Positions 1 through 64,000 of a DNA stretch of 64,000 nucleotides are shown here, piece after piece. The position numbers and the translations under genes are program-made. Origin of the DNA: Tubulanus polymorphus (Eukaryota; Nemertea; Palaeonemertea; Tubulaniformes; Tubulanidae). Every line of letters begins with the position of its first letter. The first letter of the stretch is position 1. Where the stretch lies: contig NC_134025.1 in the NCBI RefSeq assembly GCF_964204645.1, positions 29,728,001 through 29,792,000 on the forward strand, written 5' to 3'. Under the pieces are notes generated by a model that saw only the letters and a program-made list of their open reading frames with translations, ran no database searches and had not been told where the DNA came from.

Positions 1-173
1 TGGTTTTCGCGAACGGTTTCCAGTTAGCATTTTCCTGCTTCCGCTGAAACTGCACTTGAAAAAGCTTGCGGTTGGTATTCAAATTCGATTGTCCAGGTGA
101 CCAGTAGCCGGCCAGGGTACATTTTCACTTAGCTGGAAAAAGCTAGCTGAAACCGTTTGTGAAAACCAGCCTT
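1..173. mobile_element. Short inverted-repeat element (MITE-like) at the window edge
   Basis: The first ~35 bases (TGGTTTTCGCGAACGGTTTC...) are an imperfect inverted copy of the bases ending near 173 (...GAAACCGTTTGTGAAAACCA). The ~100 bases between them do not code. This is the layout of a non-autonomous DNA transposon. It begins at base 1, so it may continue to the left of the window and the target-site duplication cannot be judged. Confidence 0.55.
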
Positions 174-3098
174 TAGTAGTAGATGGCACAAATGAAATAG
201 AAAAATTGTTTAAGTGTAGAATTTGTAGTACAGTTATTCATATCTACAATTAGTTTTTAAAACACGTGTATAACAAGTTCCTTAAATCTAAAACTCACAC
301 AAAAGTGTTCTTGATTTTACACTAAACACTTTGAGCACCAATTGTTTTATAGCTTAGGAAAATTTAGATCCTATTTTCTAAACACAGTAAAATATCAAAT
401 TTCCTTCAAACATTTAGTGCAAAACTTCCATTTATCATTTCGGGTGGAACTTCGATGGATTAAAAAACAAAGATTTAAAAATCAGTAAAATCATGATTAA
501 ACGAATATCGTGTGGTGAAATAAGTGCTTTTGAATGTGATCCATTTAAAATAACGGTGAAGTATTTAATGGTATGTTACTTTTGTTACAACACCGTCAGA
601 ATTATTGGCACTTGTTCACTATTGGAAATATTCAGAACTTTCAGAGTACATGTTTAGTGCTTCGTTTTACGATATTACGCAACAACATTCAGGCTAAAAC
701 TGAACTAATAAATCAACTTGAAGTGAAAGAATCTGTTTTGTATCTTTATATAAAAGGTAGAATTTCTACTGTTCAAACAAATCTGAAATGTCACTGAAAT
801 CTGTGCCAGTTCGAAAAACAAAAATAATCCATGTACCGACTATTAAACTATTAAATCAAGTATTCTACCTTTTAGTATGGCTTTTCTAATAGATTATAAT
901 TTGTAGCAAAACAACTAACACATTCTGAGCAATACTCTGTACAATTTAACTAAATATTTATATATCTGATATTTTCTAATGACAACGAATCTTCGACAAC
1001 AATTTCTTTCTTTAATAATAAGACCATTTACTGCAATTATTCAAATACAAAAATATAATGTTAATTTCCACTTTGAGAAACGTGTACAGTGCGTATACAC
1101 TTTGTATATAGAATTATTACGATAATAACTAACAGAATTAAAAGCGGGTTTTAATATATGTGTAAAGATCATTTTAAGAGCCATCATCAAAGCCACAAAC
1201 AACAGAATTCTACGCATCACAATGCTTGTTGAAATTGTATGTTTAAATCTAATCATTTTGAACTGATTTTCAAAATAGTCTCTATTTGGCTGTAATCGTA
1301 ATGTTACAATACTCTGAATTTCAGTTTTTTGATGAGAAATTCTCATGAAATCTAACGTAATACCTATGATCATTTTCAAAACAATGAAATGGAGCTTCTA
1401 CGACCTAACTAACATTATCATCTACCTATTGGTTGAATGTACATTTAAAAAGAGATATCAACATTACATGAATTAATAACTCGATTGTCGAAGATGATTG
1501 ATGATTTTTATACGAGAGCCTGATGTGATTAATGGCAAAATCATCTATAAATATCAGTTCTATCTTTTTCAATGAACGATAAAAATCCTGTATCAAGGAT
1601 TAAAGAATCTGGAAGTTTCCTTCAGTTAGTAAACATTTCAACGATATTCTTAGATTCACTTTTATAGTCATGTTCAGGAATGAAGATGATTATATTCTCC
1701 TGAAAATGACTATCAGAATGAAGTCAAAATGTTGAATGAACAATAAGCTCAAGGAAACATTTAGGACTTTCTGAGTGTTTCATCAGTGGTTAAAATTTTC
1801 ATACTTTTCCATCCAGAGATGAAACATTTATTGATAAGAAATTTAGAAGTATTTTTTTCCGTAATTGATGCCTTTAATAGAAATGTTGCATGATGATGGT
1901 AATATCAATTATATATATATATACAATATGAATTAGAAATATAAGAATGATTATTATTATTATGGTTATTATATATTTATCCATACTGATATATGGAATA
2001 TGAAGGCTTTATATTCCTGAGGAATGGTTTGTATCATTTTTATTTATAACCGACAAGATGTTTTCATCATCATCATCCCTGCCGTTAAATATTTCATTCT
2101 TTCCGATTGATATTTCTCGTAGTATTTTTCACCTCTCCTCTCTATCCACATGACGCAATAGCTGCAACGTTCACACTACGTTCCCTAGAACTCGGTTCTA
2201 GCGTTTACACTTGCATCCGTTCTAAACTCGTCCGTTTCAATTTTTTAACAGACCATTTCTGTGAGTGTGAATATAAATTTTGCCTGTCAATCACCGTGTT
2301 GCATCTAGAGGGATCAGTGATGACAAAAAATCGTATGTGAATGCACATGTCTGGTCTCAGCCATTCTTAATCGATCTGTTCGAGATTAGAATGGACGAAC
2401 AACTGGCGATAGTGTGAACGTATAATTGGTATTTAGCAAAAAATAAGCAATAAAACTGACTAATAATATATTTGTTTGCCTTCGTCATAGAAAGTAAACC
2501 TGATTATTATAGTTTTGATTGTTCAAGTTGATCATAAATTACCAGTGTGTATTTTTTGCGCAAATTTGTTAGTACAGACACAATATAATATCAATATGGA
2601 CCTTTATCTGTGTGTGAAACTGGTATAAAAGTATTGGACTGGACAGGCATCACGACTCACTGGCATTAAATCATTCCTAGTCTTGCGTAGCTAGAATAAT
2701 AATTTTTTTTTGTACACGGATGTAAAAATACACGGGTAAAATACCTCATACATCTAATCTCACCGATTCATTCAAAATCCCTTTAAAATTGGATGTTTCG
2801 TTTTTTGAGTATCTTAACTGACTTTGTGTAAAATAAAAGTTTGTCAAAACTCATAAAAATAAAGAGATCGTTTTTTTTTCTATCTCCGCTTAAAAAAGAT
2901 ATTGCATTGCTTCGAGCTCTTCAGTAATTAGATAAATAACAGAACAGAAGTTTTCGGAATATTGTGCTTGCCCTGGATACATCGAATGCTTGCTCTCATG
3001 CTTCTGATGCCGATTATAGACACACGTATATTGAAGGCACTTGCAACTGATTAACACCTGTTTTAATGATTAATTTTTCTGATCGCAGAAATAAAATA
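174..3098. other. Gene-free AT-rich stretch
   Basis: I see no exon with convincing splice sites or a recognisable protein. Open frames here are short and rich in residues expected from AT-rich DNA. A short AT dinucleotide run lies at about 1910-1925 and ATT-rich runs lie at about 1950-1975. Confidence 0.5.
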
Positions 3099-3246
3099 CA
3101 GTGAAACTCGCTGTTTAAGTCGTCGCAATTGCGATGATCATTACGTCAACGACTTATCCAAATGATGACTTATATGATATACAAATTGGGACTCAAGAAT
3201 TGAGATGACTTCAGTAAAATGACGAAGACTTAGGCGAGTTTGACCG
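3099..3246. mobile_element. Mariner/pogo-type MITE flanked by TA
   Basis: The element starts CAGTGAAACTCGC and ends with the imperfect inverted copy GCGAGTTTGACCG. Both ends are bordered by TA (3097-3098 and 3247-3248), the target duplication typical of Tc1/mariner and pogo elements. It is 148 bp with no coding capacity, so it would need a transposase from elsewhere. The family name is inferred from the ends only. Confidence 0.6.
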
Positions 3247-3587
3247 TAATATTAGTTTTCAAACCACTTCATTCTATTTTCGCTATCAAATATTCAACCA
3301 GTTGGTATATCATTGTATAGATTAGAAGGATAATCATCAAGACAATACGATAAATTCCTATCAATCGAAAACTTCAATTCACTATCATAGAATGATATAT
3401 TGACCTTTCAATTATCGATTCTAATATTATAATTATATCGAACCTAATCGTAATCATATAAAAATATCATCATTAATATTATATATACATATACATCAAA
3501 GTAAAATATAGGGCTTAAAACATTAACGATGCCATAAAATAAATTATACAGTGATCTGATCATAATTTTCTAAAGGTATTTTGACAT

Positions 3588-3919
3588 CCACGATGACGCT
3601 ATGGGGAAACTACTGTGGCAATCAAGGATTCCATTTCTAGCAAATGAGTATCCACCAAGAAGAACGCCAACTACTGTGGTTATCCAGGATTTAAGTTTCT
3701 TCAAAATTTCAATTAAATTCGAATGAAAATAATCAGAAACTACAAAAAAATACCAAGCTTACAAAAGTAAACCTAATATTTCTTTGGAGGCTCATATGAT
3801 AAAATTTGTTTTTGGAAGCCGAAAAATCCAGTTTAAAATCGATAGATCAATCTACTTTGACAACTTCAGACTGGTGGGTAGTCACGCCACCTGGTGTTGC
3901 GTTTCCCCATAAAGACGTG
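3588..3919. mobile_element. Inverted-repeat element with two internal direct repeats
   Basis: The left end (CGCTATGGGGAAAC, about 3596-3609) is matched in inverted form near 3900-3917 (GTTTCCCCATAAAGACG). Inside the left half, the motif AACTACTGTGG occurs twice about 60 bases apart, each followed by a similar AT-rich block. No coding sequence is seen. A MITE of unknown family is the likeliest reading. Confidence 0.45.
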
Positions 3920-3979
3920 TGAAATAAGTGTATAGTTAATACTAGGCGGCGGGAGTGTGTGTGTTAACTAAAGCAGGGC

Positions 3980-4069
3980 AGCACACACACACACACAGAT
4001 TCTACTATACACATTCATAAGGAAATGCAAAAGGGCAAAAAATAATAATAATAATAATAATAATAATAT
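3980..4069. repeat. CA and AAT microsatellites
   Basis: A (CA)n run occupies about 3980-3998 and an (AAT)n run about 4041-4069. Both lie just beyond the stop codon of the minus-strand RhoGAP gene, in its probable 3' UTR or flank. Confidence 0.8.
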
Positions 4070-4107
4070 AATCACAAATACAATTCATATATAAATGTGG
4101 AACGTCA

Positions 4108-7100
4108 TCATTTATCGACTGATTCTTTCTCTTCTTTAACCTCCTTCTCTTCCCCCTCCCCCTCATCATCGTCGTCGCGATCCTGATTATTGCCGTTGTA
4201 CCAGTTTTCGATCATGAAATATCGCACTTCTTTCTCCGACAGTTCCGATTCTCGTTCCTCCTCGTGAATAACGTCGCTCTGCCGTCGAACCACGTTCCCC
4301 TCGTCGTTCCCCTTGTCGTTCTCATCATCATCATCGTCCTCTTCAGTTTCCATGTTTTCGATGATTCTGTGTTGGCGTCGCGTCGGGTCGGTAGCCGGCG
4401 ATTTACGGAATTTATGCAGCGCGAACATGTCGCCTCCGGTATCGAGTCTTTCGCTGCTGTGTGGCTCTAAATCGGACGACGTGGCCAAACCGGATGATCC
4501 TAAACTACCGTGCGATTGCTTTTGACGCATTAAAGTTCTCTGAAGCCATAAATCGATGTGAGGTTCTTGCGTTTGTTCGGTCGACAGGAACCAATTCGAT
4601 CGTCGTTCTAATAAAGCGAGCTGTCGTTGCCGAACCAATTCAAACCGTCCTAAACTGATCGAATTAAACATCCCTTCTTGCATTTCTTCCATTCCCGGAG
4701 AAATTGGCTGCAAAAAATCCAGAAAATAATTCATATCACATATATTCACGGTATCGATATCCACGCGTTCAAAATCCCGATTAAAAATATTTCAACTTTC
4801 CATTTACAAAAAAAAACATAGTCTTAATTCCAGGGTTCTTACAGATCGGGGATTCCAAAATTCCTTGATCAAATTATCAAGATATCCTCAGTGGGAGCTA
4901 TTCGCTTACGAACGGTTCCTCATGGCACTTGCAGCAGCAAGAACAACAAGACACCAAAGATTCAGACGCCCTGATTTTTCGAGAAAGAATTAGAATTCCC
5001 TGATTTTCCTTGATCTATAATAACCCTGTAATATCTCAACCTCCAAGGGATCATTCATTTAATGGAGAGACAGTAAGAGGGGATCTAGAATGAAGGTCAT
5101 CTTCTCTTTGACGTCTGTTTCAAATATGGGTATATAGAGGGTAACACTCCATAGTTAGTGAAAAAGTGCAAATATATGATAAAAGAATACCTCATCACTA
5201 GACATCTGCATCCGATAGAGGTGCAACAAATGAAGCTCGCGTAGGATCTACAACAAATAGCAGGAACAAAACAATAACAAGACAGTTAAACCACTACCGG
5301 TACCTGAAATCATACTAGCATTCCTCACACACCTCACAGACATGCTCCCGTCTTTACGTCAGGATCCAGTTCTACAGTTCTATAGACAAATCATCCGGAA
5401 TGAATCAACCGAGAACTATTGAACCGGATCCATATTTATGGGAAGAATGATTTATGCACAACAAAAGACACTAAAGAATATGACAACAGTTTCTTATTAT
5501 ACGACAGCCAATGATTTTACCGATGCACATCAAGACATCTCTATCTAACAGCCAGAAGCTCAGTTCCACCGTCATTACTTTAACTCGAAGATCGGTTTCA
5601 AAATGAGCTGGTAAGTGTTACGTGGAACTAAGCCCAGAGTTCAGTTTCACAAAAAGAATGGACTCCTAATATATCGATGATTCGAGATAAACTGAATAAA
5701 GCGAAACAAATCAAATCGATTTTAAGAGTTGACTTCGTTTGTGAAACTGGCCTCGCCCTGAGTTGAACATGCAGAGCAGCGGTCGGTGAATTCTAGCACA
5801 GTTCCGTAAATCTGATACCTTCGATACTTCAGGAGCCGACATCGAATTATTCTGAGATTTATTCGACAATAAACGTTGAAGCGGTTGATGTTCTTTTTTC
5901 GTCGACGGTTTTCTCGAAGCGATGCTACTCGTTTCGTCAAACGTGTTCGAACGGCGGCGACTTTCGTGGAATTCTTCTTCGGATATCGCTGAAAAATAAA
6001 CATCAGAATTTTCATTATCGATAACGAGATAGAAGAATCTATTTCATACTGGCATCAACTGTGGGACGTAAGTACTGAGAACACATCAGTCTCTATCAGA
6101 GTGATGTTCGAAATCTAGATAATTAAATGCAAGGCCGGATTCAGGGGTTAGTTGCACAGCCACGACTTTAGCCAATCAACACCTGAAGACCAGTCTTATA
6201 GATTGAGACCACTTTTGACTGAAGTCCCGACTGTGCAACTACATCCAGGGTGTTACTAGACAGCATTATTCTCAATGACAAACGGGGTCAATAGATTTTG
6301 AATGGCACCAAAAATTCATAGAGTGTCTTCATGAATTTTTGATGGCACACATTTGTATCCCTGATAGTGCTGAAGACTTGTTGTAAAAACAAGAGGCCGG
6401 GGTTCTGTCGTTATAGAAAATCTTGACAAAATACGTTATATCTGAAGCATTATGAGGGTTAAGCTGATATTTTTGTGTAGTTCATCATAGCTTTAAGGGC
6501 AGTAGACCGTATTCAGGACCAATACGGTCTAGATCGGTACCTCTTCACTACAAGCAGCATCATACAGAGGAAGACCGCGTTATACGAAGGGCTAGTGCGT
6601 GTATATTGAATAGAATGGTGGATAAAAGCTATTCAATTAAATATATAAGAATCAAACAAGCAATCATTGGTGAGAGGTAAGTTATACAGTCAATAGACGA
6701 CGCATGCATGATTGGTTGTTATATGTTTGTAAAGATCACGTAAGACATTCTGCAGTCGTGAATTCGTCAAGACGTATCGATGACTGTGGTTACAATGATT
6801 GATCGAAACACGGACGTGGTACATTGATGAAATACAACACACCGCCTGTGTGTCGGACGATATAGAATCTGACCATAAGAAAAAACAAGTGCGAAATGTT
6901 TCCACGAGCTAATGGTTCATTCAACGTTTCAACTAAATCCTATTAGTCATCTGGACTGTATCATCTCATAATTTCTTTATAATTTATAGTATTCCTGAAG
7001 ATGACTATTAGGATAGCCAGAACTGGAATAGTTGAATAAAATATTAGCTCAATGAAAAAGTTCGGACTTTTTTTTCTATCTTATTGTGGGATTTTATATA

Positions 7101-10100
7101 GGTAGTACAATGTGGCAGCAGCATCAGCAGCAGCAGCAGCAACAGCGGCAGCGCATCTGAGAAACTCGTGGAGAAGCGATGAATTTAGTGACGACCGCAA
7201 ACACAAAGAGATTTAGACGAGGAGGTAGAGTGATTATGCACTAAACTATAGACGAAATAGCTCACCATTTCGGACAATATGAAACCCATATTTCTTGCTC
7301 TCGATGACGAGCATGTGGGCAAACAGTCGTAATGAGTATTCACCTAACACGACACGAGAGAGAGAGACATGCGTACAACAATAACAACAACAACAACAAC
7401 AACTTCATGCTCAATAATTAATAAACACCTCACTAACACACACACACATACATATATACGTGGAGCCTGACCGGTACAGATATAACGACCACTCAAATCA
7501 TGAACAATTGTAGATAAATTTCATAGGAATATTTTACGAACCGATTTAATCAGTGGAAAATGAAGCAGAGTTTTTTAAAGGTGGTGGTTACAACTATTAA
7601 GGCTGTGTAACAATTAAATATCATAATTTCAGGAATCGAGATACTAATTGCTGTTCTACTTTAATCGAATGATATGGTGTCAACAGACTAGGATATTTTA
7701 TAGGTCATGTTTTATAGTTAATCGTCAGTAATTTGTAAATTTCAGTTGATTATTCTCAATTTATATACTATATAATATGCGATGGGCTAGTATACGTAGT
7801 TCAGATGATCTCCGATCGAAAGAAAATAAAATTTACATCCAAAACAGAAACCTGAATGTACGATTGGTTTCTACAGACAAGTCACTGTCTAGACAGGCAG
7901 ATACAAGTAGATCCACGATGACGAAGAAAAACTAAGAGAGCAGCATTTTTGAAAATCGCTAATAGAATTGGGTTGGAACATCATCACTATATACCACATA
8001 AATGTGTTTTTTCTTCAAAAGTATTTCCATGAGAGGAGTGGTCACGACGTATAAAGCTAAATAAACTACTATTAGAAAGCTGTGCTGAATTTATGTTTTC
8101 ATGTAACTATTTCGGGGCATTGCCTAGTAACATATATTTATCTATAAATCGTGTCATCTGGACACGATTTAGAAGAAAAAACCCACAATTCGGAAGTAAC
8201 TATTGTAGAAGATTTGGATGTTTCGAATCAAATGCCATGAGCCATTTTCAAACAGTGACATCAAATCTGTTGTGAAAATGGTTCATAGTATTCTAGTCGA
8301 AATGTTAAAATACTCTCTTAGTTTTACTGCATATTATCGGCTTTTCTTCAATTGAATTAGATGATCACTTGCCTATGGAAACTAACATGATTCAGAAAAT
8401 TCGTCGATTTTTTTCTGGTTGATATCAAAAGTTTATCGTATAGATTCATGCAAATTTAATCGATACATGCTTGAAATCTTTATAGGTAAAAATCCCCTAG
8501 GTTAAAGTCCCAGGGTGGCCACTTTCCACCAATTCACAAATTCCCGGAGTTGTCCCGGATTTTCCTCGTCATAACAGAAAATTATCTGAGAAAATCTGAG
8601 GAATTTCTAGGTTTAAAATGTTACAATTCATTCATTGTTTTATGAATCAATTAGTGATAAAGAAATGCAAGGTCAATGACATATCCAAATTCCTTGATTT
8701 TTCTGATCCTTGAGTTTTCCAGCTTTTCGAGGTTAGTGGCCACGGCGAGTACCTTTCAGAAATAATCCCCCAAACGATCAAATGATCCCTACAATGAGGG
8801 GGGATACCTTCCAACACGGGGGATTTTTACCGCTGATTGCACAGAATATACGCTGATTATTTCACACCGTGCGCGCGACGGATGGAATCATTGATAATAC
8901 TTACGAGGAACGACGTCAGAAGGAGGATACGTATACTCGTAACAAAACTTCTCTAACGATCGAATCGCTGTGTTCGTCGACGTCGCAAAATACTGTACAT
9001 TCTTCGGACCGAACATGTTCGTTACGCCGAAATTCTCGATCATGATCTCCATGAGTTTAGCTGCGCGGTTGACTTTGGAAGGGTCTTCGGTGCACGAGTG
9101 GAATATACTACCGGCGACGCTCTTCGCGACTGCCTCCACTCGCATCGTGTTGTACTCTGAATGATGAATCATACGAAACCAAGTCCCGAAAAGTAATGCT
9201 GCCAGATTTTGCACCGAACTCGGTAAATTCACTAGAATGCTGAAAATATCGTCGAAATATCGCGCATTATGAAACAATAATTCATTAATTCAAACAAGTT
9301 GTAGGAATGGTAATTAAACTTTTTCCAGTCCCTTGAGCTCGGGACATTAACAGCAGTTCGAGATTTCTTTTACCCCCTTCACTCACTGAGTGCTACTTAG
9401 GGAATTTTCCTCCCTAAACCTGGTCACGACATTATTAGAAGATTCAAGGTATCCATTTCCTCCAAACCTGCCGAGCGCCAGTTACGACATTATTAGCAGG
9501 TTCCCAATTAAGGGGGAGAGGCCAGAGAAGAACCAGCGACCACGAAATTCTGCTTCCACCAGGATTTCAACACATAAGATGGCAACTAAAAACTCACTTG
9601 CTAATTGTTTCTAACTGCTCAGTAGAATCAGTTATATCAAGAGTACTGAGTAATTCATCTTCTACGTCACGACCAAATATTCCACCAGGAATACGCAATA
9701 AAAATTTCTACGATGGAAAAAGAAAAACGAAACATAAAGAGTGAAATGAAAGACAATTCACGCGATACTCAAACTTCACTACAAACCAGACTTACCTTAA
9801 CAACATTAGCCAATGTATAGAAATTATACTCCGTCCAAATTATTGGTTTACCCTCTTCCATTTTCTTCATAATTTTTTTCATATCAGTCGGGTTGCCAGG
9901 GCGACGGAACAGGTCATTGGTCGACATGCCATCTCTGGCAATAATAACCAATAATTCCTAAAATTCAATAATCGCATCAAACATGTTATGATAGCGACTC
10001 CTCTGTGAGCAGTTCCGATTCGAGCAGGTGATGTTTTTCAGAGATTATTCTAGACTCAGAGATTCGACTAACCTTTAATGGCATAGGCATAGCACCTTCC

Positions 10101-10587
10101 CTGAAGGAATCACATAGTGGTACACCAAACCTTACTCTGAAACAATAATCATATAGCACGGTTTGTAGCAGTCCGTCAACAGTAGTCAATACTAATTATG
10201 TCCAATTAGGACTTCACTATTGTATCACGTATTTTATATATATCAACATTATTTTTCATAAAATAAAACTTCTGTATTAATTTTTTAAAAGCAGTCGGTC
10301 TGAAGTTAAAGTTAAGACTTCCAACACTTTTTTAAAGCCAAAAATCTATGTTTTTTTCCTGAATCCAAAGACGAGGTCCCAGCATTTTTCTAAATCAACG
10401 ATTAAGCCATGAAGTTGACTTTGATTCGAGTTTCAAGGAGTAATTCTTGAAAAATAGAGTCCCAAAGGAATCAATGGGTTGTATGAGAGACCTGTAAGGA
10501 ATATTGAAGGGATAACACGTACTTGGTCGGTGGACCTTGTTCTCGATGGTCTGAGACACATGTAAACAAACGTTGTATTACGGACAT
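4108..10587 (-). CDS. RhoGAP-domain protein, seven coding exons, 501 aa
   Basis: Predicted activator of GTP hydrolysis by Rho-family GTPases. Exons, 5' to 3' on the minus strand: 10523-10587, 10073-10136, 9796-9957, 9598-9707, 8905-9239, 5819-5988, 4108-4707. Junctions are GT-AG, phases agree and the total is 1506 bp. The start is the first ATG after an in-frame stop in the 5' sequence. The RhoGAP domain spans about residues 25-215. It opens with VRFGVPL, has the arginine-finger motif DLFRRPGN (R61), then KKFLLRIPG in place of the usual KxFLRELPEP. At residues 166-172 the sequence is MRVEAVA, where most RhoGAPs have M-x-x-x-N-L-A, so the usual Asn is Ala (residue 170). The C-terminal ~280 residues are Ser-rich, then acidic (EEDDDDDE), probably disordered. 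The motifs resemble the ARHGAP20/TAGAP group slightly, but I cannot name an orthologue. Confidence 0.85.
4831..5028. mobile_element. MITE family A, copy 1 (RhoGAP intron 6)
   Basis: Ends are CAGGGTTCTTACAGATC and its near-perfect inverted copy GATCTATAATAACCCTG. The interior has TTCCCTGAT-type blocks on both sides of a C/A-rich centre. A second copy with the same ends lies at 40879-41029 in a WARS1 intron. It is non-coding and non-autonomous. Confidence 0.65.
5631..5762. mobile_element. MITE family B, diverged copy (RhoGAP intron 6)
   Basis: The ends carry CAGTTTCACAAAAAG and, inverted, CGTTTGTGAAACTGG, the same terminal motif as the elements at 36669-36798 and 46501-46628. The interior differs from those copies, so this is a diverged or related member. 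It ends about 55 bases from the donor of the sixth RhoGAP exon. Confidence 0.45.
6135..6250. mobile_element. Short inverted-repeat element (RhoGAP intron 5)
   Basis: The left end contains TTAGTTGCACAGCCACGAC. The right end contains GTCCCGACTGTGCAACTACAT, which is its imperfect inverted copy. Length is about 116 bp with no coding capacity. It looks like a MITE; no other copy was noticed in the window. Confidence 0.5.
7115..7153 (+). repeat. CAG trinucleotide repeat in intron
   Basis: An interrupted CAG run lies in RhoGAP intron 5. On the plus strand it falls in a 17-codon open frame (ATG at 7110) that would encode mostly Gln. It has no exon signals and is read as a microsatellite. Confidence 0.7.
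7381..7450. repeat. AAC and CA microsatellites
   Basis: An (AAC)n run occupies about 7381-7402 and a short (CA)n run about 7437-7449, both in RhoGAP intron 5. Confidence 0.7.
8511..8746. mobile_element. Inverted-repeat element ending CAGGGTGGCCAC (RhoGAP intron 5)
   Basis: It starts CAGGGTGGCCACTTTCC and ends GGTTAGTGGCCACGGC, an imperfect inverted match. The interior has clustered TTCC/CTGAT-type blocks like MITE family A, suggesting a related transposon group. The CAGGGTGGCC end resembles hAT-type termini, but no clear 8-bp target duplication is visible, so the family is inferred. Confidence 0.45.
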
Positions 10588-12431
10588 ATTGCTCTCTGAC
10601 TTCTCACAACCATCGGCAGATTTATAGTCTTTTCATGCATGGTCATCGATCAGTTAATTGCATATGAAAAACCATTTCTGAAAAAGATAAAAAGTCACAA
10701 CTTTTCACTTAGGCGTATTGTTGATATTGATTAAGAGTCTATAAACAGAATTAATTCTTTATTTTCTGTCATATTTTGGACAATACATTTCAATATTTTT
10801 TTTTTTCAAAAATGAAAAAAATAATTCCGTCTTAATTTCTTATATGATTATTTCCAAAAACAAGTTTTTTCATTTTTTCTATCAAGAATTTCATTTGATA
10901 TATTTTCACTTAAAAAAATTTTTTCTGCAGTCCTTCCAAGGTTTTTATGTGGAAATTATTTTTTTGAAATCTTTATTTTCCCCATGTTCCCTCCCATCTC
11001 AAAATGCCTGCTAACTGGAATTCTTGTCTATTTCTAATTCTTTTTAAATCTTGGCTCTACCATTCTTTTCCTGAAAAAAATCCATACTCTAAGTAACCAA
11101 AAAGCCCTTCGTCAAGCACTAGCTGATACATGTAGAGAAAAAAATCCTTTTTAGGCAAACATCTATATTTACAAAATAGATGCGTTTTTTATGTTATACT
11201 ATAGGGACGCTTCAGTGGCAAATTATTGAAAACATTAGGTAGAATAATCGCCCCCTGTGTGTGTGCACCAGCTATTATTACTGTATATTTATAATTAATT
11301 CAGCTATAAGCGTTTAATGGTTTACTACTGTCATTAGAGAGACATTACAAATATACATACATTTATAACACGAAACTTATATAATTTATCACACACGCGC
11401 GCGACGCGACAACGAACATTTATTCTATCAGTTTCCGAATAGACGCAAAATTTGTGCTTATTACCGAGAGCACTTTACACAGGTCACCATCGAGTAATTC
11501 ATTTATAAATACACGTACAAAGTCGACTAATAAAATCTAAACGCAGTCGATAAAACCAAAATACTGAATCTACTACAAGGCGAATTCAGACCCAATAGGG
11601 CATGTTGGAGTTAAGATCCCCGATTGTGTAAGGTATAACCCAAAAGCTTCCCCACTGGACAATCTAACATTTACCCCTGCTATTTCAGACACACTGATGT
11701 AGCCTGAAAAGAAGATTGCAAAAGCCTGCTAGAGGATGCCTATAAAATAAACATGGGAATAAATGTAAGAACTAAAGATGAATGTAATGATATTTTTCAT
11801 CTCACATATTTTCGATACATTTTTTGAAAAGGGCACGAGCAGTGGATCAACCCGTGGATCAACCCGTATACTCCTATACTCTCAGTCTCACGTTCTCGTC
11901 TGCCCTCAATCGACGAACCTCGAGAGATATAACGCCGATATATCGATAACGATATTTCAAATAGCCTCACGCGAGCGGGAAACCAGCGATTCTAATGCAA
12001 AAAATTGATCCATATATTCATTTTATCATCTGCAGCAGTCCGATATCGTCAGTCCGGTATCACATGCGTATTCATCACTGATAAAACCTCTGCGTGATTT
12101 TATACGTACGGGCAATCTGTGATTAGAATATTTTACAATAAATAACGTTTAATGACTTCACAAATCAAGCACTTGCAGTATCGCTAGTTAAGCAGTGAAG
12201 CGGTAATCCTGAGACTATATAATCATCATTGCAGTCAGAGCTCTATTAGTTCTGACAACATCGTTTTCTAAAACTATCCTAAAATCAATAAAGCAGAAAT
12301 ATGGCAATGTACCGCACGCACTAACTACCACGGCGGTAATATTGTCCAGCACTGTTTAAGGAGCTTGCGAAGATGCTTTGTATCGACTGAGAAGATGGAA
12401 AGAGACTCGTCTTTACTCGATATGAGACAAT

Positions 12432-12457
12432 CATGGATGGATGGATGGATGGATGGA
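12432..12457. repeat. ATGG tetranucleotide repeat
   Basis: About six copies of ATGG in a row. Confidence 0.85.
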
Positions 12458-15400
12458 GTACCAGTGATAACTAACTACAGGCTGTTTAACAAATTTAATC
12501 AGTCCTAGCAGATCAATCAATATTTCTATCAATTAACAGTGTTCTTACAGATTAGATAATCCTTAATTCCATGCTGTGTAAGAAGAACGCTGATCAATCC
12601 AGGGTATAATTCACCTCGTTATAATAAACTCGCATATTCTCAAGATACTGTTTCACAAAAACTGAGAATTCAATTCAAAGAAAAACCATCTTATACTGGA
12701 CAATAAGTAAACAATGAGCTAACGAACAGATTTCTGGTCTCCTGAAGAGTATTTAACGAGGTTTCACGAGGTGGTCTGATAGTATGGTTTAGGCCTATAA
12801 ACCACCTGAACATGTAAACTTTAGATAACCCATTGAACCAATATCTTTTACATTTCATCACCAAAATCCTCAGTCAATGAGACGATAATTTCTGATACAA
12901 TACCGTTAGATTAAATCTAGTCTAGTCTCTAAGTTCAGGTATAATAGGGGTAATTTGGTTTTCAATATCAATGAAATGGAACCATGACTAATTCTCCATA
13001 GTTAAATATCCTACTTGACACAACTGTGTCATAATGAATACAATAATAATCCAATACATGTTTTAACTAAACACTACAATATATACTACAACACTATCAT
13101 ATACAAAACAGCTCAGCATATTTTGATTTTTTTTCTGTTGAAATGCGAAATTTGAAATCTAGGTCTATATGTTTGAGTCAAATTAGTTTTAAAAGGAAAG
13201 TACATTTTATCTAGGCCTTGTAGATAGGCCTAACAGTATCAATATGTGTACATCAGTATGATATGGAGAAAACCAGACTGAAATTCACCTCATAACAAAA
13301 TTCTCTAGATTAAGGAATAAAGCTAAGCCTTTATCAAAATAACGTCTGATATTTTTATCACGTTGAATGGAAATTCTTTCCAGTCATCAGAGATATGGGC
13401 TGGACTTTCTAACTTTGCCCTGAGTCACTGACATAGTAGGCCTAACATAGGCATAATACAGTAGGCATGAATAATCAAAACTCATCATCATTCTCTTAAA
13501 ATTTGTATGAAATATAACGATTGTGGGGGCTTAACCTGACTGATACTAAGCACACCGAGCCTATCCAGCTTCAATACAAACTTCTTTTCAGGGTTTTAGG
13601 GCCTAACGAATATTAAAATGTCATAATTACCCCACTTACTAAAAAAAGTAACTAATCGCTTTCAAATAAAAAACAAATGCAATCACACATGTAAAGTGTT
13701 AGCAGCCTACACTCGTCAAAAGAAAAGAAAGCTCGATTTTAAATCAACAGAAGTCGAGACATCGATCATCGACCAGAGCAGAGCAAGTCCCTAACATTTT
13801 CAAATTTTAGCCTCTCCTCAAACCAAACAGACTCGACTACCTGCCCCTTCCCCAGATAAACTGGCGCACTCGTCTAGTCTTACCTGTGTTAATCCATTGT
13901 CACCTACATCCTTTCACTCAGTAACTGTTTCCACCTGCTCGATAAATTAACATGAATAACGGTTTTTTTAATGTAACACCCAACGATCTCTGTACATTCT
14001 ATACTGTCCGACATTTACTTCACCCGGAAGTAAAATCAGGGTTTTTCCTAATATTCGGCGAACGGACTCGGACTCGATCGGTCAATTTGGATTAAACGTT
14101 TCATATTGAATTGAATTTCATTTCTTACCTTTTCCATGCTATCATTATCCTATTGCTAGAAAATCATTCATTTTGCTAATTTTGTTGCTCAAACATTGAA
14201 GGTACCTTCGAACTCAACACTCAATGTAAACCGTCAGCTATTGCCATCTGTTGGCGTTAGAACACACTTCCTAGAGATTTGAAAGGAACGCTCCTATTAT
14301 TAGACAAGCGAAGAAGTGAGATATGGGAGCTTGGATTCCTCCAGTGACCCAAATGGCCACGTTTGAAGACGGTTTTGCACAACGAACGAAAGTTTTCCAA
14401 TTTCAACATTTCAGAATTTCCGAATTTTTGAGTGGAATTTTTTTAGTACCTCCGTGGAGTACCTCGTCTCTCGAGTGTGCCGGTGTGCCGCCGGGGACAG
14501 TCGGGCGCTGTCACCCAACGCACTGGTACGCCCATATAGGACCATCATCTCCCTTTGGAACATCGGCTTAAAAATGCTATCGAAACAAGGCGGGGTTTTC
14601 TTCTGACCTTAGAATCTGGCCGAAGACTTTTCATCACGTCTAGTGGCGGTCCTTCGTAGACTTGTCCTCGGCTACTGACGGCCGACATGAAAGTCGTCTG
14701 TATTGCCGATCTGTTGTCGCGCGGAGGAAAGGGTGAAACTCATTGCTTTGTGGTCATACCTGATCACGTGTCTGCATATTTGATGCGGCAATTTGCAGAA
14801 TCAGGAGAGATTTAATCGACTGGAATTAGTGGCTTAGCAATTATTTCACGATTAAATGCTTATTTCTTGAACAAATAGCATTTACCGCAAGTCGTATTGA
14901 ATTAGAACTGTGCATTCCGAACACGAGTGGTCTAACTGAAAGATGAACGTGCTTCGGGCGATGGGCGGCATTGTTGTTATTGCGTCTTTCAACAAAGTGT
15001 GAATATCTGGTCATTTTTCCGAGCATTCCATTCTTGAGAATGTTCCAGATGCAATTCGACCGGAAAGTAGCTTTAGCATGCGCGCGTAACTAAAGAACAG
15101 TGTCTGTGTCGGTGACGGACGTGCGCTCAACGGCAAGTCCAAAATTAATAGCGCTCAACACCGTTAAATCGCCGGCCGGTGTTTGATATGAATCACGGCC
15201 CGCTGCTTTAGTCGATGCAGACATTAGCATCCGCTAGATACTCTCTAGATACTAGTATCACAGATACACATGCAAATATTGCGCCCGTCACCGACAAAAT
15301 ATCCACAACAAGCATCTTAGTTTCCAATTCACAAAATTACGGCGACCCAAATAATGATTTTCTTGCTAATCATTTTGTTTTCGACATAAATTCGTACTAA

Positions 15401-16844
15401 CATACATAATCATAAAGCAATGTTTTTCAATAAATCTCTGAAGATGGATAGAAGAAGTAATATATCGTCAGGTTAACAGATTTTAGTTTTTATATCTTCA
15501 TTTTATAGGTCTTTTTTAGAGCGTGTATCCTGCCTCACGTATGTTATAGCAATTTGAACAAAATGTTTGTCGGTTTATATTAATTTCTATCAGCATCGGA
15601 AGAATAAATTGGCCTATCGCGTATCTTCATCACGTAAACGGTAATTGTGAATCTGTTGGTGAAAATGATGAGAACAGATTCTAAATGTTAATGTACCTTA
15701 AACAGTTATTACTAGTGGGAACAGGTGATTCACTAATCAAAATCCAATCATTTATTGCTCGGAAATTCTAGTAATTACATAGTTACCAGTCTCTTTATTT
15801 GTTATTGGAAATCTACAGATTAGTAGCGGTTCGTATTGGTTTATTGTTCATACGCGATCGTGGATATATTGACAATTTATGGACGAAATTTCAATTTAAC
15901 ACAAGCAACATACGGAAAGAACTACTAGTGAATGCACGGTGCATGTTAATTGAATTTATAGCAATGATAATAAAAGAACATGTGAAAATAGCAGATTAAG
16001 TCCATCGACCGTTTCCGTTTATGGTTTTCTCCATTCGGGATGGCGCACGTATCGGAATGGAATTGTCTGATTTAATTAAAACCAGTATTTCGAACTGTAT
16101 ACGTCTTTAGTATTGAATTTTGAACGAGAAAATCTGATGGCAATAATATTACCGTATATTTCATATCACGAATAATACACGAGCAACGTGAGTAAAAAAG
16201 AGACAAAACCATCGATTTAAACATTGTGTCACACTTGCGAAACACATTTCATAATAATGCGGTATAAACTTCCTCGGACACGCCCAACTGACACTTTCAA
16301 CTGACTCGGAGAAAAACTAAATCATTTTCTAACTTCCTAACGTATTTCCTGATCTTCGACTCGGACTTTCGCTAGCTTTACTGTAAATACCAAGGTTTTT
16401 GTTCGAATGACTTCAGTTTTTGCAAGTGAATCGATCATGAAGGTGTGAATCCGTAGCAATGAAATCTTTTTTAGATAATCATAAGCCTTTACACAGAAAT
16501 AAAACCTATCGGCTTTGGAGCTGTAACTTTTTTAATCGTGCATGTGATCCCGGGCATATGTCTTTGAAGCGCAGATATGAAAAATGACCTGCCTACGTAC
16601 CAAAAAAAAAGACTCCGCGACCAAACAACGTAGATTTGTGTTTTTATCATCACAGCTATCAATCATTATAATCTGTGATTGTTTTATGCGAGAGGCTACG
16701 TGTTGAATTTGTCAGTAGGAGTAGAATTGATTTCGGCTTTTCGTTTTTATTGCAATGATGCGGGCAGTGTCTGAGGTTACACCAGTTAGAACAGCTGGGT
16801 GCATCTCACAAACGTGTTTGTCACTGTTGCTAAGGGCCAGAGAA

Positions 16845-16868
16845 CGAGCGAGCGAGCGAGCGAGCGAG
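16845..16868. repeat. GAGC tetranucleotide repeat
   Basis: About six copies of GAGC. A 71-codon open frame runs through it but has no other sign of being coding. Confidence 0.85.
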
Positions 16869-18057
16869 TACGCGGACCTGAGCTCTCAGTTGATATCGTC
16901 ACGGACCTTTGTGACAATTATAAACGGTCTAAAAACTACAAAATCCATAAGACTAACTAATTATGACTAAATATAAAATAGATTATCGGTGTAAGTGATA
17001 TATCATCGATTTGTGATATTGTCCCGCAGAAATGAAAGGCTAAACAATGCAATAATGGGAATTCTTGCATCTTTCCCGCATCATGGAATTTCTAAATATC
17101 CACTCTAAATGATGCTGGATTCTTCAGGTAAGGTATATCACCTTTAAAGAAGCGCTTTCACTATCATTTTGTACCAGCGTTTCTTTGGCGCGTGGCACAC
17201 ATTTGAGGCACTTACGGGTTTGGGAAATTCAATCGGTTGATAGGGGCTGTCGACATATAGGTATTTTTTCGACTTTGTTCCGGGGTGTAATTTTACGATC
17301 GACGCGTGGCTTCGTGAAGAGGTAACGGAGACAGTTGGTTTAAACATCAAGTATATCATCAACCCACGTTCTGATTCCAAACACAAAAAGAAACGTAATC
17401 GAAAGCATATTTTTCTGCGTGATTTTCTGCTCAACATGCGGGTTTTTTATGGACACGGACTGTGATACATAAACATAGTAATAAGCCTTTTTATAGCTTG
17501 TGCGGTTAGTATATAAATGGTTAAAACCGTGAAAATAAAATTATCTGCTGAATTGATTGATATTTCTACCTCGTTTCTATTTTCATCCAATTCAGAGATA
17601 TGGACGAAATAAAAAAATTAATGAAATATCAAAAATACAGACCCGGTTGGGACCCAAAAACACGGCACCTGGAGACTGTACAAAGACAAATCTCGCATTC
17701 TATCACTACATCTAATCGAAACTGACTTGCTCCTGGAAATGATGAGAATTAAAATGAAATATTGAAATGATTTGTCTATGATTTGATACTGTACTCGTTA
17801 CTAGCGCGTGGCCTCCTCCCTAGTGATGCAACTTCTACAGATACTTTCGATAGTAACAGATTAAAATGAAACATTGCGACGATGACCACTTCTTGATGGT
17901 CAATATTTATTCATTATCCTCACGAGAACTCTCTCATTGACGGGCACCAGAGACTACACGACACTAGTCTCGATACAAGTACAGTTTCACTCGGAATTAA
18001 TTGTCAATATTGAATTGTTATCTTACAATGAAGACTCTGAATATGGGATATTCATAA

Positions 18058-18241
18058 TTGTCGTATTAGTAGCCGACAACGAGTCGATTTATCAAATCAT
18101 TTGAAAACACTGGTCGAAGTAACGAGATAGATATTACTTTCACCATGGACTACGAAACGAGAGTCCAGTTAGTTTAACTGTCATTATATTAGTCGCCGAC
18201 GAGTCGGTGACGATTAATCAAATCGTTTGAAAAACACTCGT
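18058..18241. repeat. Diverged tandem duplication, period about 122 bp
   Basis: A block with AGCCGACAACGAGTCG and ATCAAATCATTTGAAAA (about 18058-18111) recurs at about 18179-18241 as AGTCGCCGACGAGTCGG and ATCAAATCGTTTGAAAA. The spacers differ. It is non-coding and lies about 2 kb upstream of PRDM13. Confidence 0.55.
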
Positions 18242-20063
18242 TAATATTTTCAAAAAACATAATTACAGGCAATTTGAAACAATTTCTAAAGGCCAAATAC
18301 ATTGAACTCCGTCTTTTTGGACTAAACGTAAGAACATGTTTCATTTTCAAGTATTCATAATGAATCTATTGTAGAATATTCTGCTATTAATGTATTCAAT
18401 GTAATGTCCTTGCTATGAGTGGGGTACGAATGTGCATAAGTGCAAGATTGTGGGCTTCTGGGCTTTATAAAGTTATTCTTCTAATTTCACCAGTTGTCCA
18501 GTGATTTATTTTACAAATACTTTTTTCTTTCCTTTTACTTCTTATTGTAAATTAATTCGTAAATGAAAATATCATATATTAAAAAAACAGGTAAACTTAA
18601 GCAACCTCTATTATCCTCATTGTGTTGAAAGCTAGCCATTTTTTCACACGTTTAGAACCGCGGTCTATTTTCGTGTCGAATTAGTTTTGTATTTAGTCAT
18701 CATTTTGCAAACTAATTACAGAAACACCTCGTTGTCAGGTCGGCACACGTTTCCGGACCTTTGTGCGCCGATTCTTCCGTGAAATTCGGTTGGACCATCG
18801 ACGGTCAAGGAAGCCGGCATGCTGAGGAGTAATTTCTAGCCTGAAAGAGCCACGAACACGACGAGGTATCGTCAAGTGCACCTTAGTTAAGGAGTTAACT
18901 CGTAATTATTCTTGCTGAGGCTAGCGTACCGATTCGGACAATGGTCGCGCACGTGTGAGGTGGACAATAAAAAATGCAGCCACGTAAGTGAATAATGAGT
19001 GGTCAAACGTCATTATGAACAAACAGTTGATTGGTGAACCACACGGGTCAAATAACTAGCTTCATTTATTTCACATTACAAACACGGCGTGGTATTTGTT
19101 CTTGAAAGCGCCAGTAGCGGCTCGCAGCGTTTCCCGGTTTTCTAATTGCGTTGCGGTGTTTTTTTTAAAAACAATTTACAAAGAAACACGTTATAAATTA
19201 TACCGCGAAAGCGATGCGTATCATCTAAATCAAATTCGAACATTTTCCACGAACATCTCCGACATTTTCTGACGTGTTTATATTTTTATTAGCCATTAAT
19301 CGGTGTCGATGTAGTTTTTCTCGCGATCTCGCGTTTGGAAAAAGCGTCGTTTATTTTACCTGGCGTACACCTTATTTTCCGTTTTAAACGTTGATCGGGC
19401 CGCATAAATCACGGCAGTTTGAAGGTTGTCCACGCGTCGCGTTAAGTGACGGACAGTTTGAACGCAGTTTCTTACACAAAAGAAACCCTTGTATTCCGCA
19501 TGTATCATAAAGTCAAAATTTGCATAAAATACATTTGTCAATTTTTGAAAGGTGATGAAACCTAGTCGAAACAAAGGCCGACGAGACGACATGTTTTACG
19601 TGTCTTTTATAAACTGAAGTGATTTGATGCCTTTACTTCTAATTTTCTCACGAAAACTGGATGAAACGAGAAACCAGTCCAACAAAAGGTTGTTGAATGG
19701 GATCCATAATTTTTCCTGGCAAAAAAACATAAATATTCATGAAATGGCCGCACGTCGTTTTAAAGACTTCGATATTGAATTGCGAGCCACTTCAATTAAA
19801 CGGCAATTTAAACCCCGTCGAATTTTCTTTTTCTTTTAAAATAATCATTATCATTTATGTGGTGCGGAAGCTGCCTGTTGAATCCATCATCACAGTTTCA
19901 GGTAACCTACACACAACGCATGCGTACTGTCAAGCTAAGAAGTGTGTCCCGTTGAAAAGGGGAAAACACACGTATTGTTCATGGTTTGACGACAGCAGCT
20001 GTTTAACACTCAATTTCTCTCACACATTTCGATACAACTCTTGTTGAAATAGATCGTCAGTTA

Positions 20064-23000
20064 ATGAAGTTGATCAGACGATCACGCTCAGTGACGATCG
20101 CAGGACGTACGATGACAAGTTCTCCGGCCCCGGGATCGCGGTCGCCTAGTCCGACTGGTCAACTGACCACTGCAGCCGTTCAGACGATCAACACAATACC
20201 TGCAGATATAACAATCGGACCAATCTCGTATGATGTCCACTTCGGCAGACGAATTACTGACCAGTTACTTCATGATTATCTAATCGAGGTAAGAAGCAAA
20301 ACAGTTATATTCAGAAATTGTTTTTTTTTACAATTTTTTAGTTTGAATTCGACAGAAATTAAATGGCAGAAAACTGTGTTATTCTTAATGGAGAATAAAC
20401 TCTTACTCGAAACTTTGGAACCGGATCCAAAAATATACTGCAAATTAATCATAATGAACTTTATTGTCAAAGAATATTAATTCTAGGTAGAGTTAAAATG
20501 ATCTAAATCGTTCTATTGAGTTTGGCTTTTCAAATTTTGTATTTCTTGAACCTAATCGAAGACTTATCTTTATGAATATATTGGGTTGAAAAATCGTTTT
20601 CAAAGCATATTATGTCGTTAAAAAAATTGAAAGTATCATTTTAATTAAACTCAAAATAAGCGTGAATTTATTCAAGTTAGAACAGTTAAAAATCATTTTC
20701 AGTTTCCATTTTATTGCATCCTTAAATCAATTACATATAGAATAAATTGAGATAAACGGAGTGGCTATATAAATAATTGGAGACGAAGGACGATCTTTGT
20801 AATGCGTCAACGAAGAAGATCTTTGAATTTCCTTATAAACTTATCAATGCCTTTTGATAATCGCTTAAACTCGATGAAAAGTTTCCGACGAAACACGCGC
20901 CTTTGCATAATTAGATCTATTTAGGATTTCCGTTTGTTCATTTTCCATCTTCTGAAAAATGCGGCGGCAAAACTTTACTTAAAAAGCCGGCGTCAGTCAA
21001 AACTGAATAAACGAATTGAAAATCGCTTAAAAACGATGGACAACTATTGTTATTCTGCACGAGTCCACTTTCACATTGGAATCCACTTCTGATTCGGTTT
21101 ATGAAGTCACGTCATCAGATTTAATCTGTCGGATTATATGCACTTACTTTGCCTCGATTTGTCGACGACGACAGAATTAACTCGAACAATGATTTACCTA
21201 GGCACACTTCAGGTCTTCTGCAATATTTCAACGGCAACCGAATGAAGAATAAAATAGTTTCTAATAAATAACTTAATTTCTCGTTGAATGGGGACCGCAA
21301 GAGATGCGCGTGTGGTGCACATGTTTAAACGCACGTGATCCCGTTCGTCTCAAGTCAAACTTCAGCGCGAAATTATCATGTGGTGTTTGTCCCACACGAT
21401 CATCTCTTTCCATCTCTTTCCATCTCTCTCTCTTTAACGCGCAAATAAAAAAAAAACCGCTCCCCATTTTATAGATCAGCGAGAATGATTAGGAAAAATC
21501 CTATTAGCAATGAAACCGATAATGGAAAACGATTAATTTGTAATATAGTTATAAGAGGATGATTTTCTGGCAATTCAACTGACAAATTGTGGCCAATATC
21601 CTCAGCGGAAATTCGAATCTTCCAGTATTTAGCTTAACATATGTCAATTAATGTGATTAATTCGATGACGGCAACATTTGGAAAGTTGCATAAACAGTTG
21701 TTTATACCGAACAAAGGTAACAAAAACTTTCATTACGGGTTTCAATGCGTACCTCCAAATTTAGCCGAACAGGGCAATTAAAACGAGAGACTCTCGCTAC
21801 TGAACATACTTGGGAATTTGACAAACGGGTTCTAATAGTTCCTAAAAGAAACTTGAGCGCTAACTTCTCAAATTTCAAGCGTCCTCAAATTTGCGATGAT
21901 TTTAAATTAGTAGTTAAGTTGTTTGTCCGCGAATTACTCTTCAATTAAGTGGTCAAACGTGACGTAATATTATTAGGACTCTTCGCACTTTTGAAAATTT
22001 TGAGAGTGATTTTCTGAAAACCTTTTGTAGCCGCCGAGTTTAAGGATGAATGACAGATCCATTGACGCTGAGGTATTGTTATCATTCCTAGGTGAGGTAC
22101 ACAAATGGGAGGATCTTGACTAAAGACGACCAATCCGAAGAGTGGATCGGGCACGCGCAGGTGGCGCGAGATCGTCACGAGCAGAATATAGAGATCACTA
22201 GAAACAAGGATGGCCACTTGTTCTACCGGTCATTGAAGACTATACAAGCGCCGTCTAAACTTTGTTTCTGGTACAGCGATCAACTAGCAAGAGAAATCGG
22301 TATTCCTGTTCTAACACCCAGACAAATTAAAGGTAAGCTTTGTTTTCATTTCAATTTAAAATGAACGTTAACGATTTTAATCATATATAACAATTCGTAG
22401 AAGTTTTTGAATTTCAAAATTCTTACAATTAGCACAATTAAGATTTTCATCATGAATTGAATCTCTATTTTCAACAATCTCGTGTAACTTTTCATTGAAT
22501 AAATATATGTTATTATTCATATTTTGAGTTGTGAATTAATATTCGGTTCATATTTCTCTCAACAGGTGATCAGACATACTGCTGCGATCGCTGTTTTAAA
22601 TCGTTCCTGTATCCGAACTGTTTAAAATCGCATATGAGATATCACTGTAATTCACCGATGCCTCCCGTTCTCAGTCAACCGACCATTCATCCCGTTCCTG
22701 GACATCATCCACCAATGTCGTTTTCATTCGGTCGAATATCTCCTCCACGTTCCAGTAACAGCGTCTCACCGCACGACATGTCGACACGGTCAGTGATCGG
22801 GGCTCCGCGAGCTGCTGCTGCTGGTGCCATTCAACTCGGAGTGAATTCTGCTTTCGTACCGCCGATACCGCGTATACCAAACCACCACAGTCTACCGCCA
22901 TCAGCTCGTCTCTCGCCGATGAAATCATCTAGTCCGACTACCGCGGGAGACCAAGACGCGAAATTATCCGCAAAAGATTGTCAGCCGATTCAGATCTTCA

Positions 23001-23776
23001 ATCATATCCATCCCCCCGCTCTGATACCGATGGACTATTCAGCTTTGAAATATTATTACCCGTTGTACCAAAGTTTCGCCGCAGCCAGTAGACTGTGCTG
23101 CCCAGCTCCGCAGTCGTGTTCAGTAGCCGGACACTGTTCACATCCTATGCCGCATCCGTACCTATTTCCATTCGGCGCAGCTAATAACAATAATCACGTC
23201 GAAGCGAACCGCCTCACCTCACCCGTTTACAATTCCACTTCTACGAAAACCGAAGAACCACCGTCGACTCGCTTCAAATTCCCGTTACCTTCCGACAAAG
23301 CGGGCGAACCGTTAGATCTGATCCCCAGATCGATGTACATCAGTAAATCCCGAAAAGGACATTTGTGTATTTACTGCGGAAAATTGTACTCCCGTAAATA
23401 CGGACTGAAGATTCATCTCCGCACGCATACAGGTTACAAACCTCTTAAATGTAAGGTTTGTTTGCGACCTTTCGGTGACCCGAGTAACCTAAACAAACAC
23501 ATTCGTCTTCACGCTGAAGGAGACACCCCGTATCGGTGCGACCATTGCGGGAAGGTGCTCGTCAGACGCCGAGATTTGGAACGTCACATCAAATCACGTC
23601 ATCCCAACGAGGCTGAAACCGACAATACAATCAAACCGTTCTCTCACAACAGCGTCGTCGAAACTGAAATAGCGAGTGAAATAAAAATCGAAAATACAAC
23701 CGACGAAATAGAAGATCAGGACAATGAACAGGAAGATACCGACGAAATAATAGACGTTGGAAATGACTTAGAATAA
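20064..23776 (+). CDS. PRDM13: PRDM13, PR-domain zinc-finger transcription regulator, three exons, 558 aa
   Basis: Nuclear regulator of neural cell fate; in vertebrates it acts with PTF1A in dorsal spinal cord and retina. Exons 20064-20288, 22092-22332 and 22566-23776 (1677 bp); all junctions are GT-AG and in phase. An N-terminal PR (SET-like) domain spans about residues 40-152, with EEWIGHAQVARD and LFYRSLKTI followed by FWYSDQLAREIGIP. One finger follows at once (CDRCFKSF...HMRYHC, 162-183, ending His-Cys). A Pro/Ser/His-rich linker leads to three C2H2 fingers at 423-443 (YCGKLYSRKYGLKIH), 451-471 (CLRPFGDPSNLNKH) and 480-501 (CGKVLVRRRDLERHI), then an acidic tail. These fingers match vertebrate PRDM13 almost residue for residue, so identity is firm. 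The frame is open upstream of the chosen ATG as far as 20004, so the start could lie in another exon. A poly(A) signal AATAAA lies at 23990-23995. Confidence 0.95.
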
Positions 23777-23989
23777 TTCCACTTCATATATATTTTTCTT
23801 TTCTTGAATTTATTTGGTAGAAATCGCTCAAACTTTGCAAATATATTTTTCATGCAATTCTCCACTGTGATAACCCGTATAACCGTAACTTTAAAAATCA
23901 ACATTCCACAAAATGTCTTCCACTTGTAAAAAAAATTTGTAGAATATACTTTAACAATGTATTCGATCGATTCTTGTCTTTGCTCTGTA

Positions 23990-23995
23990 AATAAA
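23990..23995 (+). terminator. PRDM13 polyadenylation signal
   Basis: AATAAA about 215 bases after the PRDM13 stop codon, in AT-rich 3' UTR sequence. Confidence 0.6.
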
Positions 23996-26900
23996 CTGTG
24001 AAATTTGTGCAATATTATTTCATGCTAGTCGTGTGAGTTCTGTACTTTCTGTAAATAATGATCTTTTTACCAGTGTAATTTATTAATTAGCAATGAAACA
24101 CCGTTCAGTGTTATGACGAATTATTTGTATTCAACGCTTTAGATGAAAAATAAACTGATAATATATTGAGTATGAATTTAGAAATTAATTGTTTACTCGT
24201 TTCGCTGGAATTCGGCTTACCTGGGCCAGAAACTGGATATTGAATTTGTGAGAAGGAGATCAGAATTTTTTTTCGGAAACGCGAAGGAAACGTTATTACA
24301 ACAAACGACATTTGGCTTCAGTTCAAATTTTGTTCATTCTGACTATGCCTTATTCATCATTTCAGGCTATTTATGATTTAGCTTAGAGTCTACGTAATAG
24401 CAGATCAAACTTGAGCTGATATTTCATACATCGACTGATAAAATACACAGATTGGCGGAATCGGTGAATTGTAAGGGGATATAAGACAAAAGGGATGTTT
24501 GAAATTTCAACTGTTAGAAAATTGATTTGAAATGAGAGAGTTACGGACAGTTACATGATCCATAGGAATGTAATAAAATTTCATCTGATTACAAATGTTT
24601 AAAATCAATGAACCGAAAATAGTTTGACATTCTGATCCACGTCATGTATCATACACACGTATACATCGCGCCATAGAACTCATCTTACGACGAATCCACA
24701 TGAAGCCGATTTGAAAATGGAGGATCCTTATTTGACCGCGTTTGCCCTGTTATGTAAAAAAGGCCTGACAGCTCTACAAAATAGAACCTATTGTCCTCTC
24801 AAGCCCGATCCAGGTTTGAGTGAAATGCCGAATGATTAAAATATTAAGCATGTATTCATAATATTCTAAACACGAAGCAATAAACAAAGTATTGGTGAAA
24901 AAAACTATACTACAAAACTTGTCATCATGAAATTACCAGAAGTACCGTAAAAATCTTGACAACACCTGGAGATATATGTCTGAAGCACCTCACTTTTTAC
25001 CCGCAGAGCTACCTGACTTCAATATAATGCTGTTAATTGTTCGACCAATTGATCAGGCAATTTTTTATAGCAATAATCACGAATTCAAATCATTTTGCTC
25101 GATTAGAAAATGACATAAATTATATTCGAAGTATATTAATATATTTGAAGCGTGGTTGAAGTCTTTGAAGATGATGAAATGCTACAATGATAAGCAAACA
25201 TGGCGTCGTTAATTCATGGTGGGTGAGATGGCTTTTCACTGGAAGCTTGTTTCATAATTTTAGGGCACAGTAAGAAAAAGCCTCGCCGCCAACGGACTGA
25301 CTTCGGAAGGAGGGATATTACATCAATATTGATATGTGATTCAAATATTAGAAGTAGATTAATTGTGCTTCCTTTCGACTTTTTGTTTTGATTTTTCTCT
25401 CTAATTGAATGCGTAGCGTAAGGCTTTATGTGTTAGTCATACGTCGACTGGATGGAAAATATAATATAATGACTGCTCTTGAACACGCGGGTGTCACATA
25501 TTAGTGAGCTATCATCCACGGGTTTGGTGTTACGCGACGATGGTTCAGAACGAAGAGTGATGCAAGTAAATACCAGTTTATTCAACATAAGTTACCAGAA
25601 GTACATACCCGATGTCACATGAGTCAATACGGCCATGTGATGTAAATAATATAAAGCTCGGGACAATGTGGGAGAATACCAACCTGTAGAATTTTACAGT
25701 AGACTCTAAAGAACAGATGATATGAAGCACCCGACTCCAGACTGCCGCCGTTTTGTTCTAATTGTCTAGAAAAAATTCAGAATTTCTTTTTTTATTATCT
25801 AAAGTGAAGTGTACAAAGCGCCTTGTGGTTGTAAAAAGATTATAAAGTTAAAATGTGTTTTTGTTGTCTGCCTAAAAAGAGATGAACCTTTTTAATGAAC
25901 GTAGTGCTCGTTTTCTATAGGTAACTACATAATTTTTTTTTTTTGTAATACGCGTATAAGTGAAAAGAACAAATCTACGATTCGCGATCAAAGTTAACTT
26001 GAAACATCTACACTCAGTTTGATAGTAATAATGTAGTACAAAAAAAATATAGACTAGGAGAGAAAAAAGAAAATTTTAAAAAAATTTAGAAAATCAATAT
26101 TCACATGGAAAAACATATATCGTTTCAGGACATTCTAAAGGTGCAATAGACTAACTTTACAGATATAATAGTAATTGATTAGGTGTTTTATCTTTTACTT
26201 TTTAGATGATCTTGTGATTTTCCTCTTTAATTCGCAGTTTTTCGTCGTATAAAGCTTCTTTATATCTATCTATTTCTAACTTTTCGTAAAGTTCAAATAA
26301 TTGGTAAATTTCTCTAAACTTTTAAAATCGTTTGAATTTCTATCAGGTGTTTAACAGCGTGTGTTTATCATTGTCCACGAAGCATCGTCTGCCCTGTCTT
26401 CAATGTCAACAAAGCTGACTTTGACCAAACCAGGATACCCATAACGGAACCAGCTGACCAGAACAATCGCATCCTGAATACTACTATATAAAGAAATTTA
26501 TCGACATATAAACTAACATCTGTCCTTCCACTTGATGCCTTAAGACAAAACTGACCATTGAACAATACGATCCCGTTTTATTGTCCGAGATTGACCCGAA
26601 ATGAGACGGATCCTTATTAAATTAAGTCTGGACTTGTAAGCGACACGCTGGTGTCCGCTTCCTCCGCGGATAGCGACGGGAAAGTGTCAGATGCTTGCAC
26701 CATAGGTGAGACATGTGCCGCGCTAGTTAGATGAAAATACCAACCACACAGACACAATGACAAGATCTAATTTTTCCATTTGAAAGAAAAACATTTTTTA
26801 TCATAGAAGTGTACTAATGATGATATGGATTTAACAACGAATGAAGAGAGAAAGGTGTATTTCACCGCATCAGTGGAACCCACCGGCTGTTTTCTCGCGA

Positions 26901-29403
26901 CGTATTCTCCAGACTACCGATCACCCACTGGCTTCCGTACAATGAAACACGAATTTCATTTCGAAGTCAAACCAAATTTTATTGACGTAGACAATGAGCG
27001 ATGCTTGTCAAAGTGTGAATGATCCCACCAGGAACCTATCAAAAACTGCTGCCTCTTTAAAACACCTGGTACATGGCCAGCCAAACCACCTCATATGCCT
27101 TCAAGTCTTCAGCACATGAAGTGGCGTTGACTTGATTACTAAATATTGATCATACTGCAAACAGTAGAAATTTTCTCGTCGCATATAATTATCTCGACGT
27201 GTATATTGTTTGGTATCACCTGTTGCAGCGAATTCAAAGAATGGATAAATCCCACTGTAGTCGCCTGTCCGTGCATTATAGTACAAAATAGAGCCGCCTC
27301 ACCAGGAGAAACCTTTTCTCTTTCAATACGTGTATTTTCGATTTCTATGAAAGAAAAAAGATAGTTCCGACCACATTTGTAGAATGATGACGATTATGAT
27401 AACGATATTAATGATACATTTTCTTATATAGCACGGCTATCAAAGCTTGATCTTCGCGCTTAAAATGCTTTAACCATGCTATTATAAAGTCTACATGTTA
27501 AAATAAATTTGGTGTTTAAACAAAATGAAATGTTTACAATCTTGATTTTCTATTGACTGTGGTTTCCATCAAGACTAAGACATGGAAAATGATATTAGTT
27601 CTATTACATGATTCACTCATTTCAAGTGATACAGTAGTTATTTTCTAGATTTCAATATGTTTAAAAGGCATAATAATCATTATGCCTATGATTTGACCGT
27701 AAAATAGCACATTTTCAAAGAAATTCAATCGTTTTCATATCATCATCATCGTCGATATACGGTAATTTGTTAGGTCGGGTTAAACAAGTTTGAATCAATT
27801 AACTTATTAATTGAAAGGTTAAGGAAACGACCAGTGGAACTGTTTAGTCAATTTGTCTAGCCAAGTTATATTGGTTGCGAGTGATTCTAATTTTTGAAAA
27901 GAATATCAAGCATATTTAACTGAGCACGGAAACATTCCAGCAATAGAAACCCTACCACATGCACATACACTTACTAATTAAAATTAATTGGTTGATATTT
28001 CATTCACGTTATGTTATGCACCTGTTAATTTTGAAGTCGTTCTAGAATGACTTGTTGTGCAAGAGAAATTCGTATTATACCTGTATCGACTAGAACAAAC
28101 GTGAAGAGTGCTCGAACAGCCCTTATTTTGGAATTTCTAATAAAACGAGTACTAATCATAAGTATCTAAGCACATGGCGTGAAGAAAATCTTAAAATAAG
28201 TTGATAATGTGCTCTTGAGTGCAATAGTATTTGACGCCTCGTTGCTTCGTGAAATGAATAAATATCTTTTTCTAAGCAGAGTTTTCTATTAATTTCTTTG
28301 TTTATTCATCATCAGATTTTCAGCGAGTAGCCATAGTTCACCATCTTAAAAATTATTTTTACTTTACATCGTTCGGTTCTTGGTTTCCAACCACTTATGG
28401 ATTGTTCATTTAACCTCGCGACAGGACCGAGGCCTTCAAAGTGCTGCCCGCTCGTTATCGGCAAGCAATTAGCAGACTCCAAGAATTGGTCACACATCTT
28501 AACTGAAATTGTACGAATTGAAAATCCACTTAATAAACTGCGAAAGGGATTTTTGTCAAATAGCTTTCCTGATCAATGGTAAAATGTCGGAGAATAAATC
28601 TTTTTCTCATCTGCCTAGCAACAGCTTCATTCTTCACTGTAACAACAATTTGTACTTGTTTGATGCTCTAGGCTCCGGCGGGGACACGTTCGTTCGTTCG
28701 ATCATGTGATCGCGTGTGATCCATAAAAAAACTTCTTATTTACAAACAATAACGATTAGGATTTACACCGACAATGATAAAGAGGATACGATGAAAAGTA
28801 AACGACCGTGATAATTATCTTAAACCGTATCCCCCGAACAATCGTTCACGAAGCGTGCCACGTTCAATGTTGATATCCGTTCACCTATCAATTTGAAAAA
28901 AATTCGATCCTTATTTGAATAAATAGCTATTGACTGTTGAATTGAACCCATTAAACAAACGGTAATCATTTATTGTAAGCGACACGCACAAAGACGGTAG
29001 TAGTTGATGACCTCCTCGGGCGATCGACCACATTATTTTGTAACATGAAGTCGTCGTTCGTAATTACGCAGTAATTGGACACCGATCGTGGTCATTGATG
29101 AGCGTGTATAGGGGTCTTCAAAACTCATTCACGTCGAAGCCAAGTTTTGACCCAGTTATCATGAAATCACAGCATCGTTAATTTCAGTTGGATAGTGATG
29201 AGGATTTCACACGTATGTGACAGGCGGAGGTGCCGTTACTAGAACTGTAGCTCGACGCAAACTACTATTACAAAACGACCGGAAAGACGATGCACTCGTG
29301 TAACGGATCGTGTATAAATTCGTCTGATATTTTTTTCATACGATCACGTACGGTTAGTAGTTGTATCCCGACGCGAAAAGTAACGGTCATTCATCGCGAC
29401 ACT

Positions 29404-29450
29404 GCGACACGTGGCGGTCTGTGATAAATAGATAACCGACCGCCGTGTCG
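29404..29450. other. Long imperfect hairpin
   Basis: CGACACGTGGCGGTC is followed, after ~18 bases, by GACCGCCGTGTCG. This gives a 13-bp GC-rich stem with a 2-base bulge in an AT-rich context. It could be a structured RNA or the trace of a small inverted duplication; no gene is recognised around it. Confidence 0.4.
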
Positions 29451-30481
29451 TTAGAAACCGATCGTGATTTTGCAAATGTTACTATCCCGATCGCCGAAAC
29501 ATCTCTATATTCATATAAACCCCGTTATATTTAAAGGCGTTTGAGCTATTATCATTTTATTGCTTGGGAAATATTTTATGATAAGCAGTGAATGGAATTT
29601 CTTTTTAAATCGTTTCTAAAAGATCTGCATCTGATTTAGCGAAACGTTCCATCGTTTATAACATAACATAAAACGTGATGAAAACGGGATATTTTTCGCC
29701 GAATTGTCTTCTGATTTTAATTTTCCAGTTATATCTGGTTTAATTGCGTTTGCCTCGTAATTACCCGAAGTGAATAATATGTTTGAATACGCATTGAACG
29801 CGTGGCGAGGAGTCTCTTCATTCTAGTCAATATATCGCACTTCCGCCGTAGATTTTTTCTAAAACAGGAATAAATTGTATTTTAATATGCGTGACATGAG
29901 GCTCTTTATTTAGCAACAAGTGATGTTGTGGTGTTTACGCACACGCTAGGACAGACGGTTGGTTTGTTTAGCTCTGTGACTTTAACCAGCTGACATAGAA
30001 TGGGGCATAGGGCCTTAAGAACATCAGGCGGCGTTCATTACAAAGAATACGTGCACCCGAACAGATCGAGCCATATCTCATTTCATCAGCACCTTTTTTA
30101 CCTGGATATTTACAATAGTATAACTGACGCGCTCTCTAAATGGAAACGCGTTCGCTACTATCATAGATCAGTGAGTCGCTAATACGCAATCACTCCGTAT
30201 TTAATACCGTTTGATGACGACGTACCAAAAAGGCAACCTGCCCCATTATTTCGTGAATAGACGTGCAACATCCCAATTGTCAGAAAACCCCCGACTTATC
30301 ACCTGTGAGTTCTCACCGACTGATACGTATTTTCTTTTGACTTTTTGCTTCGCAACCACTCTCATAAAGTCATTCTAAATCTGAAACGTTTATTTTCTTT
30401 GTTTTGTTTGATTCTTTTTCGTTGAATTTTTCAATTGTTAAAAAACTTTAATTTTGCCGCCTTTCGAAAATCACACACCAT

Positions 30482-30482
30482 A

Positions 30483-30530
<48 letters not shown>

Positions 30531-30531
30531 G
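30482..30531. repeat. ACGC tetranucleotide repeat
   Basis: About twelve copies of ACGC in a row. A minus-strand frame reads through it as repeated RACV residues and has no other coding sign. Confidence 0.9.
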
Positions 30532-30694
30532 GCACGCCCGCACAAATTCCGTTTGAAATGAAATAAAAATAAGATGGTTGACGAAAATCAAGAAGCTGCG
30601 TAAATGAAAATAATAACAGTGGCTCTTGGAGATCGGCTTATACAATTGTATTCTATCTGTTGTGAAAATTTGAAGATTTCACACAATGAAACGA

Positions 30695-30845
30695 TTGCTG
30701 CTCGTGCTGCTCGTACTGCTCGTGCTGCTCGTGCTGCTCGTGCTGCTCGTGCTGCTCGTGCTGCTCGTGCTGCTCGTACTGCTCGTGCTGCTCGTACTGC
30801 TCGTACTGCTCGTGCTGCTCGTACTGCTCGTGCTGCTCGTACTGC
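30695..30845. repeat. 9-bp minisatellite, about 16-17 units
   Basis: The unit is (G/A)CTGCTCGT, and the first base alternates between G and A from unit to unit. Because 9 is a multiple of three, no stop codon arises in the frames checked. The plus strand reads as Ala-Arg-Ala/Thr repeats and the minus strand as Glu-Gln-His/Tyr repeats. The flanks look non-coding, so I read it as a minisatellite. A repeat-protein exon is the less likely alternative. Confidence 0.85.
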
Positions 30846-32331
30846 GAAGTTAAATTTGTGACTCGGACATTACTTTCCGTGATGACCAGTTTCCGGTCAT
30901 TGTAACCCCCGCAGATGAGCCAGGCTACGGATGTCCTCCAGTTCAATCTAATATCCAATCATTTCGAATTTTGCGATATGTCTGGTACTAATTAGCAGTC
31001 ACCATGGCATTCGAGGGTTCACTACACTGTTACATTCATAGAATTCGGATTTGAATGGATATTGGATGAGTGTGTCAAGGATTGCGCTAGTCAAGTGTTG
31101 ACTGGGCGGTCAGCATCCGTGAATTGTGGGCTACACATCAATCAATTATCGTTTATCAAAACCCATCATTGTCGGATTTCTTCAGAATTTGGATATACAG
31201 GAAGATATCCCGTTTAGCTAATTTTAGCCATAACATATGCGAAATCACACTGTGAGCACCATTCATGAGGTTTTGACCATCGCGTACAATAGCGGCCCGC
31301 TGAAATTCGATCTTCTGACCACAGAAGCCGTTCGCCGGACAATGGGCATAGGTTTGACAATGACAGACGCACAAGCGATGGGTAACAACAGATAGAAAAA
31401 ATAACGGAAACGATTAGAAGGGGTGCAGTATTGTAATTACCATAATTGATACTAGACCGATTCACTGGTGTAAATAGTAGCTGGAAGGTGTCGATGCCAC
31501 GCGCTTGTCACATTGATGGTGCCCTTACAATTGAGATACTGAATGTTTTTTGAGTGTGTAGTGCGAGTAATATCATCCAGCACTTAATCAACGAATGCTA
31601 ATTAACGACGTTTAAAGTTTTTGTCGTAGCCTAATTATCTCGAGCGACTCGTGTCTTTGATTTCTCTTTGCATGAATTCATATGAATTTTAGAAATTTTG
31701 TATAGAATGCTTAACACAAAAACGTTTCGATGTGAAATGCATGTAACGTGAGTCTATATTTCATATTTAAAGCACTGTTTGCATCAGTATATGAAGGGCT
31801 CATCGATATCAGCTCATATGTTATGGCCGGAACACTTGGTGACAACATGTCGGGCCTGACTAGTACTTTCTCCTAAAAGAACAGGTGTTTACATCGATTG
31901 GACTGGTCCCTATTTTATTTACATATCGCGTTATATGCATGCCGTCATCTGGGATCTCATTGGCGGACGAACAATTTCCAGTGAGCATAGAATAATTTCA
32001 GAATCTGTCTCATAATTTTAGATTGAACAAACAGGGATTTCTAAAGCCGAATTCAAAGAATGCCTAAGTTGTAAAGAACTATTGTATTGCACAACGATGC
32101 TAAAGTTTTGATTTCTTTTTACTGGAAACCGCACAAAAATAATCTCTTGTTTCGTTTTGTAATGTTCAATGGGACGAGAGTAAGCGTGACTGAAGCATTC
32201 GCAGTGAAATTGTTGTTGGAACACCTTTCACAAAGGGCATAAAACGGTTATAGAACTGCGAGGACTCATATAGCACTAGTTAAACCAACGACGCACTTAA
32301 ATATTTAAATCTGTAAATTTCAGTTTTGTAT

Positions 32332-32808
32332 CTAACCGTCCCGCAACGTTTTAAATCGATGATAAAATGATGTAAATCGAGTTGTTTTATTGAGTCGAAT
32401 TATATGAGCCACGTTATCCATTACATTATACTTTTCACTGTTCATTTTGCAGCTGACATAAAACCTGATCGTGTTTAGCAAACTTTCAGCCTGGTCTGAT
32501 TTCACACGTTTACCCTTAGCAAACCGATCATAAGCCAGATCGAGTTTCCTGGAACCAATGACAGCCTGAGGCCAACTGGTGGGTCAAGTACAACAAACTC
32601 GTTGTTTTTGGCTACAAACCCTTTAGGGTTGGGTCCTCTACGAAGATTTCACCAGTCACGTTCATACCGTCCGTAAACGTCTTGCTTCCGTTAACCTTTG
32701 TGGCAAGTTGTTCAGCGTTTTGATAGCCCAGTTTTAAAGTCCATGGTCGGGGGACGTCTACAGTAAAACTACTGGCAGCTATTGGGGTATTAGAGGATCC
32801 AAGCCACT
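32332..32808 (-). pseudogene. Unidentified degenerate coding sequence beside TRDMT1
   Basis: Three stretches of one minus-strand direction read as plausible protein but in different frames. Segment 32612-32803 includes SSFTVDVPRPWTLKLGYQ and NGSKTFTDGMNVTGEIFVED and then hits TAG. A +1-type shift near 32620-32640 restores a frame through about 32570 containing NNEFVVLDPPVG. A further shift leads to segment 32332-32556 with SRKLDLAYDRFAKGKRVKSD, which stays open until TAG at 32332. No splice sites explain the shifts, so frameshift mutations in a dead gene or mobile element are the simplest reading. I do not recognise the family. It ends about 90 bases beyond the TRDMT1 stop, on the same strand. 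Confidence 0.45.
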
Positions 32809-32890
32809 ACTCTACTTGTATAGGGAGGCCTGCATGAGATCAATCAATCCTCAATAGATAACAAATGTCTAAAGGATCACAATATATTAA

Positions 32891-32896
32891 TTTATT
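32891..32896 (-). terminator. TRDMT1 polyadenylation signal
   Basis: AATAAA on the minus strand begins two bases after the TRDMT1 stop codon, implying a very short 3' UTR. Confidence 0.55.
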
Positions 32897-32897
32897 G

Positions 32898-35082
32898 TCA
32901 GGATACTGATTTGAGCACCATTAACTTGATAAGTACAGATACAATATGAACATTAAGGCTGTTTCCGAGAGTTCGATATTTCTGTTTAACCGTTACATTC
33001 TGAGGGAAGTCTGCAAAATTAGAGGAAACAAACAGAAAATATTTAATCAGAAATGCAAGCATTTTAATAACAAACAGAACGAATAAACATGGGGTGAAAT
33101 TTACCGAAATCAGCAGGGAAACACATCAGTCTAGCGATTTCTTCTGGAGTAAAAAATCGTAGTTTGAATTTTTTCAATTGTTGAAAATCATTAGGATCGA
33201 TAGTTTTATCTCTGTTACCGTCGTAGATATCCTGAAAATATCATAAACAATTCACTGAATGTATCGAACAGTTTCTCAAAATAATGTACATAAAACTATA
33301 GGAATAGCCTACATTAAATACCTTTTCATCAGCCATCTGTATAACAGAACCAGAGCCATCTAATTTATGTCCATATCTGAAATAAAGTGTCGAGTGTAGA
33401 GACCCTTCAAATAGTACATACACCTCCGTGGGGGAGGGGGGTCTAAAATTTACAACTTCACCCTAATATCAGGGAAGAAGTTCCATATATACTATTTGAC
33501 TAGTCCCATATACGGGTAAATGGGTGCAGTGCAAAAAGATGCACGGCATCTTTGAAATCAGGACCCGGTTCAACAGTTCTTAATTCAAACATTGAAAATG
33601 GATAAAACTCGGACAATGTGGAACTGGTTTCACTGTTACATCTCACCCTTTAGTGAAACAGCAACATTTTCTAGAGTCTGGTTTTACAATATCCATAGCC
33701 ATAAAATGTCGTAGATGATTTTCGGTTAACATAGACGAACTCAAGTCACCGCTATCACTTCCAACGACCAAAAATTCACTTAGTTTCTGACAGTATTTTG
33801 TATATTTTTCCAGATCTTTCTCGACTAATACAGAAGGTGTCAAGGTCGTAAGAATGTCTCCTGCTGAAGTATGATTAGTACTGTCTGATAATTGTTTATC
33901 ACTAATAACGTTTCTATGTTTCAACAGATGATGAAAATCGTCTGGAATATCGGTCCAAATCTAGAAAATAAGAAATTGAGTCAAAATTCAATAATCTAAA
34001 AGTTAATTGAAGCTATGACGTTTTGACTGTTTCCAAAAACAGCCATCATCAAATGGAATGATGAATAAAAGAAATAGATGAAAATGAGGAATCTTAATCT
34101 TCTCCATAGATTCGATATCTATTCATAAATTTACCTCTGATTTCGTGGAAAAAGGAAACTGCATCGGTTTTAATTTCGCAATCAGAAAATAACGAAGTCG
34201 ATTGTTCGGAATTCCAAATTGAAGAGGGGTTAATAAAAATTCCTGAAAAAAATACCAGGTGATTTTCACTGTATAATGAATGATAAATTCACCAGCGATC
34301 TGTTGAATTTTAGACCGTTAATCAATGAGTAACTTTCATCAATTTACCTGATAATGATAATTATTCTCCTCGAGCATTTGAATCAATTTACCATGCGCTT
34401 CAGACGTTTCAAATCCTTTCACATTTTCGATTAAGATATACGACGGCTTTTTCTTGAACCTACAGAAAGATAAATAGATGATCTATGGATTACATCAATT
34501 AGGTTTAAGTTTGAGCTAATTGGAAATAAAACGACAAACTGCACCTGGGTATAGATTCTAGTAGATGTAAGAATGGTTTCGATCGAATATCATCAACATC
34601 TTTTTTCAATCCCTGGCGAGTGAATGGTTGACAAGGTGGACTCATTAGTATCATATCAGCTGCCCATTTATCAAAGTCTTCTACAGGAATCGCCTGAAAA
34701 TAAGAGAATAATCATTTGATTAATAATCTGTAGGTTTGTCGGACGTAGCGTTACTCGACCAGCTACGTACCTCGATACATCTAGCAATCAGCTTTATCTC
34801 TGGAAAATTATGAGTGTAAATTTCTTGAGCCACAGAATTCAGATCCATAGCCGCGCAAACTTCAAATAAAAAACCACTTTCTGTAAAAAATAATAAGGGG
34901 GAGGTGTAAACAGCCACATTTTAACGTATTCAATGAATGTCAGCTTAAATCCCAAACATGATAGCATTCTTAAAAGTTTGATATTACATTTGAATACCTT
35001 TCAAAGCATAATGCATTCCTCCGATACCGCTAAATAGCTCCAAAACCTTCAGTTTTGAAATTTTATTCATTTTTTGGGCCAT
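32898..35082 (-). CDS. TRDMT1: TRDMT1 (DNMT2), tRNA cytosine-5 methyltransferase, nine exons, 390 aa
   Basis: Transfers methyl from S-adenosylmethionine to cytosine 38 of tRNA-Asp and a few other tRNAs. Exons 5' to 3' on the minus strand: 34998-35082, 34771-34880, 34545-34693, 34348-34459, 34135-34242, 33647-33960, 33322-33376, 33105-33231, 32898-33010. They sum to 1173 bp with all phases matching. Visible motifs are the SAM-binding [13 protein letters not shown], catalytic [10 protein letters not shown] (C86), ENVKGFE, the [11 protein letters not shown] block, the DNMT2 hallmark CCFTKGYG, and the C-terminal [11 protein letters not shown] and [13 protein letters not shown]. Length is almost the same as human DNMT2 (391 aa) and nothing is truncated. 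The gene is head-to-head with the LRRC73-like gene, 547 bp between start codons. Confidence 0.95.
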
Positions 35083-35629
35083 AATGTGCCTCCACGATTA
35101 CCTTTATATCGCACGGGATATGCGGATGTGGGTAAACTACAGCGAAATTGAAAATTTTCGGAGCCACCCTGTGTTCATTCATTCAGTCCATGGTCTAACG
35201 CTATATTATTGGTGCCTTCCGTCGATCCGAAAGAAGCACCGTGAATGACAGTTCGGACACGGTTGAATGATGTTCGTAGTTTCGTTAACAGTTCCTTCGA
35301 GTTAATTAACAGATAAAAGTAACCAGCCCCTGCTCCCTATACCTCGCTACCTCGGAGCCGTCTGACTCCAGCGCTGAATAATTAAAAAACAGCGGAAAAA
35401 GTATTATTTGATTGAAGAAGTAAGTTTCACAAGACGACAAGTGCTTTTTAAAGTCAGTCAATGGCCATTCTTGTTGGCAAACTGAAACTCACAATTCCAT
35501 TCTACCAGTTACGTGGGTAATGTTAATACGACACCCTTAATATGACTTATTTATTATAACTTATTTCTCATTGACAGGTTTCATTGACAGGTTCTGATAC
35601 TGTAGTTCTGGAAGTCGTCTCAGTCAGTC
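35083..35629. promoter_or_regulatory. Shared divergent promoter region and 5' UTR intron, TRDMT1/LRRC73-like
   Basis: These 547 bp separate two divergent start codons, so both promoters must lie here unless far exons exist. On the plus side a donor (GAAGAA|GTAAGTTT, GT at 35420) and a pyrimidine-rich acceptor ending TTGACAG (35577 or 35590) suggest a 5' UTR intron. That leaves about 300 bp of likely core promoter. No TATA box is obvious in that part. Confidence 0.5.
35568..35593 (+). repeat. Exact 13-bp tandem duplication over a splice acceptor
   Basis: TCATTGACAGGTT occurs twice with no gap (35568-35580 and 35581-35593). Each copy ends in a usable CAG|G acceptor for the proposed 5' UTR intron of the LRRC73-like gene. 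Confidence 0.8.
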
Positions 35630-38246
35630 ATGGACGATGATAACAGTAATTTATACTTCAGTCGTGAGACTATCACGGCTGATGACGTAGATACAATCTG
35701 TACAGCTTTAGAAAGTCATTCGGTGCAGATTTTAACTCTGCGAAAATGTGAAATAGAAGATCACGATTTTAAACGAATGATGAAATCGTTTCGTAAATGT
35801 CGCTCATTGCTTCAACTCGGACTTCTCGAAGGAATGCTTAATTCGGTCGATCGTCTGAAAATTTTATCTAAAGCGATTTTTAAAAATCAGAACCTCAGGA
35901 CTTTATAGTAAGTATCGGGAGAACTGGTTGAAATGTTCAGATTCTGGGAACAAATGATGTATTAATTGTTTTCTGTTTATAGTATTCCAGGTTCTGATAT
36001 TGGAGATGAAAACTGTGGTTTATTGATTAAAGCCTTAGCCGAACATCCTAACATCGTTTCACTTGATTTAGCTGAGTGTCAACTGGGTGATATAGCCGTG
36101 AAATATCTGTGCGATTTACTGCCTCCTGATAAAGAAAAACTAGGTATTTCACTCATATCATATCTTATATCATTCCAGTACGGTGGAAACCTCTTCATTG
36201 AGATTAATTGTTAGATGAGTTAGTTCGGGAACATTGACATATATGTCCATGGTTTCCACAGTGCTGGTGAATGAGGAAAAAACTTGGGAATTTTAAAATG
36301 ATATTTCCCAGTTTGGAAATATTCGGGAATTTTATCAATTTTCCTCTAATCCGAACTTGGGAAATTCATTCTCAATGGAATTATGTTTTGTAATATTTTC
36401 TAGGTCTAAGTGAATTGAGTTTGAGTAATAATCTGGCTATAACGAGTAAAGGTTGGACGAAGTTATTCATCGCGCTGGCCGCCAGTAGTTCTCTGAGAGT
36501 TCTGAAATTAGATAATAACACTATTGAAGATCACGGTGCTGGATGTTTGGCTGTCGCGATGGCTGCAAATCCTGAATTGCAGATACTGGACGTACGGAAT
36601 ACCGGTATAAGCAGCCGTGGTGCTAAGGTAGGTTCATATACCTGGTGATGGTTCAACCTTATAGTTCAGGGCCCAGTTTCACAAAAAGTTTAACTCAAAT
36701 TTTTGGTGTAATTGCCAATGGTTACTTCATGTTTTCAATGAGGACAATAATTCAAACTTAACCGTTTTAGGCTTAAACTTTTTCGTGAAACTGGGCTCTG
36801 TGCAGTAAACTCAGTTTTTTTTGGAAAGTAAATTCCGAGGTAATTTGAACGATGAGTGGTCTTAACACATTCACAACTTTTTGTCAACTTTTTCAGTTCT
36901 TCCTGAATCTGCTGAATAATTATCCGTCATACCTGAAATCATTGAAACTCAGTGAAAACGACATCAAAGAGAAAACGTTAGATGAAATTAATAAATGTCT
37001 AGAACAAGAGGAGGAGGCGAGACGATCGTGTATGCAACCACAAAAACAAGATTCATCCGACGAAGAAACTGAAACTATAAACGAAGAAGTCATGACTGAA
37101 GTGAAATCTGAAAACGTAATGGCCGGACTGAAACCTAAAGATAAAAAGAAAGATAAGAACGATAGTCAGTATAATTACTACAGTGCCTGGGGACAGCCAC
37201 CTCCTATGCCTACCTCATACGGTTTGTTTGATTCGCAGAGTTACGGTGGGGCGGCTCCGGGTATGGTTTCTAATGTACCTAGCGCTCCGCCGGGGTATGG
37301 CGCCGGAGGGTTCGTGTATCCGGAATCAGCCTCTAACACGTACGGGGCGTCTCGGTATAATTCAGGGGGTAGTTATGGGTATGATCAGATGGGATATGGA
37401 AGCTCGACGGCATATGGGAATTATGGCCAGTACGGTTACGGATTCACCCCTACTCAGCCACCATACAGCGGTAGCTCACAACCGTCGTACGGTGGCTCAG
37501 CAGGGTATGGTGGCTCGGGGTATGGTGGCTCGGGTTATGGTGGTACCTCGGGGTATGGTAGCTCAGGGTATGGAGGGACAACGCCCTATTCGACTAGTGG
37601 TTATGGAGGTGGGTCCGGTTCTTACAAGGGAACTAGTTCTTATGGCGCTACTTCACCTTACACTAAACCCAGCGATACTAAATACACAGACACCAGTAAT
37701 AAAGAGGACAAAACTGCTTACAATCGCGGACAGACGGACAGTTATTCGGATAAGAAAAATATTCATGACAGGTTAGATTCTGATCGGTATTCTAGAGGTG
37801 GAACGGGAAGTCAGTTTAGCGACAGTAGCCATCTTGGAAAATATACAAACATAAGCGGAAAAACTGATACGACATCTAAAGATCCGGTATCGTACGGGAC
37901 TAGTGGATCGGTGTCTCCTCGAGTGAATACAACATCCGCGACACCCGATGAAGTTATTGAACCTAGTATTGTGTCTCGCGGTACCAAGAAAGATACGGAT
38001 AAATCGAAAAGCAACGAACGATCGAACGTTCTGAAAATGTTTGAAGAGTTGATGAAAGCCGATGCAACCGATGATGACCTTGACGCGATGAAAAGGCGAT
38101 TGAATATTGCGACGCCTCCGAAAGTGCGCGATATAGAAGCGGACTTCCAGAGAGGTAGGGTGGTTCCTATGATGAGAGGTAGACCGAGTAAAAAGAAACA
38201 TCTCGGAACAATTGACTCATTATCAGACAGTGACAGCGACATGTGA
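35630..38246 (+). CDS. LRRC73: LRRC73-like leucine-rich-repeat protein with a Gly/Tyr/Ser-rich tail, 670 aa
   Basis: Exons 35630-35907, 35983-36143, 36404-36627 and 36897-38246 (2013 bp, phases consistent). Residues 1 to about 250 are ribonuclease-inhibitor-type leucine-rich repeats that align along their length with vertebrate LRRC73 (NOD3L): LTLRKCEIEDHDFKRMM, AEHPNIVSLDLAECQLGD, ITSKGWTKLFIALA, LRVLKLDNNTIEDHGAG, NNYPSYLKSLKLSEND. The function of that protein is poorly known. Vertebrate LRRC73 is about 316 aa and ends soon after the repeats. Here the last LRR exon runs on through a charged stretch (about 250-312), a low-complexity GYGGSGYGGTSGYG-type region (about 313-480), a Ser/Asp/Lys-rich linker, a possible helical segment (FEELMKADATDDDLDAMKRR), a basic patch RGRPSKKKH and a final SDSDSDM. 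The tail resembles FET-family prion-like domains in composition, so condensate formation is an inference. Confidence 0.88.
36669..36798. mobile_element. MITE family B, copy in LRRC73-like intron 3
   Basis: The ends GGGCCCAGTTTCACAAAAAG and CTTTTTCGTGAAACTGGGCTC are inverted copies. The interior (TACTTCATGTTTTCAATGAG, TTAACCGTTTTAGGC) recurs in reverse orientation at 46501-46628, so the two are members of one dispersed family. It fills about half of the 269-bp intron. Confidence 0.8.
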
Positions 38247-38284
38247 CCGGGATATTGAGAGATCTTTGGTCGCTTTTGTTAATA

Positions 38285-38395
38285 CAGGGGAACCTCGTTA
38301 CAACGAACTTCAAGGGAACATCTGTTCATTCAGTATGGAATTATTTAAAATCCTAGGTTTGTAATAACCAATAAATCGTCATAATGAGGTTCCAC
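38285..38395. mobile_element. Tigger/pogo-like MITE in the LRRC73-like 3' UTR
   Basis: It starts CAGGGGAACCTCGTTACAACGA, ends with the inverted CGTCATAATGAGGTTCCAC, and is bordered by TA on both sides (38283-38284 and 38396-38397). The end sequence resembles the CAGTGGAACCTCG ends I associate with pogo/Tigger elements. It lies 39 bases after the stop codon and contains an AATAAA at 38370-38375. Confidence 0.7.
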
Positions 38396-38397
38396 TA

Positions 38398-39450
38398 AAA
38401 TCTTTATATTGCGGTAAATTTATGCAGTTACGTAGTATGGTTTGAAATTTATATATTTATTGTAGCAGGTTTTCCATTATTGTTATTACTGTATATTTTC
38501 TATTCGTTTATTGTGCATTTTGAATGCACTTGTTGAATCAGGCTTTACTTGATTAGTATATATATAACCAAGTTTAAACTGTTTATATAAGGATTTTTCA
38601 TTAGCTAAGCTTTTCTAATAATGGTAATTAGTTACTAAAATCAGGAGAGTAATTAAGGAAAGGTTGGTAAGGAATGTTTTGCCCACAGTGCTTTAGAAAG
38701 AGGATTTTATTAAAGGATTTTTTAAGGATTATGAAAGAATTAATACTTCATGGCATCCGATAATCCTTTAAACATATGCAATAAACATATTACATTATTA
38801 TACAGAATTTTCTATCAATTCATATTCATATTTATATGAACACTTATATTTTGCTATGCTGTTAATAAAAGATGAATATACAATATTAAAAGGAGTAAAT
38901 CAGGAAATTTTATTTCTTGTTGTTGATGTCTATTGAGAAATCATTTATATTTAGAAATGGCTTTACAATTTTATCAAATGTCGGGATACTTTCATTGAAT
39001 AAAGCGTTAGCGAGGATCGAATTGGCGAAAGAAACTATTTTCTAACATTCGTCCGACACGGCGAAAATAGTTCATACGTCTACCGTCTAGTGCTGCCTCT
39101 ATGTTAGACGTTAGCGGGGAAAACGTGAACTAACATAATACTCGCATGCCAAAGCCTTTTAGTGGATATAATGAACAAACTATTTACCGATTTGCGGGCC
39201 GGATACCGAGAAAATTACTTTTAAAAGCACCGACCCATCTGAACTGAGAACAGCGAAGAGGTTGAGCTTTTGTCAACGTTTTGAATTGAAAATATCTTTA
39301 TGAATCTTTAAAAAGAGTTAATGATTAATTTATTGTGTATAAATACTAATTAATTGATAAGAAAGAGAGTTTTTGCTGATAGAATATCGTTACCAAATCT
39401 GTCGACTTAAAAAGAAAACTTCTTTTGAATTAATAAATAATTTAAGATCT
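38398..39450. other. 3' UTR/intergenic DNA between LRRC73-like and WARS1
   Basis: The two genes converge here. No exon is seen. Several plus-strand AATAAA-type signals (for example about 38863-38870) could serve LRRC73-like if the signal inside the MITE is not used. Confidence 0.45.
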
Positions 39451-39456
39451 TTTATT
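39451..39456 (-). terminator. WARS1 polyadenylation signal
   Basis: AATAAA on the minus strand (TTTATT on plus), 23 bases past the WARS1 stop codon. Confidence 0.5.
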
Positions 39457-39478
39457 AGTCAGCTATCACGCTAAGGCA

Positions 39479-41687
39479 TCAATAATCGAATTTTAATTTT
39501 CTCGGAGTCATGAATTGTTTAACAACGTCATCGGTGATCTTCGCTCTTCTGTCACGATGTTCTCCGACTATTTTTTGTAATAATTCTATGAGTTCTTTCT
39601 TCAAGAATCCGGTCAATAATTCACCGCTGGTATAATCCTGAAAAACACATCAGAATCATTACATTACAATCATTGGTGTTTGCTAGAATGGAGAGTCTGT
39701 ATTTACAAAAGAAGTTTCCAATAAATTACCTTTCTAATTTGTTCCAGTCGATCATCATCTTCTAGGAAAAATGTCAACCACTGATATGAAATATCTACAT
39801 CACAATTACCGCCTTTCTCCTTGTGTTCCTCTACGGTAGCGCCACCACCAGAAAACGCGTACTTATTTATCTAAACCGGAACAGAACAAATAATATCATA
39901 ATCCAACTTTCAACACATGGAAAAATAGATGGAAAATTGAAAATAGTCCTAAACAAACCTTAGTTTTAATTTGCTTATTCGTATCTGTGAGGAATACAGC
40001 AGAGTTTGGTTCACTGGCGTTCATTTTAGTTTGCGCTCCTTGAAGTGCGGGGAAGAATGTCGAATGCATTAACGCAGGTTTACTACATCCTAGTCGAGGG
40101 GCTACATCTCGGGTCATTCTGAAATACGGATCCTGAGCAAAATAAAAACATCAGAATTAGATTCAAATTATCGCCACAAAAATCCATTTGAAATACTTAA
40201 ATACAGTCAAGCCTGGATATATCGCGCCTAAATTGGTTATTTAGGATTTTGTTGGTTAACGAGTATGGCGATATGTCGCGGGTTATTTTCCACTAGTTCC
40301 AAACCAAAATACTAATATTTCATTCCTGGTATATCGGGGGTTGACTGTGCTCTTAGAATTACCTGATCAATAGCACAAGGGATCAGACACGGTATATCCT
40401 TTCGACCATTGAATATCTGAGGAAATGAACTGCTAAACGAAGGAGATGCTTGTATACTGGGAAAACTGATTTTACCAATACAATCGCTATCACCAAACCC
40501 GAATATTCCTTTAGCTTGATTGAACGTTACACATTTCTGGACTCTACACATGTTCCAATAGAATGCTTGAGATTGACTGAAAAATACACCATTATTCAAA
40601 TACAGAGATTGATAATATTCATAACCAGGATCGACGCGAGGTTTTACACTTACCCGATATATTCTAAATCAGAGAAGATGAATGTTTTCTCCACATCGAA
40701 TCCACAGGCAATTATATCTTTAGCATTTTCGACGGCTAAACGATGAGCTTCTTCTAAAGTGAGGTCTTTCCATAGAAATTTCTCATCATCAGTTAACTGT
40801 ATGACTAACGGAATATCAAATACTTCTTGAAGCCACCTGTAACCGGATTATTACCATAATTAAGGAGGTTCCTTTCGACAGGGTTCTTACAGATCAGGGA
40901 AATCAAAATTCCCTGATATTGTCTTATAAAGAGGGCACTTGTGCCACTCCTCAAACAAGAACAACAAAAGTCCCTGATTTTTTAGAAGAGTCAGAGTTCC
41001 CTGATATTCGCTGATGAGTAAGAACCCTTACGACTAGAAATTGCAGTTATTGCTTTAGATAACAATTCACGCGTACAAAGAGGATTTTCTAAAATTTAGT
41101 CGTAATATTATGATTTCAGCTACTTACTTCGTGAACAGAAATGGAATCAAATGTCCGAGATGCATGGCATCGGAAGATGGACCTCTTCCCGTATACAGAT
41201 AAAATGGTTTCTTCTGTTCGTACAGACTCAGTATCGTGTGCATATCCCTTCAAATAACAGACAAAAAACTCTTATTTCAACATCATTTTCTAGACATACA
41301 TGTAAATCTTTTAACGGATCTCGACGGAATTTCTACCTATGCGAAAAGAAAACTCCTCTTTTCAACAAATGATGAACTGGTTTCCCTGTAACTTTAGCAA
41401 TTCGTTGTATAAGTTCATCATCTATTTTCGAACTACCAAATCTCTCTGAAAAATCAAAGACATAATAATGACATCGAATAATAAGACATAGAATGAAGTA
41501 TGTTTAATCTAAATCCTTCTACAAATAAATACTTACTTATCAGTTTATCATAATCGACGCCTTTAGCAGATTTACTTGTGACATTCCACGGGTCCACGAC
41601 ATCATCTTCCTCTTGGTTATCGTTGACAGTCAGAGAGTTCATATCTGGTGCCGGTGGAGACTCGCTGCTTGCTGCAACCGTCGTCAT
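39479..41687 (-). CDS. WARS1: Cytoplasmic tryptophanyl-tRNA synthetase, eight coding exons, 416 aa
   Basis: Class I synthetase that charges tRNA-Trp using ATP. Exons on the minus strand: 41537-41687, 41337-41445, 41128-41247, 40654-40836, 40363-40576, 39959-40132, 39730-39870, 39479-39637 (1251 bp, in phase). Clear homology to animal WARS1 runs throughout: [37 protein letters not shown] (the HIGH-type motif), [37 protein letters not shown], the C-terminal [16 protein letters not shown] and [10 protein letters not shown]. The KMSKS-loop motif, KMSAS in human, reads KMNAS. There is no WHEP domain, so it matches the short form of the vertebrate enzyme unless an upstream exon exists. A donor at 41909 and an acceptor at 41694 suggest a 5' UTR intron. 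It diverges from the UBE3A-like gene. Confidence 0.95.
40204..40347. mobile_element. Mariner-like MITE in WARS1 intron 5
   Basis: Ends are CAGTCAAGCCTGGATATATCG and the inverted CCTGGTATATCGGGGGTTGACTG, with TA at the left border and TG at the right. The right end lies only about 15 bases from the exon 40363-40576, next to its splice donor. Confidence 0.6.
40879..41029. mobile_element. MITE family A, copy 2 (WARS1 intron 3)
   Basis: The left end CAGGGTTCTTACAGATCAGGG is shared with the copy at 4831-5028. The right end GAGTAAGAACCCT is its inverted partner. The interior shows the same TCCCTGATTTT blocks and a C/A-rich centre. Non-coding. Confidence 0.7.
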
Positions 41688-41909
41688 TACTACCTATCAA
41701 TCATTCAGAGAAAATACACTAATAGAGGTGTGCGTGTATTTCATGATATTTGATTTTAGTTGCAAAATGAGTTTATCCTTCAAACTATTGAAATAAGCAT
41801 CATCCGGATCATCTCCCCATCCGTCAAATAAAAACGAATTGAATTTGTTGTAGAAAAAGCCGGTCACCGTTTTTATACGAATAATTTCAGAAAAACACCT
41901 CACATTTAC

Positions 41910-42472
41910 CTTCTAGAATTGTTGCTGCTAATTGACACCTTTTAGAATAATGCCGTATAATCGACCAGCTACTATTTATACCAGTATTAGTGGTAAAATG
42001 ATGAAATATTATTTTAATTAATGAAACACCGGAGACTTATCGTGGCTATTCGTACGGGCCCGTACGGATAATTCGGAAGCTATTCGTACGGCATGAGTGG
42101 CTTAGAACAGTAGAATGGGACCACAAAATGGTTAGCTTTTAGTTGCGTTACATGTAACTTGTAACATGATATAAGATGGGCTAACAGCCAGTGTAGCTCC
42201 TTCAATAAAATATAACCCAGTATGTACACGTCATTCATACGCGAGTCCGTACGAATAGTCTTCAGAATTATCCATACGGGTCCGTACGAATAGCCACTTT
42301 GTAATATAAACTAGCTGAATTGAATTGAATTGAACTGGTATTTATTACAGCCGCTCAAAAACAAATTCGTTAAATTGTGGAGCCATTTCTGCTTTCATAT
42401 TTTGACACTTGCCTTCAAGATGCTGATAGTTTAGTAAAGTTATAGCCTTAGTTGTACTTCCCGAAGTGAAAT
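41910..42472. promoter_or_regulatory. Shared divergent promoter region, WARS1/UBE3A-like
   Basis: The start codons are 786 bp apart and face away from each other. With the proposed WARS1 5' UTR intron (41694-41909), the promoter space is roughly 42000-42470, and a 256-bp inverted-repeat transposon occupies much of it. A short GAATT repeat follows at about 42314-42333. Confidence 0.5.
42042..42297. mobile_element. MITE with about 55-bp terminal inverted repeats in a divergent promoter
   Basis: The left arm begins GTGGCTATTCGTACGG and continues through CGGATAATTCGGAAG and CTATTCGTACGG. The right arm is its inverted copy, ending CCGTACGAATAGCCAC. The left arm contains a perfect 16-bp palindrome, CGTACGGGCCCGTACG (42051-42066), and the right arm an imperfect one. 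The ~140 bp core is non-coding. The family is unknown to me, and no clear target duplication is seen. Confidence 0.8.
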
Positions 42473-45400
42473 ATGTCTCACCCCAGCACTGCTGGAAAAC
42501 GACCGTTTGACTTATTTACAACTCCAAGAGCGAGTCAACTGGATAAACTGTAAGACAGAGAGAGGGACACCACACCGTCACCGGACTTTAATTTGATCGA
42601 TAGAATAGAATTAGAAAGAGTACTTTTTAATTAGGAGGAGGGTAGCAAGCCAGTTACACCATCACCAACTTAGTCTTACGGCCACAGGGCCCTGCTGATG
42701 CAATATTTTTGTTTACCGCAGTACCTCTGATAGTGATAGGGTTAAAATAAGTTGGCTCCTGTGACGGGCTGTGAGCTGTTAGTGTTAAACTGACTACACA
42801 CCATGGCTTCTGTCAGTATACTATATTCAGATTCAGAAAGTCTAATAAAATTATATTACTTTTTCAGGACACTGAGTGCCAGTAACCTTGCTGCTTTATC
42901 TGATAGTAATCTGTCTTTAACTGTAAGTAGGCCTATTCCGATTTATTATGAAATATGAGTTCTCCTTAAAGTCGACCTCTTCAATGATCACCTACTAGAA
43001 ATGAGTTCACTCGAGAATCTAAAATCATTTTTCATTGTATTGTTTTTTCTTATAGGAAGCACAGCCAGGTCGACCTTACAATGCTCCTTTTACTGCTACG
43101 TATATTGCGAAGGTATTGGACTCGATAGAATGAATGTGTAATCAATGATTGCACTAGGCGCCAAGTGCTTAAAGTCTTTAATGCGTTTTTTGCCATTTTC
43201 AGTATCAATTTGAGAAAAATGTGCGGCAATATTATCTTCAACTTACCGAAGGTTGCCATAAAGAAACGTGTAGTAATAGATTTTGTGCTAGTTCTCCTGG
43301 TAAGTAAATTGATTGAATCTTTCTATTGCGATTAACTTAGGATTATGAATTTGTATAATGCCTTGTACATTGTTGAACTCTTATCAGTGAGTTTTCCTTT
43401 GAACGCTCAATATCACTGAGGGTTTGGCATAGGGAATTCCACTCGGTGCAAAATTTCCCAAATGCATGTCTGCAAGATGACTTGGAAGTTGATGATTTAC
43501 CAGTGTTTTTAGCTCATAGGACATTGATAACGCGCAAATATTTTCAGATTGCGTATCGACGTCACAGAGTCTGGCATTAGTAATGAGTTTAGTGTTGGCA
43601 TCTTCTCAGAATCAATACTATAAATGTTTGAGTAGTTCAGTAGATCAGCCATTGAAGGTTAGTGAAAAATTCTGGTGATTCGAGGGCATCACAAATAAGT
43701 TTTTTCATACTAGTCAATACAATTCATCAAGTTCTAGCACATTTTTCTCTTTTTCCAGAAATCTGAAAATGATCATAAAAGTTTCATTGAAACTCTTCTA
43801 AATACAACACCGTTTAGAACAATGTACACGGTACCGAACTTGGATAATCTGTTCAAAGTAGCGCATAGAGCTATACACGACCATTCACATACACTGAGTA
43901 TATCAGAACACAGAGGAACGACCAGTCTTACTTCATCTCTGGAAAATCTTGCATTACAGGTACACAGATCTACAACCGGGATCACCGCTGCATTCATATA
44001 GAATCCTCGTGTTTATAAGGATATTTATGTTTTATAGGGAAGAAGGACTAGTGCCTCTGAAAGTGAAGGATCAACTTTCAAAAAGTTGTCTCGTCAACTC
44101 AGTAACAGTGTAGGTAATCTAAATCAATGGAGCACTGAAATGAATAGCATGTAAGTACATGATAAACATCACTCTAAATCGGTTCACTATTTCCTGGCTG
44201 TCGTTCACTGATTGATTTTGTGTTAATTGTGTCTTTCTCACAGTCACGGAGTCGACATAACATTAAACAACATTCCAATGTCTGAATCATGTCACAGTAG
44301 TCTAACGAGTCTAAGCGACGTTGCCTCGATCTGTTTCGATATAAACGATGACTTGGGGTCGGAGTTACACGAATCTGGTAGATCATTAACATCGGAATGT
44401 GGTTCTCTCGATGGTGTTCAACAACTTTCATTAACTCATCTTACTGTTCCGATGCTCAAGGTTATTTGAACGAATAAATCAGTATTTTAAATTAGTTGTT
44501 AATGCTCCGGTGAAATATGTATTTTTTGATTTGATTGTTTTTAGGCTGCACTCGCCAAATATGATGAAACATTGGATCCATCTTTCATTCAGAATACAAT
44601 TAGAACAGTGTTTACCTCATCTGACTCATTGAATGACAGCTTTAGGGTAAATAGTTCGCATTCATCGTGATGATAATTTGAATTTTATGCTCAATATTTC
44701 ATGCATACTTTGCAGATTGATGAACATTTCTCCAACAGTCCAAACAATCTTGATATAAAGGCAGTGAAAATAGCATATGATTTACTATTGAATCATTTTG
44801 ATGTAAGTTTCGTGGATCCACATGATTAAGTCAACCTCTTCCATCATCTAAATTCGTAAGAATTTCTGCTTTGATTATTTTTAGAGAGATATATATAAGA
44901 CAATTCTGATGAACTCCATTGAACTTCATTTATCTTCTCTCGTACCTCAAAATATCGAACCTGAAGATATCGCTCAGGTAAATTATGAACTTGTCTTAGA
45001 AATATCTGAACCAATTTCTTGTGATTTGAATATAAATTTGAATATTGTCGTTTTAGTTGATTATTCTGATGGAATGTCCGTCTTTCAAGAGGAAATTGAA
45101 TCACGCTCTACGACAGAAATTCTGTAGCATAGTTTCGTTGCTTTCTGCCGCTAGTCGCGAGGAATTCTGTAAATATTTACTGAATTATGATCAGGATAGT
45201 TTTGAACGCAGGATGGGAATGTTTAGAGATCATTTTATGTTATCCTTATGTCAAAAACAAAGGTAGTTTTACGAAGACTAAATTCTGTAATTACATATGT
45301 AGAATGTATAGGTATGTATGATATTTTTGATTACAGAACGGAGCCTCATTTGATCGAATTGGCTGAAGTTTTATCGGTATTTTTTCAAGCTAACAATATG

Positions 45401-48400
45401 GCTGTAACATCTATTAGAGGAGCTCACATTATTCCTAAACGCATGTTTTACGTGAATGATCTCGGAAAGTATGCAATGTTTCTGTGATGATATTAGAAAT
45501 TAGAGACTCTTCAGATATTTTTTTCTTTGTACAAAACAAAATTTTTTTCATTTTTCTTGTAGGAAGTTAGACCTCAATGCTGAACACGCAGTTTGGTTCG
45601 AAAGAGTGGAAAATAACACGCAATCTTCTAATTCAGAAAGAAAAACGTCTCTTTTAGACTATCCTTTCCTTCTTGATCCTGCAGTAAGCATAACGGGATC
45701 TTAATTCATCATTTTGTGCAAATATCTAACTATCTATCAGAAAATCAGAAAATTTTTCTCTTTGTTTCAGTCTAAAGTGTACCTTCTTCATCTTGGAGCC
45801 GTGGTTAAAATGCGACAATGTTATCAGGAAGCTCTTCTTCACCAAGCAGTAAATATAGTCATATTCTGTTTCATTCAACTTCTATTTTCTGGATATAATC
45901 TGATATAATCTTGTTCCTTTACAGAGGATTAGTCAACTACAACACATTTTCCTAAAGGAGTCAGATAAGTAAGACACATTTGTTTTGTGAGATTTTATGG
46001 ACTATTTTGCTTACCACTAGAATGTAATATTGTGTTTTTCTAGATCTTTAACGTTAACCAATTCTATGAAGTCCGCTATGTGCCCATATTTAGTGTTGAA
46101 CGTTCGCCGGGAAAGTTTGATTCCTGATACAATCTCTCAAGTAAAACTGAAAACAACCGATCTTAAAAAACCTCTGCGCGTTAAATACGTCGGAGGTGGA
46201 GAACAGGTCGGTTTGACTTATATTTCTATCAGAAATTCGTCCTCAGTATTTGTTACTTTCATTGATGTATTGATGTATAATCGCAGGGAGTCGATTACGG
46301 CGGATTACAGAAAGAATTCTTCCAGTTGATCTGTTTGGAAATATTTGATCCCGATTACGGAATGTTCATCGAAAAAGATAACGGAAATGTTCTGTGGTTT
46401 AACGGAAACTCGTACGAGAATGAGGAAGAATTTGAATTGGTTGGCGTCATTTTGGGTAAAAAATTGTTCAGGACCCAGTTCTACCCCAGAACTGATTCCA
46501 GGGCCCAGTTTCACGAAAAAGTTTAAGCCTAAAACGGTTAAGTTTGAATTGTTGTCCTCATTGAAAACATGAAGTAACCAATAGCAATTCGACAAAAATT
46601 TGAGTTAACTTTTTTGTGAAACTGGTTCCAGAACAATAACTCCATCCGTCTCAAGATGGAGTGAAATTCAACCTAATCAGTATTATTTGAGTATTTTAAT
46701 TCGTAGGTTTAGCCATCTACAATGGTGTTATTTTGGATATTCGGTTGCCTAATGTCATCTACAAGATGTTACAAGGTCGCGTCGTCACTATCGAAGATTT
46801 CGAAGAAATCGAACCAAACTTCGCGCGTGGATTGAAAGAAATGTTGAAATATCCCGATGATGATGTCGAGGATATTTTTTGTCAAACATTCCAGGTATGG
46901 ATATATTATCAGTGTGATATGATGTGGTATTGTATCGATAGATATATCTGTGTTATGGATAGTTTTCTATGTTTGTATAGATTACTGAAGAAGTCGTTGG
47001 TGAACAGAAACTTCGTAATATTGATCTGATCCCCAACGGGAGCCAGACTAATGTCACTAATGAGGTATATAAACACGTGTATCATATCTCTAATGATTGT
47101 AGACATCGCACCTGTGACATTTCGTTTCTATCGACGAGACACGTTATTCGCGCTGTTAATTATTGTTATTGTTGTTATTTCAAGAATCGATTTGAATTCG
47201 TCGAAGCTGTCGTGAACTACAAGTTGAATATCAGCATCGAAAAACAATTCCAGGTCAGGAAGAATTTAATTTCTAGCAGCGGTATAGAGGGAGCATTAAT
47301 GCGCCATAGCTGGGACAATCCTATCTTGGCGATTTGCACTTATTAGATTGAATTGGATATCGGAATTAGACTCACAAAGGCATCTGACGACTTCAACTAG
47401 TATATTCTAAGATGAAGAATTTAATTTGATTTTCTATTATATTTTTTTAGGCGTTCAGTCGTGGTTTTCATAAAGTCTGCGGTAATCAAGGTTTATCCCT
47501 ATTTGAACCCGAAGAAATAGAATTGCTCGTTTGTGGAAATCCTGTTCTTGTAAGTTACAACACGGCGTAATTGATTGAAAATGTTTAAGTTGAAAATTGA
47601 CTCCCGAGTTAAACAATTGCTGTTGAACTGAATTAGAGTCAAATAACTTCATCTACACTTCACTGCCATAATTTTAGACTTCTCTTCAAACGACATCATT
47701 CATAACGATGGCTTTCATTCACTCAATACTCGGAGATCAATTGAAATGCATTCCTTATTCGTATACAATGCTTTCAGGAATTTTCTGAGCTGGAGAAATC
47801 AGCGACGTACGATGATGGATATCATTCGTATCATATCGTTATCAAGTGGTTTTGGAAAATCGTTCACGAAATGGAAAACGCGCAGAAACGGAAATTGTTG
47901 AGATTTGTTACGGGTAGCGATCGTATCCCGTTGAAAGGACTTTCACATTTACCATTAGTCATACACAGGAGTGGACCAGACTCTGATAGGTAACACTACT
48001 ACACGGTACAGTCTAACTCGGTGAAGTTGTCATCAGAGTTGTACTCACATTAGTGAAGTTGTCATTATTTTCGCGTCCCAATTTATATTCGCAATTCAAT
48101 TATCATGATCGTCTCTGCTACGAAATCTAAAGCGAGTTTGACAGTATTCAACTTATTCTGATATTCAGTGGTCTGAAGCAATCGATTGCCCAAAAAAAAA
48201 ACTATTTCAAGTATCTTTTGAAAGCTTTTTCACTAGCTTTCAGTTTTTGCAAATACTTTTTACTGATTTATTTTTACGGGACGTGGCTTATTTTACCTGC
48301 CCAAACTTTTGGATAATTAATAGCAACAGATACGATATAGTTGTATGTGATTAGGGAGAATTAGAGATTGTATTAATTGTATTTATTGTATTTCAGATTA

Positions 48401-48517
48401 CCTACAGCTATGACTTGCTTTAATCGACTGATGCTTCCTGAATATTCATCTATTGATAAATTACACGCTCAATTGAATATGGCAGTAGAAAGCAGTAAAG
48501 GATTCGGATTGGCTTGA
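42473..48517 (+). CDS. UBE3A: UBE3A-family AZUL-HECT E3 ubiquitin ligase, 24 exons, 964 aa
   Basis: Takes ubiquitin from an E2 onto a catalytic cysteine and passes it to substrates. Exons: 42473-42549, 42868-42922, 43056-43112, 43203-43299, 43548-43657, 43759-43959, 44038-44150, 44244-44460, 44545-44646, 44716-44802, 44885-44977, 45057-45262, 45337-45468, 45563-45683, 45771-45848, 45925-45968, 46044-46206, 46287-46455, 46707-46894, 46981-47064, 47185-47253, 47451-47549, 47778-47989, 48397-48517 (2895 bp, in phase). The AZUL zinc finger, the UBE3A hallmark, is at about 64-140 ([18 protein letters not shown]). The HECT domain covers about 625-964: [60 protein letters not shown] with catalytic C932, ending GFGLA. 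The HECT is only about 45% identical by eye to human UBE3A and shares some features with HECTD2, so it may be a UBE3A paralogue. Donors GTTATT (44461) and GTCGGT (46207) are weak. Confidence 0.88.
46501..46628. mobile_element. MITE family B, copy in UBE3A-like intron 18
   Basis: Begins GGGCCCAGTTTCACGAAAAAG and ends CTTTTTTGTGAAACTGGTTCC. The interior is the reverse complement of the element at 36669-36798. It occupies about half of the 251-bp intron. Confidence 0.8.
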
Positions 48518-50932
48518 AGAATATTGACTATTATAAGCGCGCGGCGGCTGTTGTGTAATTTCTGTGCGTGTTCCACCGCGTACAGAATTCTTAGTGAGAT
48601 TTAATTAGAAACATCCGTTCAGCGGCGAATTTGCCGTTATTAGTAAACTGTACCCGACCGCTCTGATTGACTATTAATACTGATTTACCGCAACGTAACG
48701 CCTCTCAATGTAAACTTTAAACGTTTAAAAGGTGAAACAATTAACGCTCGGAAGTTCGTTCGTACTGATTGATGGTTTATACTGTACATTCTATATCATG
48801 TTTAACAAGTCATGAAAATAAAATATTATGGTGCTATTTCAAATAGCTCGCGTAGCGTTGATTTTCGATGCGTTTTGAGGAGATTCGAGGATCGAATATC
48901 GGCAAAAAAGTATGAATGCCAAGTGAGAGGTTGTCGTTCAAAATATATTCAAGTGACATCAATCGACGAAGGATGAATGAATTGACTGTTGGTACTTCGT
49001 GAAATTTATGCATCTAAACCATTCGCAGTCGAGGATGTCTGCATAATTAGTTCAACGTAATTGGAGTTAGTTACTACAAACACCCCACCGAGGGTTGACG
49101 ATTAGCACCGAGGGCTCCTCGATCATAGGAAGGTACAAATGGGATTATAGTATGCGACAAGGCTTTTAACAAGTTAATTATTCAGATGAGCTGCAGATCG
49201 ACGTATCTTCACGTGTTGTGTGTTAGAGAGAGAGAGAGGGACAGTCCAAATAGAACCCTTTGATGCAACGATATGGAATCAAATAAGCTAATGATAAAAC
49301 TGCCCATGAGCGAACGTAGTCATAAACGATAGAAAATGAGGTTTCAGTTTGCGATGAATAATCCGACATTGCAGAGGTTTCCTCTGAAATGTCAATTTCT
49401 GTCTGAGCTTAAAATCAAATATATGAAAATGATGCGTTTGTCTATATTTGCGATAGTTCTTTACGAAATAAATAGACATGTCAACAATGATCAATTTCCA
49501 GTAATAGACAATTAATTTTCAGATATTCCGCGCGATTCGGCGAAATTGCAAAATCACTCTGATGCAGAAACTAACATAATTACAATGTTTCGATCAGTCG
49601 AATCGTGATGAGTAAATCGTGATAATTTGCAATTTATTTAATCGTTACGTGTAAGTGCGTTTTCATTGAATTCCGATGCGATTTTTAATGAGACACTTGT
49701 TTTGTCTGCGCGTATTTTTTGTCATATTTCCAGACTGTTCAAGATTGTTGCTTCAAGACACGCAAGAAGTTTTGTTTTATTACATAAAACACGCGATAGA
49801 ATCTCGCTGCTGCCTCGTGGTCGAGAAAATGTCAACGTTGAACGGAAATGGAAGAAACAACAAACGACACGCCTACTAAAAAATTCCATCTTTATTCGGT
49901 ATTTCCAGCCATTATTGAGATTAATTTCATGGTTGATGTACAATTGCCTTCGCGAAACGGAAGAATTAATTGATTCCATTATGAATATACATGTAACCCC
50001 GTGGCGCTGTTACTGAGACGTTTGCGCTAATTATGATATACCTGGGGTAAAAACCATCTCAAGAGTTTTACTGTAGATAATAGTTGTATTCATTCGGAAT
50101 TCGACGAAACAGTGCGAAAGGGGGTAAAGTGAAGTCAACTGTAGAGCAGTGGTTCGGTTTGTCTTATCACACGCTGTTTCGATGTGGCTAATTTATGTTA
50201 GATGGATTGAATACACGTTTATTTGTAAATATATATTCATAAAGCTAAATGCTTTAAAACCAGTAACGCGCATAATATTGTAGAACAGTCGGACTCACTG
50301 AGTCAATAGAATTACACCGAGCTGTAGGTATATAGTAGTGAAATTTAATGAGTTTTATTAGTTCTGAAAATTAGAATAAGTGGTAAATTAAACCCGCGAA
50401 ACGGCGAGGATTCTCATTGGAGGTATTGTTTGTTCGCCGATGAAGATCAAACCTGGGTCGGTGATAATACGAAGCAATTTCTCAGTTGAGCGTATTGATC
50501 AATTCATCAGGAGTAAGCAATGTGTATTGCAGTCTGTGCCATTGCCAGTTACCACAGAGACGACTTAAATCCAATCAGTCAGTGAAGAAAAATTGCTAAC
50601 TTTCTGACAAATGAATGTTAGACATAGTACACTACGGTAGAACTTTATTTATACGGGATTTACCGCACGCCCCTTTCGGATTTTCGTGAGAAAACATTAA
50701 CTTATTAGTGAACAGTGCAATCATAGAGTTTCAGAAATTGGTGTTATTTATTGGTATCGTCAAGTTCCAGAGTGAAATATAATCTTCGAATCCACGTTTG
50801 ACGTGCGACTGTAGTTAGAATGATCATACGACTATTCAGATCATCAAACTGTTAAGGATGTTTCTCGGATAGCTACGACTGGATTTATTCTATCTATATA
50901 TTGTGAAGTTGAAGTCATAAACGAGTGAAACA
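48518..50932. other. 3' UTR of the UBE3A-like gene, then gene-free DNA
   Basis: A poly(A) signal AATAAA lies at 48817-48822, about 300 bases past the stop. Beyond it I see no supported exon. A 116-codon open frame at 49666-50016 has no splice or homology support. A short GA run lies at about 49227-49240. Confidence 0.45.
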
Positions 50933-50935
50933 ATG
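50880..50935 (+). CDS. Possible first exon with only the start codon, intron directly after ATG
   Basis: The sequence GAAACAATG|GTAAGTTTTC (ATG 50933-50935) joins a fair start context to a perfect splice donor. A TATATAT stretch lies about 35 bases upstream at 50896. Some genes, calmodulin among them, have their first intron right after the ATG. No next exon could be recognised in the remaining 13 kb, so the gene would continue with a long intron. The match could be chance; this is a weak call. Confidence 0.25.
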
Positions 50936-53900
50936 GTAAGTTTTCTTTTATTTCTTATATCAAAATACAGAAAAACAGTAGATTTATAGAGTTAATAACT
51001 GAAGATTTATCGCAAAAGGAATTGGTTTGCGTTGATAAATCATCAAAGCCTTCTAGCTAATTTCGAATTGAAGTCATTTTCACACAGAAAATCTCCATAA
51101 ATAAATGATAAATTCTCTCTTTTGCCCGGATTCTGCGATGCATTCTCTACTCTACTGGTTTGTAATCACATTATTTGGTTTAAACATTTTTCAAAAGAAT
51201 TGTACTTGTTAATTTTTAACGATTCACAAGCACTATTTCTGTCGAGATCGCGTTTTTATTTAACCGTTTCAGAGCGTCACGTAAAATAGCGGAACAAACG
51301 CCATAAACAATCGCAAATGTATTATTCATTTTTTTTCTGCCAAGCGACGAAAACTGTTGAGATTTTGATTTCTAAAATCTTAAGAAAGTGTAGAGAAACA
51401 TACACAGGGTATCGAGGTCTAATGGCATTTCAACTTGTTTTAAGATAATGTTTTAACCATCGCGTCATCTTTTCAAGACGTTCTGTCAGCGATCATCACA
51501 GACCGTCGTCGTCTAATTCATGCAAAAATAATCAAGTCTTTGATGCGTTAAAAGCACATCGTCAGTCTTAACCATTCACCCGCATTAAATCAACATTAAA
51601 CTGATTAATTATGTCGACAGTTGCAAACACCTAAAACAAGTTACTTTACGAAAAAAAATGATTCTATTAATTTTGTGTAGACAGTTTTGATCGTGTTTCC
51701 CTGCAGGCCCTAGACACGATATTAATAGTGGGGACATTAAAAAAAAAAGTTTTCAACGAGAAATTTTCGATTTCATTTTCATCTCGTTGAAATAAATGAT
51801 TCATTAATTCTAACATCTGTTGGATGATAATTTGTAATAATTCCATTACGTCTGAGTCTATTTTTCACATCACGGAATTTTCATCAGTACGCCATTAAAT
51901 TCTGATTGCGTTTCGGGGAATATAATTCTAATAGCTTCCGCACAGCGCGGTTGGTCCTCACTCACATCATTTACAATATGTTTTCTTCATAATACGATCT
52001 ATTTATTTCGTGTTGAAGCAACCACCACTGATTTGTATTGAAGAAGGGAATCGACCGCAAATAGATTAATGGAATTTTTCTCGAGGGGAGGGGAGGGGGT
52101 TAATATACTGAAGCAAGAGGTTTGTGTGTTTTTCAACAGCCCCAAGCGTTAGAGGCTTCTTACAGAAGAAACGTCGTCTAACTCCATCCTCACGTTCTGT
52201 TAAACGAATCCTGTACTGACGACGGGACCAACGATGTTGAAGCCTTTCAGTCACGTGGTACGCGTTGAACACTTCGTACAGCGATATCTGGATTGACTCA
52301 ATAAAGTTCAACCCACACAGGACCCACAGATCTTACTTGATCAAATTAAACTGTTGAAGTCGATACAATTTGTGGATGTTATTGAGAATGGCATTTTGAG
52401 ACCAGTAGACTCGTGGGAATTTTCTGAAAGCCGCGGCAATTTAGAAATTACATTATGTACATTATCTCTGTAAATTGATTGCTAATTTTGCAATAGGTTT
52501 TCATGTTTTGGAGATCTCTCTTTTGACTATCACATAATCTATGATTCTAGTTCGTTGGGCATTTCAATGAAAATGCAGGTACGTTTAGATAAGCTAAATA
52601 CCAGACTCAAACGGGTAAACTGTATGCGCAGTTAAGCGATATACATTGCTCAAAATATTCTGTCCATCCTTGGGAACTGATCCGGGGCTTACTAGTTCAC
52701 AGTATGGAGCTGCGCATTATATCGTGTATGTATTCATGACTATGGACGAATCTAATCACAATAACTGTTTACAGATAAGACTATAGATTTCTGATGACAC
52801 TGCCGCTCATGCGCGAGATATGCACAGAAAAGAAAAACTTTTACGCAATTTATACTGATCACTAACATCAATCAGACTATTGACTTTACTGGAAGATACA
52901 GCAAAGGAGACATTCATTATGCATGTATCATGAGAGAAACTACTTATAAAAGCCTTTTGAATCCGATGTTATGAATATTCAATGTGTACGTATATTGGTA
53001 GATACCGCCAGTAATTACTCGATTTATTATTCCTGGGTTCCAACTCAACATGCAATAAATTACGGATAATATGATAATCAATGATGATTCTACCCCAAAA
53101 GAAGGTTGTCATTAGAACAACATCGTTATTGAGGCCATCATTTAACTCGTCGGTCCTACTTCGAATTATACTTAAGAGGACGACAGGGCAGTAACGCACC
53201 AGTGAGTTAGACAAGAGCCGGACTTATAGGTTAACCTTGTTTATTAATGGTGCTTCAAACTAATGGCATTAAGGCATGACGGCATAATTCAGCTGGGGTG
53301 ACTTTTACGTATAGCAATGTATCTTGTACCGAGATTCAATAACATTGACGTTGATATGTATGATCATCAGTAATCTTTGAACCCCTAACTTCATCAGGGC
53401 ACATAACAACTTTTATCAGTCTAGTTATGTTGGCAGCACGTCGCATTTCCATCAGTGAAGTTGGCAGCTTTGTCTTAACTAGTTACGCACTGAGCGGGGT
53501 AAGGACTAGATGGTGGTTTGTGAAGTCCTTGCGATGCTTACTACACGTCGTTATTGCTATTTTTAACGATGTTCCTCGCCTGTGCATTCCTCTGCTCTAC
53601 CACTAAATCTTACACGACGAATGTTCTCTGCAAAATATACATATTTTTGAAACAAATACATTTTAGAGCTTTTGTTGTCACGTATATCAGGGGTGGATCC
53701 TGAAACTGGAATTGGGGGTCCAAAACTTCAGACAAAAAGTAAATTGAACCTTAGGCGCCTTAGCCTTTTAAGGGGTTTCTTGGGTCCACCCCAAGAAAAC
53801 CTAGAAATAGGATCATTTTCAGGGCATCTTGAACCATTCTAAAATGAAATTATTAGCAATAGTGTTATCTTGGCAAGAAATAGGGCGGAACGCTCCCGCC

Positions 53901-56900
53901 CCTTAAACCCCGTAGATCTATGAGTTTTGCCAAGTTTTGCGGGGAATTTATAATGAGATTGACCGGAAATGGACATTTTTCAAAAGGTGATAACAGACCA
54001 AATGTTTATCGCTACCACACAATATGCAAATAGTTCGTTTCCAGAAAATTATCAAAACAATTATCACAAATGGTTTTAAAAACAGCCCCGAGTTCATTAA
54101 ACCATGAAACACCCTGGGAAATCGCAAACAGAAAAAACTAAGTGCATTAACTTGTTGTTTGTGATGATATTCATGCACAATTATACATTCACAACAGATG
54201 CACTTGTGAGATAATTGCTGACAGTAGGTTTACCACTGAACTATATCCGGTAACTCCTCATTATTATTTCAGTCTTCTCTTTTTGACGTCTTGGCTTTGA
54301 CAGATTCCCGGTCCTTGCAACAACTCTGAGTGCATGAGCAACTGGTTTATTACCAGTCGCTGGAGGAAGATGGTCGAGGAAAGTAAACTGTGACAGTTCA
54401 ACTCGCTGTCTGTGATACTCCTTACCATGAGAGAAAATATATACATATACGTAGCATGCACAAAGGACAAATGATATGTAGATTAATCAAACACAATCTT
54501 GTGTCAGTAAGACTAATGCCTAATGTATTTTCCTAAACAATTAGATAGCTCAACGTAATTGAAGAGACACGATATGTATGCTTAACCAAATGCAGAGATA
54601 AGAATTACCTCTGAAACCTATTCACCATTTTCGTTTGCCAATTTATTTCCTTTGTCAAATCGCGGTCATAGGGCATGAGTCCGGAGAACCTACCTAATTT
54701 AGTCATAGAACCATCAATGAATCCAGGCAGCGATGCGTGCGATGAGAAGTGTCACAAATGGTAATGAAATGATACCTCGTCCTACACTGTTGCAAATCCC
54801 GTAGAATAAAACGTTGAAGGCAGGACTCTACCGGTTTCCGAGTTAATGGTCGAAAAAATAAGACCAGGAAGGAACAAGTCATCTGTAACTAATCAATAGA
54901 CATGTCATATCGGGCCGACTGCAGATTTTGACAATTGATGTTGATGGTATTGATATAACCAGTGCTATTACTCTCTGTCCTCGTCAACACCACGCTACGT
55001 TTGATGATACTCTATTCGAAATATTAATCAGAAAATGTTTTAAGTGAAATGTTACGGAAATGTTACACTCTCTTTCAACTGCTAATTACTACCATCAGGA
55101 CTTCAGTCTAGAGTCTAGGGAATATCTGTTGACTAAACAATTTCAAAATAGACTTCTCAAAACTGTTTGACTAATCTACGCCACCGCAATCACGGGAATA
55201 TAGGTATTTGTAAAGCCTATACGCAGTACCAGGGAATCTGATATCATTTTCCCTCACTGTCTTGACACGAGAAGGCCGCACACGAAGGACTAATAAAGGT
55301 TAATATTCTGTGGCTTATCAAATTATTGACGAATCTTCTCTACATTATCTATGTCCACTTATAGAAATGATCAGTCCGCTGTAATGAAATTTGACACATC
55401 AAGAGCGAAATCGAGATATGGCCGCAGAAGTATGACTTTATGGTAATTGGGTTCGTGGATATGGAAAATAAGAAGAACCAACTGAAGACGTTTTCGATTT
55501 CTATGGATTTAATGATCTACAGCTCGCGGCCAAGAATCTTTCTCTAAACACCGGACATCTTTGATCAATGCGGAAAATCTTACATATATCGCTACGTGAC
55601 CCCGAGCAATTGAAATCCCAAAGAGAAACGTAGAAGATCAATCGTATGCCATTCTTTGACGCTTTTTCTCGCATATAGTGTTAAACGCAGTGAGCGTAAG
55701 AAAAGAAAGAATTCCTGCCAACTTTTTATGTATGATTGGGGAATCTTTCAATAACAAAATACCCGCCGGGAATAGTGGCTGTCAGTTCGTGTGGTCAGAT
55801 ACATCCGCAATGGTTTAACTCTTTAGATCAGGCCTTTGGTCAATAAATAATCGCAAAACGGCTGAGCTAAGTAGAGGACCGACGTGACTACTGATCAAAC
55901 ATCGCTGTCATGTCGCGTTTTTCTAGATTTCCAAGTCACTCAATATTTTATACACACTTTTATGTATATACTACTTGTATATACCCTCCGCGCTATGACC
56001 CTACTGTTGGATTGACATGACCGCTTCCTACACTTTTATGATACGGCGCGATCAGAAATTTCATTATCTTTGATAGAAATTTATATCACATATTAATTTA
56101 CTCTGTCACTGGCGCTATTATCATGTTCATTTGAACATCGGCGTAAAATATATCTTGATGAAGAATATGCGATCTGTGTTCATTAGTCATATCCGATGAT
56201 GAATGTAGCCATGCTTGTTTTTGGTTTTTTTTTACTGAGGAATTTTTAATTCCCGGACGAGCCCCAAATATCCGCTATCAATTCCCAATTTCTGGAAGCA
56301 ACTCCAAGGTCGAAATGTCTCCACAAAAGAAGGGCGACGCCAGAGGTATATGTTACATCTACGGAACGTTTATCTGTAAGTGCTGTGACTAACGCGGAAC
56401 TGCCTCCAGGTCAGTTACAGAGATATAAGTCCAATTTATACGAGTTAATCTAGCATAACATAACAAATCGATTGAAATTCAACCACAATCAGTCAAGTAG
56501 ACTTTACACACTATTTACAATAACTCGAGCTGGTAACAATGTAGACAAAATTCGTACTTCAAAGTGATGAGTTCGAGGTATTTCCCCTAAAACCAACCAC
56601 TCTTTGTAATTCTATGGAGAAGTAGATATCTGTGGAAAAGACCCACGAGTGACAGATTTAGCTCCAGAGTTAGCGGAATGTTATGAGAAATCTTCAAGAT
56701 TCCCCGTCTCCTTCTGTCCTGTACTTTTGGCATTCACCAAACCATCATCGTCACCTATAGCAAGTATTCACTGAAATTACACGTATTGTTCATAGGCGCC
56801 ACATTGGACGTAAAATGGCTGTCAACTGTGACTTCAATCAATATCTCGCGGTCGACACAATGTGACTTCAGTTGCATTTCCTCTATAACGGTCCATTTTC

Positions 56901-59900
56901 CAGCTGCACCCATAAGTTTAACCTCGGATTCACCCCTGATTTCCATCGTCACCAACGAAATACAACCGTCTTCGAAATCTTTCCAGCAACGTGGCGACGA
57001 AGCAGGCATTTACTCGGACCAATTAAAGCAAAATAGTTACTGTATATATTTCATCCACAACTGATCAAGGTTATATGACGGCATTTTGGTATAGAACTGG
57101 TATCATCGAGTCACCTCAGCAATTACAAAACTCAAACCTAGAAACGACGAAAAACGAAAAAAAGAGTAGAATGAACATCAGTGTAACGAAGTGTTTATGA
57201 GCATTTACTGATGGCACGGAATTGACTAATCCTTGATATGTCACCGGATAATTTATTGCTCCCTAAGACCCAATAGTTACTGATAGCAAAATAATCACCA
57301 ATTTCCAACGCTACAGGAACAACTGGGGTCTTTTCGGACACAAAGCAAAACGTATTTTAAATGATGCAGATGTACACGTACCAAATCAAGATGAGACATC
57401 CACAACGTTATAAACACGAACTGAAGATTCGCCGAGAATTTCTACTATTTTTTTGAACCGACGATTATCGATGATTGATCGATTTACGAATATAAAATCT
57501 GAGAAAAGTGGAATCCGTTTGCATTAAACGAATTGAGTATTTGAGGCGAACTTTTTTTGATGTCTAATCCGTTCCATTAACACCGCGCAGTCAGTGATCA
57601 ATACATCGCAATATACCGTGACGAAACATTTGAAAAAAATAATATTCACACAGAAACCATTAAATAATGTTTACCATCAATCAGTGTAATACTAGGAAAG
57701 GGATTCAAAGCTGCAATGTGTGTTGAAGTGTCATAATGCATCTAAGCCAAAGAATAGTAATGAATGAAATCACGAGACAGTGGTATGGCAACCAAACATA
57801 AGAGTTTGGTTTGAAGCAGTTGAGAATCAATTCCCGAGTCAGATGAAATCATTAACGCAAGCTGAAGCCTACACTCAAAGCGTAAAGCTGTTTAACCTTT
57901 TTATATTCAATCGATTTCGACGCTACCGAATAATTAGACTGCGATTGGCACGAAATTCTAAAAACACGAATCTTAAGTTACCGATTTTGATTTCGATAAG
58001 AAGCCGCGGTTCGGATTAATATTGAGCCAATAATTTCCATATGGAATTGACTCTCTCGTGCCGGCTCAGACAGCAATCGAAGAATTTTCGGAATTTTTCT
58101 CTACCAGCTCCGCATTTTAATCGGAAAAAGAAGATTGCCGCACGAAAAAAAAACTGATTACAGAATATTCAACTAGATGACGAGTATTGATGATCGTAGC
58201 GAACCTTTTTCAGATCAACATCAAAGCGTATTTTCGTCTGGGATTATGGAAGAAAGGGGACACTTACTCAACGAGAACTCCTTGATATATGATCATATGG
58301 CACCTATGATAAAGAGAAAATGCTAAGCTTTTGGACATTCGGCTCCCGACGGCAAAGTGTAAAAAGAGGTGTAACTAGGAATTACTGACTAAATAGAATA
58401 AAGGTCAATAATGATCAATGCTCATTTTTATTCACAAGCTTCGTTCGTTGTTGAATCATGGCTGCGAGCTGGAAATTGATTGGAACCGATGAAGCGACAA
58501 CCCTGGGCAACATGTATAGTAGAAGAATAATAGAGCGCTGATCATCGAAAATCTACCTCCAACAACTCAACGTCTCATAGACACGAATTCTGTTTTTGAA
58601 AATCCCCGAATAGAAATTCGATTTGCCGCGATAAAAATCGACAGAAAATCAAATCCCGCAAGACGTGCGCGTGTGAACTGTTCTCGTTATGAAATATTAA
58701 TTCCGAATCTGTTTCATGTCAAAAATAATAAAATTCAGACAGCCGAGCCGAGGCATGGTTTAATTTAGATCTCGTGATCCTGCGTTTGTGTTAGCGGTAA
58801 AGCGCGCGATGTGTGATGACTGTTTATCGTCTTTTGGGAAATATTTCACCACAGTTACTCGATCGTGTCCAGTCTACATTCATCAGTACCCACACACGCG
58901 TAGTTTGATTACCATCTTGCTCGCCGAAATCGAAATCTTTATCTCATAATTTCATGCTTTATGGATTGTTTTTCCTAGATACCGAACGCAGTAAATTGAG
59001 TCTTCGTGTCAACACCGAGTAGAGACGCTAATATCGCCTTGTGTAATATCACATCTTACATTTACAATCGTAACCACGACATGTAAAGACACCGCGAAGA
59101 CATTTACCCGATGAGGATAAAAATCATAGTCATTTAAAGCCATAAATTGTCCACAAACAGCAGGCAAGATAATAAACACGGACATATTGAAACTCCTCTT
59201 GTTGTTTGCAACGTTGTTAACGACCTAATTGAATATATAAATCATATTAGATTGACTTTTCATTTTCGCATAGATTTATGATCTTCGTCGCCACAATATC
59301 TTAGATAAGATTAGGCGCTGCCTTTTTCTTACATGATATATATTCATTAGTTAAAATTTCTTCTACGCGGCGCAGAAACGATTCAGCGTTTCGTTTTCTG
59401 ACAGTTTACTAAGCCATGATTAACGTTATTATCACTAACTCCCAGAGACCAGCCTCAAAGAAAATGGCTGCGTATAATTTCCGGTTTCCCAATGGACACA
59501 TCTCACGAAATAATAACTAAACGAATGTAGCTTTTAGAGCGGTGCAAGAATTATCAATTTCGTGAAGTTGGCTCGAGGTAAATTTGCCGGCCATCCATGT
59601 TCAAACTCTGTGGATACATAACAGAACTATCAAATAAACTCATCTGGGCTGAAAGATATTTACCGGGGAAGAACCGATGTCTGTTGACGTCTCATACAGG
59701 ATTTGTAGCGTGTACGGCATTCAGGACTTCTTGATAACTTAGATTACGGATATGTCGATAGAAATATTCGAAATTTCCCTTCTCCCTTGGAAACGTGGCT
59801 GTTGAAAATTTGCCATCCAAGTCTAGTAATAGAATGAAGAAATACGTGACCTTCAGCATTTTTGATAACTTGGATTTCTGATATGTCGTTGAAAATTCTT

Positions 59901-62790
59901 GAAATTTCCCCTACTCCCTTAGAAACGTGGCTATTGAAAATAAGCCATCCAAGTTAAAGAGGATGAAGAATTAATAATGTGACCTTCAATCCAATGTGCC
60001 AGACATGCATTGACGCAGGAAAGAAAGAAGTTTGTATCCTCGCGGACTAATCTGATCGATCACAGCTAATTTTATACGTAATACATATATTCGGTTTGAC
60101 AAGTATACATATGGGATATTTTGTCCGATGTCACAGGTCAAAATATGTCTTCAAAACATTTCCCTTCTCCCCTGGGAATGAACCTGTAAAAAATACATTT
60201 TCAAATGTATTACGGAAAAAAGACAAAGAAAACGAAAGCAACAAAATCCACCGTTAAGCTTTAAACATAAAAACTGAAGTCTTTAAGTCGTTTAAAGTAG
60301 GGACTGATGTTATCATTTAATGGCGCATAAACGAGTAATCCTCGTACTCAGATACCGTTTTATTGAAAAGATAAGAGATTCACTATAAAGGGGAAAAATA
60401 ATTACGACATTTCCGAGAATAGACTGAATTTTTTCCACCAAGCTTGTTGGTGGTATATGACGATATTCATGTCAACACGAATAGTATCAATCAAATGTCA
60501 CAGTCGATGTATCTCGTATCACGTTTCAAAGCGCTGCTATATTTTCTTTTTTTGCCGAGAATGTCAACAAAACCCGAATAATTAGATCAAAAAATGTCAC
60601 GAAAAGCCACCGAGACGTCAGAAATAATCATAGCGGACAGTGGTTCCTAATTTACTTTTCATAAATCTATCCCTAATCACTGCACATCATATAATCTGAG
60701 TATCTACGTGATTTAATTGTTATCAAGAGAGTTGATCAGATTTTCTCATCAGAGTTACCGCCACATTTCATGATTTCAGATCCGTTCGTCCTTTTTGAAC
60801 GTGCACGTGCTGTCATATTTCACGATTATTATATGTTTATACGAATAAACGATAATAATTCCTGCGAAAGAAAAATATTCATTCCGATATGTGACGGCAA
60901 ACATAAGAAGGGAGGGTAGAAATCTAGCATTGGTGTGACATTAATTCATTGCTGATTTATTTTTCTTGAATATTTGACAATGTTTTTATGCGGAGGATAA
61001 TCTAGTGGTAAATGATCAAAGAAAGATCGATTTGATGTTGATATAAAGAATCTTATAAGTGAAAACAAGCATGATAAATGCCGTAGTTAGTCTCACTTTT
61101 AAAAATTCAATTTATTTTGTCCTTCAATGCGGCTTTTGACAAGATGGTTATTATCTGAAAACATGTTCGACGAGTCAAACTACACACACACACTAACTCA
61201 CACACAAAGCATTTGTTTCAAACGTTTTCCAGAGTACCATACAGCATCTTTCTCATCCATCATCTTCGCCGTATCATAGGTCACCAAGGTATCGGCAGTT
61301 TTATCAGCTACCAAATACATCCTGACAGACATTTATAAATTATACCATTACCTAAATGATGAATTGTCAAATGTGATGTGAAAATTGAACCACTGTGTCT
61401 CTTCTCATGTCTTGCAGCCACAAAAGATTGTATTATATAAATGTCTCTATGCGACGATATAGAAATTACACGATGTGGAAACCGGGAAATGCAAGATTTC
61501 CTACATTTTCATTTATCATATTTACAAAGAAATAGTTCAGCATTAGTGATGAAAAAATGCACAAGCTTGATATATACATATTCAAGTTGTTTGCTATTAA
61601 AACAATTTCAATATGTATGAAGCTTATTTTTGGAGAATAAATGTTTTGATTGCTGATACATTTTATACAGTGACTGCAGCGCTTCTGTAAATATTTCGTT
61701 TGAAGAAAAAGATACGGTCTGGAGAAGAAAAAAAACACGAATTCAGCAATCATCGCCCAGTCCATGAAATGAGTGTCAAGCGGTTGTTTCTATCTCTCAT
61801 AATCTAAATGACTTTTCGTGTGGTAAGGACACGTGGCCGCAGTAGCGACTATCCATTCCAATAGGTTACAGATAACAGCTGCAGACGACTGGATTGTTTT
61901 CCGAATAGAATAACAAATCCTGGCGCGGAATGGCTGATCCGTTCTGAGCCTAAAACCAATGAGTTAATGAAACAGAATGTTGACCATATCGATATTATTA
62001 CTGATTTCCCGGCCGCTACTAGAATTGGTCAATAATTCAAATGATGTGGTATCATGGTTAATGGATGAGTTGTTGGGAAAACATTCAACGTTTACTTAGT
62101 TTATCCCGACTCGTAAATTTCGGATACCCTACGGACCTATCTCCACAGTATCCATGATTTTAGCGAGGGAGGGTACAGTCACAGTTTACCTGTTTCTTTA
62201 TGCAAAGGTCTTTAAGCGGTATTAACGCATTTTCAATTTGTTGTCTTTGTTTACAACCGCGGGCTGAAAACAAACGAGAGGTCGAATTCACAACCAGGCG
62301 TCATCCATCATCAAAATGAATCGCCGTTTGACATGTATTCTCAAACCCGAAGAGTATGCATTATCAGCTTGGATTACTAATTTCGTTTTGTTTAAGGCGG
62401 CAGTTGAAAAAATATCATATTTTTATGCCACGACATTCTGCGGGAGGCGATGTCCACAGGTTTTGATAGAAGTTGTTGATGGATCGTTTCATTGTGTCGC
62501 TACAAATAGACGTCATCTCCTGATGGAGAGATCTTTACCTGTTAGTTGTGCCATCTATGTAGAAATGCTGGAATGACGGCTCGCAAACATGCATCAGAAC
62601 CGAGCTATCTCGAATTTACAGTATTCTGGACAGTTTTGCGATAGAAATAAAATATGATTATCATCAAAACATTATGCGAAATATTCCATTAATTTTGACT
62701 ATCTGGAAAGCAATTTGTAGCTCCACGTCGCACCAAATCCCTAACTCGAATTCCTTTTTTCTGGTCAGCTCAAAACCAAGCTTGACTGGT
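50936..62790. other. Gene-free interval
   Basis: About 11.9 kb without a convincing exon. It is AT-rich with scattered short open frames. The region 53690-53800 has GGGGTGGATCC and GGGTCCACCCC in inverted order and may be another decayed element. A CA run lies at about 61181-61206. The tandem repeats near 59.8 kb are listed separately. Confidence 0.4.
59731..59992. repeat. Two tandem units of about 131 bp
   Basis: The block TTGATAACTTAGATTACGGA...AAACGTGGCTGTTGAAAATT...GCCATCCAAGT (from 59731) is repeated from about 59862 with roughly 85% similarity by eye, including the ATGAAGAA and GTGACCTTCA segments. A shorter, more diverged third copy lies at about 60111-60200 (CATTTCCCTTCTCCCCTGGGAA). 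No coding frame is conserved across the units. Confidence 0.75.
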
Positions 62791-62799
62791 CGGCAAGCC

Positions 62800-62925
62800 T
62801 TAGTGGTCACCACAATGGGCTCATACAAAACCAACAGCACAGTGATGTAGTAGTCAGCGCACAGGCCTCTGTAAATGCTGATATCCCAGGTTCGAGTCTA
62901 GGCGCTGGTTTAATTCTATGAGGAT
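62800..62925 (+). mobile_element. tRNA-derived SINE-like sequence
   Basis: GTAGTCAGCGCACAGGCCTC resembles a tRNA A-box and anticodon-arm region. About 30 bases later, GGTTCGAGTCT is a good pol III B-box, followed by TAGGCGCTGG. The acceptor and T stems pair poorly, so it is not a working tRNA gene. A palindromic ATACGTATATACGTATAT tract follows at once, as is common at SINE tails. No second copy was found in the window. Confidence 0.45.
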
Positions 62926-63537
62926 ATACGTATATACGTATATAACCTTTTTTGGAAAATTCCCCGTTTGCAATAAAGAAACGCCATTTTTGAAAATTCC
63001 TTGTTACTGGCCCCTGATGTCTGATGTGGTGATTAACTTTTAATGTGTACGATGTAATATTTGTATTGTCGAAAATATGTGGAATATTTTGAAATAATAA
63101 TTTGTCATACGCAGAATAATTCAAGTTTCAACCTTCCCAAACATGAGAAAATTATATCGATTACAAATATACAATCAATTACTGATCGACAAAGTCGTCC
63201 GATAGTTCTAGAGATTACGTTGATAGTTTTTGGCACAGGATTCGCGTTATTCTGTTCAGTTTCTATTTACGATATAATGTTGATTTTCAGCTAATCCTCG
63301 CAGGATAAATCACTGAGGTGGATTGCATTCATCGCACATTACGGCGCAATATAATCGATGAAAGAATCGCTGCGTAGCTAATAACGTTTTAAATGACGTT
63401 TCGAGCGCTTCGGGCGTTCAGTGGTCGAGAAACCACCTTTTTAAGACATCAGTTCTTCAATGAGGAAGCGAGAAATGAAATTTGAAGTCCCTAGGTTCGA
63501 ACTGGTGTACTCTGAGAACAGTGAATAATTAAATAAT

Positions 63538-63797
63538 TCACTCTCCCTTCAAGGGTAAAGAGTTTCCCAGATTGATAGATAGGCACGGCGCGTCTTTATC
63601 TAATGTATAAGCCTTCAGGCAGTCAACACTTATAAATCCACAATTGTTAGTGACACTTGTCATTGTCTGTACTTTTCTCAGCACTTTTTCAATCTGTATA
63701 AAATGATTACCATCCACAGCGTAATCATCGTGTAAGCTCTGTGTGTATAATCCAGATGACATAACTATACGTACTTTCCTCGAGTCAGCGTCACCTG
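63538..63797 (-). CDS. Possible terminal exon of an unidentified minus-strand gene
   Basis: After a possible acceptor (GGAATCTTCAG) the minus strand is open for about 86 codons to TGA at 63538. It has even residue use and readable segments (RKVRIVMSSGLYTQSLHDDY, GFISVDCLKAYTLDKD, LSINLGNSLPLKGE). I do not recognise the family. The upstream exons would lie to the right of the window edge. It could equally be a pseudogene or a chance frame. Confidence 0.25.
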
Positions 63798-64000
63798 AAG
63801 ATTCCAATAAGCCTTTTTACAGTTTCCAGGCGCCATTTTTTTGGGTACCCGCCGGGTCCGCATTGTTGAATTTTTTGTCCCTATTTTTCTCCGGTTTGAT
63901 TTTTTTATTTCGTTCATATCTCTGGATTTGATTAAGATAGAAACAAAGTAAAAGTATCGATGAACTCGGCTGATAATAAACTTTTTTTATGATATCACTC

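Follow-up and report, generated by a model that had tools for sequence, protein, structure and literature searches.

A presumed LRRC73 orthologue of Tubulanus polymorphus with a Gly/Tyr/Ser-rich low-complexity tail encoded in its last exon

The window, a stretch of 64,000 nucleotides from the Tubulanus polymorphus genome, contains at 35630-38246 on the plus strand a four-exon gene that encodes 670 residues in a joined frame open throughout, with GT-AG boundaries at all introns. Its last exon carries both the last of the leucine-rich repeats (LRRs) and a long tail with a domain rich in Gly, Tyr and Ser. We give about an even chance to the reading that this is a single-copy animal gene for an LRR protein of the cytosol or the cilium, most likely the orthologue of LRRC73, and that growth of its last exon has added a disordered, self-associating C-terminal region. 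The assignment to LRRC73 is presumptive. Human LRRC73, also named C6orf154 or NOD3L, has about 316 residues, and we expect the vertebrate protein to share with the window protein an LRR body of the RNase-inhibitor type and an acidic end behind it; neither human nor other vertebrate LRRC73 is known to carry the Gly/Tyr/Ser domain.

Gene structure and the LRR body

Exon 4 opens behind an AG acceptor (GTCAACTTTTTCAG/TTC) and reads as a single frame of 450 codons, the last of them the TGA stop (Table 1). None of 300 Markov sequences with the composition of this exon was open over such a length, the longest open run being 136 codons, so the length of the frame is not a product of chance. The exon begins with residue 222 and the best stretch for the Pfam model LRR_1 lies at residues 234-255, which places the last repeat and the low-complexity tail on one exon, as an earlier note on this DNA had claimed. 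Splicing of exon 2 at its weak donor is suggested by the frame and by homology; no signal peptide is evident by eye at the start of exon 1.

Residues 1 to about 258 consist of RNase-inhibitor-type LRRs, that is, tandem repeats of 28-29 residues recognised by LRR models (LRR_6, 56.7 bits with a cut-off of 23.4; LRR_1, 25.9 bits with a cut-off of 20.6). Amongst chains in the PDB, RNase inhibitor is nearest to this part (E 3.7e-14), with further matches to LRRC34 and radial spoke protein 15 (both within E 1e-11 to 2e-12) and to NLRP proteins; the solved structures matched do not include LRRC73. The genome assembly searched comprises 77 contigs with a total of 268 Mb and yielded no mitochondrial COX1. 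Its nearest paralogue of the LRR part (C8:10566028; L006, 1495-2199, minus strand) matches at 39% over 112 residues (E 2e-13) and stops at NHLQNR without any tail. The genome holds no closer relative of the LRR protein than this one, the single-match situation looked for in an LRRC73 orthologue.

Head-to-head with the LRR gene, at about 33600-35085 on the minus strand, lies a C-5 cytosine methylase gene (PF00145, E 2e-18), which we take from a protein motif to be probably TRDMT1/DNMT2. Its start lies some 550 bp upstream of that of the LRR gene, and a shared promoter is therefore possible. Scanning of this region (35000-35640) for the RFX X-box yielded only sites with one mismatch at the background rate, and a second X-box pattern had no match there, so that cis-regulation lends no support to ciliary expression. 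Elsewhere in the window we observed a C2H2 zinc-finger protein exon, possibly PRDM-like (22535-23776, plus strand), and a 9-bp tandem repeat at 30696-30845 (16.7 copies, 93% identity) whose minus-strand frame reads as repeated EQHEQY/EQHEQH.

Table 1. Features of the LRR gene and of the tail encoded by its last exon (window positions).
Feature	Position	Strand	Evidence and remarks
Exon 1	35630..35907	+	Start codon (MDDDNSNLYF...) and first LRRs, residues 1-92; donor ATA/GTAAGT
Exon 2	35983..36143	+	LRRs, residues ~93-146; acceptor TTTATAG; weak donor TAG/GTATTT (3.4 bits)
Exon 3	36404..36627	+	LRRs, residues 147-221; donor AAG/GTAGGT (10.1 bits)
Exon 4	36897..38246	+	See text
5' part of exon 4 with the last LRR and the helix after it, residues 222-265	36897..37028	+	Pfam LRR_1; helices at exon residues 2-45
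Linker, first acidic and then basic, residues 266-312	37029..37169	+	43% charged
Gly/Tyr/Ser low-complexity domain, residues 313-480	37170..37673	+	Composition, spacing; AlphaFold2 single-sequence pLDDT 32-42, without secondary structure
15-bp tandem repeat (GGGTATGGTGGCTCG, encodes GYGGS), within the Gly/Tyr/Ser domain	37503..37573	+	TRF: 4.5 copies, 83% matches, 71 bp
Ser/Thr-rich charged disordered stretch, residues 481-590	37674..38003	+	Composition, AlphaFold2
Predicted helical C-terminal segment, residues 592-638	38007..38147	+	Three helices, low confidence, without Pfam or PDB relative
Basic RGRPSKKKH, residues 648-656	38175..38201	+	Read from translation
Acidic C-terminus SDSDSDM, residues 664-670, then TGA	38223..38243	+	Read from translation
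Putative polyadenylation signal (AATAAA)	38367..38374	+	~125 bp 3' of the stop

Composition of the tail and its likeness to FET proteins

The earlier note had delimited the Gly/Tyr/Ser domain at residues 313-480, which is the right range, and the basic and acidic ends are present as it described them. The 168 residues of the domain are 26% Gly, 18% Ser and 17% Tyr with only 4% charged residues, Gln and Asn contributing 3.6% and 3.0% (6.6% together), and entropy falls to 2.4 bits per 60-residue window. Aromatic residues make up 19% (28 Tyr, evenly spread, 3 Phe and 1 Trp). The motif [GS]Y[GS] occurs 14 times as compared to 5.4 +/- 2.1 in shuffled sequences (2.6-fold), a count reached in 1 of 5000 shuffles, and not one of 3000 shuffles had its aromatics as evenly spaced; the 15-bp array feeds both of these statistics, and the pattern continues on either side of it. 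Tandem repetition at the DNA level, as detected by TRF, is limited to this array, while all six Ser codons (20 TCN, 11 AGY) and all four Gly codons are used. Such mixed codon usage across the domain shows that the Gly/Tyr/Ser bias is one of the protein rather than the product of simple DNA repetition.

By composition, the domain falls into the class of prion-like low-complexity domains, which are uncharged and combine aromatic stickers with polar spacers; it lacks the high Gln/Asn content of yeast-type prion domains. The earlier note had gone further and likened it to the domains of FUS and EWS. This likeness holds for composition and aromatic spacing, both of which conform to the rules published for phase-separating prion-like domains (PLDs). 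It does not extend to membership of the FET family, defined by an RRM, a RanBP zinc finger and RGG repeats: besides the low Gln/Asn content, Pfam gave no RRM or zinc finger match in exon 4 or in the LRR part, the window protein has one RGG only and no R-x(2-5)-PY signal, and phmmer found no solved chain related to the tail, even at E 10. Judged from its residues, the domain fits a grammar of "tyrosine stickers, polar spacers" and is FET-like by composition only. In the PLDs of FUS and ARID1A, the number of Tyr is the main determinant of condensation and Gln a minor one (PMC10850361); PLD variants described in eLife span aromatic fractions of 0.19-0.43, and dispersed aromatics favour condensation (PMC11820118). 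The domain in the window holds a single Arg, which, together with the lack of an RGG partner array, may lower condensation. GYG-rich tails are also able to serve in solid structural materials.

The AlphaFold2 model, built without an alignment, is poor (mean pLDDT 44); the low pLDDT of the tail agrees with disorder without proving it, and the model otherwise gives only weak C-terminal helices. RGRPSKKKH is a possible nuclear signal or AT-hook-like core.

Occurrence of the tail and of GYGG motifs in the genome

Searched against the genome, the exon-4 protein and, separately, its last 80 residues each match only themselves. The absence of a second match to either speaks against a fusion that involved a neighbour or a duplicate gene, and the wording of a "fusion" in the earlier note cannot be kept, as the genome yielded no donor gene for the tail; growth of the terminal exon is an at least as likely origin. 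Capture from a FET gene was also rejected: the RanBP zinc-finger hits examined (L040, L042, L044, L047) have no FET-like Gly/Tyr-rich frame alongside in the flanking DNA covered, a result that does not show a FET gene to be absent. The prokaryote contigs, scanned for stray animal DNA, contained none.

A DNA pattern for GYGGxGYG matched 45 times in the genome compared to 5 times for the reversed control, at few loci: the window gene, a tandem cluster on C6 at about 20.66-20.68 Mb, clusters on C9 at about 0.57, 0.58, 1.75 and 1.76 Mb, and C9 at 8.03 Mb. In this genome the window gene stands alone in joining the GYGG motif to an LRR protein, not in having the motif. The C6 genes (C6:20660000-20678500; L030, L034) encode long arrays of GYGGS and EESYGG with PT-rich ends, and their products are likely structural or secreted proteins, homogenised among the copies. 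At 0.58 and 1.75 Mb on C9 (L031, L032) lie genes for glycine/tyrosine-rich proteins of a GYGGAGYGGG type, possibly of the extracellular matrix. The locus at C9:8.03 Mb is an hnRNP-A-like gene; some of its exons encode RGG and GYGG, and it matches the RRM model weakly, below the cut-off.

Possible roles of the tail and comparison with known systems

In the reading we prefer, the last exon of an LRRC73-type gene would have lengthened and come to encode a disordered C-terminus. The solenoid of LRRs would bind a specific partner and the domain of Tyr stickers and Gly/Ser spacers would provide weak multivalent self- and cross-association, through which the protein would be concentrated or localised at the bases of cilia, at rootlets or at assembly foci in the cytoplasm. 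Human LRRC73, a protein without functional annotation, stains motile cilia and rootlets (PMC12772120), which favours a ciliary LRR scaffold and, for the tail, a role as in LRRC56, a ciliary LRR protein whose axoneme and basal-body localisation is lost on removal of its long disordered C-terminus (PMC12755065). In motile-cilium assembly, dynein preassembly takes place in liquid-like particles, the DynAPs (PMC6349401). By title, none of 22 papers that name LRRC73 deals with its evolution or with tails. A more ambitious version, in which the LRRC73 orthologue gained in this lineage a conserved PLD of FET grammar, so that what had been a ciliary LRR scaffold now forms condensates at ciliary bases or assembly foci, seems to us unlikely.

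It is possible, if somewhat doubtful, that the tail is a near-neutral, fast-evolving disordered extension that arose by codon-level slippage in the terminal exon and has no dedicated condensate function. The GYGGS-encoding repeat at the core of the tail would fit such an origin, as would the absence of a PDB or Pfam relative and of a second copy in the genome, and disordered C-termini are common among ciliary LRR proteins, LRRC56 being an example. However, the Tyr spacing and [GS]Y[GS] content reach well past the repeat, in mixed Ser and Gly codons, and a frame of 670 residues with a predicted helical end has stayed open. Considerably less probable is a nuclear or RNA-associated condensate protein in which the FET-like domain together with RGRPSKKKH would form a scaffold in nuclear or RNP bodies: a second basic patch, KPKDKKKDK, accompanies the C-terminal one, and the composition is in common with that of the hnRNP-A-like gene on C9, but no RNA-binding domain and only a lone RGG were found in the protein, and human LRRC73 is seen in cilia and rootlets (PMC12772120).

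Splicing within the exon could also, in principle, make part of the tail an exitron, whose removal would leave a short main protein similar in this to vertebrate LRRC73. GGGTATGG and similar repeats do resemble donors, the best internal one (37609, 10.3 bits) equalling the best real donor, and acceptor-like sites occur at 37458, 37469 and 37673. Yet the frame is open throughout exon 4, and joining the strongest donor to the acceptor at 37673 would lose 64 bases and shift the frame. We regard the exitron reading as very improbable.

Returning to an LRRC73-type protein with a self-associating tail, its interest hinges on conservation among relatives: an unconserved tail would be an ordinary, rapidly evolving C-terminus, whereas a lineage carrying LRRC73 with a built-in sticker-and-spacer domain would offer a natural experiment on the clustering of LRRC73 partners and would add to the evidence that ciliary LRR proteins act partly via disordered tails.

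With the PLDs of the FET proteins (FUS, EWSR1, TAF15) and of hnRNP A1, the domain has in common that it is Tyr-rich, Gly/Ser-rich and almost uncharged with evenly spaced aromatics; in contrast to these proteins, no RRM, RanBP zinc finger or RGG array was found in the window protein, which is poor in Gln/Asn and carries the domain behind its LRRs. Two axonemal LRR proteins, radial spoke protein 15 and LRRC34, share LRR similarity with it, although this likeness is of a generic kind and no better than that to RNase inhibitor. LRRC56 (ODA8) of the motile cilium resembles it in layout, its LRR domain preceding a long disordered C-terminus; we claim no sequence relation, and Gly/Tyr/Ser richness of the LRRC56 tail is not described in the source (PMC12755065). 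The window protein is best placed in a known kind, the LRR proteins with a disordered, compositionally prion-like C-terminus, of which it is at most a variant.
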